Position numbers and translations under genes: made by a program
In this document: positions 1-64,000 of the stretch, piece after piece
How the letters are laid out: every line of letters starts with the position of its first letter
Position numbering within the stretch: the first letter of the stretch is position 1
The notes under the pieces: model-generated
Databases searched by the model: none
Told to the model about the DNA's origin: nothing
Seen by the model: the letters and a program-made list of their open reading frames with translations, nothing else
From: Prescottella equi
Lineage (GTDB): Bacteria; Actinomycetota; Actinomycetes; Mycobacteriales; Mycobacteriaceae
Length of the DNA: 64,000 nucleotides
Direction of reading: 5' to 3'
Assembly: GCF_002094305.1 (NCBI RefSeq)
Contig: NZ_LWTX01000001.1
Location: 992,001-1,056,000 of the forward strand

Positions 1-2480
1 GAGCAGCCGTCGATCCGGATGCGACAGCGCTGCGCTGGCACGGCGTCGACACGACGTACCGGGAACTGGACGAGCGCTCGTCCCGCATCGCGCGGGCCCT
101 CGTCGAGCGAGGGGTGGGACCGGAGGACTTCGTTCCCGTCGCGATCCCGCGGTCCGCCGATTCGGTGACCGCGACCTGGGCCGTCGCGAAGTCGGGTGCG
201 GCGCCCGTCCCGATCGACCCGAATCTGCCGCCCGGGCGGATCGGCTACATGCTCGACGACTGTGCGGCCGCGGTCGGTCTCGTCGCCTCTGCCCACCACG
301 GGCTCCCGGGCGGACCGGAGTGGCTCCCGCTCGAGGAACTGGAACTGGACCGCTTCTCCCCGTTGCCGATTCGGGACGACGAGCGCACACACCCGGTCCG
401 GGTGTCCGACCCCGCTTATCTGATCTACACGTCCGGGTCCACGGGCGCGCCCAAAGGCGTGGTCGTCACGCACACCGGTCTGCCGTATCTGGCGGCCGCA
501 CAGATCGAACATCAGGGCGTCACGCCGAGATCCCGCGTCATGCACGTGTGTTCGCCCAGTTTCGACGTGTCGGTCCTCGAACTCACGCTCGCGCTCGCCG
601 CCGGAGCCACCCTCGTCGTCGCGCCGCCCGACGTGTACGCCGGCCCCGAACTCGAGCGGTACGCGCGACAGGAACACGTCACGCACCTGCTGGTCACCCC
701 CGCCGTCTGCGGCACCCTGGACCCGGCGGCGCTGCCGGACGTCGAAGTGGTCGAGGTCGGCGGCGAGCTGTTCGGCGCCGAACTGGTCGACGAATGGGCC
801 CCCCGCACCCGCCTGCTCAACGCGTACGGGCCCACCGAGTGCACGGTGTGCGTCACCACCAGCGACACTCTGGCACCCGGCGAACCCATCACGTTGGGCG
901 GTCCGGTGCCGGGTTCGGCGGTGCGCGCCGTCGTGCTCGACGGCTGGATGCGACCGGTGCCCGACGGCGGCGAAGGCGAGCTCTACCTGTCCGGGCCGTG
1001 CCTCGCGCGCGGCTATCGCGGCCAGTCGGCGCGGACGTCGGAGCGCTTCGTGGCCAACCCCTTCGGCCCGGCAGGGTCGCGCCTGTACCGCACCGGCGAC
1101 CTGGTGCGGCGCGCCGGCTCGTGTGGATTCCAATACGTGGGGCGCACCGACTTCCAGATCAAGATACGGGGACTGCGCATCGAGATCGGGGACGTCGACG
1201 CTGCGCTGACGGCGCACCCCGACGTCGAGTTCGCGGCGTCGCTCGGGCACACGGCGCCCACCGGAGAGACCGTGCTGGTGTCGTACGTGCGCCTCGCAGC
1301 CGACAGTGCCCTGGACGCCGCGGCGCTCAAGAAGCTCGCCGCGGCGTCGTTGCCTGCCTACATGGTGCCGTCGGCGATCACGATCCTCGACGACGTGCCG
1401 CTGAACTCCAACGGCAAACTCGACCGAGGCGCGCTGCCGGATCCGGTGTTCGCGACCGTCGACTACCGGCCGCCGGAGACGGAGACGGAGGCGGCCCTCG
1501 CCGACGTGTTCGCCGACGTCCTCGGTGCCGACCGGGTCGGGGTCGACGACAGCTTCTTCGAATTGGGAGGCAACTCGCTCAGTGCCGTGCGGGTCGTCGC
1601 CGAGGTGCAGTCGAGGCTCGGCCGGGCGCTGCCCATGCAGTGGGTCGTCACCGACCCCACGCCGGCGGCGATCGCCGCCCGGCTGGACGGCAGCGGCGAG
1701 CCCGCGGCGGAGGACATCCTGGTCCGGATGCGGCCGGGAGACGGAACGGAACCTCTGGTGTGTGTGCACCCGGCCATCGGGTCGACATGGTGTTACACGG
1801 GCCTGCTGCCGTATCTGCCGGCCGGCCGGGCCGTATACGGCATCCAGTCGCCCGGCCTGACAGACGGGGCGGATGCGCCGGCGACGATGCACGAGCTGGC
1901 GCGGAAGTACGTCGACCGGCTCCGCGAGGTCCAGCCGCACGGCCCCTACCACCTGGTCGGCTACTCGGTGGGCGGTGCGATCGCACACGCGATGGCGGTG
2001 CGGCTCCGGCGTCTCGGCGAGGAGGTGGGCACCCTCGTCATGCTCGACACCCAGACGGCGGAGTCGGTTCCGCGGTCGGCACCCGCCCCCAGCCTCGGCA
2101 TGCTGTTCGCCGAGTTCGCGGGCGTCGACGAAGCCCCGGTCGACGGCGACCTCACCGCCGAGGAGGCGGCGCGGTTGCTGGCTGAGGGAGACGGACCGTA
2201 CGGGGCGCTCACCGCCGCCGACGTGCGCCGCCTCTACGACGACTACCTGCACACGATCGACCTCGGTGGCGCTTACCGTCCGGAGGTGTTCGACGGCGAT
2301 CTGGTCTACGTGGCAGCCGCCGACGGGACCTCGGCGTCCTCGCAAACACCGTGGGATCCTTACGTTTCCGGGACGGTACGGATCCAATCGGTGTCCTGGA
2401 CCCACAATCGGCTCACCACGCCGGAGGCGCTCGAGGTGATCGGCCCGCTCGTCGGTCGGTGCCTGGACGGGCACGCGTGA
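1..2480 (+). CDS. Nonribosomal peptide synthetase, C-terminal A-PCP-TE part (5' truncated)
   Basis: The reading frame is open from base 3, so the gene starts before the window. The adenylation domain shows the A3 loop YTSGSTGAPKGV near nt 425-460, NAYGPTE near nt 820, LYRTGDLV near nt 1083 and NSNGKLDRGALP near nt 1408. A carrier domain follows with FFELGGNSLSAV; its phosphopantetheine serine codon is at nt 1575. The gene ends in a type I thioesterase with GYSVGG (serine codon at nt 1965). This is therefore a terminal module that activates an amino acid, loads it and releases the peptide by hydrolysis or cyclisation. The substrate pocket begins FDVSVLEL (Asp, Val, then Leu at the third specificity position); I do not assign a substrate. 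Condensation domains and accessory genes would lie upstream, outside the window. Confidence 0.93.
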   Translation, partial: AAVDPDATALRWHGVDTTYRELDERSSRIARALVERGVGPEDFVPVAIPRSADSVTATWAVAKSGAAPVPIDPNLPPGRIGYMLDDCAAAVGLVASAHHGLPGGPEWLPLEELELDRFSPLPIRDDERTHPVRVSDPAYLIYTSGSTGAPKGVVVTHTGLPYLAAAQIEHQGVTPRSRVMHVCSPSFDVSVLELTLALAAGATLVVAPPDVYAGPELERYARQEHVTHLLVTPAVCGTLDPAALPDVEVVEVGGELFGAELVDEWAPRTRLLNAYGPTECTVCVTTSDTLAPGEPITLGGPVPGSAVRAVVLDGWMRPVPDGGEGELYLSGPCLARGYRGQSARTSERFVANPFGPAGSRLYRTGDLVRRAGSCGFQYVGRTDFQIKIRGLRIEIGDVDAALTAHPDVEFAASLGHTAPTGETVLVSYVRLAADSALDAAALKKLAAASLPAYMVPSAITILDDVPLNSNGKLDRGALPDPVFATVDYRPPETETEAALADVFADVLGADRVGVDDSFFELGGNSLSAVRVVAEVQSRLGRALPMQWVVTDPTPAAIAARLDGSGEPAAEDILVRMRPGDGTEPLVCVHPAIGSTWCYTGLLPYLPAGRAVYGIQSPGLTDGADAPATMHELARKYVDRLREVQPHGPYHLVGYSVGGAIAHAMAVRLRRLGEEVGTLVMLDTQTAESVPRSAPAPSLGMLFAEFAGVDEAPVDGDLTAEEAARLLAEGDGPYGALTAADVRRLYDDYLHTIDLGGAYRPEVFDGDLVYVAAADGTSASSQTPWDPYVSGTVRIQSVSWTHNRLTTPEALEVIGPLVGRCLDGHA

Positions 2481-2585
2481 TGATCTTGCGGCGGGCGCCG
2501 ATCCGGTGCTTTCATGGTGGGCAGCGTCGCGTGTCGATGGCGGACTGCGTCAGGCATGGAGGCGTCGAATCTCGAGGGGTCTTCC

Positions 2586-2969
2586 ATGACGATCTCGTTC
2601 AACCACACCATCGTGTTCTCGCGGGACAGAGCCGTGTCCGCGCACTTCTTCACCGAGCTGTTCGGTCTTCCCGACCCCGTGGCGGCCGGTCCGTTCCTGG
2701 CGGTAGCTCTCGACAACGGGGTTACGCTCGACTTCGCGACGTCGCCGGTCGACGTGCTTGCGCAGCATTACGCATTCCTCGTCTCGGAAGCGGATTTCGA
2801 CAGCATCTACGGCCGGATCCGTGCGCGGGGAATGGAGCACTGGGCCGATCCGCGCAAGACACGACCCGGCGAGATCAACCACAACGACGGCGGCCGCGGC
2901 GTCTACTTCCACGACCCGGACGGCCACAATCTCGAGATCATCACCCGGCCTTACGGTTCCGGAGGATGA
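2586..2969 (+). CDS. VOC/glyoxalase-superfamily protein
   Basis: This 127-residue protein has the paired beta-alpha-beta-beta-beta pattern of vicinal-oxygen-chelate proteins: an N-terminal FNHTIVFSRDRAVSAHFFTE segment and a C-terminal GRGVYFHDPDGHNLEIITR segment typical of the family's second metal-ligand strand. The ATG at 2586 is preceded by GAGG at a normal distance and begins right before the conserved domain; frames starting upstream lack such a site. It lies about 100 nt after the NRPS gene on the same strand. It could be a small lyase, a dioxygenase-like enzyme or an antibiotic-binding protein; the sequence does not decide. Confidence 0.85.
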   Translation: MTISFNHTIVFSRDRAVSAHFFTELFGLPDPVAAGPFLAVALDNGVTLDFATSPVDVLAQHYAFLVSEADFDSIYGRIRARGMEHWADPRKTRPGEINHNDGGRGVYFHDPDGHNLEIITRPYGSGG

Positions 2970-3030
2970 CAACACGCCGGGCGACGCCGGGACAGTCGGC
3001 CGGTCGGCGCTCGGTCGGGGCGATACGGCG

Positions 3031-3777
3031 ATGACGATGCAGCACTGCGAGTTCCGGTTCTACGGGGAGCTGAACGACTTCCTGCGACCACCGGCGCGCC
3101 GGCGAACCGTTCCCGACGTGTTCGCCGGAACACCGTCGGTCAAGGACCGGATCGAATCGCTGGGCATTCCCCACACCGAGGTAGATCTGATCGTCGTGGA
3201 CGGTGTACCGGTCGGCTTCGACCGGCTGCTGACCGGCGGCGAACGGGTCGCCGTGTACCCGCCGTTCCAGTCCCTGGACCTGGGCGACATCGCGCCACTG
3301 CGCCCGCCGCTGGGGGAGCCGCGGTTCGTGCTCGACGTGCACCTCGGTCGCCTCGCCCGCTATCTGCGCCTGCTCGGGTTCGACAGCGTGTACTCGAACG
3401 ATCGCTCGGACGACGAATTGCTCGCAGTGTCCCGCGGCCAGGACCGCGTGCTGCTCACCAGGGACGTCGGACTGCTCGAACGTGCCGCGCTCGTCTACGG
3501 AGGCTTTCTGCACGAGACGGACTCGCGGCTGCAACTGCGGGAGGTCCTCGATCGGTTCCGGCTGCACTCGCGTATCGCGCCGCTCACTCGGTGTGCGCGC
3601 TGCAACGGGCTCATCGCGCCGTCGACGCCCGCCATGGCCCGCGGCCGGGTGCCCGGAGGTGTGCTGCGCGAGCAGCGCCGGTTCAGCCGGTGTGGGGACT
3701 GCGGCCAGGTGTACTGGCCGGGTGGCCATCTGGCGCGGCTGCGGGCCCGGTTGGCGGAGATCGGAGTGTGGTTCTGA
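3031..3777 (+). CDS. Mut7-C RNase-domain protein with N-terminal ubiquitin-like domain
   Basis: The 248-residue product begins with a beta-grasp segment (FRFYGELNDFLRPPARR to VAVYPPFQSLD, about residues 1-90) matching the Mut7-C ubiquitin-like domain. It continues into a Mut7-C PIN-like domain: FVLDVHLGRLARYLRLLGFD, then LLTRDVGLL with acidic residues that would bind metal. Two CxxC pairs (CARC and CGDC) near the C terminus form a zinc ribbon. The family is predicted to have RNase activity; the substrate is unknown. ATG 3031 and ATG 3037 are both possible starts. The stop codon lies inside a hairpin shared with the convergent lipase gene. Confidence 0.82.
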   Translation: MTMQHCEFRFYGELNDFLRPPARRRTVPDVFAGTPSVKDRIESLGIPHTEVDLIVVDGVPVGFDRLLTGGERVAVYPPFQSLDLGDIAPLRPPLGEPRFVLDVHLGRLARYLRLLGFDSVYSNDRSDDELLAVSRGQDRVLLTRDVGLLERAALVYGGFLHETDSRLQLREVLDRFRLHSRIAPLTRCARCNGLIAPSTPAMARGRVPGGVLREQRRFSRCGDCGQVYWPGGHLARLRARLAEIGVWF

Positions 3778-3811
3778 CCTGTTCACACCCAGATCACCGC
3801 GTGAACAGGTC
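3776..3811. terminator. Hairpin across two convergent stop codons
   Basis: GACCTGTTCAC (3776-3786) is perfectly complementary to GTGAACAGGTC (3801-3811) with a 14-nt loop. It spans the stop codons of the Mut7-C gene and the convergent lipase gene, so it could end transcription from both sides. There is no T-tract, which is usual in actinomycetes. Termination is inferred from position and structure. Confidence 0.5.
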
Positions 3812-4933
3812 ACGCACGAACGCGGTCGTCTCGGGCAGAGAGGCGCGCATGGTCTCGAGGTGGCCGGTCGGGTAGGTCCGGAACGTCACCGGCTGCCGAT
3901 TGGCGGCGAGCTCCGCGGCCAGCTTCAGCACGAGCGGTGCGGGCACGATGTCGTCGGTCAGTCCCTGTCCCAGGAACACCGGCCTGTCGTACCCGGTAGT
4001 GGGGACCTCGAGCATGTCGCGGACCGCGGCGAGCAGCGCAGGATCGTCTAGCGGACGCGACACGAGGCTGCCGATCGAGACGCCCGCCAGCTTAGGGGCC
4101 ATCGTCTCGTAGCACTCGGTCTCGGCGGCCGCGAGGGCATCGCGGCCGACCGGCGTGAGGAACCGATCGACGTCGATGTCCGGCCGGGCCGCCCGCAGCC
4201 CGGCGAGAATGTACGACACGAACACCGTGCTGCCCTCGAGCGGGAGCCGGGGAAATCCCGGCGTGACGAGCGTCGTCAGGTTCTCGAGATTCGACGGAGC
4301 GCCGGTCGCGACGGCCCCCCGGAAGTCGAGCTCCGGTGCACGACCCGTTGCACGCGCCGCGGTGAACAGCGCGGCCTGGCCGCCCTGGGACTGTCCGAGC
4401 ACGATCCACCGCGGAGACAGGGCGGGTTCTACCGCCCGCGCCGCCCGCACCATGTCGATCACGCTGTTCGCTTCGGTGGGCCCGTCGAGGTACGGGTGCA
4501 GGCCGGGCGTTCCGAGACCGACGTAGTCGGTGGCGACGACCGCGTAACCCTGCGAAAGCCAGTGCGCGAGATACGGTCCACCGATCTTCCCGGTGACGGT
4601 GGGGGAGCACCGGTCGGCGATCCCCACGGTTCCGTGCGCCCACGAGACGACCGGCCAGCCGCCGGGCGGCGGCTCTCCGGGAGGGAGGAAGACGGCACCG
4701 GTGCTGGTCGCCGATCGGCCCAGCGGTCCGGTGGTGGTGTAGGTGACCTTGGTGCCGGTGACCGCCCCCGGGATCCACGACGATGCCGGGAGCATTTCCA
4801 CCGCCGTGACGGCCCCCGGCGTCGACGCGACGTCCGGAGTTTGCGCCTGCGCCGGGGGAGAACCCGCTAGCACGACGGCTGCCGCCGTGGTCACCATCGC
4901 AACCGCGGCCCGGTGGGCGAACGCTCCGGTCAT
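3794..4933 (-). CDS. Secreted lipase/esterase (alpha/beta hydrolase, LIP family)
   Basis: The 379-residue protein starts MTGAFAHRAAV and has a hydrophobic signal peptide ending near AGSPPAQAQ. The catalytic serine is in GQSQGG (GxSxG), preceded by WAHGTVG and followed near the C terminus by GLTDDIVP and GHLETM, which supply the likely Asp and His. This matches secretory lipases that hydrolyse acylglycerols outside the cell. The ATG at 4933 has GAGGTGA 6 nt upstream and fits the signal peptide; an upstream ATG at 4990 has neither. M. tuberculosis has a lipase-like protein, Rv1592c, in this same neighbourhood (from memory), so it could be the positional counterpart. Confidence 0.85.
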   Translation of the reverse strand: MTGAFAHRAAVAMVTTAAAVVLAGSPPAQAQTPDVASTPGAVTAVEMLPASSWIPGAVTGTKVTYTTTGPLGRSATSTGAVFLPPGEPPPGGWPVVSWAHGTVGIADRCSPTVTGKIGGPYLAHWLSQGYAVVATDYVGLGTPGLHPYLDGPTEANSVIDMVRAARAVEPALSPRWIVLGQSQGGQAALFTAARATGRAPELDFRGAVATGAPSNLENLTTLVTPGFPRLPLEGSTVFVSYILAGLRAARPDIDVDRFLTPVGRDALAAAETECYETMAPKLAGVSIGSLVSRPLDDPALLAAVRDMLEVPTTGYDRPVFLGQGLTDDIVPAPLVLKLAAELAANRQPVTFRTYPTGHLETMRASLPETTAFVRDLFTR

Positions 4934-5077
4934 CGCGTCACCTCGCAGACGTCGCCGGGACGATGCTCTGTTGTGCGCTACACCACCCATTCTGCTGGCT
5001 GGGACGCGATCTTCGCTCGGGATTCGCCGGCGCTACCATCGAAAGCTCTGGGCGCAGTTTCGTTTCGGGGGGTGTTC

Positions 5078-5413
5078 ATGGGGCCTGGCGAGTATCCGGG
5101 TGTGTATTCGGGTGAGATGACGACGCCGCCGACGTGGCTCGTGCTGTTGGCGATGGTGCCCCTCCTCGCGATGGTGGTACTGCTCGGGTGGTTCGGGTGG
5201 CACGAATGGCGCACGCGGAGTCGCACCCGAACGTCCCCGGTGCATGCCGCGGCGTGGGCGATGGACGACGAAGAACTCGGGCGCGCCATCCAGGCACTGA
5301 CCGACCGCGAACGTGAACTGCTCGCGGTGGGGGACGTCGACACCGCTCGGGCGGTCGCCGTCGATCGCGACATCTGCGTTGCCGTCAGCGAACGTCGCGC
5401 GGACGCTCACTGA
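5078..5413 (+). CDS. Small single-pass membrane protein, unknown function
   Basis: This 111-residue product has one strong membrane segment (WLVLLAMVPLLAMVVLLGWFG, about residues 18-38), a basic stretch (EWRTRSRTRT) that should keep the C-terminal half in the cytoplasm, and a soluble helical tail (DDEELGRAIQALTDRERELLAVGDVDTARAVAVD) with charged heptad-like spacing. A purine-rich run (GGGG) precedes the ATG at 5078; ATG 5117 is an alternative start. It is divergent from the lipase gene. I do not recognise a family. Confidence 0.6.
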   Translation: MGPGEYPGVYSGEMTTPPTWLVLLAMVPLLAMVVLLGWFGWHEWRTRSRTRTSPVHAAAWAMDDEELGRAIQALTDRERELLAVGDVDTARAVAVDRDICVAVSERRADAH

Positions 5414-5576
5414 CTGGCGCGTTTGCCGATTCGCCCCGAAGCCGTAGCGTTGCTGTGGTTTCCGTCTCGAGTCCTGTCGAAGCGGCGCCGCGGCGGACTA
5501 TTCTGTGGGCGGACCCGGCGAGCGAGTTCGAACCGTAGCTCCGTGCCAGCCCTCCACCATGGACGGTGAGTATGCG

Positions 5577-5882
5577 ATGCCGTATCGGAATCCTCCTCGT
5601 ACCGAAGTTCCTCCCGAGTTCCGCGGACCGGACTTTCTGACCGCCGATCTGCCGCCCTCTGCTCGTCCCGGGCACCCGCCGGCGGATTCCGACACCTCTG
5701 CTCGCCGCGCACGCGCCGGAGCGGTCCGTCTGGTCGACGCCGTCGTCGTCGCGTCGGGGGTGTTTCCCGGCGGGCTGACGTGGTGGTGCTCGCGGTCGAC
5801 GACCGACGGGTTGGTGGTCGGCGGATTCACGGCAGTGTGTACCGCGATCGCCGCGTTCGCGATCGGCCGCCCCACCGACTAG
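5577..5882 (+). CDS. Small hypothetical membrane protein
   Basis: About 101 residues: a proline-rich soluble N terminus (MPYRNPPRTEVPPEFRGP) followed by two hydrophobic segments (VRLVDAVVVASGVFPGGLTWW and LVVGGFTAVCTAIAAFAIG). ATG 5577 has GGTGAG upstream; ATG 5559 is an alternative. The gene runs convergently toward the BioQ-like regulator and stops 31 nt before its end. The function is unknown. Coding potential is supported mainly by the two membrane segments and a clean start. Confidence 0.5.
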   Translation: MPYRNPPRTEVPPEFRGPDFLTADLPPSARPGHPPADSDTSARRARAGAVRLVDAVVVASGVFPGGLTWWCSRSTTDGLVVGGFTAVCTAIAAFAIGRPTD

Positions 5883-5913
5883 CCGCCGACGGCAGAGGCA
5901 CCCGACGGATTTC

Positions 5914-6609
5914 TCAGCGGGCGGCCGGGGAACCGGTCGCCAACCGGGCGCGCACGCCGTCGATGAACAGGGCCAGTCCGAAGTCGAACCGGACCTGCGG
6001 GTCGCCGTCGAGCAAGTCGTCGTCGGAACCGACGTCGGCGGCCGTTTCGGTGTCGGGTGATGCGGGCGCCCGAGTGAGGGCGCCGACCGCCTCCATCTGG
6101 GCCCGGGACTGCTCGTCGACGGTGTGCCCGAGGACGAAGTAGAGCAGCGTGTACGCGGCCAGCTCGGCATACGGTCGGGGGAGACCGGCGCGCACGCCCG
6201 CGCCCACGAAACTCTCCCGGGCCAGGGTCGACGTCATCCGCGACGCGTACGTCGCCGCGACCAGTTCGGCCCCGTCGCGGTGCGCCAGCAGCGCCGTGCG
6301 CAGACGATGAGCGAGCTCGGCGATCCCGTCGTCCCACCGCTCCGACGACACCGGGGCGTCGACGCCCTCGAGAATTCGGTCGGCCATAGCACCGAGCAGG
6401 GTCTGCTTGTTCGGGAAATGCCAGTACAGCGCGCCCGGCTGGACGCCCAGCGAGGTCGCGAGCCGGCGCATCGTGAGATCGGCGAGACCGTACTCGTCGA
6501 GGATCGCCATCGCGCCGTCGAGGACGTCGCCGCGTCGCAGCTGCACTGCCTCACTCCTCCGCATCGGGTCGGGCCGCGGGTTGTCGCGTTCGGCCTGTTC
6601 CTTTGACAC
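5914..6609 (-). CDS. bioQ: TetR-family regulator, BioQ-like repressor of biotin genes
   Basis: The 231-residue protein has a TetR helix-turn-helix (LTMRRLATSLGVQPGALYWHF, about residues 45-65) and a C-terminal domain of the tetracycline-repressor type. It is divergent from bioB, and the gap holds two TGAAC-N3-GTTCA-like palindromes. BioQ, a TetR protein, represses biotin genes in corynebacteria and mycobacteria through TGAAC-N3 half-site palindromes, so family, location and site agree. The GTG at 6609 has GGTGGA upstream; ATG 6564 is a shorter alternative. The BioQ name is an inference from context. Confidence 0.78.
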   Translation of the reverse strand: MSKEQAERDNPRPDPMRRSEAVQLRRGDVLDGAMAILDEYGLADLTMRRLATSLGVQPGALYWHFPNKQTLLGAMADRILEGVDAPVSSERWDDGIAELAHRLRTALLAHRDGAELVAATYASRMTSTLARESFVGAGVRAGLPRPYAELAAYTLLYFVLGHTVDEQSRAQMEAVGALTRAPASPDTETAADVGSDDDLLDGDPQVRFDFGLALFIDGVRARLATGSPAAR

Positions 6610-6630
6610 TAATCCACCACGGCTCTAACG

Positions 6631-6659
6631 TGAACGCCGTTCAACTTGTACGGTGTTCA
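6631..6659. promoter_or_regulatory. Tandem BioQ-type operators between bioQ and bioB
   Basis: TGAACGCCGTTCA (6631-6643) is a perfect palindrome of the BioQ half-site. A second copy with one mismatch, TGTACGGTGTTCA (6647-6659), follows with its centre 16 bp away. Both lie in the bioQ-bioB gap, 21 bp from the bioQ start and 75-100 bp before the bioB start, so one repressor could control both directions. Confidence 0.75.
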
Positions 6660-6733
6660 AGTCCGACATCGATACAGCTGCTGTAGTCGTCAGGTCCCGG
6701 GTGTCGGGACTGTTCGCACCCGAGGAGTTTGCA

Positions 6734-7753
6734 GTGACCAGCGCCCCCGACGTTCTCGATCTCGACATTCTCGCGGCCGCCCGTGAACAGGTACTCGAGC
6801 GTGGTGAAGCGCTGAATCAGGAACAGGTGCTCGAGGTGCTGCGCCTCGGCGACGACCGCCTCGAAGAACTGCTCGCCCTCGCGCACGACGTGCGCATGAA
6901 GTGGTGCGGACCCGAGGTGGAGGTCGAGGGCATCATCAGCCTCAAGACCGGTGGTTGCCCCGAGGACTGCCACTTCTGCTCGCAGTCCGGCCTCTTCCAG
7001 TCGCCCGTCCGCGCCGCGTGGCTCGACATCCCGAGTCTGGTCGAGGCGGCGAAGCAGACCGCCAAGACCGGTGCCACCGAGTTCTGCATCGTCGCCGCCG
7101 TCCGAGGTCCGGACGAAAAGCTGCTCGCCCAGGTCGCGGCGGGGATCGAGGCGATCCGCAATGAGGTCGACATCCAGATCGCCTGCTCGCTCGGCATGCT
7201 CACGCAGGAGCAGGTGAACCAGCTTGCGGCGATGGGTGTGCATCGCTACAACCACAACCTCGAGACGGCCGAGTCGTACTTCCCCAACGTGGTCACCACC
7301 CACACGTGGGAGGAGCGGTGGGACACGCTGCGCATGGTCCGCGAGGCGGGCATGGAGGTGTGCTGCGGCGGCATCCTCGGCATGGGGGAGAGCGTCGAGC
7401 AGCGGGCCGAATTCGCTGCGAACCTCGCCGCGCTCGAGCCCGACGAGGTCCCGCTGAACTTCTTCAACCCGCGCCCGGGCACCCCGTTCGGTGACCTCGA
7501 CGTGCTGCCCGCTGGCGAGGCCCTCAAGTCGGTGGCCGCTTTCCGGCTCGCACTTCCCCGCACGATCCTGCGATTCGCCGGCGGCCGCGAGATCACCCTC
7601 GGCGACCTCGGCGCCAAGCAGGGCATGCTCGGCGGAATCAACGCGGTCATCGTCGGCAACTACCTGACGACCCTCGGACGTCCCGCCGAGAGCGACCTCG
7701 ATCTACTGGTGGATCTCGAGATGCCCATCAAGGCGCTCAATGCCACCCTCTGA
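6734..7753 (+). CDS. bioB: Biotin synthase
   Basis: BioB is a radical-SAM enzyme that inserts sulfur into dethiobiotin in the last step of biotin synthesis. The CxxxCxxC motif is in [12 protein letters not shown]. Other conserved segments are [32 protein letters not shown] and [11 protein letters not shown]. At 339 residues it is of normal length. The GTG at 6734 has GAGGAG 6 nt upstream; upstream in-frame starts would read through the operators. The gene ends 14 nt inside bsaP, so the two are probably translationally coupled. dethiobiotin-pathway genes (bioA, bioF, bioD) are not in the window. Confidence 0.97.
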
Positions 7754-7985
7754 CGCCGCGGCGGAGATCGTGCCCGCGGGCGAGCGCTACAACCCGTTCA
7801 CAGGGCGCCGGGTCGTCCCGGGCGTCGACGACGCCACGCCCACCGCGGCGCAACTCGGCCTCGAGCCGCCACGGTTCTGCGAGCAGTGCGGTCGACGCAT
7901 GATCGTCCAGGTCAGCCCCGACGGCTGGTGGGCGAAGTGCTCCCGGCACGGTGTCCTCGACTCGACCCTGCTCGGTCGCAGGTAA
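7740..7985 (+). CDS. bsaP: Biotin synthase auxiliary protein BsaP
   Basis: An 81-residue protein directly after and overlapping bioB. It has [15 protein letters not shown] and a cysteine cluster ([11 protein letters not shown] and WAKCSRHG) suited to an iron-sulfur or zinc site. In mycobacteria the corresponding small gene after bioB (Rv1590) encodes BsaP, shown to be needed for BioB to convert dethiobiotin to biotin, apparently by supporting its auxiliary cluster. Position, size and cysteines agree; the activity here is inferred. Confidence 0.85.
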
Positions 7986-7996
7986 CGTCCCGTGGT

Positions 7997-8560
7997 GTGA
8001 CTCCATCCCGACACCGCCGATCGCGAGCCTTGGTGAGGATCGTCGTCGTGTCGGCGCTGCTCGGTGTGCCGGCCGGGATGATCTGGGCGCTGCTCGCACC
8101 GGCGGTGCACATGCTCGTCGTCGCCGAGGACCGCGGGGTCGTGCTCACCACCGAGAATCTGCACCGGTTCGATGCCCTCGCGATCTTCGTCGGCACCACG
8201 ATCGTCGTGGGGGTGCTGTCGGCGGTCGTGGTGTGGGGCATGCGGCGCTCCCGTGGGCCGGGAGCGATGGCCGCTCTGGTTTGCGGTTCCGTGGCGGGTT
8301 CGGGTGTGGCTGCACTGGTAGGGATGGGCGTTGCGCGACTGCGTTACCCGGAGGTCACCGCACCCGCCGTGGACTCGGTGATCGCGGCGGCCCCCGGCGT
8401 GTCGACGCCGTTGGTGCTCATCGTCCAGCCACTCGCGGCGGCGCTGGTCTATCTGCTGTTCGTATCACTCAGCCCCGACGACGACCTCGGTGCCGGGGGC
8501 ACGGCGGAGACATCCGCGCCGACCGATCCCGAATGGGCGGACGTGGCCGAGAGCCCGTAG
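7997..8560 (+). CDS. Four-helix membrane protein downstream of bioB (DUF2567-like)
   Basis: About 187 residues with four hydrophobic segments: IVVVSALLGVPAGMIWALLA, FVGTTIVVGVLSAVVVWGM, AALVCGSVAGSGVAALVGM and LVLIVQPLAAALVYLLFVS. The tail is acidic and threonine/serine-rich. It starts 11 nt after bsaP with GTG 7997 (GTG 8033 is possible). The same position after bioB-bsaP holds a DUF2567 membrane protein in mycobacteria (Rv1591, from memory), so it is a conserved neighbour of the biotin genes. A transport or assembly role is speculation. Confidence 0.7.
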   Translation: MTPSRHRRSRALVRIVVVSALLGVPAGMIWALLAPAVHMLVVAEDRGVVLTTENLHRFDALAIFVGTTIVVGVLSAVVVWGMRRSRGPGAMAALVCGSVAGSGVAALVGMGVARLRYPEVTAPAVDSVIAAAPGVSTPLVLIVQPLAAALVYLLFVSLSPDDDLGAGGTAETSAPTDPEWADVAESP

Positions 8561-8567
8561 GGGTGCG

Positions 8568-9623
8568 TCACGCCAGTGCCGAATACGCCCGGGGGATCGC
8601 CTTTTCCGTGCTTGCGTCGAACGCGGTGAACGGCGTGGCGTCGATGCCGCCGGCCGCACCGCGACGCCGTTTCCACGTGCCCACCACCCGGCCGTTCGCG
8701 ACGACGGTGGGGCTGAACATGCCGTTGTTTCCCGGTTGCAGCCGCGGCTGGAACGCGGGATCCACGGCGGCGCCGCGATCACGGTAACCGAGGATGAACT
8801 CGTCGAATCCGGGTAGCAGGAAGACCCCGCGCGCCTGTCGACGATGCGCCGCGAGCAGATCGGGCGTCGCCGGGTCGAGGTAGTAGTCGACCCCGTCGAC
8901 CACGATCCGTTCGAGACGCTCGGCCGCCGACGCCAGACCTGCACGTGCCTGCCGGACGGTCAGTTTCGTCCACCACACGAAGTCGTCCACCGTCGCCGGT
9001 CCGTGGCTGCGGAAGTACCGTAACGCCCACTCGCCGAGTGCCTCGTCACCGTCGAGTTCGCGTGAGCTGCCGATCCAGTCGTCGAACGACACCACCCGTT
9101 GTGTGCCGCCGTCGACCGGGCCCAGACACACCACTGCGGTGAGTGCCAGCGTCCACAACAGGTGCTGTCCGCGCTGGTTCGCCGTCGCGATCCCGGCCCG
9201 CTCCCAGGCCTGCATCAGTTCTGATCGCCCGAGGCCGCCGTCGGCGAGCGCCTCTCGTGCGATGGTGCCGGCGTGGTCGACCGCGGCGTCGTCGATGTCG
9301 AGGGCCCGGTGGCGGGCTCGTGCACTCGACAGCGTCCGCGCACCGGTGAGTGCGAGCATCCACCGCAGATCCTCCGCGGCGACGAAATGCAGCGTGCCCC
9401 GCATCGGCCATGAGCGCACCACCTCTGCGCTGTTCAGGGCGTCGAGCATCGACTTCCGGCCACCGCCCCCGGCCCTGGCGGCGATCGAGGTGATTGCTCC
9501 GGGGAAATCCTGCGCCTGCGCCGCGGTGAGCCAGCGCACGGCCTCCGCGGCCGAAGGGCAGGCAGGACCGGAGATCCGCTGCGCCACGAGGCGCATCAGA
9601 GCGAGCTCCCGGGGCGTCGTCAT
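8568..9623 (-). CDS. Winged-helix DNA-binding protein, AlkZ-like
   Basis: The 351-residue protein belongs to the HTH_42 (DUF1006) family, which includes AlkZ, a DNA glycosylase that unhooks interstrand crosslinks. WLTAAQAQDFPGAI carries the QxQ/D-type element near residue 35 that is catalytic in AlkZ. WPMRGTLHFVAAEDLRWML and the C-terminal PGFDEFILGYRDR are also family segments. Whether this copy is a glycosylase cannot be read from the sequence. It is convergent with the biotin operon and stands alone. Confidence 0.78.
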   Translation of the reverse strand: MTTPRELALMRLVAQRISGPACPSAAEAVRWLTAAQAQDFPGAITSIAARAGGGGRKSMLDALNSAEVVRSWPMRGTLHFVAAEDLRWMLALTGARTLSSARARHRALDIDDAAVDHAGTIAREALADGGLGRSELMQAWERAGIATANQRGQHLLWTLALTAVVCLGPVDGGTQRVVSFDDWIGSSRELDGDEALGEWALRYFRSHGPATVDDFVWWTKLTVRQARAGLASAAERLERIVVDGVDYYLDPATPDLLAAHRRQARGVFLLPGFDEFILGYRDRGAAVDPAFQPRLQPGNNGMFSPTVVANGRVVGTWKRRRGAAGGIDATPFTAFDASTEKAIPRAYSALA

Positions 9624-9700
9624 GGAACGAATGTAGTGCCACAGCCCGACAAGTCGCGGCGCCGAGCACGCGGGATTCGACGGTCGTAGGCTCCGACCGT

Positions 9701-10057
9701 GATGTCGACGCGGAGCGCGACTATCACGTTTCTCTCGCTGCGGCGCAGTGGACGTTGACCGTCCCGCTGCTCTCGGGTGCCGTGAGCACGCCGATCCTCA
9801 GTCGGCTCGGGTCGGGCCCGCGTCGTCGTGCGGTGGTGATCTGGACGCTGACGATTGTCGCCGCGGGCGGCGCGCTGACGGCGCTTCCGGTGCCGTTCCC
9901 GGTCCTGTTGATCGGGCGCGCGGCGCAGGGGGCGGGACTCGGACTCGCGGCGCTGATGATGGCCGTGGCTCGGGAACACCTTTCCGAACGTCGATCTGCA
10001 CGTGCAATCGCGCTGCTGTCGGTGGCCGTTTTCCGCTGCTCGGATGCCGACCGCTGA
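9701..10057 (+). pseudogene. Remnant of an MFS transporter (internal fragment)
   Basis: The frame reads DYHVSLAAAQWTLTVPLLSG, then STPILSRLGSGPRRRAVV, then LIGRAAQGAGLGLAALMM and ARAIALLSVAV. This is helix 2 to helix 4 of a drug-type MFS permease, including the loop GPRRR after helix 2. The first helix is missing, no start codon lies in a proper place, and the frame stops right after helix 4. The following 150 bp to 10209 show no continuation in any frame. A decayed gene or deletion scar is the simplest reading. Confidence 0.6.
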
Positions 10058-10209
10058 CCGTGTTCACGACCGTCGGGCTCGCCGGTGAAGCTTCGTGCAT
10101 CCCGGTGCTTGCGGCGACCGAGGCGCTCGAACTCGCCTCCAACGGTGTCGACGGGCGGCAGCCGATCGCGCTCGTCGTTCGAAATAGTGTGTCGTCGAAT
10201 TGATTCCGA

Positions 10210-11814
10210 TCAGAACGGCGGCGAATCGTCAGCAGTTGCGGACAGCGATGTTTCGGGCTCGATCGTCGTCCGTGAACTGCCGTGGCGCGGGGTGTGCCCG
10301 CGGCGCCGGCGTTGTCGAGGCGGGATGTGGACGTCGAGGAGGTAGTCGAGATCGAGTTCGGCGCGTGAGTAGTTCAACGCCGCCACGGTGGCACTGTCGG
10401 TGACTCTGTCCAGGAGTTCGGCGCTGATTCCTGCAGAGATCTCGCGCAGGCCTGTATCGGTGAACGGCCCATAGGGTTCGGTGACGACGGGCCGCCCCGA
10501 GGGACCCGACCATTCCAACCTTCCGCCGCCGATCTGCCGGACGGCCCAGTGGCCGAGTGTTTTCAGCCGATGGTGTTTGCGACACAAGCACGCGAGGTTC
10601 GCTTCGGTAGTGGGTCCACCGCGTGCGGGTTCGTCGTGATCGAACGCGACCGTGTGGTCGATATCGCACGCACTGGCTTGGACGGTGCAGTTCGGGAAAC
10701 GACACCCGCCGTCCCGGATCCGCACGGTCTCCGCAAGCTGGCGGCTAGGTCGGTATGTGCGTTCGCGAAGGCGCACCGCGACATCGGCGGGTGCCTGTCG
10801 CGGCGGCGGAAGTGGGGAGCCGACACCGACGACCGGGCCTGTCGAACAGGCTGTCGCTGATGCGACCCGATCGCGATCGCGATCGGTGAGGGTGAGCACC
10901 CGTTTCCATGTGCCGTCCGCAGCGAGATCCCGCGCCAGATCGGCGTCGATGGGGCCGTGGCCGAACAGGTAGCCGGGGGCGTCGTCGAGCCCGAGCAGTG
11001 TCGACGCGTCGACGCCGACCAGGACCTGCACCGAGACGCCCGAACGGGCGGGGGGATCGTCACGCGTGGGAAAGCGCGCGTGGGTGGCGCAGTCGTCGCG
11101 CCCGCAAGTGCAGTCGAGGTGTGTGTGCCCCGAAGCGAGCGCGACCAATGCGTCGGCGCGTCGCTGCGCATCGGTGCGCGGATCCTTGGCGCACACGTCG
11201 AAACACATCGCCCGGAGCCGACCGGCCAGGATCCGGCCACCCGCGGCGGGCAGCAGACCGTCGACCTCGGCCATCCCATCGTCACGGGCGATGACGCGCG
11301 CGTCGCGATCCGCGGTGGCGCGCCTCCGGCGTTCGCGTGCACCCTCCGGATCCAGGCGGGCGATCAGGCGTCGTCCCTGATTCCTCAGCCGGGTGGTACT
11401 CGTCCGGTCGGCACCGTCGAGTAGTCGTTCCTCGATCTCGGCGAGCACCTCGTCGGAGACCTTCGCGAGGATCTCGGCTAGGGCATGTGCTTTCGCGAGG
11501 TCGATCCGCCCGGTAGCGAACGCCGCTCGGACCCGGCTCAGCCGCCACCGCAGATCGCAGCCGAGGCCGATCATCCGCTGCGCCGCCGACTCCGTCAGCC
11601 CGAGAATCCCGGCGACTTCGACGTGAGCGAATTCGCCGTGACGTGCTTCGTTCCGGCCCGCCCGGGCGTCCTCCTCGCACCGGACCACGAACAGATCGGT
11701 CACCGACTCGATCTCGAGGTACTGCTCCCGTGCGATCCGGGCATGCCGGGCGGTGAGCAGCTCGGCGGCGTCAGCCGCTTCCACGCCTCCACTCGCACCA
11801 CCCGCTTCGAACAT
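10210..11814 (-). CDS. DUF222 / HNH endonuclease domain protein (13E12 family)
   Basis: An N-terminal DUF222 region (about residues 1-350; ATGRIDLAKAHALAEIL, ARLDPEGARERRRRA) leads into an HNH nuclease motif: CRFPNCTVQASACDIDHTV, then ANLACLCRKHHRLKTLGHW. This is the 13E12-repeat family, multicopy in mycobacteria and rhodococci and of unknown role. ATG 11814 was preferred; a TTG at 11844 would add 10 residues. No integrase or repeat boundary is visible here, so I do not call it part of a mobile element. Recombination between copies is a known concern for this family. Confidence 0.85.
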   Translation of the reverse strand: MFEAGGASGGVEAADAAELLTARHARIAREQYLEIESVTDLFVVRCEEDARAGRNEARHGEFAHVEVAGILGLTESAAQRMIGLGCDLRWRLSRVRAAFATGRIDLAKAHALAEILAKVSDEVLAEIEERLLDGADRTSTTRLRNQGRRLIARLDPEGARERRRRATADRDARVIARDDGMAEVDGLLPAAGGRILAGRLRAMCFDVCAKDPRTDAQRRADALVALASGHTHLDCTCGRDDCATHARFPTRDDPPARSGVSVQVLVGVDASTLLGLDDAPGYLFGHGPIDADLARDLAADGTWKRVLTLTDRDRDRVASATACSTGPVVGVGSPLPPPRQAPADVAVRLRERTYRPSRQLAETVRIRDGGCRFPNCTVQASACDIDHTVAFDHDEPARGGPTTEANLACLCRKHHRLKTLGHWAVRQIGGGRLEWSGPSGRPVVTEPYGPFTDTGLREISAGISAELLDRVTDSATVAALNYSRAELDLDYLLDVHIPPRQRRRRGHTPRHGSSRTTIEPETSLSATADDSPPF

Positions 11815-11856
11815 AGTTTCGAGTGTAATCGGACGTGCCGACAAAGGGGGGCGAAC

Positions 11857-12591
11857 TCAGACCGGGGGACGAAGCGCCGCGAATTCGTCGGTCACCCGCA
11901 GTTGCGACTCGGTGAAGCGGTAGAGCGCTGCGGGTCTGCCGCCGGTGCGCCCCGATCGGGCGGTGTTGCCGGTGGCGGTGATGACGCCGCGTCGGGTCAG
12001 GACTCGCTGCAGGTTCGTCGTATCCACCTGGTAACCGAGAGCGGCGCAATAGATTTCGCGCAGGGTCGACATCGTGAACTCGTCGGGCGCCAGGGCGAAC
12101 GCGATGTTGGTGTACGACAGTTTCGCGGCCAACCGCGTGCGCGCGTGCTCGACCACCGTCCCGTGGTCGAAGGACATCTCCGGAAGCGCGGAGACCGGGT
12201 GCCAGGCCGTGTCCGCCGGGAGTTGTGGATCGGCGGGGAGGGGGACCAGGCCCAGGTAGGTGGAGGCGATTCGGCGGTCGCCGGGGACGCGGTGGGGATC
12301 GCTGAAGACCGACAATTGCTCGAGGTGGGCCACCTCGCGGACGTCGACCTTCTCGGCCAACTGTCTACGGGCCGAGGTTTTCAGGTCCTCGTCGATGCGG
12401 AGTGTCCCGCCGGGCAGCGACCATGTGCCTTTCTGGGGATCGAGAGCGCGCTGCCACAGCAGCACCATCAGTTCGTCGCCGCGGCACCCGTTGGGGCCGT
12501 GATGGCCGTCACCTGCGGAGATGGTCTCGGTGGCGGGCCGAACCTGGAACACCGCGGTGAGCACTTCGTGGACGGTGCTACTATGTGGCAT
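11857..12591 (-). CDS. nrtR: NrtR-type Nudix transcriptional regulator of NAD genes
   Basis: The 244-residue protein has an N-terminal Nudix-fold domain ([21 protein letters not shown], followed by LAEKVDV; the motif resembles the Nudix box but lacks its REUXEE glutamates, as in ADP-ribose sensors) and a C-terminal winged helix ([26 protein letters not shown]). NrtR/NdnR proteins repress NAD synthesis genes and are released by ADP-ribose. It is divergent from nadABC, and a perfect palindrome starts one base upstream of its ATG. M. tuberculosis has a Nudix-type gene, Rv1593c, in the same place (from memory). Confidence 0.85.
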
Positions 12592-12614
12592 GTTTTCGAT
12601 CCTAAGTCGAAAAC
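12592..12614. promoter_or_regulatory. Probable NrtR operator (23-bp palindrome)
   Basis: GTTTTCGA (12592-12599) and TCGAAAAC (12607-12614) form a perfect inverted repeat with a 7-bp centre. It starts directly at the nrtR start codon and lies 80 bp before nadA. A bound regulator would block its own transcript and probably act on nadA. Identity with any published NrtR site was not checked. Confidence 0.65.
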
Positions 12615-12694
12615 CTCGATTTCGGAAATTCGGGCCAGCCCGCCCGGGTTGTAGTGACGGAGCCGTCGAACAGGCTTCGAAAGAAGGAGTGGCC

Positions 12695-13726
12695 ATGACC
12701 TCGACGATGTGGGCGGGTGCGGGACAGATCGTGGACGGCCCCGGTGGGTACACCGGTGTCGAGGGCGGGCCCGAGTGGGCTGCCGAGGTGCGCCGTCTGG
12801 CGAAGGCGCGCAACGCCACGATCCTGGCGCACAATTACCAGCTGCCCGAGATCCAGGACGTGGCCGACCACGTCGGTGACTCGCTGGCGCTCTCGCGGAT
12901 CGCCGCCGAAGCGGAAGAGGGCACGATCGTCTTCTGCGGCGTCCACTTCATGGCCGAGACCGCCAAGATCCTGAGCCCGGAGAAGACCGTGCTGATCCCG
13001 GACGAGCGGGCCGGCTGCTCGCTCGCCGACTCGATCACCGCCGAGCAGCTCCGGGAGTGGAAGGCCGAGCACCCCGACGCACTGGTGGTGTCCTACGTCA
13101 ACACCACCGCAGAGGTGAAGGGCCTGACCGACATCTGCTGCACGTCGTCCAACGCCGTCGACGTCGTCGCCTCGATCGATCCCGACCGCGAGGTGCTGTT
13201 CCTGCCGGACCAGTTCCTCGGCGCCCACGTCAAGCGGGTGACCGGCCGCGAGAACATGCACATCTGGGCGGGGGAGTGCCACGTCCACGCCGGCATCAAC
13301 GGTGACGAGCTCACCGCGAAGTCCAAGAGTCACCCGGACGCCGAGCTGTTCGTGCATCCCGAGTGCGGCTGCGCCACGTCCGCGCTCTACCTCGCGGGCG
13401 AGGGCTTCGTCCCCGAGGACAAGGTCAAGATCCTCTCGACCGGCGGCATGCTCGACGCTGCCCGTGAGACCGGCGCCAAGCAGGTTCTCGTCGCCACCGA
13501 GGTCGGCATGCTGCACCAGCTGCGCAAGGCCGCGCCGGGCGTGGACTTCCAGGCCGTCAATGACCGTGCTTCGTGCCCGTACATGAAGATGATCACCCCG
13601 GCCGCGTTGCTGCGCTGCCTCGTCGAGGGTAAGGACGAGGTCCACGTCGCCCCCGATGTGGCCGAGCGGGCGCGAAAGTCCGTGCAGCGCATGATCGAGA
13701 TCGGGAACCCCGGCGGCGGGGAGTAA
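12695..13726 (+). CDS. nadA: Quinolinate synthase
   Basis: NadA condenses iminoaspartate with dihydroxyacetone phosphate to quinolinate using a [4Fe-4S] cluster. Of the 343 residues, [38 protein letters not shown] and ASCPYMKM are family segments; the cysteines in the last three are the likely cluster ligands. The ATG at 12695 has AGAAGGAG just upstream. Its stop codon overlaps the nadB start by one base (TAATG), so nadABC is one unit. Confidence 0.96.
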
Positions 13727-15303
13727 TGGTCGCCGGTCCCGGGGGTGACGGCGTCGTGTGGGAGGCGCGCGCCGATGTCGTGGTCGTCGGGGGAGGGGTC
13801 GCGGGGCTGACGGCCGCGCGGGTGGCCGCAGAACGCGGTCTGCAGGTTCTCGTGGTGAGCAAGGGCGGGCCCACCGACACCGCGACGCAGTACGCGCAAG
13901 GTGGCATCGCCGTGGTCGGCGATCCGCGGACCGACTCGGTCGACTCGCACACCGGCGACACCTGCGTCGCGGGCGTCGGACTGTGCGACGAGGCCGCCGT
14001 CCGGTCGATCGTGTCCGCCGGCCGGGAGGCGTTCGCCGCGCTGACCGCGCTGGGCGCCGTCTTCGACGTCGGAGCCGACGGCACCGTGGCCCGCACCCGC
14101 GAGGGTGGGCACAGTACGCGGCGCATCGTGCACGCCGGCGGCGACGCAACGGGTGCCGAGGTGCAGCGTGCGCTGAACGCGGCCGGGATGCCGGTGCTCT
14201 TCGGTGCGGCCGCCGCGCGCGTGACCACCGACCCGCACGGGGTGACCGGCCTGATCGTGTTGTCGGACAAGGGGCTCGGTGTCATCCACACGCCGTCCGT
14301 GGTGCTGGCGACCGGCGGACTCGGGCAGTTGTACTCGTGCAGTACCAATCCGCCCGGCGCCACCGGGGACGGTATCGCGCTGGCGCTCGAGGCCGGCGCG
14401 CCCGTGGCCGACCTCGAGTTCGTGCAGTTCCACCCCACCGTGCTGTTCGCGCCCGGCGGGGTGGGACGGCGGCCCCTCATCAGTGAGGCGGTGCGCGGCG
14501 AGGGTGCCCGGCTCGTCGATGCGGAGGGCCGGTCGGTCACCGACGGCGTGCACACGCAGGGTGACCTCGCGCCACGCGACGTGGTCTCGCGTGCGATCGC
14601 GCAGCGTTTGCGGGACACCGGAACCGACCACGTCTATCTCGATGCCCGACACCTGACGAATTTCGCGTCGCGGTTCCCGACCGTGACCGCCTCGTGCCTG
14701 GCGGCCGGCATCGACCCGAGCCGACAGTTGATCCCCGTCGCCCCAGCCGCGCACTACTCGTGTGGCGGCGTCGTCACCGATGTGCACGGGCGGACGGAGG
14801 TGCCCGGACTGTTCGCGGCGGGTGAGGTTGCCCGTACCGGTCTGCACGGCGCCAATCGTCTGGCGTCGAACAGTCTCCTCGAGGGGCTCGTGGTGGGCGA
14901 GCGCGTCGGGCACGCGGCCGCCGAACGTGCCGACCTGAGGGTCGAGGCGACCGATCTGCTGCTGCCGTTCCGGCGGCGGGCGCCCCGCGAAACGGTGCAG
15001 ACGCTCATGACGGCGCATGCCTCGGTGGTCCGGGATGGAGATGGGCTCGCCTCCGCCGCAAGCGAATTGGGTCGCAGCGGCGTAGCGGTCGCGGGCATTG
15101 GAGCGGCACTCGAGGACACCTCGCTCACGGTCGCGGCGTCGGCGCTCGTGATGGCGGCCCTCGCTCGCCGGGAGAGCCGCGGCTGCCACACCCGCACCGA
15201 CTACCCGGACACGACCGACGCGTTCCGACGCAGCATCGAGGTGCGAATCGGTCGCGACGGTGAACTCGAAGTACCCGAACTGGAATCGACAGGAGCACGA
15301 TGA
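13726..15303 (+). CDS. nadB: L-aspartate oxidase
   Basis: This FAD flavoprotein (525 residues) oxidises L-aspartate to iminoaspartate for NadA. It begins with a dinucleotide-binding VVVGGGVAGLTAARVAAERG and has GGLGQLYSCSTNPPGATGDG, VQFHPTVLF, GDLAPRDVVSRAI and the C-terminal FAD segment HGANRLASNSLLEGLV. It is somewhat divergent near the C terminus, where the usual long helical arm is short but present. It starts within the nadA stop codon and overlaps nadC by 4 nt. Confidence 0.95.
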   Translation: MVAGPGGDGVVWEARADVVVVGGGVAGLTAARVAAERGLQVLVVSKGGPTDTATQYAQGGIAVVGDPRTDSVDSHTGDTCVAGVGLCDEAAVRSIVSAGREAFAALTALGAVFDVGADGTVARTREGGHSTRRIVHAGGDATGAEVQRALNAAGMPVLFGAAAARVTTDPHGVTGLIVLSDKGLGVIHTPSVVLATGGLGQLYSCSTNPPGATGDGIALALEAGAPVADLEFVQFHPTVLFAPGGVGRRPLISEAVRGEGARLVDAEGRSVTDGVHTQGDLAPRDVVSRAIAQRLRDTGTDHVYLDARHLTNFASRFPTVTASCLAAGIDPSRQLIPVAPAAHYSCGGVVTDVHGRTEVPGLFAAGEVARTGLHGANRLASNSLLEGLVVGERVGHAAAERADLRVEATDLLLPFRRRAPRETVQTLMTAHASVVRDGDGLASAASELGRSGVAVAGIGAALEDTSLTVAASALVMAALARRESRGCHTRTDYPDTTDAFRRSIEVRIGRDGELEVPELESTGAR

Positions 15304-16160
15304 GCACGCTGGACCGACTCGATCCGCAGGAGACGCTCGCGCTGGTGCGCACCGCGCTCGACGAGGATCTGCGCTACGGACCCGACATCACTTCGGTCGC
15401 GACGGTGCCGGAGGGTGCCGTGGCGAAAGCTGCCGTCGTGACGCGTTCGGTCGGCACCGTCGCGGGCGTCGACGTGGGACTGCTCGTACTCGACGAGGTG
15501 ATCGGCGCCGGCAACTACGAGGTACTCGACCGCGTCGCGGACGGCACCCGGGTGCAGCCCGGCGACGCCGTGCTCACCGTGAACGCGCCCACGCGAGGGC
15601 TGCTCACCGCCGAGCGGACGATGTTGAACCTCATGTGCCACCTGTCCGGCATCGCGACCGCGACGTCCGCGTGGGTGGACGCCGTGGCCGGTACGGAGTG
15701 CAAGATCCGGGACAGCCGCAAGACGCTGCCCGGCATGCGCGGGCTGCAGAAGTACGCGGTGCGGGTGGGTGGAGGTGTGAACCATCGGATGGGTCTCGGT
15801 GACGCGGCGCTCATCAAGGACAACCACGTCGCCGCGGCAGGCTCTGTGGTCTCCGCTCTGCGCGCGGTACGCGCCGTCGCACCGGGCATCGAGTGCGAGG
15901 TGGAGGTCGACGACCTCACCCAGCTCGACGAGGTGCTGGCCGAGGGTGTCGAACTCGTTCTGCTGGACAACTTTCCGCTGTGGCAGACGCAGGTGGCCGT
16001 GCAGCGCCGGGACACCGTCTCGCCCTCGACGAAACTCGAGTCGTCGGGCGGGCTCACGATCGACGTCGCTTCGGACTACGCGGCGACCGGTGTCGACTAT
16101 CTCGCGGTCGGCGCGTTGACTCACTCGGTCAGCGTGCTGGACCTCGGTCTGGACATGTAG
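15300..16160 (+). CDS. nadC: Quinolinate phosphoribosyltransferase
   Basis: NadC (286 residues) turns quinolinate and PRPP into nicotinate mononucleotide, the third de novo NAD step. DSRKTLPGMRGLQKYAV, GGGVNHRMGLGDAALIKDNH and ECEVEVDDL are substrate-binding segments of the family, and LESSGGLTID closes the barrel. The ATG overlaps the nadB stop (ATGA). Confidence 0.96.
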   Translation: MSTLDRLDPQETLALVRTALDEDLRYGPDITSVATVPEGAVAKAAVVTRSVGTVAGVDVGLLVLDEVIGAGNYEVLDRVADGTRVQPGDAVLTVNAPTRGLLTAERTMLNLMCHLSGIATATSAWVDAVAGTECKIRDSRKTLPGMRGLQKYAVRVGGGVNHRMGLGDAALIKDNHVAAAGSVVSALRAVRAVAPGIECEVEVDDLTQLDEVLAEGVELVLLDNFPLWQTQVAVQRRDTVSPSTKLESSGGLTIDVASDYAATGVDYLAVGALTHSVSVLDLGLDM

Positions 16161-16166
16161 CCCGCC

Positions 16167-16781
16167 GTGTCGCACGTGATGCTGCTGCTCGCGCACCCAC
16201 GCCCGGACAGCTACTGCCATGCGATCGCGGACCGGATCCGGACGGTGTTGACCGACGCGGGGGCGGACGTCCGGTTCCACGACCTGTACGCGGAGCAGTT
16301 CGATCCGATCGTCTCGGCCGAGGAGGCATACACCACCGGCGAGTCGGTCGAGGCGTACCTGGCGCGTGAGTCCGACACCGTCGTCGGGCGGCACCGCGCC
16401 GAACTGCGGGAGGCCCGGGGTCTCGTCGTCGTCCACCCGAATTGGTGGGGCAAGCCGCCCGCGATACTCGCCGGCTGGATGGACCGCGTCGTGGTCCCGG
16501 GCGTCGCCTACCGTCTGCCCGACGCGACCGGTGAGCCCGAGAGCCTCGTCACGATCGAGCGGATGCTCGTGGTGAACACCTCGGACACCACCGCCGAACG
16601 TGAGGAGGCGGTGTTCGGGGATCCCCTCGAAGCGATCTGGGGACGGTGTCTCGCCCCGTATCTCGACGGCCCGTCCTTCGTACGCCACGTCCTCAGGCCG
16701 GTGACCGATGCGACACCGAAGCAGCGGAGGGTCTGGCTCGACGATGTCGCGGAGACGACTCTGACTCTGTTCGAGCGCTGA
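16167..16781 (+). CDS. NAD(P)H-dependent flavin oxidoreductase (NQO1/MdaB-like)
   Basis: A 204-residue flavodoxin-fold protein: MLLLAHPRPDSYCHAIADRI is the phosphate loop, FHDLYAEQFDP and VVHPNWWGKPPAILAGWMDR are flavin and NAD(P)H-binding segments of the quinone reductase family. It starts with GTG 6 nt after nadC, so it is cotranscribed with NAD synthesis. Such enzymes transfer hydride to quinones or nitro compounds; the real substrate is unknown. Its link to nadABC may simply be shared transcription. Confidence 0.83.
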   Translation: MSHVMLLLAHPRPDSYCHAIADRIRTVLTDAGADVRFHDLYAEQFDPIVSAEEAYTTGESVEAYLARESDTVVGRHRAELREARGLVVVHPNWWGKPPAILAGWMDRVVVPGVAYRLPDATGEPESLVTIERMLVVNTSDTTAEREEAVFGDPLEAIWGRCLAPYLDGPSFVRHVLRPVTDATPKQRRVWLDDVAETTLTLFER

Positions 16782-16792
16782 ATTCTATTGAG

Positions 16793-16810
16793 TACCTGGA
16801 GTTACAGGTA
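16793..16810. promoter_or_regulatory. Inverted repeat in the leader of the LuxR gene
   Basis: TACCTG (16793-16798) and CAGGTA (16805-16810) flank a 6-bp centre, about 110 bp before the LuxR-family start. An 18-bp dyad is the size bound by a LuxR-type dimer, so autoregulation is possible. This is inference from position only. Confidence 0.35.
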
Positions 16811-16920
16811 TATGGTGCGGCCTCGCTCACAGTTGATCTTGAACCTTCCTTAGCCGGTCGAAATGTCTGATAAGACTCAGTGGGTCGGGGAGTCCATACA
16901 GGGATCGGCGGAGGAGTCAT

Positions 16921-19512
16921 GTGGCGCAGCAGAGTTCGGCGGGAGACGTTTCCGGTGGCGGCTCTCCTGCGGGGCGGTCGGCTGATCGACCCGCTCCCGA
17001 GGCGATGCCTCCGCCGCGGCTGTCGGTCACGGTTCAGCCGCGCGAGGACCTCTACGCGATGCTCGATGCGGTCGCCGCGCGGGACGTGCCCGACAAGATC
17101 CTGATCAGTGCGGCCGCGGGAACCGGGAAGACGGTGCTGGTCGCCGACTGGCTCGCGAGAGAGACGGCGGCTCGCGAGATAGCCTGGCTGGTACTCGGAC
17201 CCGCCGACAACGATGCAGAAGAGTTGCGGCGCAGGGTTGTCGGACTGTGGGAGAGGCTGTCCTCGGCGGGACGTCCGACCGTACTGGTACTCGACGACGC
17301 CCACGAGGTCCGGGACGACGTGGCGCTCGGGGTGCTGGCGAGCCTCGTGGACTCGGCGCCGGCGCATTCGACGGTGGTGGTCGCGTGCCGGAGAACCCCC
17401 GACTTGCCCTTCTCCCGCTATGCGCTCGACGGCACGCTCACCTGGATCGGCTGGGAGGAGTTGGCGCTCGGCCGGCCCGAGGCCGCCGCGATCGTCGAGG
17501 AGTACGGGCACTCGCTCGGCGAGTCCGATCTCGACGCGCTGCTGGAGCTGACACGTGGGTGGGCGGCGCCGCTGCGACTAGCCGCGATAAGACTCTCCAA
17601 CCACACGGATCCGAGTGGAGCCATTGCCGATCTCGTCCGCTATCCGCAGCGGATCTCGGAGTACGTCGTGGCAGAAACGCTCGATGCTCTGCCCGCGTAC
17701 TTGCTGCGCTTCATCGAGGCCACCAGCATCGTCGAGTTCTTCGACGCCGATCTCGCGGAACAGCTCGACGAGGCGAGCGTGGACAGGGTGGCGTCGGATC
17801 GCGAGAAGTTCGGTGTACCGGTCGTCAGATGTTCGTCGGATGCCGCAGGGGTCCGGTATGGATGGCATCCCCTCATTCGCGCACATGCCCGTGCGGGAGT
17901 TCGCGATCGAGACCCCCAACGGGTGGCCCGGTTGCACCGGACCGCGGCGCGGTGGTTCCTCGAGGCGCGCGAGCCGCTCGTCGCCCTCGAACACCTCGTC
18001 GCGCTGGGGGATGAGGCGGCGATCGAGGAGCTCGCCCTCCTGCACGGACTCACGGTGGTGTTCGACGGCCGGACCGAGGAGCTCTGGAATCTCCTCGGCG
18101 CCCGGTACGCCGATCTGCCGGCTGTGCGATACCTGCGCGCGCTCGCCGCGGTCGAACAGAACTACCCGGACGCCGCGCGCGCCTTTCTGGGGGCCCTGGG
18201 TTCGGCGCCGACCTCCGGCGGCGTCGCCTCCGCTGCCACGGTGTTCGCGGCGGCTCTGTCGGTCGAGATCGCCGTGATCGGTGGATCGGCCATGCCGAAG
18301 GATGCGCTCGCCGCGTTCGAGGAGTGCGGACCGAGCGGCAGCGCCGATCTGGACTGCTACGTCGCACTACAGCATTCGGTCGCGCGCATGTTCCTCGGTG
18401 ACCCGGCGTCGAGTGAGCGACTGCTCCGCGAGGCGCTCTCCCTCGGCGACGTCGGTGCCCACCCGCGCCTGATCCTGCGGACCCTCGCGAGGCTGTCGAT
18501 CCTGTCGGGGGTGATCGGTGACCTCACGACGATGAGCCTGCGAGCCGGGCGCGCGCTGGAATATGCTGCCGCCCACGGTCTCACCGACCGGATCGACGCC
18601 TTCCAGTGCGCGGCCGCCGTATGCATGGACACCTACGTTCGGAGCGAGCAGCTGCCCGACGACAGCCCGGTCCACGCACTCGCCCTCACGTCGCCCCGGC
18701 GCACGCGGCCGGACGGGACGAGTGCGCCGGTCTCCGGCGGCCACGCGGAGGTGGCGTTCGCGCTCCTGCAGGCGCGGCGCACGGTGCGGCCGACGACGGC
18801 GGAAGCGGACGCGGTGAGCCGGGCCCTGATCGGATTGCTCAGTCGCGGTCCGCAGGCCGGGCTGAGCAATACCCTCGTGACGCCGGCGATGGCAGTCGTT
18901 CTGGACGCGGGCCGAACGAACACGGCCGCGCAGGTGATCGAGAAGGCAGCGGACGCCTTCGGTGAGATCCCCGACGTGGTGGTGGCGCGGGCGATGGTCG
19001 AGTTGCACGTGGGCCGGACTGGGGCTGCGGGTGAGCTGCTGGCCACCGTCCGCGACCGGCCGCTGCATCCGGCGCTCGCTGTCCGGGCCTGGCTTCTGGA
19101 CGCCGTGGTGGCGAACCGGGAGCACCGTTCGGACGACGCGTCCGTCGCGCTCTCACGTGCGCTCGAACTGGCGGAACCGGCTCGGATCGTGATGCCGTTC
19201 CTCGACTGCGCTGCCGACGCCGCCGAACTGCTCGCAGCGCTCCCACCCGGCGGTGAGCACACCCACGAGTTCGTCGTGCACGTCAGGGCGAAGCTGCTCG
19301 ATGCCAATGCGGGGCGCAATCCGGGGCTGACACGCACCGAGAAGGTCGTGCTGGGCGAACTGGCCACCGGGAGACAGTTACGCGAGATCGCCCGCGAGCT
19401 GCACGTGTCACTCAACACCGTTCGCACGCATACACGGAACCTCTACCGGAAACTCGACGTCGCCAGCCGCGCCGAGGCGGTGGAGACGGCCACGCGGCGC
19501 GGGCTTCTCTGA
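16921..19512 (+). CDS. Large LuxR-family (LAL/MalT-type) ATP-binding regulator
   Basis: This 863-residue protein has a P-loop (ISAAAGTGKTVLVADW, about residues 62-77), a Walker B (TVLVLDDAH, near 122) and a long helical sensor region (about 330-790). A C-terminal LuxR helix-turn-helix (LREIARELHVSLNTVRTHTR) ends the protein. It belongs to the MalT/LAL class of signal-transducing STAND regulators, which bind an inducer, oligomerise with ATP and activate transcription. The GTG start has GGAGGAG upstream. It is convergent with the sigma factor; its targets may be the adjoining accessory block, but no site for it was identified beyond the dyad at 16793-16810. Confidence 0.92.
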   Translation: MAQQSSAGDVSGGGSPAGRSADRPAPEAMPPPRLSVTVQPREDLYAMLDAVAARDVPDKILISAAAGTGKTVLVADWLARETAAREIAWLVLGPADNDAEELRRRVVGLWERLSSAGRPTVLVLDDAHEVRDDVALGVLASLVDSAPAHSTVVVACRRTPDLPFSRYALDGTLTWIGWEELALGRPEAAAIVEEYGHSLGESDLDALLELTRGWAAPLRLAAIRLSNHTDPSGAIADLVRYPQRISEYVVAETLDALPAYLLRFIEATSIVEFFDADLAEQLDEASVDRVASDREKFGVPVVRCSSDAAGVRYGWHPLIRAHARAGVRDRDPQRVARLHRTAARWFLEAREPLVALEHLVALGDEAAIEELALLHGLTVVFDGRTEELWNLLGARYADLPAVRYLRALAAVEQNYPDAARAFLGALGSAPTSGGVASAATVFAAALSVEIAVIGGSAMPKDALAAFEECGPSGSADLDCYVALQHSVARMFLGDPASSERLLREALSLGDVGAHPRLILRTLARLSILSGVIGDLTTMSLRAGRALEYAAAHGLTDRIDAFQCAAAVCMDTYVRSEQLPDDSPVHALALTSPRRTRPDGTSAPVSGGHAEVAFALLQARRTVRPTTAEADAVSRALIGLLSRGPQAGLSNTLVTPAMAVVLDAGRTNTAAQVIEKAADAFGEIPDVVVARAMVELHVGRTGAAGELLATVRDRPLHPALAVRAWLLDAVVANREHRSDDASVALSRALELAEPARIVMPFLDCAADAAELLAALPPGGEHTHEFVVHVRAKLLDANAGRNPGLTRTEKVVLGELATGRQLREIARELHVSLNTVRTHTRNLYRKLDVASRAEAVETATRRGLL

Positions 19513-19554
19513 GGCGTGGCCCTCCTCCGGCAACCAGGACACGTTCGGTGCGGC

Positions 19555-20364
19555 TCACGCTGCTGCCACCGTCTCGTCCGCTTGCCTGCGTAGGTGCTCG
19601 AGCGACTGCCGCAGTAGCCGGGAGACGTGCATCTGGGACAACCCCACCTGTTCGGCTATCTCGGACTGCGACATCTGGTGAAAATAGCGGAGCCACAACA
19701 GGGTGCGCTGGCGTTCGTCGAGCGTGGCCATGAGCCGACGCAGCAGGTGCCGGTGTTCGACCCGCGAGAGGTCGGCATCGACATCGCCGGTGGTGTGCAG
19801 GCGTGGAACGGAACCGTCCACCGGCGTGGCGTCGAGCGACTCGCACGAGTACAACTCGCCCACGCGCTCAGCTTCCTCGGCTTCCTCCACCGGCATCCCC
19901 AGCGAATGCGCCACCTCGTCGAGTCGGACCGTTCGGCCCAGTTCGGTCGACAGCGATTCCATCCGGTTCCGCACGGCCAGGTGGCTCTCCTGCAGGCGCC
20001 GAGGAACATGGGTGGACCAGGTGAAATCGCGGAAGTACTTGCGGATCTCGCCGCGCACCGATGTGACGGCGTAGGGGATGAAGTCCGTGCCCCTGCTCGG
20101 GTCGAACCGGCGGGCCGCTCCGACCAGGGCGAGGGCCGCCACCTGGCGGAGCTCGGCTGTCGGAACCCCTCGGTTGCGGTACCGGCCGGCGACGCGGTAA
20201 GCCATGGGAAGAGCGGCGACGCACAGTCGGTCCACGCAGCGATGGAGTTCCTCGGGGTCGGTCTCTCCGGACGCGCAATGGTCGCGGAGTTCTTCTATGC
20301 AGCGGCGAACCTGCTCGTCGCAGGCCTCGCGGGAGTCGTCGTAATCGGTGAGGAAGTCGCTCAT
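19555..20364 (-). CDS. RNA polymerase sigma factor, SigF/SigB stress family
   Basis: A 269-residue group 3 sigma factor. Region 2 shows LRQVAALALVGAARRFDPSRG and IPYAVTSVRGEIRKYFRD; region 3 shows RRLQESHLAVRNRMESLSTE; region 4 shows LLWLRYFHQMSQSEIAEQVG and LSQMHVSRLLRQSLEHLR. These are features of SigF/SigB factors for stress. No anti-sigma or antagonist gene is adjacent, unlike the classic usfX-sigF pair. The ATG at 20364 has AGGATG upstream; a more distant ATG at 20469 lacks one and would include the GGTATAGATT element region. It is probably a regulator of the stress genes in this block. Confidence 0.9.
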   Translation of the reverse strand: MSDFLTDYDDSREACDEQVRRCIEELRDHCASGETDPEELHRCVDRLCVAALPMAYRVAGRYRNRGVPTAELRQVAALALVGAARRFDPSRGTDFIPYAVTSVRGEIRKYFRDFTWSTHVPRRLQESHLAVRNRMESLSTELGRTVRLDEVAHSLGMPVEEAEEAERVGELYSCESLDATPVDGSVPRLHTTGDVDADLSRVEHRHLLRRLMATLDERQRTLLWLRYFHQMSQSEIAEQVGLSQMHVSRLLRQSLEHLRRQADETVAAA

Positions 20365-20645
20365 CGCACATCCTGTTCTCGGTGAGGGGCAGGTCGGGCG
20401 TGCGGGGGGTATCGGGATGCTCATCCGAACCCCCGTCGGTTGAGGATTGATCGGTCGTCTGTAGGACAAAATCTATACCTGTTGCGTGAGATTTGCAGCG
20501 CGGTTCGAAGACGCGGGTCCGGCGTGTCGGACGAGTCGCCCGTCTGGCGCGGGTCATCGCCGATGCTGCCGGTGCGTCATCGGTGCACCTGGACGCTGGT
20601 ACAACACGCTTCCCGGCATATGCATGGTGATGGTGAGGCGTGGAT
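20365..20645. other. Untranslated region upstream of the sigma factor gene
   Basis: No convincing gene is visible. GGTATAGATT occurs here on the minus strand (20470-20479), about 100 bp before the sigma-factor start, and could be its -10 region. The same ten bases occur on the plus strand at 20749-20758 upstream of the small gene at 20867. Confidence 0.35.
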
Positions 20646-20870
20646 ATGTCGGGGCAGTGGATCACGGAGGGCGGTATTCCCGTCGGACTTGCTGTGGCGA
20701 TGCTTCGGCCAGGCAATGTGGACCTTCCAGAGAAAATTTGGTGTGGGGGGTATAGATTCTCTGTGTGTCCGGACGGCGTCCTGTGGACGGGTTCGGAAGC
20801 AGCAGCCCACCTGCCGGATCTTCGTCCGACGTTCGGGTACGGGCCCGTTGCATCCGAGGTGAAGGGATGA
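20646..20870 (+). CDS. Possible 74-residue hypothetical protein
   Basis: Frame MSGQWITEGGIPVGLAVAML to GYGPVASEVKG. A GGTGAGG site lies 7 nt before ATG 20646, and the stop overlaps the next small ORF's start in ATGA form, which favours translation. No family or membrane segment is recognised, and a promoter-like GGTATAGATT lies within it, so it may not be a gene. Confidence 0.3.
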   Translation: MSGQWITEGGIPVGLAVAMLRPGNVDLPEKIWCGGYRFSVCPDGVLWTGSEAAAHLPDLRPTFGYGPVASEVKG

Positions 20871-21016
20871 GTGCCATGAGGAATGCCGACAAGAACTTTC
20901 TGGGAGCAGATCGCCGGGAGGTGTTCGCGGGTCCCGATGTCGTCCGATACCCGGACCCGAGCCCGCTCGACGGATGGTGGGCGCGTGTGATCGCTCAGCG
21001 CCCCCCGAGCCGCTGA
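20867..21016 (+). CDS. 49-residue small protein, unknown
   Basis: The sequence runs from MSAMRNADKNFLGADRREVF to DGWWARVIAQRPPSR. ATG 20867 is preceded by GAGGTGAAGGG, a strong ribosome site, and by the promoter-like GGTATAGATT 110 bp upstream. It is charged and has no membrane segment. It precedes the glycosyltransferase run by about 90 nt and could be its first gene. No homologue is recognised. Confidence 0.4.
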   Translation: MSAMRNADKNFLGADRREVFAGPDVVRYPDPSPLDGWWARVIAQRPPSR

Positions 21017-21103
21017 CTCGTCCGATCCGAGGCGCTGCCCACACCAATATGTGCACGGTGTCACCCGACAGGTGATGCCGTGCCCCGAATCCCGAGGAGC
21101 TCG

Positions 21104-22171
21104 ATGAGGCCGATTCGTTTCGCTTCCGTCCCGGCTTCCCATGTCTACGTGCGACATCTGGGGTCGCCGGAGTTCGACGACGAGGTGACCCGACTGCCCG
21201 ACCCGGTGCCGGAGGACGGCCGGAAGGTCCCCGGCGGTTGGTGGCCTCCTCTCATGCTCGACCCCGTGTGGATTCGTACGAACGCGTCGAACTTCGACCT
21301 CTTCCACATCCACTTCGGCTTCGACGCGGTGAATCCGAAGACGTTGCAGGACATCGTGGGCGAACTGCGTGATCAGGGAAAGCCGCTCGTCTACACCGTG
21401 CACGATCTGCGCAACCCCCACCATCCGGACCCGTCGATGCACGACGAGCAACTCGACGTGTTGATCCCCCTGGCCGATGAACTGATCACCTTGACGCCCG
21501 GAGCGGCTCGGGTGATCGACGACCGATGGCAGCGCTCGGCGACGGTCCTGCCACATCCGCACGTAGTCGAGAAGGAATGGTTCGCACACCGCGGTGCCTC
21601 CGCCGCCGAAACGTTCACGGTGGGCCTGCACGCCAAGAGTTTCCGCGCCAACATGGACGTCCTTCCGGTCGTCGAGGCGCTCACGCGGGCAGTCTCGGAC
21701 CTTCCCGGCGCCGAACTGAGAGTCGACCTCCACGACGAGGTCTTCGATCCCGACAACCACTGGTACGCGCCCGAAACGGGAGAACTGCTCCTCAAGTACG
21801 GCGATCGTGAACGAGTCACCGTCGACGTGCACCCCTACTACTCGGACGAGCGGCTCTTCTCCTATCTGTCGTCCCTGTCGGTGTCCGTACTGCCGTATCG
21901 GTTCGGCACCCACTCCGGATGGCTGGAGGCCTGCCACGACCTGGGCACGCAGGTGATCGCACCATCCTGCGGCTTCTATCATCAGCAGAACCCTTGTGAG
22001 ACGTACACATTCGACGAAGAACGCTTCGATACGGCTTCACTGGAGGAGTGTGTGCAGCGCGCGTACCGGAAACGGTGGACGTCACCGCGCGCCACCTGGG
22101 AGGAGCGGATGTCGGAGCGACGCTTCCTCGCTCGCGCACACCGAGCAATCTACGAGCGGGCGCTGGGATGA
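21104..22171 (+). CDS. Glycosyltransferase (GT-B, group 1-like), first of four
   Basis: The 355-residue product has a Rossmann-type N-terminal half (RFASVPASHVYVRHLG, FDLFHIHFGFDAV, VYTVHDLRNPHH) and a C-terminal half with SVSVLPYRFGTHSGWLEAC and APSCGFY, the nucleotide-sugar end of GT-B enzymes. ATG 21104 follows GAGGAGC. It overlaps the next gene by 4 nt (ATGA). No membrane segment is seen, so it acts in the cytoplasm. Donor and acceptor are unknown. Confidence 0.82.
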   Translation: MRPIRFASVPASHVYVRHLGSPEFDDEVTRLPDPVPEDGRKVPGGWWPPLMLDPVWIRTNASNFDLFHIHFGFDAVNPKTLQDIVGELRDQGKPLVYTVHDLRNPHHPDPSMHDEQLDVLIPLADELITLTPGAARVIDDRWQRSATVLPHPHVVEKEWFAHRGASAAETFTVGLHAKSFRANMDVLPVVEALTRAVSDLPGAELRVDLHDEVFDPDNHWYAPETGELLLKYGDRERVTVDVHPYYSDERLFSYLSSLSVSVLPYRFGTHSGWLEACHDLGTQVIAPSCGFYHQQNPCETYTFDEERFDTASLEECVQRAYRKRWTSPRATWEERMSERRFLARAHRAIYERALG

Positions 22172-23283
22172 CGGCGACCCTACGGATTGCAATCATCGCG
22201 TCGTCTCGCCACCCCATCCGTCAGCCGTTCGCCGGGGGCCTCGAATCGCACGTGTGGCACCTGGCGCGAGCGTTGGAGCGCGTCGGCCACCAGGTAACCC
22301 TGTTCGCCGCGGACGGTTCCGACGCCGACGTCGCGAGCGGAAACCTGAGGGTCAGGTCGTTCCGGCCGAGTCGCCTCGCCAGCGGTGATCCGTCGATGCC
22401 GCATCCGGAGTTCCTCGCGGACCATCACGCCTACCTCGGGCTCATGCTGGAACTCGCGGAACACGGTGCCGATCGCTTCGACGTCGTGCACAACCACAGC
22501 CTGCACTATCTGCCGCTGGCAATGGCACCGACGCTTACGGTCCCGATGGTCAGTACCCTGCATACCCCGCCGACGCCGTGGCTGGGGTCGGCCACCGCGC
22601 TCACCGGCGGCGTCGGCGTGGATTTCGTTGCGGTGAGCGGGCATACCGCCGCGGCCTGGGAATCCGTTGTGAAAACCCCGATCCGAGTCGTTCCGAACGG
22701 AGTCGACACCGATGCTTGGCCGCTCGGAGAGGGCGGCGACGGCGCCGTATGGTTCGGCCGCATCACCGAGGAGAAGGGCACCCACCTGGCGATCGACGCT
22801 GCCGAGCGAGCGGGCATATCGCTGCGGATCGCGGGGCCGGTGAGCGATCCGGCCTACTTCCGCACCGCGGTCGAACCCCGTCTGCGGGCCGGCGTCGTCG
22901 ACTATCTCGGGCATCTGCCGTGTGCCGACCTGGCCCGGCTCGTAGGCGATTGCGCCGTGTCGCTCGTGACTCCTGACTGGGACGAGCCGTACGGGCTGGT
23001 GGTAGCCGAATCTCTGTCGTGCGGGACGCCCGTCGTCGCGTTCGCGCGCGGCGGAATTCCCGAGATCGTCGACCGGGAAAGCGGACGACTGGTCCCTCCC
23101 GGGGACATCGGAGCAATGGCTTCTGCCATCGCCGACGCGGCGATGCTCCCACGGGCCCGGGTGCGGGCCCGAGCGCTCGCGGCATGCTCGGAAACCGCGA
23201 TGGTCTCCGCATACGAGCGGTGCTACCGATCGGCCGCCAGCCGCAGCGCGGCCCGTCGACTGCAAGGGGTGTCGGTCGCATGA
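22168..23283 (+). CDS. Glycosyltransferase family 4
   Basis: A 371-residue GT4 enzyme: FAGGLESHVWHLARALERVGH at the N terminus binds the acceptor side, FDVVHNHSLHYLPLAM and VSTLHTPP follow, and DEPYGLVVAESLSCGTPVVA with GGIPEIVD is the E-x7-E type donor-sugar motif of retaining GT4 enzymes. WFGRITEEKGTHLAI is also typical. It starts in the previous stop codon and runs into the next gene by 4 nt. Confidence 0.92.
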   Translation: MTATLRIAIIASSRHPIRQPFAGGLESHVWHLARALERVGHQVTLFAADGSDADVASGNLRVRSFRPSRLASGDPSMPHPEFLADHHAYLGLMLELAEHGADRFDVVHNHSLHYLPLAMAPTLTVPMVSTLHTPPTPWLGSATALTGGVGVDFVAVSGHTAAAWESVVKTPIRVVPNGVDTDAWPLGEGGDGAVWFGRITEEKGTHLAIDAAERAGISLRIAGPVSDPAYFRTAVEPRLRAGVVDYLGHLPCADLARLVGDCAVSLVTPDWDEPYGLVVAESLSCGTPVVAFARGGIPEIVDRESGRLVPPGDIGAMASAIADAAMLPRARVRARALAACSETAMVSAYERCYRSAASRSAARRLQGVSVA

Positions 23284-24278
23284 TCGGGTACTACGTGCAC
23301 CACCACGGTCGCGGGCACCTGACCCGTGCACGGACTCTCGCCGGTCGGCTCGATACACCGGTCGTCGCGCTCACTTCGCTCGCCCTCGAACACCCGCACC
23401 CGTTTCGCGAGGTCGTTCATCTCGACCGGGACGACGCCTCGACCGCACCGCGAAATCCCACCGCCGGCGGTGCACTGCACTGGGCGCCGCTGCAGGACCC
23501 GGGACTCCGGTCGCGGATGGCGACGCTCGCCGACTGGATTCGCACCGCGCGCCCTCGGGCGATGATTGTCGACGTATCGGTCGAGGTCGCCACGTTCGTG
23601 CGCCTGATGGGTGTTCCCACGGTCGTGATCGCGATGCCGGGCGAGCGCGACGACGCGGTCCACCGGGTTGCGTACGACGTGGCGGACCACATCATCGCCG
23701 CGTGGCCGCGCGAGCTGTATGCACCGGCCTGGCTGGAGCGACACGCCGCCAAGACGACCTATGTGGGTGGCCTCAGCCGTTTCGGGGAACGTGCCCGGGC
23801 CGTCACGGGAGACTCCGGCACCGTCCGGGTCACGGTGCTCAGTGGCGCGGGCGGAACGTCGCTGACCCGGCAACGCCTCGAACAGTGGAACACCGCCGTA
23901 CCGGGCGTCGAGTGGGTCACGCTCGGCGGGCCGGGGGGATGGAAGGACGATCCCTGGCCGGATCTGTGTGCGAGTTCGGTGGTGGTCACGCATGCCGGAC
24001 AGAACGCCGTCGCGGACGTCGCCGCCGCCGGTGCCGCGTCGATCGTGATCCCGCAGGAGCGCCCTTTCGCCGAACAGGTCACGACGGCCGGCGTGCTGCA
24101 CGCCGCGCGCTTGGCGGTCGTACAACCGTCCTGGCCGTCACCGGCCGAGTGGCCCGGCCTGATCGAGCGGGCTCGACAGGGCGGGGGGTCGGATTGGGAA
24201 CGGTGGAACACCCGCGGAGCCGTGGACCGTGCCGCGGCTGCCGTCGAACGCGTCCTGGACGGAGGTGGAGCCGGATGA
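23280..24278 (+). CDS. Glycosyltransferase, MurG/GT28-like
   Basis: The 332-residue protein opens MIGYYVHHHGRGHLTRARTL, the GHG-type start of MurG-like and UDP-glycosyltransferase enzymes that scan for an acceptor. The C-terminal half has VTHAGQNAVADVAAAGAASIV and IPQERPFAEQ, the donor-binding motif of GT28. It shares ATGA overlaps with both neighbours, so translation is coupled through the set. Confidence 0.85.
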   Translation: MIGYYVHHHGRGHLTRARTLAGRLDTPVVALTSLALEHPHPFREVVHLDRDDASTAPRNPTAGGALHWAPLQDPGLRSRMATLADWIRTARPRAMIVDVSVEVATFVRLMGVPTVVIAMPGERDDAVHRVAYDVADHIIAAWPRELYAPAWLERHAAKTTYVGGLSRFGERARAVTGDSGTVRVTVLSGAGGTSLTRQRLEQWNTAVPGVEWVTLGGPGGWKDDPWPDLCASSVVVTHAGQNAVADVAAAGAASIVIPQERPFAEQVTTAGVLHAARLAVVQPSWPSPAEWPGLIERARQGGGSDWERWNTRGAVDRAAAAVERVLDGGGAG

Positions 24279-25147
24279 GGACCTCTGTGGTGACCGTGGT
24301 GTCGGGCCGACACGACCACTTGCGCACGCAATTGCGTCGGCTGCGCGGATCGACCGTGGCCGCACACGACCACGTCGTCGTCGCGATGGGCGACCGGGCC
24401 GTCACCGACATCGTCGCCGAGCATTCCGACGCCACTCGCAGCGTGTGGATCCCGGCCTCGACCGACGAGCTTCCACTGGCGAGGGCACGCAACCTCGGAG
24501 CGGAGGCAGCGATCGACCGAGGGGCGGATCTGCTGGTGTTCCTGGACGTGGACTGCGTCCCACACCCGCGGATGCTCGGTCGTTACGAGCGGGGCGCCGC
24601 GACGGCACAGCATCGGGACACGGTGCTGTGCGGGCCCGTGACCTATCTCGATGCCGAGGCGTCGACCCGAATCCGGGAGTATCCCGGGGCGGGCGTACCA
24701 CCGGTAGCCCCGCATCCGGCACGCCCGGCGCCACCGGACGGGACCGTCCTGGTCGACGACCGGTACGAGCTGTTCTGGTCGCTCTCGTTCGCCGTTCGCC
24801 CGCGGGTGTGGCAACGCCTCGGTGGTTTCTGCGAGGACTACACGGGGTATGGCGGAGAGGACACCGACTTCGCCCAGGTTGCTGCGGCAGCCGGGGTGGG
24901 GCTCGCCTGGGTCGGGGGAGCGGACGCATTCCACCTCCACCACCGCGTCTCCGACCCTCCCGTCGAGCATCTGGACGACATCCTCCGCAACGCCGCAATC
25001 TTCGAGCGCCGCTGGGGCTGGTGGCCGATGCGGGGATGGCTCGACGCTTTCGAGTCGCGAGGTCTCATCCGCTTCGACGAGCAGTCGAAGGCCTGGAGCC
25101 GGCCGAACGCCGCGCCCGTGGGTGCCGGTCCTGCCAGCCCTCCATGA
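24275..25147 (+). CDS. Glycosyltransferase family 2
   Basis: A 290-residue GT-A enzyme: MRTSVVTVVSGRHDHLRTQL, ARNLGAEAAIDRGADLLVFLDVDC (the DxD-like donor-metal site is DVDC) and GGFCEDYTGYGGEDTDFAQ (the ED acceptor-base motif). It lacks membrane segments. It ends 39 nt before the catalase gene, so it could be cotranscribed with it. The four adjacent transferases suggest a four-sugar or stepwise glycoside. Confidence 0.88.
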   Translation: MRTSVVTVVSGRHDHLRTQLRRLRGSTVAAHDHVVVAMGDRAVTDIVAEHSDATRSVWIPASTDELPLARARNLGAEAAIDRGADLLVFLDVDCVPHPRMLGRYERGAATAQHRDTVLCGPVTYLDAEASTRIREYPGAGVPPVAPHPARPAPPDGTVLVDDRYELFWSLSFAVRPRVWQRLGGFCEDYTGYGGEDTDFAQVAAAAGVGLAWVGGADAFHLHHRVSDPPVEHLDDILRNAAIFERRWGWWPMRGWLDAFESRGLIRFDEQSKAWSRPNAAPVGAGPASPP

Positions 25148-25186
25148 GTGACCCGAATTTCGATCACATCCGACGAACAGGAAGGA

Positions 25187-27313
25187 ATGATGTCGTTGTC
25201 CATCAACGAATTCGATGTTCCCGGTGCGCCGAGCGCACTCACCCCCGAGAAGGCCGAGCCGACGAGCGGGCCGGTTCCCCGGCTCACGAAGGACGACCAG
25301 TCGGGACCGGACCGGATCTCGCCGACCGGCGCCGCCGACGGCGATCGGCGGCAACAGGGTGAAACGCTGACGACCGCGCAGGGTGCCCGGCTGACCGACA
25401 CCGATCACTCCCTCAAGGCGGGGCCGCGGGGACCGATTCTGCTGCAGGACCATCATTTCCGCGAGAAGATCACCCATTTCGATCACGAGCGCATCCCGGA
25501 GCGAGTGGTGCACGCGCGCGGTGCCGCAGCGCACGGCGTCTTCCGGGCGAATGGAGCGGCGGAGAACATCACGTCCGCAGCGTTCCTCCGGAAGGACGTC
25601 GAGACACCGGTCTTCGTGCGGTTCTCCACCGTGCTGGGTTCTCGGGGGTCGGCGGACACCGTCCGCGACACCCGTGGATTCGCGACCAAGTTCTACACCG
25701 AAGACGGCACGTTCGACCTCGTCGGCAACAACATCCCGGTCTTCTTCATCCAGGATGCGATCAAGTTCCCGGACATCATCCATGCCGGTAAACCGCACCC
25801 GGACAGGGAGATTCCCCAGGCGCAGAGTGCGCACGACACATTCTGGGATTTCGTCACCCTCCACACGGAGGCCACCGCACACACGATGTGGAACATGTCG
25901 GATCGTGGAATCCCACGTTCGTACCGGATGATGGAGGGCTTCGGCGTCCACACCTTCCGGATGGTCGATGCGGACGGCAAGACCAGCCTGGTGAAGTTCC
26001 ATTGGAAGCCGCGACTCGGTGTGCACTCCCTCGTGTGGGAGGAGGCGCAGATAGCGGCCGGCGTCGATCCGGATTTCCACCGCCGGGACCTGGCCGACGC
26101 GATCGAGAGCGGTGCCTACCCGGAGTGGACGCTGGGCGTCCAGGTCTTCCCGGACACCCCGGAACAGGAATTCGAGGGTATCGACCTGCTCGATCCCACC
26201 AAGTTCGTGCCCGAGGAGTTGGCGCCGGTGCAGCCGATCGGTGTCATGACGCTCAACGCCAACCCCACCAACTACTTCGCCGAGACCGAGCAGGTGGCCT
26301 TCCATCCCGGCCACCTGGTGCCGGGCATCGACGTCACCGACGACCCCCTGCTGCAGGGCCGCCTCTTCTCCTACCTCGACACCCAGATCAGCCGACTCGG
26401 TGGACCCAACTTCGGGCAGCTCCCGATCAATCGCCCGCACGCGCCGGTCAACGACATGCTGCGGGACGGCATGCACCAGACGGCCGTCCACGACGGGGTC
26501 GCGCCCTACAAGCCGAACAGCCTCGACGGTGGGTGCCCGTTCACCGCCGCGCCGGGCACGGGTTTCGTGGACGTGCCGGTGCCGATCGAGGCGACGACCA
26601 AGCAGCGGACCAAGCCGAGCTCGTTCGACGACCACTTCAGTCAGCCGCGACTGTTCTACACGAGCCTGTCCGAGGTGGAGCAGCGTCATCTCGCCGATGC
26701 CTACTCGTTCGAGCTCGGGAAGTGCTTCGAACAGCCCATCAAGGAACGTGCCCTCGAGGTGCTCGCACGCGTCGACAAGACCCTGTGCGAGCACGTCGCA
26801 GGGTCGCTGGGCCTGCCGGTTCCCGAGGTCGCCGACAGCGAACCGGATCTGCCGTCGAGCCCGAGCGCGGCCCTGTCCCAGATCGGTGGGGAGTGGCCGG
26901 TCGAGGGCCGAAACGTGGCGGTCCTCGTGGACGAGGGATCCGCCGCGGATTCCGTCGAGGCGGTTCTCGATGTGCTTTCCGGCCACGGAGTGGTCCCGTT
27001 GGTCACCGCTCCGCACGGGGGACGACTGACGCTCGGGGACAGCGCTGTCACGGTGTCCCGGACGTACGACACGGCCCGCTCAATCGAGTTCGATGCCGTC
27101 CTGTCCCTGACCACCGAACCGGACGCGCGAGTGGTCCGGTTGCTCGACGAGGCCTTCCGCCACGGCAAGGCTGTGGGTGCCGACTCGAACGGCGCGGAAG
27201 GCCTGGCGTCCGGCGCGCGCGAGAAGCCGGGCGTGCACGTGGGCGACGACCTGCGGCAGGTGACCGACCAGGTAGTCGAACTGATGCGATCCCACAGGGT
27301 CTGGCAGCGCTAG
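25187..27313 (+). CDS. katE: Large-subunit monofunctional haem catalase (HPII type)
   Basis: This enzyme breaks down hydrogen peroxide. At about 708 residues it is a large-subunit (clade 2) catalase, not the 500-residue kind. The distal histidine is in RVVHARG (about residue 109), the conserved core is [17 protein letters not shown] and [19 protein letters not shown], and the proximal haem tyrosine is in RLFSYLDTQ (about 396). The C-terminal 150 residues ([30 protein letters not shown]) form the flavodoxin-like domain seen in HPII. RBS AGGAAGGA precedes ATG 25187; ATG 25190 is as good. It follows the glycosyltransferases and precedes a catalase-like protein. Confidence 0.96.
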
Positions 27314-27376
27314 CTGCCTCGACGGAAGGTGCCGGCGTGCGATTCGAATCTGCGGCCACGGGGTAATCCGGTCCGT

Positions 27377-28087
27377 ATGGATGGGTTGCGCAAGGCGGTG
27401 TCCGCGCCGTTCGAGGTGGGTTCGGCGGTCCGCGGTGCGCGGATCTTCCATCCGCACGGTGTGTTGTTCGAGGGTATCGCCGAGTTCGACACCGGGGATG
27501 CCGGTCGGGGGCGGTGGCCGCTCCCGACCGGCGACCCGGTGCCGCTCCATGCTCGCCTGTCGCGCGGGATCGGTCTCCCCGGTCCGCTGCCCGACATCCT
27601 CGGTGTCGCGGTGCGTCTGCGTCTACCCGGTGGTCCGTGGGATCTGCTGCTCGCGTCGGCCTTCGTACCCGCGCGCATCGCGCTCGTGCCGGCCCGCTCG
27701 TGGGCGAGCGCGAACTTCAGCACGCTGGCCGCGTATCGGGGGATCGACGGCGCGGCGCCTCGGTGGATCGTCGCGGCTCCCGTCGGGGGCCGACCGGACG
27801 GCCCGCCGTCGCTCGAGGATCTGGTGCCACCGCTGTCCTTCGGGGTCGGACTGGCGTCCGCACGCGGAGCGCCGGTTCCGGTCGGGTCCTTCCGCCTGAC
27901 GCGGCGGATACCATGCGAAGACGGTGACCAGCCGTCCTTCGACCCCGTGCTCAACTGTCCGGCCGGAATCCGGATGTGGCCGTCCTGGTTGGCCAGGATC
28001 CGCCGCATCGCCTATGCAGGCAGTCGGCGGGGTCGGGGGACCGATGCCACGAGGACATGTAACCCGGTGGAGGATGCGATTACATGA
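27377..28087 (+). CDS. Small catalase-superfamily-like protein, unknown function
   Basis: The 236-residue product is often annotated as hypothetical or phosphodiesterase in relatives. PHGVLFEGIAEF and HARLSRGIGLPGPLPDILGV followed by RLRLPGGPWDLLLAS line up by eye with the catalase stretch [25 protein letters not shown] and [14 protein letters not shown]. The distal-histidine segment is shortened to FHPHG, and no RxFxYxDTQ tyrosine is seen, so haem binding and peroxide activity are doubtful. ATG 27377 starts 63 nt after katE; the stop overlaps the CDGSH gene (ATGA). Confidence 0.7.
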   Translation: MDGLRKAVSAPFEVGSAVRGARIFHPHGVLFEGIAEFDTGDAGRGRWPLPTGDPVPLHARLSRGIGLPGPLPDILGVAVRLRLPGGPWDLLLASAFVPARIALVPARSWASANFSTLAAYRGIDGAAPRWIVAAPVGGRPDGPPSLEDLVPPLSFGVGLASARGAPVPVGSFRLTRRIPCEDGDQPSFDPVLNCPAGIRMWPSWLARIRRIAYAGSRRGRGTDATRTCNPVEDAIT

Positions 28088-28329
28088 GTGCCGAAGTGAA
28101 CGGCGACGTCAGGATCACCGTGTGCCCGGACGGACCCCTCCTCGTGCGCGGTGCGATCGAGTTGGTGGACGCCGACGGTGCGCCCGTGGACGTCCAGCGC
28201 AACGTCGTCGCCCTGTGCAGGTGCGGCGGAACCAGGAATCCACCGTTCTGCGATTCGACACACAAGAAGAAGAAGCCGCGGCGTGCCGTGCGGACCGCGG
28301 CGCGGGCGGAAGAGGGAGGAGAACCGTGA
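28084..28329 (+). CDS. CDGSH iron-sulfur domain protein
   Basis: An 81-residue protein with one CDGSH-type motif, CRCGGTRNPPFCDSTH, which binds a [2Fe-2S] cluster through three cysteines and one histidine. CDS replaces the usual CDG, a common variant. The N-terminal half (VCPDGPLLVRGAIELVDADG) is the prokaryotic CDGSH lead. The tail is basic. It sits between the catalase-like gene and a diiron protein, overlapping each by 4 nt, so it probably delivers electrons or iron to one of them. Confidence 0.93.
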   Translation: MSAEVNGDVRITVCPDGPLLVRGAIELVDADGAPVDVQRNVVALCRCGGTRNPPFCDSTHKKKKPRRAVRTAARAEEGGEP

Positions 28330-29396
28330 TGCTGCCGCTTCGAGAGGGTGCCGCCGGCGAACGACTCACCGGTCGGATGGCCGTCCCGGTCATGCGAGGG
28401 GATGCCAGCGGTATCCTCTTGGACGTTCTGCGAGGCGAGGGCGAGCCGGACAGCTTCCTGACCGCAGCCGCGGAACTGAGCGCGCGGTACGACGCCGACG
28501 CCCTCGGCATCCTCCACGACGACGACGCGCAGCTGTGCCTGACGTTGCTCTACGAACTGCACCTGCAGGGCATCGACGGCGTCGACGACCGCTGGGAATG
28601 GGATCCGCGTCTCGTCGCGGCCCGACGGCTGCTGGAGCGACCGTTCGACGCCGCTATCCGCGCGCTCGCCGACGACCGGGTCGCTGCGGCGCGGGGTCGA
28701 TTCGGGGACGACGTGGTGGCGGCGCTGTGGGACATGACCGCCCCGACGAGAGAGCCCGGCCTCTCGGACTTCATGGCAACGGAAGCGGTGCTCGAGCAGT
28801 TCCGCGAATTGCTCATCCACCGGTCGCTGAACCAGCTGCGTGAGGCGGACCTCTACACCTTCGGCATCCCGCGCATGGCCGGGGCGCCGAAGGCCGCGCT
28901 GCTCGAGATCCAGATCGACGAGTACGGGCAGGGGCGGCTCGACCGCATGCACTCGCGACTGTTCGCGACCACGATGCGCGAACTGGGCCTGTCCGACGCC
29001 TACGCGCACTACCTGGACGCCGTTCCCGCGGTGACGTTGGCGACGTTGAATGCGCTGTCCTATTTCGGGGTGCACCGCCGCAATCTCGGCGCTCTCGTCG
29101 GCCACCTGTGTGCCATCGAGACGACGTCCGCGTTGCCCAGCAAGAAGTACTCGGCCGGCCTGCGACGCCTCGGTTACGGGAGCGCCGCGACGTTGTTCTT
29201 CGACGAACATGTCGAGGCGGATTCCGTCCACGAGCAGATCGCGGTCCGCGACCTCGCGGGCGGTCTGGTGAGCGATCGGCCGGAGCTGCTCGACGACGTG
29301 CTCCTCGGGGCGGCGGCGTGCCTGGCGTTGGACGACCTCCTGGGCGAGCACGTCACCGACTGCTGGTCGCGGGGCAGGAGCTCGCTGCGGTCCTGA
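28326..29396 (+). CDS. Iron-containing redox enzyme, haem-oxygenase-like diiron family
   Basis: A 356-residue protein of the haem-oxygenase-like diiron oxidase (HDO) superfamily. Likely iron ligands are in LLYELHLQG, EIQIDEYGQGRLDRMHSRL and the C-terminal CAIETTSAL and FFDEHVEADSVHEQIA; this E/H/D/H pattern is that of the family. HDO enzymes perform oxidative cleavage and hydroxylation reactions. The substrate here is unknown. GTG 28326 overlaps the CDGSH stop and has GGAGGAG upstream; ATG 28329 is equally possible. Confidence 0.85.
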   Translation: MMLPLREGAAGERLTGRMAVPVMRGDASGILLDVLRGEGEPDSFLTAAAELSARYDADALGILHDDDAQLCLTLLYELHLQGIDGVDDRWEWDPRLVAARRLLERPFDAAIRALADDRVAAARGRFGDDVVAALWDMTAPTREPGLSDFMATEAVLEQFRELLIHRSLNQLREADLYTFGIPRMAGAPKAALLEIQIDEYGQGRLDRMHSRLFATTMRELGLSDAYAHYLDAVPAVTLATLNALSYFGVHRRNLGALVGHLCAIETTSALPSKKYSAGLRRLGYGSAATLFFDEHVEADSVHEQIAVRDLAGGLVSDRPELLDDVLLGAAACLALDDLLGEHVTDCWSRGRSSLRS

Positions 29397-29417
29397 GTAG
29401 CTCCGGACGACTTGTCC

Positions 29418-29444
29418 GGTTTGATCGAGGCACCTCTTGGGTAG
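29418..29444 (+). promoter_or_regulatory. SigF-type promoter before the iron permease
   Basis: GGTTT (29418-29422), 16 bp, then GGGTAG (29439-29444) matches the mycobacterial SigF consensus GGTTT-N15-17-GGGTA closely. It is 30 bp before the permease start. A SigF/SigB-family gene lies about 9 kb away in the same block. Confidence 0.65.
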
Positions 29445-29473
29445 TGCCCCACCAGATCCTTGTGGAGGTACCC

Positions 29474-29872
29474 ATGCAGCAGTCCGTCACCATGCCGTCG
29501 GGCGTCGTCGGCAAACTGTCCGTGTTCGACAGGTTCGCTACGGCGACAAGTAATTTCACTTCGCGTGCGGTGTTCTTCGTCGCGTGCGTCATCATCGTGG
29601 TGGTCTGGGCGCCGTCGTTTCTGGTGTTGCAGAACATCGACACCTGGCAGCTGATCATCAATACGATCACCACCATCGTGACGTTCCTGTTGGTGGCCCT
29701 GCTGCAGAACACACAGAAGCGGTCCGACGACGCGGTGCAGCAGAAGCTCAACGCCATAGCAGACGGGCTCGCCGATCTGATGGAGGAGCTCAGCCGCGAG
29801 CACCCGGGTCTGCGCGTGGACCTGGAAGAGCTTCGCGCGGCGGTGGGAATCGAGAAGCGCGAGGGCGCGTAG
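29474..29872 (+). CDS. Low-affinity iron permease family protein
   Basis: The 132-residue protein has two membrane segments: AVFFVACVIIVVVWAPSFLVL and LIINTITTIVTFLLVALLQNTQ. A soluble helix with DDAVQQKLNAIADGLADLMEEL follows. This is the short bacterial Iron_permease (FET4-like) family. Name and fold are known, but transport was not shown for most members. The ATG has GGAGG upstream and lies 30 bp after a SigF-type promoter. Confidence 0.82.
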   Translation: MQQSVTMPSGVVGKLSVFDRFATATSNFTSRAVFFVACVIIVVVWAPSFLVLQNIDTWQLIINTITTIVTFLLVALLQNTQKRSDDAVQQKLNAIADGLADLMEELSREHPGLRVDLEELRAAVGIEKREGA

Positions 29873-29874
29873 CC

Positions 29875-30492
29875 TCACACGGCGGTCGCCAGGGCGGCGG
29901 CCGCGGCGAAGAAGAGAGACGCGAACACCCGGTTGGTGAGCTGCATCTGCCGGGGCGAGCGCAACAGCCGCAGGACCCGCGCGGCCAGGCCGGTGTAGCC
30001 GGTCATCACGATCGTGTCGACCACCACCATCGTTGCCGCTATCAGGGCGTACTGCGGCCACAGTGGTGCGGCGGGGTCCAGGAACTGGGGCAGCACGGCG
30101 AGCATGAATACGATGGCCTTCGGGTTGCTCGAGTTGACGAGGAAGGCGCGCAGCACCAGTCCGGCGGCGGACGCACGATCCGGGGCGGACTCGGCCGTGA
30201 CCGGGTCAGGCTTCGAACGCCACTGCCGCACACCGAGATAGGCGAGGTAGGCCACGCCGAACCACTTGACGAGCATGAAGCCGGTCGTCGATCCCGCCAG
30301 CAGAGCGCCGACGCCCGCGGCGACGATCGCGATCTGCAGCAGCAACGCCAGTTGCAGGCCCAGGATGTTCCAGTACCCGCGAAGAAAGCCGTGGTTCAGG
30401 CCCGTCGTCATCGACGCGATGGCGCCGGCTCCCGGTGACAGGCTGATCACCCAGCTGGCGCCGAAGAACGCCACCCAGACCTGCCACGACAC
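29875..30492 (-). CDS. LysE/RhtB-family amino acid exporter
   Basis: The 205-residue membrane protein has six hydrophobic segments and the family start FFGASWVISLSPGAGAIASM (consensus P-G-P/A near residue 20). LVNSSNPKAIVFMLAVLPQF is the second conserved helix. LysE/RhtB proteins export amino acids such as homoserine or lysine. The GTG start lies 48 nt after the GH1 gene. It is convergent with the iron permease, with a 2-nt gap. Confidence 0.9.
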   Translation of the reverse strand: MSWQVWVAFFGASWVISLSPGAGAIASMTTGLNHGFLRGYWNILGLQLALLLQIAIVAAGVGALLAGSTTGFMLVKWFGVAYLAYLGVRQWRSKPDPVTAESAPDRASAAGLVLRAFLVNSSNPKAIVFMLAVLPQFLDPAAPLWPQYALIAATMVVVDTIVMTGYTGLAARVLRLLRSPRQMQLTNRVFASLFFAAAAALATAV

Positions 30493-30540
30493 GGGCGAGA
30501 AATTTACCCCGGGCCCGGCCGACCGGCCGCGGCGGGTCCG

Positions 30541-31827
30541 TCAGGAGCCACCGGATCCGGAGCCGATGCAACTGCGTGGGGGGTCGACGAGGGAGCACAA
30601 GGCGGCCGCCTTCACGGGGCGGTAGTCGGGGGCCACTCCACCGGCCGCCACGAGATCGCGATATGTCGCCACCGCGTCCGTGGGGCGACGAGTCAGCGCC
30701 GGATCGGTGAGGGCATCGACGGTGTACAACCCGAATCGAGGCCGGTACGAACCCCATTCGTAGTTGTCGGTGATCGACCAGTAGTTGTAGCCGATGACGT
30801 CGGCGCCGTCCTCGCGAGCGCGCTCGATCCAGTAGACGTGATCGCGGAGATGATCGGACCGGGTGTAACCGTCGGGGCGAGCCTGTGCGTTGTCGGTGGG
30901 CATACCGTTCTCGACGACGTAGAGCGGCATGTCCGGCAGCTTGCGGTGGTACGCCATGAGGGCGTGGTAGATCCCGTCCGGCTGCGGGTCGACGTCGTAG
31001 AAGCGGTCGGTGGCAGCGGCGATCGCGGAGACGTTGTCCGACGAGACGCCGTAGTAGTAGTCGATGCCGAGGAAGTCCAGCTTGTCGGTCACCCGGTCGA
31101 CGAAGAGCGTGTCGAGCATGCCGAAGACGGCGGGGATGAATGCGAGGTTGCTGCCGACGCGGGCGGACGGGTCGAGCTGGTGGATGCGGTCGTAGATCGC
31201 CCGGTGGGCACGGGTCATGCCGTCGAACATCCGGTGGACGTCCAGGAGTGAGATTCCGCCGAAGGTCAGCTCGCGCTGCGCGTACGTCGTGGGTTCGTTG
31301 AACGTGATCCAGATGGCCTCGGCGTCCTTGTAGCGGTCGACCACCTTCTCGGCGTTGAGCAGCCAGTCGTCGACGGTTCGCGGATCGGCCCATCCGCCCC
31401 GGTCCGCGACCCAGCCGGGGTACACCCAGTGATCGAGGGTGATCATCGGCGTCATGCCGTGACTGCGGATGCGACGCACGACGTCGTCGTAGTACGCGAA
31501 TTCGGCCTCGTTCCACTGCCCGGGAGCAGGTTGGACGCGCGCCCACTCGATCCCGAAGCGGAATACGTCGACACCGAGCGCCGCGGCATTGTCGATGTCC
31601 TCGGCGTACCGGTGCCGGAAGTCGACCGCATCGCCGATCGCGTCGTGGGTCCTCCCGGATGCCGAATAGCGCGCCCAGTTGCTGTCCGGGGACGAGCCCT
31701 CCGACTGGAAGCCCGACGTGGCGACGCCCCACAGGAAGTCGTCGCCGAGCGGGCCGGCGCCCGCGGCGGGCGCGGCGAGCAGTGTTGCGGACAGGGCCAC
31801 GAGCGCGGCGCCGAGTGCGGTTCTCAC
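30541..31827 (-). CDS. Secreted GH1 glycoside hydrolase (beta-glucosidase-like)
   Basis: The 428-residue protein has a signal peptide (TALGAALVALSATLLAAPAAGA) and a GH1 barrel: FLWGVATSGFQSEG, the acid/base glutamate in TFNEPT and the nucleophile glutamate in YVVENGMP. It would hydrolyse beta-glucosides outside the cell. The 10-nt gap from the GMC oxidase gene upstream suggests one transcript. It ends with an SCIGSGSGGS tail of unknown meaning. Confidence 0.92.
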   Translation of the reverse strand: MRTALGAALVALSATLLAAPAAGAGPLGDDFLWGVATSGFQSEGSSPDSNWARYSASGRTHDAIGDAVDFRHRYAEDIDNAAALGVDVFRFGIEWARVQPAPGQWNEAEFAYYDDVVRRIRSHGMTPMITLDHWVYPGWVADRGGWADPRTVDDWLLNAEKVVDRYKDAEAIWITFNEPTTYAQRELTFGGISLLDVHRMFDGMTRAHRAIYDRIHQLDPSARVGSNLAFIPAVFGMLDTLFVDRVTDKLDFLGIDYYYGVSSDNVSAIAAATDRFYDVDPQPDGIYHALMAYHRKLPDMPLYVVENGMPTDNAQARPDGYTRSDHLRDHVYWIERAREDGADVIGYNYWSITDNYEWGSYRPRFGLYTVDALTDPALTRRPTDAVATYRDLVAAGGVAPDYRPVKAAALCSLVDPPRSCIGSGSGGS

Positions 31828-31837
31828 GAGAACTCCT

Positions 31838-33445
31838 TCAGAAGACGGTGTCGACGTCGTGTGCGACGAGAAGGTCCATGCTGTATTCGGCCAGGGCCGC
31901 GATCGTCATCGACGGATTGCACGCGCCTGTCGATCCCGGGATACGCGCGCCGTCGAGGATGTAGAGGCCGCGTTGCCCGTGCACCCGTCCGGCGTCGTCG
32001 CAGACGGTCTCGAAGGGGGCGCCGCCGAGGGGATGGAAGGTGTTGGTGTCGAACGCGTTCACGTCGATCGCCGACACCCCGAACCCGGCGCCGACGATCT
32101 GTTCGATCCGAGCGCGGATCGCGTCGGTGAGCCCACGATCGTAGGCCTGGTTCCAGGTGAGCACCGCGTCGTCGCGGGCGCTGTCGTAGTGCCAGCTTCC
32201 GAGTCCCTCCACCACGCCGTACCCGATGACGGACGTCGTGTGCAGATCGAGGGGGAACGGCACCGGCCCGAGGACGATCGTCAGGGCGCCGGCCGGGTTG
32301 TCCCAGTCCTTGACCCCGACGCACGCCGGACCGCCCTGCCACGCCCCGGGGCTGTCGAGCGCCCGGGTGACCATGAAGATGCGGTCGCCGTTGTTGCCCC
32401 AACCCGTTCCGACGCCGTCCGGCAGGTCGGGAATCGCGTTCTTCGCGCGGGCCTTGACGAGCAGCCGGGTGGTGCCGGGGGAACCGGCCCCGAGGAACAG
32501 CGCGTCGGAGACGACGCGTTTGCGCTCGAGCACGGTGCCGTCACGGCCGATCCGGTCGCAGTGCACGATCCAGGTGCCGTCGGCACCGCGCTCGATGTCG
32601 TTCACGCGGTGGAGCGGGGCAACCTCCACCTTGCCGGTCGCCTCGGCCGCTGCAAGGTAGGTGACGTCGACCGAGAACTTGCCACCGTTGTTGACGCCGT
32701 AGATGACGTCGCCGTTGGTGTACGACGGGCGCATCTCGCCACGCAGTTCCCGCCGCGCGAACTCCCAGTCGATCGGCATCGGTACCCGGAACGAGTGCAG
32801 GCCCTGCGCGTCGGCCATCTCCACGAACCGGCGCGACGAGCTGTACTGGGGGCTGTTCAACAGGTCGTCCGGGATCGTGGCGATCCGCAGCGTCCTCGCG
32901 ACCCGCGGGTAGTACTCCGACGCCATCTGCTCGTAGTCGATGCGCGGCGAGACGCACTTCGCGAAGTTCTCGCCGTTCGGCTGCATCGTCATGCCGTGGT
33001 ACACCAACGATCCACCGCCGACGCCGGCTCCGCACAAGATGTCCATGCCGTTGCCCGGGATGCGTTCCATGAGCCCCGTGAAAGGTGGGAACACCGCCGG
33101 GGGAGCGCCCGTCATCACCGGGTGGGGCTGCAGCCACGCGGAACGTTGGTCGGGAGACAGCATCCGCGGAAACGTCTCGGCGTTCGGGCCCGTCGGCCAG
33201 CGGATGCCGCGCTCGAGGACGACGGTGTCCACCCCGGCGCGCCCGAGATGCAACGCAGCGATCGCGCCCCCGAACCCGCTGCCGATCACGACGGCCCGGC
33301 GCCGCTCCTCGGTGACTGGGCGGGGCTGGGCTCCGGCGGGCGCCGAGATCGCGGCGGCGGTGGTGGCGACGGTCGCGGCCGCTGCGCCGCCGAGGAACGC
33401 GCGCCGCGACACGCGGGTAGTGGTGGAGTTCGAATCCGCGATCAC
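31838..33445 (-). CDS. Tat-exported GMC oxidoreductase, cholesterol-oxidase-like
   Basis: The 535-residue protein starts with a twin-arginine signal (SRRAFLGGAAAATVATTAAA) and an FAD-binding VIGSGFGGAIAALHLGRAG. The C-terminal FHPLGG and NPSMTIAALAEYSMD match the catalytic His and Asn of class I cholesterol oxidases. Such enzymes oxidise 3-beta-hydroxysterols to 3-ketosteroids and release peroxide. Start: GTG 33445, with AAGGGAG about 8 nt before; it puts the Tat motif at residue 12. Other GMC substrates are possible. Confidence 0.8.
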   Translation of the reverse strand: MIADSNSTTTRVSRRAFLGGAAAATVATTAAAISAPAGAQPRPVTEERRRAVVIGSGFGGAIAALHLGRAGVDTVVLERGIRWPTGPNAETFPRMLSPDQRSAWLQPHPVMTGAPPAVFPPFTGLMERIPGNGMDILCGAGVGGGSLVYHGMTMQPNGENFAKCVSPRIDYEQMASEYYPRVARTLRIATIPDDLLNSPQYSSSRRFVEMADAQGLHSFRVPMPIDWEFARRELRGEMRPSYTNGDVIYGVNNGGKFSVDVTYLAAAEATGKVEVAPLHRVNDIERGADGTWIVHCDRIGRDGTVLERKRVVSDALFLGAGSPGTTRLLVKARAKNAIPDLPDGVGTGWGNNGDRIFMVTRALDSPGAWQGGPACVGVKDWDNPAGALTIVLGPVPFPLDLHTTSVIGYGVVEGLGSWHYDSARDDAVLTWNQAYDRGLTDAIRARIEQIVGAGFGVSAIDVNAFDTNTFHPLGGAPFETVCDDAGRVHGQRGLYILDGARIPGSTGACNPSMTIAALAEYSMDLLVAHDVDTVF

Positions 33446-33517
33446 GTCGGCTCCCTTACCTGGCTGTTCCGGGGACGGAAGCGGGGTGGCCGGCCCCGCA
33501 GGTCCGGACTCTAGGGT

Positions 33518-33529
33518 GGACACATGTCC
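33518..33529. promoter_or_regulatory. Dyad in the gap between the GMC oxidase and hisD
   Basis: GGACA-CA-TGTCC (33518-33529) is a perfect 12-bp dyad about 75 bp before the GMC oxidase start and 150 bp before hisD. It is a possible operator; there is no recognised protein for it. Otherwise the gap 33446-33680 shows no gene. Confidence 0.3.
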
Positions 33530-33680
33530 AGTGAGGTGTCTTTCGGACAAATCGCAGTTCAGGGCCGCCGCTCGCCGCGTCGGGAGGCCCGCTCGACGCG
33601 CGTGCGGGGCCGGAACGTAGGCAACTTGCGTCCATCGCGGATAATCGGTGTGAACCCCCGTTCTCCAGAGAGGACCTCTC

Positions 33681-36759
<3,079 letters not shown>

Positions 36760-36763
36760 AACC

Positions 36764-36916
36764 ATGAGCACGGTCTTCATCTACGTCCTGTTCCTCGCGG
36801 CAGGCTTCGCCATCGGCGGCGCGTACGCGATGTGGAAGGTCAACAAGCTGGCGTCGGGCGTGCTGGTGGCCCTGGCCGTCCTCGCCGCTGCGTCGGGAAT
36901 CCTGCGGCTGATCTGA
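36764..36916 (+). CDS. 50-residue membrane peptide inside the his operon
   Basis: MSTVFIYVLFLAAGFAIGGA, a short loop (YAMWKVNKLAS) and VLVALAVLAAASGILRLI: two membrane segments. It starts 4 nt after hisB, and its stop overlaps the next ATG by one base (TGATG), so it is bracketed by translational coupling. Short membrane peptides in this position are common in related genomes. The function is unknown. Confidence 0.72.
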   Translation: MSTVFIYVLFLAAGFAIGGAYAMWKVNKLASGVLVALAVLAAASGILRLI

Positions 36917-38067
36917 TGCGTGAACTCCTGCGTACGCGCGGGATCCTGGTTGCTCTCCTCATGGGTGCCACCACGTTCGGCGGGTGGTCACTCCTGCTGC
37001 CCGTGGTCCCGTTGGCGATCGCCGACGGTGGCGGCTCAGACGCCGCGGCGGGTGCGTCGACGGCGGTCTTCATGGCCACCACCGTCGCGACCCAGCTGAA
37101 GGTGCCGGCACTGCTCCGTCGGTACGGGTACCGAGCAGTGCTGGCGGTCGGCTGTGTGCTCCTCGGCCCGCCGTCGCTCGCCTTCCTGTGGAGCACCGCA
37201 ACCGGTCCTGCGCTCGTCATCTCGGCGGTCCGTGGTGTCGGCTTCGGCATGGTGACGGTCGCCGGTATCGGACTGTTGGCCGAGTTGGCGCCCCGAAACC
37301 TGTTGGGACGTGTCACCGGCGCCAACGGTGTGGCGATCGCGTCGGCCCAGATGATCGTGCTGCCCCTCGGCCTCGCACTGTACGAAGCCGGTCTCGATGC
37401 CGCGGTCTTCGTCCTCGGGGCGCTGATCCCGACGTTGTCGCTGGTGTCGATATCGCGGCTACCGGTGGTGCCGAATCCCGGCCTGCCGGCGGGCCGCAAG
37501 GGTCTGTCGGTGAGTGTGCTGCTGATCCCGTGCCTGGCGATGCTGGTGGTCTCGGCCGCGTACGGCGGCATGTCGTCGCTGCTGCCGATCGCGACGGAGA
37601 GCCGCGCGGCGATCGCCGGGTTCGCGCTGTCGGCGTCCGCGGGTGCGATGCTCGTCGGTCGCTACGGCGCGGGCGTGATCGCGGACCGGATCGGCGCCGG
37701 GCGGACCCTGGTGCCCGCACTGGTCCTCGCGGCCGCCGGCATGGGCCTGCTGGCGCTGTCGGTGGCGGGCATCGGCGGTGACGGGGCGCTCGTCGTCGGG
37801 GCGATGGCGTTCGGTGCCGGATTCGGCGCCGTCCAGAACGAGGCGCTGCTGACGCTGCTGGCGTCCGCAGGGCCGGATCGGGTCGGCGCCGCCAGCGCCG
37901 CCTGGAACATCGCGTACGACGGCGGCACCGGTATCGGTGCGCTCGTCCTCGGCGTCGTCGCCGGTGCGTCGGGCTATCCGGCGGTGTTCGCGCTGTCGTC
38001 CGTCGTGGCGCTGGTGGTCGCCCCGATCGCCCTGGCTGTGCGCGGGGCGGGTCCCGCACACCGATAG
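36916..38067 (+). CDS. MFS transporter inside the his operon
   Basis: A 383-residue permease with about 12 hydrophobic segments. The N-terminal half is IAVLLMGA-like (ILVALLMGATTFGGWSLLLP), and GAASAAWNIAYDGGTGIGA is near the C terminus. It lies between hisB and hisH in the same direction and overlaps a small membrane peptide. Export of histidine or an analogue is plausible, but operon position is the only hint. Confidence 0.85.
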   Translation: MRELLRTRGILVALLMGATTFGGWSLLLPVVPLAIADGGGSDAAAGASTAVFMATTVATQLKVPALLRRYGYRAVLAVGCVLLGPPSLAFLWSTATGPALVISAVRGVGFGMVTVAGIGLLAELAPRNLLGRVTGANGVAIASAQMIVLPLGLALYEAGLDAAVFVLGALIPTLSLVSISRLPVVPNPGLPAGRKGLSVSVLLIPCLAMLVVSAAYGGMSSLLPIATESRAAIAGFALSASAGAMLVGRYGAGVIADRIGAGRTLVPALVLAAAGMGLLALSVAGIGGDGALVVGAMAFGAGFGAVQNEALLTLLASAGPDRVGAASAAWNIAYDGGTGIGALVLGVVAGASGYPAVFALSSVVALVVAPIALAVRGAGPAHR

Positions 38068-38076
38068 AGTTTCCTC

Positions 38077-38712
38077 ATGACCGCACGCAAGGTTGCCCTC
38101 CTCGACTACGGCTCCGGAAATCTCCACTCGGCGCAACGCGCCCTCGCTCGCACCGGCGCGCAGATCGAGGTGACCTCCGACCCGCAGGTGGCGCTCGCTG
38201 CCGACGGACTGGTGGTTCCCGGCGTCGGAGCGTTCGCGGCGTGCATGGAGGGACTGCTGGCGGTCCGCGGCGACCGGATCATCGGCCAGCGACTCGCGGG
38301 CGGACGCCCGGTCCTGGGCATCTGCGTCGGCATGCAGATCCTGTTCGAGCGCGGCGTCGAGTTCGGCGTCGAGGCGGACGGCTGCGGGGAGTGGCCGGGC
38401 ACGGTCGAGCGTCTCGAGGCCGACGTGTTGCCGCACATGGGGTGGAACACCGTCGACGCACCCGAGGACAGTGTCCTGTTCGCGGGCATGGACCCGGAGA
38501 CGCGCTTCTACTTCGTCCACTCCTACGGCGTGCGCAAGTGGGAACTGCCGCCGTCGGACATCATCGCGCCGCCCAAGCTGACGTGGGCCGAGCACGGCGA
38601 CCGCTTCCTCGCCGCGGTCGAGAACGGCGCTCTCTCGGCCACCCAGTTCCACCCCGAGAAGTCCGGCGACGCCGGCGCCCAGTTGTTGGAGAACTGGGTC
38701 CGCAGTCTGTGA
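38077..38712 (+). CDS. hisH: Imidazole glycerol phosphate synthase, glutamine amidotransferase subunit
   Basis: HisH (211 residues) hydrolyses glutamine and channels ammonia to HisF. The class I nucleophile is in [12 protein letters not shown], and the His/Glu pair in [13 protein letters not shown]. It begins [17 protein letters not shown]. Its stop codon overlaps the GTG of the next small gene. Confidence 0.97.
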
Positions 38713-38993
38713 CCCCCGACCGCGACGACCGCGCCGGCGGTGACCTGTCCATCGCCAGGCTCGCGCTCGCGACGATGGGCACCGCGGCCACCGTCCTGGT
38801 CGTGGTCGCGCTCGTCGTCGTGCTCGTGCAGCCGGGCCCGGTCGTCGGGCTCGGGATCGCCCTCGTCGGCGTCGTCGGGGCGATCGCGGGGATGGGTGTG
38901 GTGTCGAAACGTATGACCAATCGTGCGTACGGCGACCGGCGACGCCGACCCGACCAGCCCGGTGGCGACCCGAAACCCGGACGAGACCGGTGA
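38709..38993 (+). CDS. Small two-helix membrane protein between hisH and hisA
   Basis: A 94-residue protein with [22 protein letters not shown] and [20 protein letters not shown] as membrane segments and a basic, proline-rich tail ([20 protein letters not shown]). It overlaps hisH by 4 nt and precedes hisA by 18 nt. The function is unknown. Confidence 0.65.
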
Positions 38994-39011
38994 CCCACTA
39001 GGATCGGCGCA

Positions 39012-39746
39012 GTGAGCCTGGTCCTTTTGCCTGCTGTAGATGTCGCCAACGGTGAAGCTGTTCGCCTCGTTCAGGGAGAGGCGGGGAGCGAGACCAGTTA
39101 CGGTGCGCCCCGCGACGCTGCCCTGGCGTGGCAGAACGACGGTGCCGAGTGGGTGCATCTGGTCGATCTCGACGCCGCGTTCGGCCGCGGATCCAACCGT
39201 GAGCTGCTGGCCGCCGTCGTCGGCGAGCTCGACGTCAAGGTCGAGCTGTCCGGCGGTATCCGTGACGACGATTCCCTCGAAGCAGCCCTGGCGACCGGGT
39301 GCGCCCGCGTCAACCTGGGCACCGCGGCCGTCGAGAACCCCGAGTGGTGTGCGCGTGCCATCGCCAAGCACGGCGAGCGCATCGCCGTCGGCCTCGACGT
39401 CAAGCTGATCGACGGCGACTACCGCCTGCGCGGTCGCGGGTGGGTCTCCGACGGCGGCGACCTGTGGGAGGTCCTCGAGCGCCTCAACCGCGACGGCTGC
39501 TCGCGCTACGTGGTCACCGACGTCAGCAAGGACGGCACGCTGACGGGCCCGAACCTGGAACTGCTCAGCGCCGTGTGCGCGGCCACCGATGCCCCGGTCG
39601 TCGCGTCCGGTGGTGTCTCGACCATTGCGGACCTCGAGGCCATCGCCGGTCTCGTCGGCGAGGGTGTGGAGGGTTCGATCGTCGGAAAGGCGCTCTACGC
39701 CGGACGATTCACCCTGCCCGAGGCCCTGGCCGCGGTTTCGCGCTAG
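39012..39746 (+). CDS. priA: Bifunctional HisA/TrpF isomerase PriA
   Basis: The 244-residue barrel begins [21 protein letters not shown] and has [40 protein letters not shown] and [13 protein letters not shown]. This matches actinobacterial PriA, which isomerises both ProFAR (histidine) and phosphoribosylanthranilate (tryptophan) and usually replaces TrpF. Whether TrpF is absent elsewhere in this genome cannot be seen. The GTG at 39012 was chosen by alignment to the family. Confidence 0.92.
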
Positions 39747-39760
39747 CAACGGCCGCCACG

Positions 39761-40594
39761 ATGAGCCCGTCCCGGACACCGCTCGACCTGCTCGCGATCG
39801 CGAGCGAGGTTCTCGACGGCGCCCGGGAACGGTTCGTCGAGGGGCTGGGCGCGCCGAGTGCGGTTCGCAAGGGCCCCAAGGACTTTGCAACGGCCGTCGA
39901 CCTCGAGCTCGAGAAGTCGGTGTCCGCCGAACTCGAACGCCGCACCGGTATCGAGGTCCACGGTGAGGAGTTCGGCGGTCCCGAGCTCGCGAGCGGTGAC
40001 GTGTGGATCCTCGACCCGATCGACGGCACCTTCAATTACTCGGCGGGCCTGCCCATCGCGGGCATCCTGCTCGCGCTGCTGCGGGACGGCGTTCCCGTGC
40101 TGGGCCTGACCTGGTTGCCGCTGACGGGGGAGCGGTTCGCCGCCGCCGAGGGCGGGCCGTTGTACCGCAACGGGGTCGCCCTGCCGACGCTCGAACGCAG
40201 CGAACTGTCGTCGGCGATGATCGGCTTCGGGGCGTTCAACCTCGACAGCCGCGGCCGCATCCCCGGCACGTACCGCTTCGAACTACTGGGCCGGCTCAGC
40301 CGCGTCTCGTCGCGGATCCGGATGCACGGGTCGACCGGGGCGGATCTCGCCTACACCGCCGCCGGAATTCTCGGCGGCGCCGTGGTGTTCGGTCACCACG
40401 TGTGGGACAACGCGGCCGGCGTCGCGCTGGTGCGGGCTGCCGGTGGCGTGGTCACGGATCTGCGCGGCGACGACTGGCACGTGGGCTCGCGATCCGTCCT
40501 CGCGGCGGCGCCCGGCGTGCACGGCGAGCTGCTCGACATTCTCCACTCTCTGGGTGATCCGGAGACGCGGCCTGAAGGAGGGCCACCACAATGA
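39761..40594 (+). CDS. impA: Inositol monophosphatase family protein ImpA
   Basis: The 277-residue enzyme has the metal-binding HGEEFGG and [15 protein letters not shown] and the C-terminal [16 protein letters not shown]. It lies between hisA and hisF, as impA (Rv1604) does in mycobacteria. Members hydrolyse inositol phosphate; related HisN-type enzymes remove phosphate from histidinol phosphate, so a histidine role is possible because HisB here lacks the phosphatase domain. The start is 14 nt after hisA; the stop overlaps hisF. Confidence 0.86.
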
Positions 40595-41364
40595 CTTTGG
40601 CTGTTCGAGTGATCCCGTGCCTCGACGTCGACGCGGGCCGCGTCGTCAAGGGCGTCAACTTCGAGAACCTGCGCGATGCGGGTGATCCCGTCGAGCTCGC
40701 CGCGACGTACGACGCGCAGGGCGCAGACGAGCTGACCTTCCTGGACGTCACCGCCTCCAGCGGTGACCGCGGCACGATGCTCGACGTCGTCACCCGCACC
40801 GCCGAGCAGGTCTTCATCCCGCTCACCGTCGGTGGCGGCGTGCGCACGGTCGAAGATGTCGACCGCCTGCTGCGCGCCGGAGCCGACAAGGTCAGCGTCA
40901 ACACCGCCGCGATCGCCCGCCCCGAGGTGCTGCGCGAGATGTCGGAGCGGTTCGGGTCGCAGTGCATCGTGCTGTCGGTAGACGCCCGCACCGTCCCCGT
41001 GGGTCAGGAGCCCACGCCGTCGGGCTGGGAGGTCACCACCCACGGCGGCAAGCGCGGCACCGGCATCGACGCCGTCGAGTGGGCGGTCCGGGGGGCCGAA
41101 CTCGGTGTCGGGGAGATCCTGCTCAACTCGATGGACGCTGACGGCACCAAGGCCGGCTTCGATCTGACGATGATCCGCGCGGTCCGTGCCGCGGTGCACG
41201 TGCCGGTCATCGCCAGCGGCGGCGCGGGCGCCGTCGAGCACTTCGTGCCCGCCGTCGAGGCCGGCGCCGACGCCGTCCTGGCGGCCAGCGTCTTCCACTT
41301 CGGGGACATGACGATCGGGGACGTCAAGGCGTCCATGCGTGCAGAAGGGATCACCGTCCGATGA
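40591..41364 (+). CDS. hisF: Imidazole glycerol phosphate synthase, cyclase subunit
   Basis: HisF (257 residues) makes imidazole glycerol phosphate and AICAR. It starts [20 protein letters not shown] with the catalytic Asp, and contains [41 protein letters not shown] with the second Asp, and [15 protein letters not shown]. It starts in the impA stop and overlaps hisI by 4 nt. Confidence 0.97.
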
Positions 41365-41708
41365 GCCTCGATCCGGCGATCGCCGCCCGCCTCAAGCGTA
41401 ACGAGGCCGGGCTGTTCAGTGCCGTTGCGCAGGAGAAGTCGACCGGCGACGTCCTGATGGTGGCGTGGATGGACGACGAGGCCCTGGCGCGCACGCTCGA
41501 GACCCGCAAGGGCACCTACTACTCGCGCTCGCGTCAGCAGTACTGGGTCAAGGGCGAGACGTCCGGCCACACCCAGTACGTGCACGAGGTCCGCTTGGAC
41601 TGCGACGGCGACACGGTCTTGCTCATCGTCGACCAGGACGGTGCCGCGTGCCACACCGGCACGCACACGTGCTTCGACACCGACGTGCTGCTCGCAGCCG
41701 AGGACTGA
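41361..41708 (+). CDS. hisI: Phosphoribosyl-AMP cyclohydrolase
   Basis: HisI (115 residues) opens the adenine ring of [45 protein letters not shown], the zinc-binding [20 protein letters not shown] and HTCF are its signatures. It is the single-function form; HisE is not in the window. It is the last gene of this unit and converges on an MFS gene. Confidence 0.97.
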
Positions 41709-41734
41709 CGGCGCTCGATCCTCGATGGGGCCGA

Positions 41735-42943
41735 TCATGTCCTGCGGAATCGGGCAGGCGGCGTCACGGCGACGGCGGCGAGAGCCACACCTGCGGACAT
41801 CCAGAACGAGGTCGTGAGACCCGCCCGGTCTGCCACGAAGCCGAGCACGGGCGCGGCCGCGGCCTGGCCGACGGCGACGAGCAGGAACGCGAGCCCCACA
41901 CCGGTGGCGGGTTGCGTGGGGTAGACGCGAGTGCTCCACACCAGCAGGACTCCCGTGACGGCGATGTAGACGGCACCGAACAGCGCCGAGGCCGCCACGG
42001 CGACGGCGGGCTGGCGGGAAGCCGCGGCCAGGAGGGCGGTCGCGGCGCACACCGCCGCGGTCGACATCGTCCAGGCGCGTTGCAGTCCCACCCGGCGCAC
42101 CAACTCGCCGGACACGGCCCCCAGTAGGCCCGACACTCCCAGCACGATCCATGCGGTCGTCGCCAACGTGCGGTCGTGACCTCCCACGGTGACGAGCAGT
42201 TCCTGACCGAAGGTCCACACGGCCGCCGTGGCGGCGCCCACCACGGCGGCGGCTCCGAGCATCCGGAGGGCTCCGGACGGGAACACCGCGTGCCGCGTCG
42301 TGGGCTCGTCGGTGCCTGCCGGCCGCGGTGCGTCGCCGACGGCGGACGGGACATGGATCCGCACCCACACGGTCACCGCCGCGGCGACGGCGGCGAACGC
42401 GAGCCATGCTGCCCGCCAACGGTCTTCGGCCAGCAAGGCGACCGGGCCGGAGATTGCGACGCCCAGGCCGGTGCCGGCGTTGACGATGGTCTGGATTCGG
42501 TCGCGGTGCCGCGGGACGACTCTCAGTGCGATCGCGTGGCCCAGTGGCGGGGACGCGACCCCGGTGCCGACTCCGGCGATGGTGACGCCGGCGGCCAGCA
42601 CGACAGCGTTGGGGGCAACCGCGATGAGCGCGGTCCCCGCCGTCGCCAAGGAGCCCGCGGCGACGGCTACGGCGCGTGCGCCTAAGCGCGGCGTGCCCGT
42701 CGTCGCGGCGACCACACCCACGCAGTACGAGGCGTAGCCGGCTGCCGCGATCAGTCCCGTCTGGCCGGCCGTGAGGGTGAAGGACTCGCGGAACTCGGGC
42801 ACGAACAACCCGTATGCGAAGCGCGCCAGGCCGTAACAGACTGCGATCAAGGACAGTCCCGCGCCGGCCAAGCCTATTGTGCGCGTCGGTGAGAGCGTCG
42901 GACCGGAGCCGCCGACCGCTTGTGCCGGCTTCGTGAAGGACAT
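41735..42943 (-). CDS. YbfB/YjiJ-type MFS transporter
   Basis: The 402-residue protein has twelve membrane segments. The N-terminal GLSLIAVCYGLARFAYGLFV and GLIAAAGYASYCVGVVAA are typical of the YbfB/YjiJ subgroup. It is divergent from a TetR gene across a 117-bp gap that has two repeats and a likely promoter. The TetR protein probably represses it. The substrate is unknown. Confidence 0.85.
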   Translation of the reverse strand: MSFTKPAQAVGGSGPTLSPTRTIGLAGAGLSLIAVCYGLARFAYGLFVPEFRESFTLTAGQTGLIAAAGYASYCVGVVAATTGTPRLGARAVAVAAGSLATAGTALIAVAPNAVVLAAGVTIAGVGTGVASPPLGHAIALRVVPRHRDRIQTIVNAGTGLGVAISGPVALLAEDRWRAAWLAFAAVAAAVTVWVRIHVPSAVGDAPRPAGTDEPTTRHAVFPSGALRMLGAAAVVGAATAAVWTFGQELLVTVGGHDRTLATTAWIVLGVSGLLGAVSGELVRRVGLQRAWTMSTAAVCAATALLAAASRQPAVAVAASALFGAVYIAVTGVLLVWSTRVYPTQPATGVGLAFLLVAVGQAAAAPVLGFVADRAGLTTSFWMSAGVALAAVAVTPPARFRRT

Positions 42944-42993
42944 GACATGACTCCCTTCGGTCGTCCGTGTGGAATCGGCGCCTGCCGGTTGGG

Positions 42994-43047
42994 TATACCG
43001 ATCTGTGAAGTACGTGTTCTCACGCTAGGTATACTGGTCGGTGAAGT
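42994..43047. promoter_or_regulatory. Two 18-bp direct repeats before the TetR gene
   Basis: TATACCGATCTGTGAAGT (42994-43011) and TATACTGGTCGGTGAAGT (43030-43047) differ at three positions and are spaced 36 bp apart. They lie between the divergent MFS and TetR genes. TATACT is -10-like. They are candidate TetR-binding sites. Confidence 0.5.
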
Positions 43048-43060
43048 CAAGGAGGATGGT

Positions 43061-43624
43061 GTGATGGTGGCATCCGGGGGTCGGCTCACCGACGGGGCGC
43101 GTAAGATTCTCGACTCGGCATCGGAGCTGTTCTACCGCAACGGTATCCACGCGGTTGGGGTGGACGCGATCGCCGCCGGCGCGGGCGTCACCAAGCGCAC
43201 CCTCTACGACCGATTCGGCTCGAAGGATGCGCTGGTGGTCGCGTACCTCACCGAGCGGGACAGGCGGTGGTGGGAGCGGTTCGAGGAGCGACTCGCGACG
43301 GCGCCGCGACCACGGGTCCTGGCCGTCTTCGATTCCTATCGCGCGGACGTCGACGAGGGGGACCGGGGTTGCGCCTTCATCAATGCGGCTGCCGAGCTGC
43401 CCTTCTCCCACCCGGCCTACGACGTCATCCGCGATCACAAGCAGCGTGTCCACGAACGGATGGCGCAGTTGGTCTCCGAGGACGGTGTCGCGGACGACCC
43501 GCGGGAGGTCGCGGAGCATCTCTACCTGTTGCTCGAGGGTGCGGTCTCTCACCGCGGGATCGACGGATCCGATCAGCGCCTGCGGCGAGCCGGAGAGCTC
43601 GCCGAGCGGATCCTGGCCGGATAG
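43061..43624 (+). CDS. TetR/AcrR-family regulator next to the YbfB MFS gene
   Basis: A 187-residue TetR protein. KILDSASELFYRNGIHAVG and AGVTKRTLYDRFGSKDALVV form the helix-turn-helix. The C-terminal helices (AFINAAAELPFSHPAYDVI) are of the TetR_C class used by efflux regulators. AAGGAGG precedes GTG 43061 and ATG 43064; both work. It likely controls the divergent MFS gene and itself. Confidence 0.9.
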   Translation: MMVASGGRLTDGARKILDSASELFYRNGIHAVGVDAIAAGAGVTKRTLYDRFGSKDALVVAYLTERDRRWWERFEERLATAPRPRVLAVFDSYRADVDEGDRGCAFINAAAELPFSHPAYDVIRDHKQRVHERMAQLVSEDGVADDPREVAEHLYLLLEGAVSHRGIDGSDQRLRRAGELAERILAG

Positions 43625-43725
43625 CGGCGCGGCGGCGTGCCCGAGGGCGCTTGCGGCACGTCGTGCCGCAAGTGATTGGCGCGGGAGGGATTCGGGTAGC
43701 CCACGGCGCGGACGAAGTTTCCCCT

Positions 43726-44712
43726 ATGGCAAGCACTGCCGGAACGGAGAATGCGGTGACCGACACCTCGACGCTCGTCGTGCAGTTACGCACCCTGCTC
43801 GAGCTGACCAATTCCGAGATCCAGTTGGCCGACACCCGCCGCGCGCAGGCGCGGACCGAGGCCGTGGCGACCGAACTCGCGCGCAACGCCGACAATGCGC
43901 GGGGACGGGCCGACGCAATCGAGCGAACTCTGCGGGACCTCGGTGGGCTACCCTCCCTGGTCGGCCCGATGGTCGGGCGGGCCACGGCCGTCCTGAAGGC
44001 ACTGGCGGAACAGGCGCAGCCGTTCGAGGAAGCACTGCTGGCCGACCTCGCCCTCGAACACCAGTTGCTCGACCGCGCCCGGTATCTGAAGGCCTTGGCC
44101 ACCGCGGAACGGCGCGAGGACGTGGCAAAGCTGGCAGACCGCCTGATCACAGCGCATTCGGCGACCGTGGAGTGGTTGACCACCGTGCTGGCGGAGGAGG
44201 CGCTCGGTGGTCCCGTGGCGCTGCGCCGAACCCCTGCGCAGGCGGCGGCCGGGGTGGCGGTGCGCTGGATGAACGCTCCCGTGTCCTGGTCGGCGCGAGG
44301 GATCGACCAGATGATGGACGCGGTGCGTTCCGCGGGTCCTCGTTTCGATCGGCTGCTGAGCCGCGGGGCGTACGCCGGCGACGTGGCGACGCGCACGATC
44401 GCCGCAGGTCGCGACGGCGCCTTGGAGCGGGCCGAGGAGGTCACGCGTGATCGTGGGGTCGACGCGGTGGCCGACGCCCTGCACGGGGTACGGGCATCCA
44501 CGGGCGCGCTGCGGCCCGACGAACTGCCGATCGCCGACTACGACGACATGAACGTCTCCCGCGCGGTGGCCGCGATCAAGGAACTGACGGATCCCGCCGA
44601 TGTGCGCGTCATCGTCGCCTACGAGGAGGCGAACAAGAACCGGCACGGCGTCGTCTCTGCAGCTCAGACGCGCCTTGCCGCGATAGCACAGGAGGTTGTC
44701 GGCGTCCGGTGA
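43726..44712 (+). CDS. Ferritin-like domain protein
   Basis: The protein is about 328 residues, all-helical, with LEHQLLDRARYLKALATAER and the preceding EEALLADLALE, plus DRLITAHSATVEWLTTVLAEE: a ferritin-like four-helix core (about residues 30-165). The C-terminal half has FDRLLSRGAYAGDVATRTI and LPIADYDDMNVSRAVAAI, which I do not recognise as a domain. ATG 43726 or the GTG at 43756 with GGAG upstream may be the start. Whether it binds iron is not shown by the sequence. Confidence 0.7.
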   Translation: MASTAGTENAVTDTSTLVVQLRTLLELTNSEIQLADTRRAQARTEAVATELARNADNARGRADAIERTLRDLGGLPSLVGPMVGRATAVLKALAEQAQPFEEALLADLALEHQLLDRARYLKALATAERREDVAKLADRLITAHSATVEWLTTVLAEEALGGPVALRRTPAQAAAGVAVRWMNAPVSWSARGIDQMMDAVRSAGPRFDRLLSRGAYAGDVATRTIAAGRDGALERAEEVTRDRGVDAVADALHGVRASTGALRPDELPIADYDDMNVSRAVAAIKELTDPADVRVIVAYEEANKNRHGVVSAAQTRLAAIAQEVVGVR

Positions 44713-44856
44713 CGGACGACGCCACCAGCTGCGCTGCTGAACCGATAACGCCTGACCGACGGCGTCCGAAGCCATGCGGCTGATCGCCAGGCTACTCGTC
44801 CGAAAAGGCGAGTGGATCGCCCGCGCGCAGGGCCGCATCAGTGGAAACATGGATGC

Positions 44857-45597
44857 GTGGCACACGACGGAGGCGACGAGGGCGGCAGCGCAGCGACGAC
44901 GCCGCGAAACGTGGAGCGGCACGTACGGGTCGCGATCGAAGCCATGGCGCGGGACATGCGCGACGAGCACGCCAGTCTCGACGGCACGCTCGAGGTGATC
45001 ACTCGCGCCGCGGTCGAGCTCGTTCCCGGGGCCGAGCACGCGGACATCACGCTGGCCGTGCGGGGCGGGCGTCTGGAATCGCGCGCCGGGACATCCGAGT
45101 TGCCGAGCCGGATCGACGACCTGCAACAGTTGGTCGACGACGGTCCGTGCCTGCAGGCGATCTGGGAGCACGAGACGGTTCGGGTGGACGACATGGCGCA
45201 CGAGGACCGGTGGCCGCGATTCGCGCCCCGTGCCGCGGACGCGGGGATCGGCTCGATGCTCGCCTTCCAGCTCTACACCACCGAGTCGAACCTGGGCGCG
45301 CTCAATCTGTTGAGTGCCTCTCCCCATGCGTTCGACTCCACCTCGGTGAGCGTCGGGGGTTCACTGGCCACGCATGCGGCGATCGCGGTGATCGCAGCTC
45401 AGCGCGAGGAGCAGTTCGGGGAGGCACTCCAGTCACGGGACACCATCGGGCAGGCCAAGGGGATGCTCATGGAGAGATTCTCGGTGGACGCTGATCACGC
45501 GTTCGGCCTACTGCGCAAGTTGTCGCAGGAACGCAACGTGCCGATCTACGACATCGCGCGCAAACTCACCGAGGGGGATGAACGCCCGGCCGTCTGA
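44857..45597 (+). CDS. GAF-ANTAR RNA-binding regulator
   Basis: The 246-residue protein has an N-terminal GAF sensor (DGTLEVITRAAVELVPGAEH, LAFQLYTTESNLGALNLLS) and a C-terminal ANTAR domain (FGEALQSRDTIGQAKGMLME, FSVDADHAFGLLRKLSQERN). ANTAR domains bind paired hairpins in RNA and prevent transcription termination. GTG 44857 is the likely start; ATG 44944 would be shorter. The ligand of its GAF domain is not known. It stands between a ferritin-like protein and the frameshifted gene. Confidence 0.9.
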   Translation: MAHDGGDEGGSAATTPRNVERHVRVAIEAMARDMRDEHASLDGTLEVITRAAVELVPGAEHADITLAVRGGRLESRAGTSELPSRIDDLQQLVDDGPCLQAIWEHETVRVDDMAHEDRWPRFAPRAADAGIGSMLAFQLYTTESNLGALNLLSASPHAFDSTSVSVGGSLATHAAIAVIAAQREEQFGEALQSRDTIGQAKGMLMERFSVDADHAFGLLRKLSQERNVPIYDIARKLTEGDERPAV

Positions 45598-45610
45598 CTC
45601 CGCCCGTCGG

Positions 45611-46196
45611 TCAGACCGATTCGGCGCTGTTCGCCGACTCGACGAACCGGGACCAGTACGGCACGCGGACGGTGATGGGCGAGAGAGACTTTCGGCCTCG
45701 GCCGGGAGGGAGCTGCGTTGCGCAGATACTCGACGAGGTCCGCACCGTAGTAGATGACGTTGGTCTGCCATACGGAGAGGACCGGTGAGCCCGCCGGCGA
45801 GGGGGCCGCGGGGGTGAAACGGTGCCGATAGATCGGGATGAGGCGTGGCCAGGACTCGAGTTGCCGGCGCACGGTTGTTGCGACCTCCTCGGGCGTCGCG
45901 GGCAATTCTCCCCACGATGCTGGCCAGAAGGGCGGCGTCTGGTGTAGTGCATCCCAGATGAAACCCTCGGCGACCCTGTCGAGCCAGGTGGTCAACTCGG
46001 GATCGTCGCCGCTGCGCCAGTCGGGCCAGCCGTCGCCGAGCGGTAGAGCAGCCGCCAAGAGGCTGCGATGGTCTGGGTTGAAGTGGAATCCGAAGCGCTC
46101 GTGGACGGAGGTGAACTCGGCGTCGGACAGGCCCGGTCCGAGCGCGACACCGTCCGCGTCGAGCAGTTCTGCCGCCTCGAACCCGATAGCTTCCAT
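45611..46196 (-). pseudogene. SMI1/KNR4-like cytoplasmic protein with a frameshift near the 3' end
   Basis: From ATG 46196 the frame reads MEAIGFEAAELLDADGVALG, then HERFGFHFNPDHRSLLAAAL, SWPRLIPIYRHRF, VLSVWQTNVIYYGADLVEYL. After LRN (about 45715) the continuation in that frame (AAPSRPRPKVSL) would run to 45546 and overlap the next gene. A +1 shift there gives SLSPITVRVPYWSRFVESAN and a stop at 45611, a natural family end. A one-base change or sequencing error near 45690-45720 is likely. Function of the family: unknown, often toxin-immunity-like. Confidence 0.6.
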
Positions 46197-46245
46197 TCGA
46201 GCAGTGTCGCAGCCGCGTCGGCCGTGGGCGACAACCGATCCATCT

Positions 46246-47217
46246 TCAGTGACGGCCGGGGAGGTCGACTTCGGCGGGGGTTTTGTCGTCGCGTAGGCCC
46301 TTCCAGCTGGGATGTCGCAGACTGCCTCCGGTGTATTGGCGGTACTCGACGTCGCCCACCAGTTGGGGCTCGACCCAGTGCGCGTCTTTCGCGTCCCGGC
46401 TCGGGGGCGGCGCGGCAAGCGGGCTCGCGGGCCGCTCGAGTGTGGCCAGTTGCTCGCGCAACGATCGGCGCAGTGCGGTGGTGAAGCCGGTGCCGACATG
46501 TCCGATGTAGACGAGGCGACCATCGTCGTCGTATGCGCCGAGCAGTAGAGAGCCGACTCCGTGACGTGCTGCGCCGTTGCCGTCGACCCAGCCCACGACG
46601 ACGGCCTCGGTGTTCTTGCGCAGTGGAGTCTTGATCCACTCCGGCGCGCGTCGACCCGGCCGGTAGGTGGAGTCGACGCGCTTGGCGACCACGCCCTCGA
46701 GGTGGTGCTCGCGGGCCAGGTCGAGCATCCGGTGGCCGTCCACGCCGGTCCAGAACGGCGGAACCTGCACTTGCCGCCCCGATATCCGGAGGTCGTCGAG
46801 CATCCGGCGCCGCTCCAGGTACGTCCGGCCGATGGTCGATTCGCCATCGAGGGCCAGGACGTCGAACGCGTAGTAGATGACCGGAAAGTCGTTGCGTAAC
46901 TGGGTCGTAGGACGAGCGACGTGCATCCGGCGTTGCAGCCGACCGAACGACGGCCGACCCTTCGCGTCGAGCGCCACGATCTCGCCGTCCAGGACGACGG
47001 CATGGTCGTCGACGGCCTCGGCTATCGGCCCGGTCAGTTCGGGAAACGCCGTGGTGATGTCGTTGCCGTTGCGGCTGAAGAGTCGGACACCGCCGTCGCG
47101 AACATCGGTGACGGCGCGTTGTCCGTCCCACTTCATCTCGAACGCCCAGCCCTCACCGGCCGGAGGCTCGCCGAGCGTGGCGAGCATCGGCGCGGGAGGA
47201 GTCGGCGCGGCACTCAT
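46246..47217 (-). CDS. ATP-dependent DNA ligase (LigC/LigD-type ligase domain)
   Basis: A 323-residue ligase. The adenylated lysine is in FEMKWDGQRAV (motif I, K~29). Motif III is YYAFDVLALDG, motif IV EGVVAKRVDSTYRPG, motif V WIKTPL, and the OB-fold part includes VVVGWVDGNGAARHGVGSLLLG. It has no polymerase or phosphoesterase domain, so it corresponds to a stand-alone LigC-type, not full LigD. It probably works in break repair. It stands alone on this strand. Confidence 0.9.
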   Translation of the reverse strand: MSAAPTPPAPMLATLGEPPAGEGWAFEMKWDGQRAVTDVRDGGVRLFSRNGNDITTAFPELTGPIAEAVDDHAVVLDGEIVALDAKGRPSFGRLQRRMHVARPTTQLRNDFPVIYYAFDVLALDGESTIGRTYLERRRMLDDLRISGRQVQVPPFWTGVDGHRMLDLAREHHLEGVVAKRVDSTYRPGRRAPEWIKTPLRKNTEAVVVGWVDGNGAARHGVGSLLLGAYDDDGRLVYIGHVGTGFTTALRRSLREQLATLERPASPLAAPPPSRDAKDAHWVEPQLVGDVEYRQYTGGSLRHPSWKGLRDDKTPAEVDLPGRH

Positions 47218-47660
47218 AGTCCAGATTCTGCTCGGTCGTGCCGGTCAGGCGGGGCCGAATTCCGAGTGTTGCGCGCCGAACTGTGTTGTCTGGGAGCAGC
47301 GAGGAGGATGGCGCGGATTGTGGAGGCATTGATTCAGCTTCCTCGGTCCGGTCCTGGGTACTGGACGCCGAATGGTTGTGAACCGAGTTGGAGGCACGCG
47401 CTTGTGGCTGCCAGGGGCAGTGGCATCTCAGCGAGGTTCCGTCGTTGCGGAGACGGCGCCATCTCCGGACCGTAGGCGCACCGGCATGCCGGCGGTATCT
47501 CGCGGCACCTCGACGGTGCTTGTGCCCGTCGCCGAGACAGCGTCCACCGCGTAACCGCCCGGGGCTCGCCCGCGCGAGCGCCAGACGAGTCCCGGGGTCG
47601 CCGGCCTATCGGTCGAACGGGAGGGTCAGATGTCGCCGAAGGCTGCCGCGTAGCGGATGA
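47218..47660. other. Non-coding stretch after the ligase start
   Basis: No gene is supported here in any frame; base composition is mildly lower in GC and codon pattern is not typical. Together with the hairpin and the following 230 bp it makes a 720-bp gap without a clear gene (47218-47937). Near 47720-47830 the minus strand reads EVLRQEPAWIDGLSLVTLDE, which could be a gene remnant but has no recognisable start. Confidence 0.4.
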
Positions 47661-47706
47661 CGGCCACTGTGCACAGGACCGCACACGGTCCTGTGCACAG
47701 TGGCCG
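47661..47706. repeat. Perfect 21-bp hairpin with a 4-nt loop
   Basis: Positions 47661-47681 pair without mismatch with 47686-47706; the loop is CACA. Each arm contains the palindrome CTGTGCACAG, so the element can also form two smaller hairpins. It lies 230 bp downstream of a TetR gene's 3' end and 440 bp behind the ligase promoter. It could be a terminator, an operator pair or the stem of a small mobile element. Confidence 0.65.
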
Positions 47707-47937
47707 GGGGACCCGATCTACGCGCGGGGCGGCAGTACGCAGCCCACGAGGGCGCTGGCCTCGTCGAGAGTGACCAGTGACAGTCCGTCGATCCACGCGG
47801 GCTCCTGGCGCAGCACCTCGGCAGGTTCCATGGCAACGGCAGACCCCGCTCCTCCCTTGCCGATTCTCCTTGGCTGCGGATGCGCTCCCGAGATCCGTTG
47901 TTCGTCGGCACCGACGCATCGTGATGTCGGCCGCCGG

Positions 47938-48504
47938 TCACTGCGTTGCCTTCTCCAGTGCACGATCGAGTTCTTCCTGCGCTGCTTCGTCGGGTAGTCC
48001 TGTCGTGAGCATGCGCACCGTCAGCCCGGTCGTCACCGTAGTCAGGGTGGCGGCTACGTGCGGCGCATCTGCAGAAGGGGAGGTGTGCGCGACAAGGCGT
48101 TCGAGGTTTTCTCGTAAGTGACGCTCGCTGCTTTCGAGGCGTTCGGCGACCTCCTGATCGGTCATGGCCGCGGCAGTGAGCGTAAGCCAAACCCTGCACT
48201 CGAACCGCCGATCGTCATCGAGAGGGAGTAACTCGAGCAGTGCCGCGCGCAGGGTGTCGAGTCGGGTCAGCCCCGTGTCGATTTCTCGGGCTCGGGCGAT
48301 CACGCGACGCTCGAGAGTGTCCATCGCGGCGTGCATGATCGCCTCGCGGGTGGGGGCGTAATGCTGGGCTGTGGCGAGGGCCATCCCTGCCTGTCTGGCC
48401 ACGGAACGCACCGACAGTCCTTGGTGCCCTGCGCGTTCGAGCACAACACAGGCCGCTGTGCCTATGAGGTTTCGGCGTTCGGCATGGTCGACGATCTTGG
48501 GCAT
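47938..48504 (-). CDS. TetR-family regulator next to the CPBP protease gene
   Basis: The 188-residue protein has AACVVLERAGHQGLSVRSVA and RQAGMALATAQHYAPTRE as its helix-turn-helix, and a C-terminal helical bundle with FECRVWLTLTAAAMTDQE, similar to BetI-class regulators. The ATG at 48504 is leaderless-looking, with no good ribosome site. It is divergent from the CPBP gene and shares an operator-like repeat. Confidence 0.85.
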   Translation of the reverse strand: MPKIVDHAERRNLIGTAACVVLERAGHQGLSVRSVARQAGMALATAQHYAPTREAIMHAAMDTLERRVIARAREIDTGLTRLDTLRAALLELLPLDDDRRFECRVWLTLTAAAMTDQEVAERLESSERHLRENLERLVAHTSPSADAPHVAATLTTVTTGLTVRMLTTGLPDEAAQEELDRALEKATQ

Positions 48505-48523
48505 AGTGACATTCTACTATTTC

Positions 48524-48552
48524 GGTCATTTGACCTAAATAGGTCATTTGAC
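48524..48552. promoter_or_regulatory. Repeats between the TetR and CPBP genes
   Basis: GGTCATTTGAC occurs twice (48524-48534 and 48542-48552), 18 bp apart. TGACCTA (48531-48537) and TAGGTCA (48540-48546) form a perfect inverted repeat with a 2-bp centre. Both structures overlap the divergent promoters and fit TetR binding. Confidence 0.6.
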
Positions 48553-48565
48553 TAGTTTGGCGGAG

Positions 48566-49291
48566 GTGACGACGCCTGATTCGAAGTCCGCCGATTCGCG
48601 AAACGGCTACACCTGGTTCTCCTACGCGGAGATATTGCTTGTACTAGCGGTGGGTATCGGACTGGCGAACAGCGCACTGGTCGAGCGTGTAGCTGAGGTT
48701 CCACGGCATCTGGGCGCATCCGAGATGGTTGCCCTGACCGCGGCGTGGGCCACGATTAACGGTGTGCAACTTGCCGTCGGGTTGGCACTCGTCTACCGCC
48801 GTTACGGCACGGTCGCCGGCCCGCTGATGCTTACCCGCCCCACCCGGGCCCATGTTGGGGCCGGTGCGGGTTGGGGACTGGCGAAGGCGGTGTTCACGAC
48901 GGTCCTCGCTGTGGCCCTACCGGCTTCTCTTGCCAGTGACGGCGGTGGTGAAGGTGGTTACCCCGCCGGGGCATTCGCCGCACAGCTCAGCTTCGCCTTC
49001 TTTTTCGGTGCGATCGCATCACCGCTGTACGAGGAAGTGCTGTACCGCGGCATCGTGTTCAACGGAATCGCCGCCAGGATGCCCGCCGCCGCCGCTGTCG
49101 TTCTCGTCTCGACAATGTTCGCACTCGCGCATCTCCCCCGAGTGTTCAACACGATCAGCGCCTTCTTTGCCGGATTGCTGTTCGCGTGGCTCCTGCACCG
49201 GTATCGGAACCTCTGGGTTCCCATCGTCGCCCACATGGTCAGCAACGGCGCCATGACGTTGGCCGCTTTCGCTGTCATCTCCAGCGCATAA
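48566..49291 (+). CDS. CPBP-family intramembrane metalloprotease
   Basis: The 241-residue membrane protein has the CPBP (Abi) motifs EEVLYRGIVFNG (EExxxR), ALAHLPRVF and HMVSNGAMTL, which form the metal site in the membrane. Members cleave prenylated proteins or act in bacteriocin immunity; targets here are unknown. GTG 48566 and TTG 48548 are both possible starts; the latter would lie in the operator. Confidence 0.85.
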   Translation: MTTPDSKSADSRNGYTWFSYAEILLVLAVGIGLANSALVERVAEVPRHLGASEMVALTAAWATINGVQLAVGLALVYRRYGTVAGPLMLTRPTRAHVGAGAGWGLAKAVFTTVLAVALPASLASDGGGEGGYPAGAFAAQLSFAFFFGAIASPLYEEVLYRGIVFNGIAARMPAAAAVVLVSTMFALAHLPRVFNTISAFFAGLLFAWLLHRYRNLWVPIVAHMVSNGAMTLAAFAVISSA

Positions 49292-49398
49292 CGCTTCCGC
49301 TGACTGCGGCGCCAGGTTCAGGTGCTCGTCGAGTCCGGCCGGGGGTGCGCTGGGGCGGACTGCATGATCTGTGACACACGAAAACCGATGGTGCCCAA

Positions 49399-49433
49399 AT
49401 TGAAACAGCGGTCAAACGGACGTTTGTTTCAAT
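49399..49433. promoter_or_regulatory. Nested palindromes before the serine hydrolase
   Basis: ATTGAAACA (49399-49407) pairs with TGTTTCAAT (49425-49433), and inside it CAAACG (49413-49418) pairs with CGTTTG (49421-49426), so the two pairings compete. It lies 100 bp before the hydrolase start. It may be a TetR-type operator; no regulator is adjacent. Confidence 0.4.
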
Positions 49434-49531
49434 CTGGTTGACGGCGGTAAGGATGTTGTTACCCCGAGCGATTCGGGCCCCGATCCGTCCTAGCATCGGC
49501 GTGTCCGTTGATCGATGTCTCGAGGTGTCAT

Positions 49532-50728
49532 GTGAAGTCTTTCCATCGCAGGGTGTTGGTACCTGTTCTCGCTGTGGCCTTTTCCGGTGCCGTCGCGCTG
49601 TCCCCGTCCATCGATGCGCCGGCTCGGGCGGCGACGATCGGGGCCCCCGGCTGGCTCGGCTCCACCGGTTCGCTGGGCTCTCTCGGCGGTTCCGTCGAGG
49701 ACCCGTCGTGCGCGGCTGTCGCTCAGCGGCTCGGCGCCATCATGGCGGAGCAGGGGGTTCCCGGCGCCCAGGTCATCTACGCGGACCGTGGGACCGAGCG
49801 CGAATTCGACTACGGGGTGGCGAGTGCTGCCACGGGTAGGCCGGTGACTGCCGAGACGGTGTTCGAGGCGGCATCGCTGACGAAGGTGGTCGCCTCGTAC
49901 GTCGTGCTGCAATTGGTGGACGAGGGGTTGCTCGATCTCGACACGCCGCTGTCGGAGTACTTCGACTACTCGCGGATCGCGGGAGATCCGGCGGCGCAAC
50001 GGATCACCGGGCGGATGGTACTGACGCACACGTCCGGCCTCCCGAACTGGGCGACCGGACCGTCCAGCCCGGAGTTCGAGACCACACCGGTCAGCACCAC
50101 TTTCGAACCCGGGACCCAGTGGTCGTACTCCGGAGAGGGCTTCTACTACCTGCAGAAGACCGTCGAATCGCTGACCGGCAAATCGTTCGACCAACTGGTT
50201 CGGGAGCGGGTCTTCGAGCGATTCGGGATGGCGGGAAGCGATCTCGTCACCAATCCTGCGTTCGACGCCGTCACATCCGTCGGCCACACCGCCGACGGCG
50301 CCGCCCGGCCGGTACGCAACTTCCCCCGCGCGAACATCGCCTACACCCTGCGGACCACGGCGGGTGACTACGACAAGTTCCTTCGCGGCGCGCTGCTGGA
50401 CGGCGAGGGCCTCGAACCTGCCACGCGCCAGATGATGTTCACTCCCTTCGGTAGTGCCGACCACGGCGGCAGCGACCAGGACGCGATCGACCACATCAAG
50501 TGGGGCCTCGGTATCGGGCTGCAGAGCAATGAACTCGGGGACGCGATCTGGCACTGGGGCGACAACGGCCCGTACAAGGCCTTCTTCATCGCCTATCCCG
50601 AAACCGGCCGCAGTCTTGTGATCATGACGAACAGCGAGAACGGTCTGAACGCAGTAGACGACGTGGTTCGCGAGTTCTTCGGATCGAACACGATGTACGC
50701 GACCAGGTGGATCAAGGAAGCCGAGTAG
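49532..50728 (+). CDS. Secreted serine hydrolase (beta-lactamase/DD-peptidase-like)
   Basis: The 398-residue protein has a signal peptide (VLVPVLAVAFSGAVALSPSI) and a class C beta-lactamase fold: FEAASLTKVVASYVVLQL carries the nucleophile SxxK, WSYSGEGFYYLQ stands where YxN is expected (G instead of N), and HWGDNGPYKAF is the third motif. Many such proteins are esterases or peptidases rather than antibiotic hydrolases. GTG 49532 has GAGGTG upstream; TTG 49508 is possible. Confidence 0.85.
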   Translation: MKSFHRRVLVPVLAVAFSGAVALSPSIDAPARAATIGAPGWLGSTGSLGSLGGSVEDPSCAAVAQRLGAIMAEQGVPGAQVIYADRGTEREFDYGVASAATGRPVTAETVFEAASLTKVVASYVVLQLVDEGLLDLDTPLSEYFDYSRIAGDPAAQRITGRMVLTHTSGLPNWATGPSSPEFETTPVSTTFEPGTQWSYSGEGFYYLQKTVESLTGKSFDQLVRERVFERFGMAGSDLVTNPAFDAVTSVGHTADGAARPVRNFPRANIAYTLRTTAGDYDKFLRGALLDGEGLEPATRQMMFTPFGSADHGGSDQDAIDHIKWGLGIGLQSNELGDAIWHWGDNGPYKAFFIAYPETGRSLVIMTNSENGLNAVDDVVREFFGSNTMYATRWIKEAE

Positions 50729-50800
50729 GCGGCCTCGCGACTCGCCGGCCGAGGAGAGTCGATGTCGGCAGCCACGCCCGCGTACGCACGAACCTCCAAG

Positions 50801-50833
50801 TTGTATCGTGATACAAATTGTATCCGTGTACAA
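50801..50833. promoter_or_regulatory. Tandem TTGTA-type palindromes before the FBP/TetR pair
   Basis: TTGTATCGTGATACAA (50801-50816) is a perfect inverted repeat; TTGTATCCGTGTACAA (50818-50833) is a near copy. They are 17 bp apart and lie 17-49 bp before the FBP gene start. They are the size of TetR operators, and a TetR gene is the second gene of this unit. Confidence 0.65.
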
Positions 50834-50849
50834 GTTAGGGGGAAACGAC

Positions 50850-51371
50850 GTGCGGTCCATGACGAGGGCGGAAGTGCGTGCCTCTATCGTCAATCTCGAT
50901 CCGGTGCAGAAGAGAGTGCACCTACCGGTCGGATTCGACGAGGTGCGTTGGCCGCGCATCGACTACCTCGGCTGGCGAGACCTGCGGGCTCCGCTGCGGG
51001 TCTATCTGGTCGCCGACGTCGAGGGCGAGGCGCTCGGTGTGATGCTCCGGCAGAACCCGAATCAAGCCGCACATTCCTCGCGCGCGGTGATGTGCGACCT
51101 GTGTCGGTTTGCGCGGCGGTTCAACGAGGTGTCACTCTTCACTGCCCCGCGCCCGTCCCGCGACAAGCGTCAGCGGTTGAGTACGCTCGGGCTTCACGTC
51201 TGCACCGACCTCGACTGCAGTGTGAACGTCCACAGCAAGCCGATCGTCGGCCCACTCGATCCTCCGGCCGAGGAGACGATCGAACGGCGTCGGCAGGGCC
51301 TCCGCGAACGAACGGCTGCCTTCCTGAAGTCGGCGTCCCATCCCGAGCGAGAAGCACGACGGAGGCAATGA
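50850..51371 (+). CDS. FBP-domain protein (EF-G-binding, treble-clef)
   Basis: The 173-residue protein has an N-terminal helical part (MTRAEVRASIVNLDPVQKRV) and a zinc treble-clef with MCDLCRFARRFNEVSLFTA and LHVCTDLDCSVNVHSK, as in the FBP/FusB-like family. FusB proteins bind EF-G and can protect it from fusidic acid; this protein might do so. GTG 50850 has AGGGGG 7 nt upstream. The stop overlaps the TetR gene start. Confidence 0.84.
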   Translation: MRSMTRAEVRASIVNLDPVQKRVHLPVGFDEVRWPRIDYLGWRDLRAPLRVYLVADVEGEALGVMLRQNPNQAAHSSRAVMCDLCRFARRFNEVSLFTAPRPSRDKRQRLSTLGLHVCTDLDCSVNVHSKPIVGPLDPPAEETIERRRQGLRERTAAFLKSASHPEREARRRQ

Positions 51372-51931
51372 TGGCGTATCTGGCACGTGCGGAGCGTCGA
51401 CGCTCGATCGTCGAGGCGGCTGCGGCCATCGTGGCGAAGGAAGGCCTCAGTGCTGTTACGGCCCGTACGGTGGCGGAGCAACTCGGTGGTTCGCAGGGGC
51501 AAATCCACCATCACTTCTCGTCGACCGATGAACTTGCCGCGGAAGCGTGGCGCCAATACTCCGCTAGCGAGATCGACGCCTATGAAGGCGAAGTACAGGG
51601 ACTCGAACCGATCGACGCCTTGATCGAGTTCTTTCGCGATCTGCTGGGTGGAACGGATGGCCGGTCGATGGCCAGATGGGCCGAGGCGGCGGCCCATGCG
51701 CAGCTACGGAAGCCGATCGCAGACAGCTACATCGAGTCGCTGTCCCGGTTGACCGAAGTACTCGCAGCCGTTTTGTGCCGCCGGAACGCGGACTTCACGC
51801 ATGCCCGTGAGGCGGCGGGCCGGTTGCTCATGCTGGCCGTCGGTCTCGCCGGAATGGTCCGCATCACTGACGCTCCGCCGATTTCCGTGTCCTCCGTCAT
51901 GCTCACGGCGATCCGGGCCGAGTGCGAATGA
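51371..51931 (+). CDS. TetR-family regulator after the FBP gene
   Basis: A 186-residue TetR protein: AVTARTVAEQLGGSQGQIHH is the recognition region, with IVEAAAAIVAKEGL before it. GGAGG suits ATG 51371; ATG 51368 overlaps the FBP stop codon. Shared transcript and the tandem palindromes upstream of the FBP gene suggest autoregulation with the FBP protein. Confidence 0.9.
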   Translation: MAYLARAERRRSIVEAAAAIVAKEGLSAVTARTVAEQLGGSQGQIHHHFSSTDELAAEAWRQYSASEIDAYEGEVQGLEPIDALIEFFRDLLGGTDGRSMARWAEAAAHAQLRKPIADSYIESLSRLTEVLAAVLCRRNADFTHAREAAGRLLMLAVGLAGMVRITDAPPISVSSVMLTAIRAECE

Positions 51932-52093
51932 ATCGGGCACTGCTACGCCGTGCGCGCAGGGGCGCGTCGCCGGGTCGATTCGCGGCCGGGGAGAGGAGAA
52001 TGTGACCTTCAGGTGATGCCGCTGTGTCCCGTTCTACCGCAGGACACGCGCATGCTGGAACCTCGAACCCGTACCTCGAGGAAGAGGGTCGGC

Positions 52094-52381
52094 ATGAACA
52101 CTCATCGACTGCCGCTCGACCGTGCGCACACCACCCGGGAGCATCCGGGCGAATCGATCGACGACACGAGGAACTGGCCCGGGCTGGGACTGATCGGCCT
52201 CGGTATAGCCACGCTCGGGATGGCGCTGGTCGCTGCCGGCTACGGGTTCGAGGGCTGGGCCGTCATCGCAGGCACGGCATGCGCGCTGTTCTTCATGGCA
52301 GGGGCGAGCATCGTGGTGGCCGAGCATGCGCACGTGAAGCACATGGAGCATCGGCACCTGAGAGATCACCTCGGGCACTGA
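52094..52381 (+). CDS. UsfY-like membrane protein
   Basis: The 95-residue protein reads HTTREHPGESIDDTRNWPGL, then two hydrophobic segments (GLIGLGIATLGMALVAAGYG and WAVIAGTACALFFMAGASIV). The first part matches the conserved start of UsfY, the small protein encoded near sigF in mycobacteria. Here it stands 32 kb from the sigma-factor gene. The function is unknown; SigF dependence is possible but no clear SigF promoter was seen. Confidence 0.65.
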   Translation: MNTHRLPLDRAHTTREHPGESIDDTRNWPGLGLIGLGIATLGMALVAAGYGFEGWAVIAGTACALFFMAGASIVVAEHAHVKHMEHRHLRDHLGH

Positions 52382-52490
52382 GCCTCGAATTCGCCCGGCA
52401 CGCCGACGGGTCCGAGGTTCACCGCCGCGTCTTCTCGCCCAGCAGGATGTGGACCGCGTGAGGCCGACGGCTTCTCTACGTTCGTTCGGT

Positions 52491-53021
52491 ATGAACGAGC
52501 AACGCAGCGAGTGGTCCGATCGCCAACAGATCCACGACGTCGTCCTGCGGTACTGCCGCGGAATAGACCGGCTGGACTTCGACCTCGTCCGGTCGGCGTA
52601 TCACCCGGACGGAATCGATCATCACACCGGGTTCGAGGGCACCCTGGACGAGTACATCGCCTGGGTCGAGCCCAAGCTGCGCGCCCGGCGCGGTGGGACG
52701 ATGCACATGGTCGGCAACCATCTGGTCGAACTACTCGGCGACACCGCCATCAGCGAGACGTACGGGACGTCGGTTCACTGGGGTGAGCCGGCCGACGATC
52801 CGCGGACGAATTTCACCAGCGGCGTGCGGTTCATCGACCACATGGAATGGCGGGACGGTCGCTGGGCCATCGCCGAGCGGTGGGCCGCCCGGGAGTGGAC
52901 GCGGTCGGACGCCGGCCGGTTCATGCCGAAGGAGGGCGCCGGACCGTCCGGCAGCAGGGACGGCGACGATCCGCTGATCCAGCTGCAGCGCAGGCTGTAC
53001 GGGGCGGAGGCACGGGCATGA
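52491..53021 (+). CDS. SnoaL-like NTF2-fold protein
   Basis: A 176-residue protein of the SnoaL/nuclear-transport-factor 2 fold: QIHDVVLRYCRGIDRLDFDL, VRSAYHPDGIDHHTGFEG and GDTAISETYGTSVHW. Members are often small dehydratases or isomerases in catabolic pathways. It overlaps the LLM oxidoreductase gene by 4 nt, so the two work together. ATG 52491 was preferred; GTG 52458 is possible. Confidence 0.8.
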   Translation: MNEQRSEWSDRQQIHDVVLRYCRGIDRLDFDLVRSAYHPDGIDHHTGFEGTLDEYIAWVEPKLRARRGGTMHMVGNHLVELLGDTAISETYGTSVHWGEPADDPRTNFTSGVRFIDHMEWRDGRWAIAERWAAREWTRSDAGRFMPKEGAGPSGSRDGDDPLIQLQRRLYGAEARA

Positions 53022-53890
53022 AGGTGGGTATCAGCTCGCCGATCGTGGCGCTCGCGGGCAACCGACCCGAGTGGGAGGCCACCGCCGGCACCGCCGAACT
53101 GGTCCGGGTGGCGCAGGCTGCCGACCGCCTCGGGTACGAGTTCATGACGTGTGGGGACCACGTGGCGGTCCCACCGGGTCTGCCGCGCGGAGAACGCTTC
53201 TACGATCCGCTCGCGACGTTCTCGTTCCTGGCCGGGCAGACACACCGGCTGCGATTCCTGCCGTACGTCCTGGTGTTGCCGTTCTATCACCCCCTGGAGA
53301 TCGCCAAGCGGTACGGGACGCTCGATCACCTCAGCGGCGGGCGACTGATCCTGGCGTTCGGTGTCGGGAACCTGAAGGAGGAGTTCGACATGCTCGGGGT
53401 TCCCTTCGAGGACCGTGGACCGCGCGCCGACGACGCCCTGCGGGCCCTGCGCGCGGCGTTGTCCGGCCGCGTGGTGTCCTATGAGGGGCCGTACCACTCG
53501 TTCCGGGACATGGTGGTCGACCCGCACGCCGCGCAGGCGCGGGTTCCGATGTGGATCGGTGGGCACAGCGAGCGTGCACTGCGCCGGGCCGTGACCCTCG
53601 CCGACGGCTGGGCGCCGGCGCCGCAGGCCTTCCGCGGTCCCAGTCCCGAGCTGATGCGCGAGATGCTCGACCGGCACGAGTTGCCCGACGATTTCGACGT
53701 CGTCTTCTCGCCGAACCACCGGCTCGATCCCGTCGACGCTCCCGGCCAGGTGGCCGACGTGATCGCCACGGCGGAGAAGGCGGGCGCCACACAGATCAAC
53801 CTGACGGTCCGCCACGACTCCCTCGGGCACTACCTCGAGCAGCTCGCGGCGTTCGCGGAGATTGCCGGCCTCGACATCCGATCGGGCTAG
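53018..53890 (+). CDS. LLM-class F420-dependent oxidoreductase
   Basis: The 290-residue barrel of the luciferase-like monooxygenase class has KVGISSPIVALAGNRPEWEA, YEFMTCGDHVAVP, HLSGGRLILAFGVGNLKEEF and PMWIGGHSERALRRAVTLAD. The motifs fit F420-using members common in actinomycetes; FMN use cannot be excluded. Its partner is the SnoaL-like protein. The substrate is unknown. Confidence 0.86.
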   Translation: MKVGISSPIVALAGNRPEWEATAGTAELVRVAQAADRLGYEFMTCGDHVAVPPGLPRGERFYDPLATFSFLAGQTHRLRFLPYVLVLPFYHPLEIAKRYGTLDHLSGGRLILAFGVGNLKEEFDMLGVPFEDRGPRADDALRALRAALSGRVVSYEGPYHSFRDMVVDPHAAQARVPMWIGGHSERALRRAVTLADGWAPAPQAFRGPSPELMREMLDRHELPDDFDVVFSPNHRLDPVDAPGQVADVIATAEKAGATQINLTVRHDSLGHYLEQLAAFAEIAGLDIRSG

Positions 53891-54045
53891 CGTCCGCCCG
53901 AGCCGGTGACGGCGCCGACCGGCCGCTGCTTCGATCCGATCCCCACCGCGGGAGTGAGTCGGCCGGTCGTCGACGTGGTTGTGCAGCAGTGGGATTGGTG
54001 TGAGTCGGCGTCGTGGGCGCGTCGAAAACTCGACCCGGAATCCTC

Positions 54046-54072
54046 TTGGCACTCTCGGTCGGGGAGTGCTAA
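54046..54072. promoter_or_regulatory. CIRCE element (HrcA operator)
   Basis: TTGGCACTC (54046-54054), a 9-bp spacer and GAGTGCTAA (54064-54072) match the CIRCE consensus TTAGCACTC-N9-GAGTGCTAA with one difference. It is about 74 bp before the hsp20 start. HrcA would repress the gene and release on heat. Confidence 0.88.
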
Positions 54073-54145
54073 ATTTCATGGTGCACACGTTGTTCGGATG
54101 CCCGTCGACGTGACGGGCACTGGAAAGCTCGGGAGGTGTTCTGCT

Positions 54146-54604
54146 GTGCTTCGCTTCGATCCCTTCACCGATGTCGACGCACTCACTCGCAGCCTGATGT
54201 CCAACGCCGTGGGTACCTCGCGTGTCCCGCAGTTCATGCCCATGGACCTGTATCGGGTAGACGACCACTATGTGCTCCACGCCGATCTGCCCGGCGTCGA
54301 CCCCGGCTCGGTCGACGTCGACGTCGAGAACGGCACGCTCACGCTGACCGCGCATCGCAGCGCGCCCTCGGCAGAGCACGTCCAGTGGCTCGCGTCGGAA
54401 AGGTTCACCGGAACCTATCGTCGGCAGTTGTCACTCGGCGACGGCGTCGACGCCGAGAACATCTCTGCCACCTACGAGAACGGTGTCCTGACCGTGATGA
54501 TCCCGGTCGCCGAACGGGCCAAGCCACGGAAGATCGAGGTCACTCGTCTCGCATCCGACACCCAGCACACCATCGAGGCGGGGACGGGGGAGACGTCGAC
54601 CTGA
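54146..54604 (+). CDS. Small heat-shock protein Hsp20
   Basis: The 152-residue protein has an alpha-crystallin domain: FMPMDLYRVDDHYVLHADLP, GVDPGSVDVDVENGTLTLTA and YENGVLTVMIPVAERAKPRK. It is a holdase against aggregation in stress. GTG 54146 with GGGAGG 9 nt upstream is the start. Control by HrcA is shown by the CIRCE element; HspR sites were not seen. Confidence 0.93.
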   Translation: MLRFDPFTDVDALTRSLMSNAVGTSRVPQFMPMDLYRVDDHYVLHADLPGVDPGSVDVDVENGTLTLTAHRSAPSAEHVQWLASERFTGTYRRQLSLGDGVDAENISATYENGVLTVMIPVAERAKPRKIEVTRLASDTQHTIEAGTGETST

Positions 54605-54690
54605 CCCGACGGCACAGCTGCGTCCGGCGTAGCACCTCGCGGATCGGTTGAAGCCGCGGCAGGGGTTCGATCCGGTCTGATGCGGGTGGC

Positions 54691-54719
54691 GTCCCGGCCC
54701 GTAGGACGCGGGCCGGGAC
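54691..54719 (+). terminator. Hairpin after hsp20
   Basis: GTCCCGGCCCG (54691-54701) and CGGGCCGGGAC (54709-54719) are perfectly complementary with a 7-nt loop. It is 87 nt after the hsp20 stop and is GC-rich, so it is a likely terminator for the rightward transcript. Confidence 0.6.
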
Positions 54720-54832
54720 TCCGTTGGTCAGTGTCGTTGATGGTGTCGGCGCGGCGCTGTTCGAAAGGACCGGGTGTGTGCACCTGCGACGGCGGGAGAC
54801 ACGAGCGTGCGTGGACGGTAGGCCTCGAGCGC

Positions 54833-54859
54833 GGTGGCCCGGTCCGGTACCGGGCCACC
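54833..54859 (-). terminator. Hairpin after the ami operon
   Basis: GGTGGCCCGGT (54833-54843) and ACCGGGCCACC (54849-54859) pair fully around a 5-nt loop, 21 nt past the stop of amiB as transcribed leftward. It is a typical actinomycete GC-rich terminator. Confidence 0.7.
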
Positions 54860-54879
54860 CCGCAGACGGATTCCGCAGA

Positions 54880-55914
54880 TCAGCTGCGGGTGACACGGAC
54901 TCTTCCGGCGGTCACCCGCGTGCGGAGATGGAGTGGTTCCGATCCAACAGGCCCGTGTTCGAGGACCGCTGCCGCGATCGGATCGGCCAGTACCGTACGT
55001 ACAGTGCGTCGCAGCCCGCGCGCGCCGTAGACGGGGTCGAAGCCCTGACCGCAGAGCAGCGCGACGACGTCGGGTCCGATCTCCACGCTGATCGACCGCC
55101 TGGCCAGCCGGCGTGCGACCACGTCGATCTCGAGACCGGCAACCTCGCGGGCGGTCGCGTCGTCGAGTCCGTTCAGCACCACGGTTTCGTCGAGGCGGTT
55201 GAAGAACTCCGGATCGAAGAAGCGCTCGACGGCGCGCCGGACAACTTTCTCGTCGTCCGGCGGGTGTCGGCGGCCCAGCCGCCCCCACAGGGTGCGGCGG
55301 CGGGCGGCCAGTTCGACGGACCCGAGATTCGACGTCAGGAACACGTAGCTGTTGCGGAACGAGATTGTCTGCTGCCCGTTCGCCAGCTGGAGCACGCCGT
55401 GGTCGAGAATCTGCAGCAGTGCACGTAGGACCGTCGTGTCGGCCTTCTCCACCTCGTCGAACAGGACGATCCCAGGTGTGTACGGATCGCCTTCGATGGC
55501 GCCGCGGTCGAACAGGGTGAACGATTCCTTGCTGCCGGCGTATCCGGGAGGCGCGCCGGAGAAGGACGCCGCGTAGTGTTCCTGCGCAAGCGCGTTCATG
55601 TCGATTCGGCACATATCGTCCGGTCCGGAGCGCAGCGCGGCGGCGACTTGCCGTACCAGTTCGGTCTTGCCGACACCGGTCGGTCCGGTAAGGAGGATGT
55701 TCGCGAGCGGGCGGGACGGATCGTTGGCGCCTACCGAGGCCAACGAGACCGCCCGTACGACGGCGTCGATTGCGTTGCGTTGTCCGACGATCCGCGAACC
55801 GAGGCGGTCGGTGAGTGCGGTGGGATCGAAAGCGCCGACGGGCCGGAGTGGCTGTGCCACCACATCCGTGGGCGCTCGGTTCTGCTCGTGGAACATGTCT
55901 GTGAGATAGGGCAT
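54880..55914 (-). CDS. amiB: AmiB-like AAA+ ATPase (ClpB D2-type)
   Basis: The 344-residue protein has one AAA+ module: LLTGPTGVGKTELVRQVAAA (Walker A), GIVLFDEVEKADTTVLRALL (Walker B) and FLTSNLGSVELAARR (sensor 1). RLDETVVLNGLD and GARGLRRTVRTVLADPIAAA match the C-terminal D2-small domain of ClpA/B. In Pseudomonas the aliphatic-amidase operon contains amiB, a ClpB-like ATPase, which supports the name. Its role, perhaps assembly of the amidase, is unproven. The ATG has GAGGAGG upstream. Confidence 0.85.
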   Translation of the reverse strand: MPYLTDMFHEQNRAPTDVVAQPLRPVGAFDPTALTDRLGSRIVGQRNAIDAVVRAVSLASVGANDPSRPLANILLTGPTGVGKTELVRQVAAALRSGPDDMCRIDMNALAQEHYAASFSGAPPGYAGSKESFTLFDRGAIEGDPYTPGIVLFDEVEKADTTVLRALLQILDHGVLQLANGQQTISFRNSYVFLTSNLGSVELAARRRTLWGRLGRRHPPDDEKVVRRAVERFFDPEFFNRLDETVVLNGLDDATAREVAGLEIDVVARRLARRSISVEIGPDVVALLCGQGFDPVYGARGLRRTVRTVLADPIAAAVLEHGPVGSEPLHLRTRVTAGRVRVTRS

Positions 55915-55928
55915 GGCGGACCTCCTCG

Positions 55929-56966
55929 TCAGGCCTCGGAGGTCTGTTCGACGGGCAGCGATCCCACCCTGCAATCCGCCACGCCGACAGTGTCTCTCGT
56001 GATCGACTCGACGCGCTCTCGGGCCTTCTCGGCATCGGTGACCCACAGCTTGTAGAACTCGAAGGGGCAATCCGCCACGCCCTTGTCGCCGTCACCTGCA
56101 GCGTGAATGCCGGAGTAGCCGCGATGCAACAACTTGAACAGGTGGTTCTGGGACTGGTCGTTCTCGCGGGCGTCTCGAATGGCGGAGACCGACAACTGTG
56201 CGTACTGGATGCCGTACTCCTCCTCGCCTGTCTCGCCGAGGGTGCGGCCGTCGAACCCGATGATCGCCGAGTGGCCGAAATACGAATACACTCCGTCGAA
56301 TCCGGCGGCGTTCGCTACGGCGACGTAGCAGTTGTTCGCCCACGCCATGGCCTTCGACATGAGGACCTGTTGGTCCTTCGCCGGATACATGTACCCTTGG
56401 CAGCGCACGATCAGTTCGGCGCCCTTCATTGCGCAGTCCCGCCAGATCTCGGGGTAGTTGCCGTCGTCGCATACGATGAGCGAGATCTTCAAGCCCTTCG
56501 GCCCCTCGGTCACGTGTGTGGTGTCGCCCGGATACCAGCCTTCGATCGGGCACCACGGCAGGATCTTTCGGTACTTCTGCACGATCTCGCCCCTGTTGTT
56601 CACGAGGATCAGGGTGTTGTAGGGCGGCTTGTTCGGATGTTCTTCGTGCTGCTCGCCGGTGATCGAGAAGACGCCCCAGGTGTCGGCTTCGCGGCACGCG
56701 GCCGAGAAGATCGCGGTCTCGTCGCCGGGAATCGTTGCCGCCGTCTCGTACATCTCTCGTTCGTCGTACATGATTCCCTGCGTGGAGTACTCAGGGAACA
56801 CCACCAGGTCGAGCCCTGGCAGTCCCGACTTCATGCCGATCATCATGTCGGCGATTCGTCGTGCGTTGTCGAGGACTCCGGCCTTGTCGTGCAGTCGAGG
56901 CATCTTGTAATTCACCACCGCCACTCCGACGGTGTCGTTGCTCGAGGAGATATCTCCGTGTCGCAT
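55929..56966 (-). CDS. amiE: Aliphatic amidase (acylamide amidohydrolase)
   Basis: The 345-residue nitrilase-superfamily enzyme hydrolyses short aliphatic amides to acids and ammonia. The catalytic triad sits at the canonical positions: Glu59 (FPEYSTQG), Lys134 (KYRKILPW) and Cys166 ([13 protein letters not shown]). [20 protein letters not shown] is the conserved start. RBS GAGAGGAA precedes the ATG. It lies 36 nt after amiS and 14 nt before amiB. Confidence 0.97.
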
Positions 56967-57002
56967 GATCGTTCCTCTCGTTGATTGCGTTGCAGGGCAG
57001 AG

Positions 57003-57638
57003 TTAGTGGGGGCTGAGGTGGAGTTCGGCAGTATCGGGCACCCGGCGCCGGGCGGCTGGCAGGCCCAGGGTCGCGGCGACTGCGACGAGCGCTGCCAGCC
57101 CGGCGGCCCACAGTGCTGCAGCACCAGATGAGCTCGGAAGATTGCCCGTCAGCGCCAGGAACGCAGGAAGCGTGCAGGTGGGTTGGCTGAGTAGTAGGGC
57201 CGTCCAGCCCGTGAATCGGGTGAGCTCCTCCCGTCCGGCGCCGAGGACCAGGAAGAACAGGGTCCAGAGCCCGGCCCAGGCCAGCCAGATGACACCGAAC
57301 ACGGGGTCGTCGACGACGCTGAAGGAGATCAGGCTGTAGGCACCCGCTGCGGCGGCGACGAAGATCGAGAACCAGCCGACGCCACGAGGATCGAGCCCGG
57401 CGAGGTTGCCGATCCCGACGTACAGGTACGTGAAGCCGAACAGGTACAGACCCGACGCGGCGAGGGTCACCGCGGAGTCGCCGTCCGCCTGTATCAGCAT
57501 CGCCGTCGGGACGATGCACTGGAGCGCCCCGACGAACAGGTTCAGGATCGCCGCCGATTTCGGTGGCACCGCTCCGAGCAGCATCAGCCCGTTCACGAAC
57601 AGGACCGCACCCACGTACAGCAGACCGACACTGCCCAT
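57003..57638 (-). CDS. amiS: AmiS/UreI-family amide transporter
   Basis: The 211-residue protein has six or seven membrane segments and the AmiS/UreI motif LNLFVGALQCIVPTAML with FGFTYLYVGIGNLAGLDPRG. This family lets urea or short amides cross the membrane. It is the first gene of the amidase transcript and has a promoter region with two operator-like palindromes 16-46 bp upstream of its start. Confidence 0.93.
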   Translation of the reverse strand: MGSVGLLYVGAVLFVNGLMLLGAVPPKSAAILNLFVGALQCIVPTAMLIQADGDSAVTLAASGLYLFGFTYLYVGIGNLAGLDPRGVGWFSIFVAAAAGAYSLISFSVVDDPVFGVIWLAWAGLWTLFFLVLGAGREELTRFTGWTALLLSQPTCTLPAFLALTGNLPSSSGAAALWAAGLAALVAVAATLGLPAARRRVPDTAELHLSPH

Positions 57639-57653
57639 CGGACACCTCAGATC

Positions 57654-57684
57654 ACTTTCAAATGGAATGATTTCAAATGAAAGT
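57654..57684. promoter_or_regulatory. Two palindromic sites before amiS
   Basis: ATTTCAAATGAAAGT (57670-57684) is a palindrome (TTTCA-AA-TGAAA). ACTTTCAAATGGAAT (57654-57668) is its near copy in the other orientation with one mismatch. The same 15-mer consensus occurs before marR. These are probable binding sites for the MarR-type regulator. Confidence 0.72.
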
Positions 57685-57719
57685 AAGTGGTGTGCGCCAC
57701 AGTGTCAAGAGGTGGTCGA

Positions 57720-58793
57720 TCAGAGTGTGGTCACGATGTCGAAGTCGACACCGTTCGCCATGGCGAGGTGAATTCGCTGACGAGCTACTCGGTTTCGGAA
57801 CTCAACGGTCCCCCGTGGGCCGTCGTATGCTGCGCCGTCGACGACGGAATCGAGTGCCGCGGTGGACGGATTTCCCGCACGGTGGATGAGGTTGGCGAGG
57901 GTCTGGATGCCCTCGTAGCAGGACTCCGCGGCGTTGTTCAGTGGCGGCGCTGCCGCGCCGTGTAGCGAAACGTAGCGGCCGACGAGATCCATCGAGTCGG
58001 CGTCGACGAGCGAGCGGAAGTATGCGGCGGCTACGAACAAACTTCGCGTGGCGTGCGGCCCGCTCGCGAGCAGCATGTTCTCCTCCATGAGGGGACTGAA
58101 CCGCACGATGTGCTCGTCGAGTCCACGGCGGGCGAAGGCGCGGTTGAAGTCGACGGCGTCCTGACCCACCAAAAGCATCAGAACGCCGTCGCACAATGAT
58201 GCGCGGACTGCGTCCACCACGCGGTTCATGTTGCCGCGGCCGAGGTCTACGAATGCCTCGCCCACGATCTCGAGACCGAGCTCGTGGGCATACGCCCGCA
58301 CGGCGCCCAGTGATCCGTGCGGCCAGATGTAATCGTCGCCGACCACGAACCATCGACGGGTGTCGAGGTTGTCCCGCAACCATTTCAGGGCCGGAGCAAT
58401 CTGTTGGCGAGGCGTCTCGCCGCAGCAGAAGATGCCGCTGCGCGTCTCGCCGCCTTCGTAAAGCGAGGTGTAGGAGTACGGGACGCGTCCCGTGACGACC
58501 GGTGCGAGCGCGTGGCGCACGGACGAGATGTGCCAACCGCTCACCGCGTCCACGGCGCCGGCGGACACCAGTCGGTGCACCTCCGCGGCGATCGCCGCAG
58601 GGTCCAGACCGCCGTCCACGACATGGAGGGCGGCCTCGCGGCCGAGAACGCCTCCGGTGTTGTTGATGTCGTGCACGGCCAGTTCGCCGATCGCCTCGCA
58701 CGACGGCCCGAACAATCCGGCCGGCCCCTGGAGCGGAACCACCATCGCCACTCGCCACTGCGCGGCGCGGACGCGGTCGAGTACGGCGCTCAT
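57720..58793 (-). CDS. AmiC/NhhC-like amide-sensing protein
   Basis: The 357-residue protein has the type I periplasmic-binding fold (VAMVVPLQGPAGLFGPSCEA, LAVHDINNTGG, VSGWHISSVRHALAPVV) but no signal peptide, so it acts in the cytoplasm. This is the AmiC class that senses amides in Pseudomonas, and the NhhC/NhlC class beside Rhodococcus nitrile hydratase genes. It is transcribed leftward toward amiS and divergently from a MarR gene, and probably works with it. Confidence 0.88.
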   Translation of the reverse strand: MSAVLDRVRAAQWRVAMVVPLQGPAGLFGPSCEAIGELAVHDINNTGGVLGREAALHVVDGGLDPAAIAAEVHRLVSAGAVDAVSGWHISSVRHALAPVVTGRVPYSYTSLYEGGETRSGIFCCGETPRQQIAPALKWLRDNLDTRRWFVVGDDYIWPHGSLGAVRAYAHELGLEIVGEAFVDLGRGNMNRVVDAVRASLCDGVLMLLVGQDAVDFNRAFARRGLDEHIVRFSPLMEENMLLASGPHATRSLFVAAAYFRSLVDADSMDLVGRYVSLHGAAAPPLNNAAESCYEGIQTLANLIHRAGNPSTAALDSVVDGAAYDGPRGTVEFRNRVARQRIHLAMANGVDFDIVTTL

Positions 58794-58841
58794 GTCGTCG
58801 CCTCCGCGGCGTCGTAGGTGAGGGGCTGTGCTCGGGTTATC

Positions 58842-58856
58842 ATTTCATTTGAAAGT
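58842..58856. promoter_or_regulatory. Palindrome between amiC and marR
   Basis: ATTTCATTTGAAAGT (58842-58856) has the same outer 13 bases as the site at 57670-57684, differing only in the two central bases. It overlaps the divergent promoters, 45 bp before the marR start and 50 bp before amiC. One regulator probably controls all three promoters. Confidence 0.72.
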
Positions 58857-58900
58857 ATTGCTTGTGGGGTGTGAACTACGCAACAGCTCGGGAGTGGGTC

Positions 58901-59341
58901 GTGTCGGACGATAGTGCCATCGCAGTAGGCGACGTGTCGGTGACCGCTGCGCTGCTGAGGGCGGCCCGAGTGGCAGCGCAGGCGACGGACGACGCATTCG
59001 CCGCGGACAAGCTCACCGTCGACCACTACCTGGTGCTGGACACGCTGGCGGCCCGTCCGGGAGCGACGATGGCGGAGCTGCGGGTCGATACACGGATCCC
59101 GGCACCGACTCTCACCCGTGTCGTGGATCGGCTCGTGTCGATCGCCGCTGTCTACCGTGAGGTCGACCCCGACGACCGGCGCAAAGTGCGTGTCCATCCG
59201 AGTCCGCGGGGACGGCAGTTGCACGCCCGCTTGTCGCTGACGGTGCGCGACGTCGAGGAGCAATGGCTCGGGGAGCTACCCGCTCCGGAATCTGCCGATC
59301 TGGTCCGGGCGCTGGCAGGTTTGGTGCGAGTGGGCCCCTGA
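58901..59341 (+). CDS. MarR-family regulator of the amide cluster (NhhD-like)
   Basis: The 146-residue protein has a winged helix: LTVDHYLVLDTLAARPGATM, AELRVDTRIPAPTLTRVVDR and EVDPDDRRKVRVHPSPRG. In Rhodococcus rhodochrous J1 the pair nhhC/nhhD (AmiC-like and MarR-like) controls nitrile hydratase; the same pair here controls an amidase. GTG 58901 has GGGAG 6 nt upstream; GTG 58871 is possible. Confidence 0.85.
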   Translation: MSDDSAIAVGDVSVTAALLRAARVAAQATDDAFAADKLTVDHYLVLDTLAARPGATMAELRVDTRIPAPTLTRVVDRLVSIAAVYREVDPDDRRKVRVHPSPRGRQLHARLSLTVRDVEEQWLGELPAPESADLVRALAGLVRVGP

Positions 59342-59617
59342 CGGTTCGGGAGCAGGTGCGGCGAGGCTTCGAGGGGCTACGACGTCCTGCGGCCACTGAG
59401 CCGGTGGCCGTCGAGGTCTCTCCGCGGTCCACAGGCCGCTCCGGTTGGCGAGTCACGTATCCGTTCGCGGCGCGCCTTGTGGCTACGTCGAGCGAAGCGC
59501 TACCGCCGCACGAACGCTCACGGCTCCGGATGCGGCTGTGGGTCCGAACCGTTCGTACACGGTACGAGGGCGGTCGAACACTGATCGCCTCCATCAAGGG
59601 AGAGGGGTGAGTATCCA
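59342..59617. other. Non-coding stretch after marR
   Basis: No gene is supported. A rightward open frame (59263-59610) overlaps the end of marR in another frame and has no ribosome site or recognisable motif. Confidence 0.4.
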
Positions 59618-59707
59618 GTGCTGACAAAGATCTTGACGCGAGCGGCGGTGGTCTGCTCGACCGTCGCCGTGGTCGCGGGCGGAGCGGACGGGACAGCGGC
59701 GGCGTAA
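59618..59707 (+). CDS. Possible 29-residue signal-peptide-like ORF
   Basis: Frame VLTKILTRAAVVCSTVAVVA then GGADGTAAA and a stop. It has the charge and hydrophobic core of a secretion signal. AGAGGGG lies 11 nt before GTG 59618. It could be a small exported peptide or the remains of a secreted protein cut by a stop codon. Confidence 0.3.
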   Translation: MLTKILTRAAVVCSTVAVVAGGADGTAAA

Positions 59708-59820
59708 ACGACCTCGGCGGCTCCGTGGCAGCCCGCCAAGACGTCGACCCCAGCGAGCGGTCCTCGAACGCGACGTCCGATTTCCGCTGGCCCGATCGAA
59801 CTCGTCCACCGCATGCTGGT

Positions 59821-61281
59821 GTGGTGATCAGCGACGAGGCCAGGTACGAGGCGGTGTGCAGTCGTGATGCGCGGTTCGACGGCGACTTCTTCTTCGCGGT
59901 GGCCACCACCGGTATCTACTGTCGGCCGAGTTGTCCGGCGACCACCCCCAAACGTGTGAACGTCCGCTTCTTCCCCACCGCGGCCGCTGCACAGGGCGCC
60001 GGATTCCGCGCCTGTCGCCGCTGCCGCCCCGACGCCGTCCCCGGTTCGGTGGCGTGGGACGTCAGGGCCGACCTGGTCGGGCGCGCCATGCGCCTGATCG
60101 CCGACGGCGTCGTCGACCGGGAGGGTGTCTCGGGGCTCGCTTACCGACTCGGGTACAGCGCTCGCCAGGTTCAGCGCCAACTCAACGCCGAGGTCGGGGC
60201 GGGCCCGACGGCGCTGGCGCGGGCCCAGCGCGCGCACACGGCACGGGTCCTGCTCCAGACCACGTCGATGCCGGTGACCGATGTCGCGTTCGCGGCCGGG
60301 TTCGCCAGCGTGCGGCAGTTCAACGACACCATCCGTGAGATCTACGCGGCCAACCCCACCGGGCTGCGCGCCGCCCGCCCCCGGACCCCCACCCGGTTCG
60401 GTGACGTAGGCGCCCCCGGCACGGCGGCGGGTATCCCACTGCGCCTGCCTTTCCGCGGGCACTATTCGGCCGCAGTGACTTTCGACGTCCTCGCCGCCGA
60501 TCTGGTACCGGGCGTCGAGGAGATGACCGGTGTCCGTCCCACCCGCCGCTACCGTCGCACGTTGCGCCTTCCCCGCGGTGTCGGGATCGCCGAGGTCGGG
60601 GAGGACAGCGGCGACGGGTGGCTGCCCTGCCACCTGTGCCTGCAGGACCTGCGCGACCTCACGACCGCGACGCAACGCGTCCGGCGCCTGTTCGACCTCG
60701 ACGCAGATCCCGACGCGGTGGCCGAGCGGCTGGGCGCGGACCGGGCGCTCGCCGACGCCGTGGCGGCCCGACCCGGTCTGCGTTCTCCGGGAACCGTCGA
60801 CCCGGAGGAATTCGCGCTCCGCGCGGTCGCCGGCCGGGCCGGCGCCCTCCTGGCGCGGCGCTATGGGCAGCCGCTGGTCACTGCCCGCGGCGGCCTGACC
60901 CACCTGTTCCCCCGAGCCGAGGATCTGGCCGACCGTTCGTTCGGGGAACTGTCCGATCCCCTCCGGCGGACGCTTCGAGGGCTCGCTCGGAGGCTGGCCT
61001 CGGGCGCGGTCACACTCGACCCGGGCGTCGACCGCGCCGCCGCGGAGAAGGCCCTCGGCGACATTCCCGGCCTCCCACCGGGCACTGCCGCCCACATCCG
61101 GATGCGGGGCCTGGGCGACCCCGACGTCCTGTCGACCGAGGATCCCGCCGTCCGGGCGGCAATGGACCGGTTCGGCATCGATGCGGTGGATGTCGACCGC
61201 TGGCGGCCGTGGCGGACCTACGCCGGACTCCACCTCGTCGCGGCTTGTCGCGACGCGGGGGTCGGACGTAGCGCCGAATAG
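59821..61281 (+). CDS. Ada-AlkA fusion: methyl-DNA sensor and 3-methyladenine glycosylase
   Basis: The 486-residue protein joins an Ada N-terminal zinc domain (YCRPSCPATTPKRVNVRFF, FRACRRCRPDAVP; Cys38-type methyl acceptor), an AraC helix-turn-helix (AYRLGYSARQVQRQLNAEVG, MPVTDVAFAAGFASVRQF) and an AlkA glycosylase part (WLPCHLCLQDLRDL, GDIPGLPPGTAAHIRMRGLG, STEDPAVRAAM with the likely catalytic Asp, WRPWRTYAGLHL). Such fusions sense and remove alkylation. GTG 59821 or 59824 may be the start; no good ribosome site helps. Confidence 0.9.
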   Translation: MVISDEARYEAVCSRDARFDGDFFFAVATTGIYCRPSCPATTPKRVNVRFFPTAAAAQGAGFRACRRCRPDAVPGSVAWDVRADLVGRAMRLIADGVVDREGVSGLAYRLGYSARQVQRQLNAEVGAGPTALARAQRAHTARVLLQTTSMPVTDVAFAAGFASVRQFNDTIREIYAANPTGLRAARPRTPTRFGDVGAPGTAAGIPLRLPFRGHYSAAVTFDVLAADLVPGVEEMTGVRPTRRYRRTLRLPRGVGIAEVGEDSGDGWLPCHLCLQDLRDLTTATQRVRRLFDLDADPDAVAERLGADRALADAVAARPGLRSPGTVDPEEFALRAVAGRAGALLARRYGQPLVTARGGLTHLFPRAEDLADRSFGELSDPLRRTLRGLARRLASGAVTLDPGVDRAAAEKALGDIPGLPPGTAAHIRMRGLGDPDVLSTEDPAVRAAMDRFGIDAVDVDRWRPWRTYAGLHLVAACRDAGVGRSAE

Positions 61282-61291
61282 CTGGGCGCAG

Positions 61292-62089
61292 TCAGAGTTC
61301 GCGCCAGCTGCCGTCGGCCATGTCGTGCCCGTGCGCGGCCATGAGCATCAGGCCGCCGTCCACCGGGATCGAGCGGCCGGTGAGATACGACGCGCGCGGC
61401 GACGCGAGAAAGGCGACGACGGCGGCGATCTCGTCGACGTGCCCCGGGCGCCCGGTCGGATTGCCGGGACGGTCCTCGCGGAAAGCGTCGGGTTCGTCCA
61501 TACCGGTCATCGGGGTGGCGATCTCGCCGGGAGCGACGGCGTTGACGGTGATGTCGTACCGGGCGAGTTCGAGTGCGAGGCACTGGGTCAGCATTCCCAG
61601 GCCGGCCTTGGCCGTGCAGTAGGCGGCCGCGCCCAGGCGTGGTACGTGCTCGTGGACGCTGGTGATATTGACGATCCGTCCACCCCTGCCCGTTTCGACC
61701 ATCCGGCGCGCGGCCCGTTGCGCGCACAGGAACGGGCCGTCGAGATCGGTGGCGAGCATCTCCCGCCACCGGGCGTAGGTCAGGTCGAGCGCCCGGTCCC
61801 GGTGACCGGCGCCGGCATTGTTCACCAACACCCCCAATCCACCGAGCTGTTCGGCGAGGTGATCGACGGTGTCGCCGGTATCCGGACTCGTCAGATCCTG
61901 GCGGGCGACGTAGCAGCGTCGTCCGCGTTGCTCGACGGCGGCGCGGGTGTCCGCAGCCCCGGCCTCGTCGGTGTGGAACGTGATGCCGACGTCGTACCCG
62001 TCGGAGGCGAGGAGTTGCGCGGTTGCCCTGCCCATGCCGGAGTCTGCACCGGTCACGATGGCGAGTCGGTCGTGTGTGGGGACGGTCAT
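61292..62089 (-). CDS. Short-chain dehydrogenase/reductase
   Basis: The 265-residue SDR has the cofactor site IVTGADSGMGRATAQLLA, LVNNAGAG, the catalytic serine in NITSVHEH, YCTAKAG for Tyr and Lys, and a C-terminal PVDGGLMLMAAHGHDM. It probably oxidises or reduces a hydroxy compound with NAD(P). It is convergent with the Ada-AlkA gene and divergent from the phosphoesterase by 42 bp. Confidence 0.93.
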   Translation of the reverse strand: MTVPTHDRLAIVTGADSGMGRATAQLLASDGYDVGITFHTDEAGAADTRAAVEQRGRRCYVARQDLTSPDTGDTVDHLAEQLGGLGVLVNNAGAGHRDRALDLTYARWREMLATDLDGPFLCAQRAARRMVETGRGGRIVNITSVHEHVPRLGAAAYCTAKAGLGMLTQCLALELARYDITVNAVAPGEIATPMTGMDEPDAFREDRPGNPTGRPGHVDEIAAVVAFLASPRASYLTGRSIPVDGGLMLMAAHGHDMADGSWREL

Positions 62090-62131
62090 GCTCGCCGTGT
62101 ACCCATCGAGCGCGAGCGGCACACTGGTGAG

Positions 62132-62653
62132 ATGAGGCTCCTGCTGCTGGCCGACACCCACGTCCCGGCCCGAGCGCGGTCGCTGCCGCCCGCGGTGTGG
62201 GACGAGGTCGATCGCGCCGACGTCGTCGTCCATGCGGGCGACTGGGTCGACGTCGGGTTGCTCGATCAGCTCGAGGGAAGGGCTCGGCGGCTGGTCGCCT
62301 GCTGGGGCAACAACGACGGTCCCGCACTGCGGGAACGGCTTCCGGAGATCGCGCGGGTGACGCTCGAAGGGGTGCGTCTCGCGGTGGTCCACGAGACGGG
62401 AGCAGCGGCGGGAAGGGAGAAGCGGGCGGAGGCGGCGTACCCCGACACCGACGTGCTCGTGTTCGGGCACTCGCACATCCCGTGGGACACGACAGCCCCG
62501 GGCGGACTGCGTCTGCTCAACCCGGGCTCACCGACGGATCGGCGCCGGCAGCCGCATTGCACGTACATGACGGCGACGGCCCTGGGCGGGGTGTTGAACG
62601 AGGTGGAGTTGCATCGCCTTCCCGTGCGGTCCGTCGGCTCGCCCGGCCGCTGA
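62132..62653 (+). CDS. Metallophosphoesterase (YfcE/MJ0936 family)
   Basis: A 173-residue phosphoesterase with MRLLLLADTHVPARARSLP (D-x-H), VVVHAGDWVD (GD), CWGNNDG (GNxD), HETG and VFGHSHIPWD (GHxH). These bind two metals. The small MJ0936-like members cleave phosphodiesters; the substrate is unknown. ATG 62132 follows GGTGAG. Confidence 0.9.
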   Translation: MRLLLLADTHVPARARSLPPAVWDEVDRADVVVHAGDWVDVGLLDQLEGRARRLVACWGNNDGPALRERLPEIARVTLEGVRLAVVHETGAAAGREKRAEAAYPDTDVLVFGHSHIPWDTTAPGGLRLLNPGSPTDRRRQPHCTYMTATALGGVLNEVELHRLPVRSVGSPGR

Positions 62654-62778
62654 GCGCCTGCGCAGTCGGGCAGTTCCGTCGCCGAGATGTCGAGACGGCG
62701 CGGATCGGGAATGCCCCGACCGTCAGGGACACGATCGTTCACCGGCGGCAACCGCCCCGAGGGTGGTCAACTTGTCGG

Positions 62779-64000
62779 ATGGACCTCGAGGACCTGTGGA
62801 CGCCGGTTTCTCCCCGCACGTTGCGTGAGGTCGTCGACCGCCTGTGCGAGGCGGGGCACGTGGTTGCCGACGCCCCCGTGGACGACCGGCGGGTGATCAC
62901 CGGAGTGTGTCAGGACTCCCGGCGTGTCCGCCCGGGTGACCTCTACGCTGCACTGCCGGGACGTCGGCACCACGGTGCGGATTTCGCCTCGGAGGCAACC
63001 GCGCGCGGCGCTGTCGCGATGCTGAGCGACCGGCCGTCGGACATCGTGCCGACGGTCGTCGTCGACGATCCACGCGTGGCACTGGGACCGCTCGCGGCAT
63101 GGGCGTACGGAAATCCGTCGACCGCCTTCGACCTGTACGGCGTGACAGGGACGAACGGCAAGACCAGCACCGTCTACCTGCTCGAGGCCGCTCTCGTGGC
63201 GGCGGGTCTCCGGACGGGGGTGGTCACCGGTGTCACGGTGCGGGGACCCGGCACGGTCCGGCCCGCGACGCGGACCACGCCGGAAGCGTGTGAGCTGCAG
63301 CAGAGCTTCGTCGAGTTCGTCGAGGAAGGAGTGGACGCGGTCGCGATGGAGGTGTCGAGCCACGGACTGGCCGAACACCGGATCGACGGATCCCGTTTCG
63401 ACGTCGGAGTCTTCACCAACCTCGCGCGTGACCACCTCGACTACCACCCCGACATGGAGGCCTACTACGCAGCAAAGGCACGTCTGTTCGAACGCGACCT
63501 CTGCGAACGCGCGGCCGTCTGCATCGACGACGACTACGGCCGCCGGCTCGCGGCCGAGGTCGCGGTTCCACACCTGACGTTCTCGGCACGCGATCCCGGT
63601 GCCGACGTGTACGCGACGACGGTGCGGGCACAACGGTGGGGGAGCACGTTCACTCTGCACCACCGGGGCGAACGGGTACCGGTTCGGTTGCGGGTCCTCG
63701 GCGGGCACCAGGTGGACAATGCTGTCGCGGCCCTCGCTGCGCTGTCCGTCCGAGGAATCGACCTCGGCGCTGCCGTGGCCGGGATCGAGGCACTCGACGC
63801 GATCCCCGGGCGGCTCGAGCGTGTGGACGTCGGGCAACCGTTCCTCGCGTTGGTCGACTACGTGCACAACACCGCCGGTCAGCATCGGCTGTTCCCCTAT
63901 CTGCGTTCGGTGACGCCAGGGCGGATCGTGGTTGTGCTGGGCGCCACCGGCGAGCGTGATCCCGGCAAGCGCGCTCCGCTCGGATTCACCGCTGCGCGAT
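62779..64000 (+). CDS. MurE-like Mur ligase, 3' end outside the window
   Basis: The frame is open to the window end (about 407 residues). DSRRVRPGDLYAALPGR, the ATP loop VTGTNGKTSTVYLLEAAL, TTPEACELQQ, EVSSHGLAEHRIDG, TNLARDHLDYHPDMEAYYAA and KARLF (carbamate lysine) are MurE motifs. The C-terminal domain begins ALVDYVHNTAGQHRLFPYL where MurE usually has VDYAHTP-. The amino acid selectivity loop is past the window. The usual MurE gene is in the dcw cluster, so this may be a second copy of unknown substrate. Confidence 0.88.
   Translation, partial: MDLEDLWTPVSPRTLREVVDRLCEAGHVVADAPVDDRRVITGVCQDSRRVRPGDLYAALPGRRHHGADFASEATARGAVAMLSDRPSDIVPTVVVDDPRVALGPLAAWAYGNPSTAFDLYGVTGTNGKTSTVYLLEAALVAAGLRTGVVTGVTVRGPGTVRPATRTTPEACELQQSFVEFVEEGVDAVAMEVSSHGLAEHRIDGSRFDVGVFTNLARDHLDYHPDMEAYYAAKARLFERDLCERAAVCIDDDYGRRLAAEVAVPHLTFSARDPGADVYATTVRAQRWGSTFTLHHRGERVPVRLRVLGGHQVDNAVAALAALSVRGIDLGAAVAGIEALDAIPGRLERVDVGQPFLALVDYVHNTAGQHRLFPYLRSVTPGRIVVVLGATGERDPGKRAPLGFTAAR

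Follow-up and report, generated by a model that had tools for sequence, protein, structure and literature searches.

Do the five consecutive plus-strand genes at 25187-29872 of the window, the 64,000-nucleotide stretch of DNA analysed here, jointly handle iron and peroxide, as the original prediction held, or does a smaller unit among them have a function of its own? The run of five genes was borne out. Judged from gene neighbourhoods, however, what is conserved is not the five genes but the pair formed by the haem-oxygenase-like diiron oxidase (HDO) and the CDGSH-type [2Fe-2S] protein. Often accompanied by a methyltransferase, this pair has the appearance, across actinobacteria, of an enzyme system linked to stress and not yet described.

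Gene arrangement and protein families

The first gene, KatE (25187-27313, + strand), was identified as a haem catalase of the long HPII type by matches to PF00199, PF06628 and PF18011. It is followed on the same strand by CatL (27377-28087), the first gene of a CatL-CDGSH-HDO unit; by the gene of the 81-residue CDGSH-type protein (28084-28329; PF09360, 7.7e-19); by HDO (28326 with a GTG start or 28329 with an ATG start, to 29396; PF14518, 2.1e-54); and by a gene for a low-affinity iron permease-like protein (29474-29872), whose PF04120 match (1.8e-22) covers 78 of 128 profile positions. The last three genes were skipped by the automatic gene caller. Overlaps of 4 nt among the three middle genes, likewise predicted, were confirmed at 28084-28087 and 28326-28329, the second requiring GTG as the HDO start. 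Given gaps of 63 nt between KatE and CatL and of 77 nt between HDO and the permease-like gene, and a promoter-like site ahead of each of CatL and the permease-like gene, a single operon for all five genes would be no more than a possibility.

The consensus of SigF-type promoters is GTTT-N15-17-GGGTA. One SigF-type promoter-like site, GATT-N16-GGGTA (27341-27365, +), lies 11 nt upstream of the CatL start, a spacing that matches the one at the HDO genes of relatives, and another (29418-29443, +) was found upstream of the permease-like gene. A third (24824-24849, +), about 340 nt upstream of KatE, falls within the last of four glycosyltransferase-like genes (21080-25147, +) and may be due to chance. 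The first three of these genes (21080-22171, 22168-23283 and 23274-24278) were identified by Pfam, the first below its cut-off, and the fourth (~24275-25147) by eye alone; genes related to the first three were seen near the CDGSH-HDO pair in a few Rhodococcus loci (L032, L038, L039, L072 and L074). Farther upstream, on the - strand, a SigF-like general-stress sigma factor is encoded (19558-20364), with scores of 217.8 bits for NF005514 and 211.3 bits for TIGR02980 that are both below cut-off; the TIGR02980 cut-off is passed by two other sigma genes of the same genome.

When the CatL protein of the window was searched alone, E 0.1 gave no match in Pfam or NCBIfam, and relaxing the threshold to E 1 brought up no Pfam family either, not even PF00199, which was matched by three of 15 CatL relatives (best 4.9e-4). 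The original catalase-like call for this gene was borne out by a profile comparison with PDB catalases (7e-6) and by the fold comparison, in which the CatL model (pLDDT 78) had 3e4y as its nearest fold (TMq 0.63). All 28 PDB chains found at E 0.001 or better are of the catalase fold, comprising catalases, catalase-related proteins, allene oxide synthases and a chanoclavine synthase. By its modelled fold, CatL is a divergent mini-catalase. His25, Arg209 and Tyr213, candidates for the distal His and the proximal Arg and Tyr, are invariant in 15 sequences and align with catalases, and the distal Asn seems, by eye, to be replaced. The best fold match is the 33-kDa catalase-related protein of Mycobacterium avium subsp. 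paratuberculosis (3e4w/3e4y; profile match 1.6e-5), from which CatL differs in being ~65 residues shorter and 19-21% identical.

HDO scored 184.5 bits against PF14518 (cut-off 28.9), which places it in this family. Its residues E172, E198, H208, E264, H294, D298 and H301, counted from the ATG at 28329, align to the seven ligand positions of SznF, which we take to be E189, E215, H225, E281, H311, D315 and H318. The diiron ligands were thus present after alignment, all seven positions being invariant in 119/119 HDOs, with E198 as a candidate metal ligand. With this SznF-type set of three His and four carboxylates, binding of two irons and O2 activation are predicted.

Conservation of the pair and exchange of its neighbours

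Neighbourhoods were compared in 120 HDO loci gathered by HDO similarity, a non-random sample in which at least two genomes are doubled (L038/L072, L044/L076); L072, L075 and L076 were left out of the promoter counts, and L072 and L076 of the tree. A CDGSH gene was found near HDO in 113 loci, within 300 nt in 82 and in every orientation; 21 pairs overlap by exactly 4 nt, and at least 10 orientation changes of the pair were counted on the HDO tree. This neighbourhood association is far beyond chance. Across 251 family genomes, both genes occur in 185, HDO alone in 2, CDGSH alone in 2 and neither in 62, Fisher tests of co-occurrence for the pair, the methyltransferase and the genomes outside the class being computed regardless of genome relatedness. 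In six genomes of one genus both genes are retained though unlinked, and in some genomes the distance between them reaches 2 Mb. The cluster motif C-x-C-x2-[STA]-x3-P-x-C-D-x-[STA]-H is present in 113/113 HDO-linked CDGSH relatives, the window protein having CDSTH, and its gene is the sole PF09360 match in this genome. HDO is acidic and the CDGSH tail basic. An electron-donor role of CDGSH toward HDO would be the best reading of the pairing.

The remaining genes of the run are optional neighbours. Among the 120 loci, KatE homologues were found in 4 and CatL in 5, two of these belonging to one genome; the permease turned up in 2. The catalase neighbours are bare counts for which no enrichment over genome background is claimed. 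Of the 17-kb surroundings compared from five further genomes of the genus, one (L032) had KatE, CatL and the permease-like gene beside the pair, and it is the one other locus seen with the complete five-gene order. Conservation of the whole set as an iron/peroxide module therefore failed, and of the actinobacterial conservation expected for the CDGSH and diiron pair with the catalase-like gene, the pair held and CatL did not. That the five proteins jointly handle iron and peroxide is highly improbable given these counts and the separate promoter-like sites, even though the order is identical in this sister genome and three distinct lineages of the HDO tree have KatE no more than 300 nt from the pair. 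CatL occurs in 94/251 family genomes, 93 of which also carry HDO, a point in favour of the module; CatL was nevertheless dropped as a constant partner, its presence in 5/120 HDO loci standing against this co-occurrence.

A third partner recurs in the form of a HemK2-type methyltransferase, present in 179/251 family genomes, each with HDO, and thus in 179/187 HDO genomes. In this genome its gene, scanned with Pfam only, lies 60 kb away, outside the window and within a sigma-B/F stress island. In the Micrococcales and some others, its usual place beside the pair is taken by a glycosyltransferase-like gene, and the third neighbour switches 34 times on the HDO tree. Several genomes keep the methyltransferase with CDGSH and apart from HDO; CDGSH might therefore serve the methyltransferase instead.

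GGGTA was found 6-14 nt upstream of the HDO start in 11/42 Mycobacteriales loci, where control bins gave a mean of 0.29, and before CDGSH in 1/41; the signal was weak outside the Mycobacteriales (HDO 3/75, CDGSH 4/69). Recurring neighbours, named mostly by eye, include SigB/F, STAS, GAF-ANTAR, CsbD-like and catalase genes. The promoter-like sites and these neighbours suggest a general-stress setting of the pair, on which the original prediction was silent. General-stress genes at many HDO loci, and pairs lying 2 Mb apart, would also be expected if HDO, CDGSH and the methyltransferase had only the stress regulon and its islands in common and no joint reaction. We consider such bystanders quite improbable, as the other stress-island genes recur in 4-19/120 loci each, against 113 for CDGSH, and HDO and CDGSH are retained or lost jointly even when unlinked.

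Proposed reaction and competing readings

We give slightly better than an even chance to a general-stress two-protein oxidase, in which HDO would be fed electrons by its own CDGSH and act on a small molecule. CDGSH would take electrons from a cellular reductase and hand them one at a time to diferric HDO; the reduced HDO would activate O2 and oxidise a small molecule, probably one resembling an amine or amino acid. The same pathway would include the methyltransferase or glycosyltransferase, and the product might aid survival of starvation, drying or oxidants. Where KatE and CatL adjoin, they could clear peroxide from uncoupled turnover or merely share the regulon. In favour of this oxidase count the co-occurrence and linkage of the pair, the methyltransferase, the invariant ligands, the GGGTA signal in Mycobacteriales, and, treated below, the Rieske genes beside some distant HDOs and the likenesses to MboA-MboB and DtpC. 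Against it count the HDOs outside the class that have no CDGSH or other [2Fe-2S] neighbour, the weakness of the promoter signal elsewhere, the frequent switches of the third neighbour and the genomes whose methyltransferase keeps to CDGSH. A dimethylargininase gene beside HDO in Kitasatospora, considered as a substrate hint, was dropped (1/120 loci).

The catalase neighbours can be read differently, namely that HDO in resting or dry cells serves to bind iron or to break down peroxide, two of the options discussed for DtpC (PMC13232832), and that CDGSH supplies iron or an Fe-S cluster with which a labile diiron site is loaded or repaired. KatE beside the pair in three lineages and Mn-catalase homologues in 9 HDO loci (8 genomes) are consistent with such iron and ROS handling, as are the lability of the diiron cluster described for many HDOs (PMC13108848) and the HDO DtpC, described as limiting H2O2 in dried cells with its metal ligands required (PMC13232832). 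We regard it as unlikely, though a serious possibility: functionally studied HDOs are described as biosynthetic enzymes (PMC13108848), DtpC is reported to give no protection against acute H2O2 (PMC13232832), and the methyltransferase of 179 HDO genomes would be left without a role.

The methyltransferase in turn raises protein modification, with methyltransferase and HDO acting under stress on a translation factor or another protein, at a glutamine or a lysine, and CDGSH as donor. Three methyltransferase relatives pass TIGR00537 (HemK2/MTQ2) at 99.2-119.2 bits (cut-off 87), NPPYVP is invariant in 13 sequences, and the nearest solved structure is human N6AMT1/HemK2. This reading is improbable, since HDO substrates are described as mostly fatty and amino acids, ribosomal peptide modification being the exception (PMC13108848), and the glycosyltransferase-like neighbour does not agree with it.

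Returning to the two-protein oxidase, a broader form of it brings in HDOs outside the class. In 4/9 distant loci outside actinobacteria (Rhizobium, Azospirillum, Gloeothece, Methylobacterium) a Rieske [2Fe-2S] gene lies downstream of HDO; at the other 5/9 no [2Fe-2S] neighbour was found. Of 31 HDO genomes outside class Actinomycetes, 12 had no CDGSH match anywhere, and in 17 regions with deep-branching actinobacterial HDOs outside the class no CDGSH gene was found in the fetched stretch, bar one 7 kb away. A Rieske or ferredoxin gene replacing CDGSH was considered for these 17 regions and rejected, none adjoining HDO; ferredoxin-like pattern matches there fall in short frames that run across the HDO gene, and we take them to be chance. 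At L216, a 511-residue frame with a Rieske-like motif lies 2.2 kb from HDO. Tentatively, and at rather less than an even chance, we propose that throughout class Actinomycetes CDGSH would be the dedicated donor to an O2-activating diiron oxidase, in the place that Rieske proteins hold beside some related enzymes of other phyla, and would yield, with a HemK2-type methyltransferase or glycosyltransferase, a protective small molecule under general stress.

The natural electron source is unsettled for most HDOs. With the pair present in so many genomes, both this question and that of the role of bacterial CDGSH proteins could be addressed using two proteins that are small and soluble. The pair may also point to an undiscovered, widely retained metabolite or modification.

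Comparison with known systems

With the CDGSH/NEET proteins (mitoNEET, 3tbm, 3tbn) the window protein has PF09360 and the complete cluster motif in common, its best solved relative being 3tbm (1.4e-15); within this family it is set apart by the obligate company of an HDO. To our knowledge, the role of bacterial CDGSH proteins is little known, and we know of no dedicated oxidase partner described for them. HDO matched the PDB profiles of SznF, HrmI, RohS and BesC at 9e-17 to 1.8e-5 and shares all seven SznF ligand positions. BesC is a C-C cleaving enzyme; SznF, HrmI and RohS are described as N-oxygenases. The HDO here is without a cupin domain, and its reaction and substrate may differ from those of the characterised HDOs.

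No account of a CDGSH-HDO pair was found among the papers listed from the open-licence PMC literature, as judged by titles and the opening of abstracts, nor a description of it in the available portion of PMC11854999. In a 2026 HDO review (PMC13108848), a term search of the available text met with no instance of 'CDGSH' or of 'ferredoxin'.

In Acinetobacter baumannii, DtpC is described as co-transcribed with katE and as protecting drying cells (PMC13232832, whose main text is without the word CDGSH). By description, the likeness is an HDO next to KatE; the protection from desiccation and oxidative stress that needs the metal ligands is that of DtpC (PMC13232832). The loci differ in that CatL and a promoter-like site stand between KatE and CDGSH-HDO in the window, and KatE is optional. 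With the pair, the HDO-stress link known from A. baumannii gains a large second bacterial group.

A close parallel to a dedicated donor is MboA-MboB of mangotoxin biosynthesis, in the words of its authors (2026) perhaps the first dedicated pair of HDO and redox protein to have been characterised (PMC13185094). There, too, an HDO is described with a dedicated neighbouring redox gene whose product carries an Fe2S2 cluster, and the acidic surface of MboA and basic patch of MboB resemble the acidic HDO and basic CDGSH tail found here (PMC13185094). MboB is described as an NAD(P)H reductase that carries both flavin and Fe2S2 (PMC13185094), whereas the partner here matches PF09360 only and is without a flavin domain; and MboA-MboB belongs to a toxin gene cluster, whereas the HDO-CDGSH pair would belong to a general-stress setting.

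Gene arrangement and linkage of the HDO–CDGSH pair

The five genes that the original prediction had joined into an iron/peroxide module were all present where it had placed them, on the forward strand: KatE (25187-27313), the catalase-like CatL (27377-28087), the small CDGSH-type [2Fe-2S] protein (28084-28329), the haem-oxygenase-like diiron protein HDO (from one of two candidate starts, 28326 or 28329, to 29396) and a permease-like gene (29474-29872). The unit itself had to be redrawn as HDO plus CDGSH, with a methyltransferase in many lineages and the KatE neighbourhood optional. A SigF-like sigma factor, scoring under model cut-offs, lies on the opposite strand (19558-20364), and four glycosyltransferase-like genes (21080-25147; Pfam matches for three) precede KatE. 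Downstream of the permease-like gene, a LysE-type gene, a glycoside hydrolase (assigned by eye) and a GMC oxidoreductase lie on the reverse strand, with hisD (by eye) beyond. GC at the third codon position was 0.80 and 0.78 in the first two glycosyltransferase-like genes, 0.85 in KatE and 0.90 in both flanking hisD and LysE; from lower values in two or three genes only, 21080-27313 is perhaps an acquired island.

The pairing of CDGSH with the diiron enzyme proved conserved in actinobacteria. Among 251 Mycobacteriaceae genomes, including this one, surveyed with the HDO protein as query and CDGSH by profile, 185 carried both and 62 neither; HDO occurred without CDGSH in two (87% and 83% complete), and CDGSH without HDO in two, with weaker CDGSH matches. 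The genome studied has a single CDGSH gene (PF09360 search). In a sample of 296 Actinomycetota genomes, HDO was found in 50 and CDGSH in 95, and 57 had a CDGSH match without this HDO. The tie is tight within the class and loose outside it, since the 26 genomes labelled as own family, order or class had both (19) or neither (7), whereas beyond the class 19 of 31 HDO genomes had a CDGSH match somewhere and 12 had none anywhere. Six genomes of one genus retained both genes on separate contigs or 2 Mb apart. In Rhodococcus, a figure legend draws CDGSH and GAF/ANTAR genes in conserved regions around alkane monooxygenase genes (PMC11854999, Figure 2).

Linkage was analysed in 120 HDO loci, 40 picked from family genomes and 80 that a scan of 501 confirmed relatives for named genomes retained. 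CDGSH was present in 113, within 300 nt of HDO in 82 and with an exact 4-nt overlap in 21 pairs. On the same strand, HDO preceded CDGSH in 59 loci and followed it in 6; 26 pairs were divergent and 22 convergent, and the HDO tree required at least 10 changes of orientation. Of the seven loci without CDGSH, L069, L077, L089 and L124 come from genomes with CDGSH elsewhere, those of L079 and L142 gave a partial and a weak partial match, and the L110 genome gave no match. A Gordonia polyisoprenivorans plasmid (L195:4458-5498) matches 46% of the HDO query through a short annotated gene, and CDGSH is not among the annotated genes of the stretch; this is perhaps a decayed copy.

Third neighbour and apparent general-stress setting

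Clustering of HDO neighbours revealed a small SAM methyltransferase in which the motif NPPYVP is invariant; three relatives score above the HemK2/MTQ2 model cut-off, and human N6AMT1/HemK2 is the nearest solved protein. It was found in 179 of the 251 family genomes, every one of which also has HDO, and is missing from 8 genomes that carry HDO. Of 22 carriers in the phylum sample, 21 had HDO, the sole exception being 81% complete. It usually lies on the CDGSH strand, overlapping or abutting CDGSH, or near the HDO end, and adjoins CDGSH also in the Streptomyces and Kitasatospora plasmids examined; outside Mycobacteriales just 1 of 38 genomes gave a match above 95 bits. In the genome studied it lies about 60 kb from HDO (G000:C1:1081220-1081858), beside CsbD-like, zinc alcohol dehydrogenase, CinA, GAF-ANTAR, STAS and SigB/F/G genes; this second general-stress island spans L200:6226-12393 (G000:C1 about 1081226-1087393). 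Since two loci of the same genus (L034, L035) keep HDO, CDGSH and methyltransferase together in a similar island, HDO-CDGSH may have moved to the KatE side here.

In 36 of the 120 loci there was a glycosyltransferase-like gene, its Pfam matches being weak (2.1e-5 at best). In the 26 loci where it clustered, it lay at a median of -3 nt from HDO and on the HDO strand in 25; it never occurred together with the methyltransferase (0/120). Along the HDO tree, the identity of the third neighbour switches 34 times. A YbdK-type carboxylate-amine ligase lies inside 13 of the 120 loci (including L084, L093, L099, L102 and L108) and adjoins HDO in the Kitasatospora plasmid.

Recurrent neighbours, named by eye in the 120 loci, were stress-type SDR (19), SigB/F sigma (11), anti-sigma (10), zinc ADH (9), Mn-catalase (8), GAF-ANTAR (8), STAS (6), OtsA (6) and Dps (4), and several such types are backed by Pfam in the second island. 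Among 42 Mycobacteriales loci, 11 have a GGGTA whose end falls 6-14 nt ahead of the HDO start (mean of control bins 0.29, maximum 2); the same spacing from the CDGSH start was seen in 1 of 41. Outside the order the counts were 3/75 for HDO and 4/69 for CDGSH. The window holds five distinct G-N-TT-N14-17-GGGTA sites against 1.1 expected, a pattern which we take to be the SigF-type promoter consensus: at 27341 (11 nt before CatL), at 29418 (before the permease-like gene) and at 24824, 43674 and 47337. Three SigB/F/G-type sigma genes of this genome exceed 210 bits, two of them above the model cut-off (G000:C1:1086719-1087393, C2:461754-462422 and window 19558-20364).

Catalase neighbours

KatE homologues were found in four of the 120 loci (L032, L046, L067, L151); in L067 and L151 (Kocuria tytonicola) they lie no more than 300 nt from the pair. 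For adjacency in the window, L032, L067 and L151, the HDO tree required three changes, each forced by starred branches, compared with a mean of 4.0 in 500 label shuffles, 16 of which were as low as three; L067 sits on a long branch of unsure placement, and the three changes could equal one gain and two losses. We conclude that KatE beside HDO-CDGSH is a recurrent yet optional association. A homology search placed Mn-catalases in 9 loci from 8 genomes. CatL is a divergent mini-catalase, as its profile matches PDB catalases (7e-6, two collinear blocks) and its model (pLDDT 78) has 3e4y, a 33-kDa mycobacterial catalase-related protein, as top fold match; it retains the catalase distal His and the proximal Arg and Tyr, whereas the distal Asn, judged by eye, seems replaced. 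According to PMC13232832, Acinetobacter baumannii transcribes its HDO gene dtpC together with katE. Either of the two suffices for survival of drying and for limiting H2O2, and DtpC loses its protective effect with any of three metal-ligand changes.

Diiron site and putative electron donor

In the PDB, the HDO profile matched RohS, HrmI, SznF and BesC (9e-17 to 1.8e-5). The diiron ligands, whose absence after alignment would have undone the original prediction, are in place: all seven SznF positions align, and none of them varies among 119 HDOs. PMC13108848 describes HDO ligand sets as mostly three His plus three carboxylates, about a quarter having three plus four.

Nine regions around distant HDOs on plasmids outside actinobacteria were examined. 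A Rieske gene, backed by Pfam in three of four cases, follows HDO in Rhizobium, Azospirillum, Gloeothece and Methylobacterium, and in Azospirillum and Gloeothece the two genes share 4 nt; none was found in the regions of Variovorax, Komagataeibacter, Vibrio, Novosphingobium and Klebsiella. This replacement of one [2Fe-2S] protein by another is the best hint that CDGSH would donate electrons. Against this counts that no CDGSH- or Rieske-type gene lies next to HDO in 17 phylum regions outside the class, in one of which CDGSH lies 7 kb off and a Rieske-like motif occurs in a long frame 2.2 kb off. The Methylobacterium plasmid (L193:2456-6513) carries consecutive genes for methyltransferase, HDO, Rieske and ATP-grasp proteins, resembling a small biosynthetic cluster; in Gloeothece (L188), ATP-grasp lies two genes beyond HDO and Rieske.

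From the genes, ligand positions, motifs, linkage and co-occurrence observed, HDO and CDGSH probably make up a general-stress oxidase that has a dedicated [2Fe-2S] donor, and whose electron transfer, substrate, product and regulation we infer. We lowered our confidence in this best explanation slightly, to barely better than even, because the weak CDGSH promoter signal and the 34 third-neighbour changes oppose parts of it. HDO is an acidic protein, its net charge averaging -17.7 (n=120), and the ten residues past the CDGSH motif are basic, averaging +2.1 (lowest -1, n=113); complementary charged patches are reported in PMC13185094 for MboA and MboB, the HDO and redox partner of mangotoxin biosynthesis.
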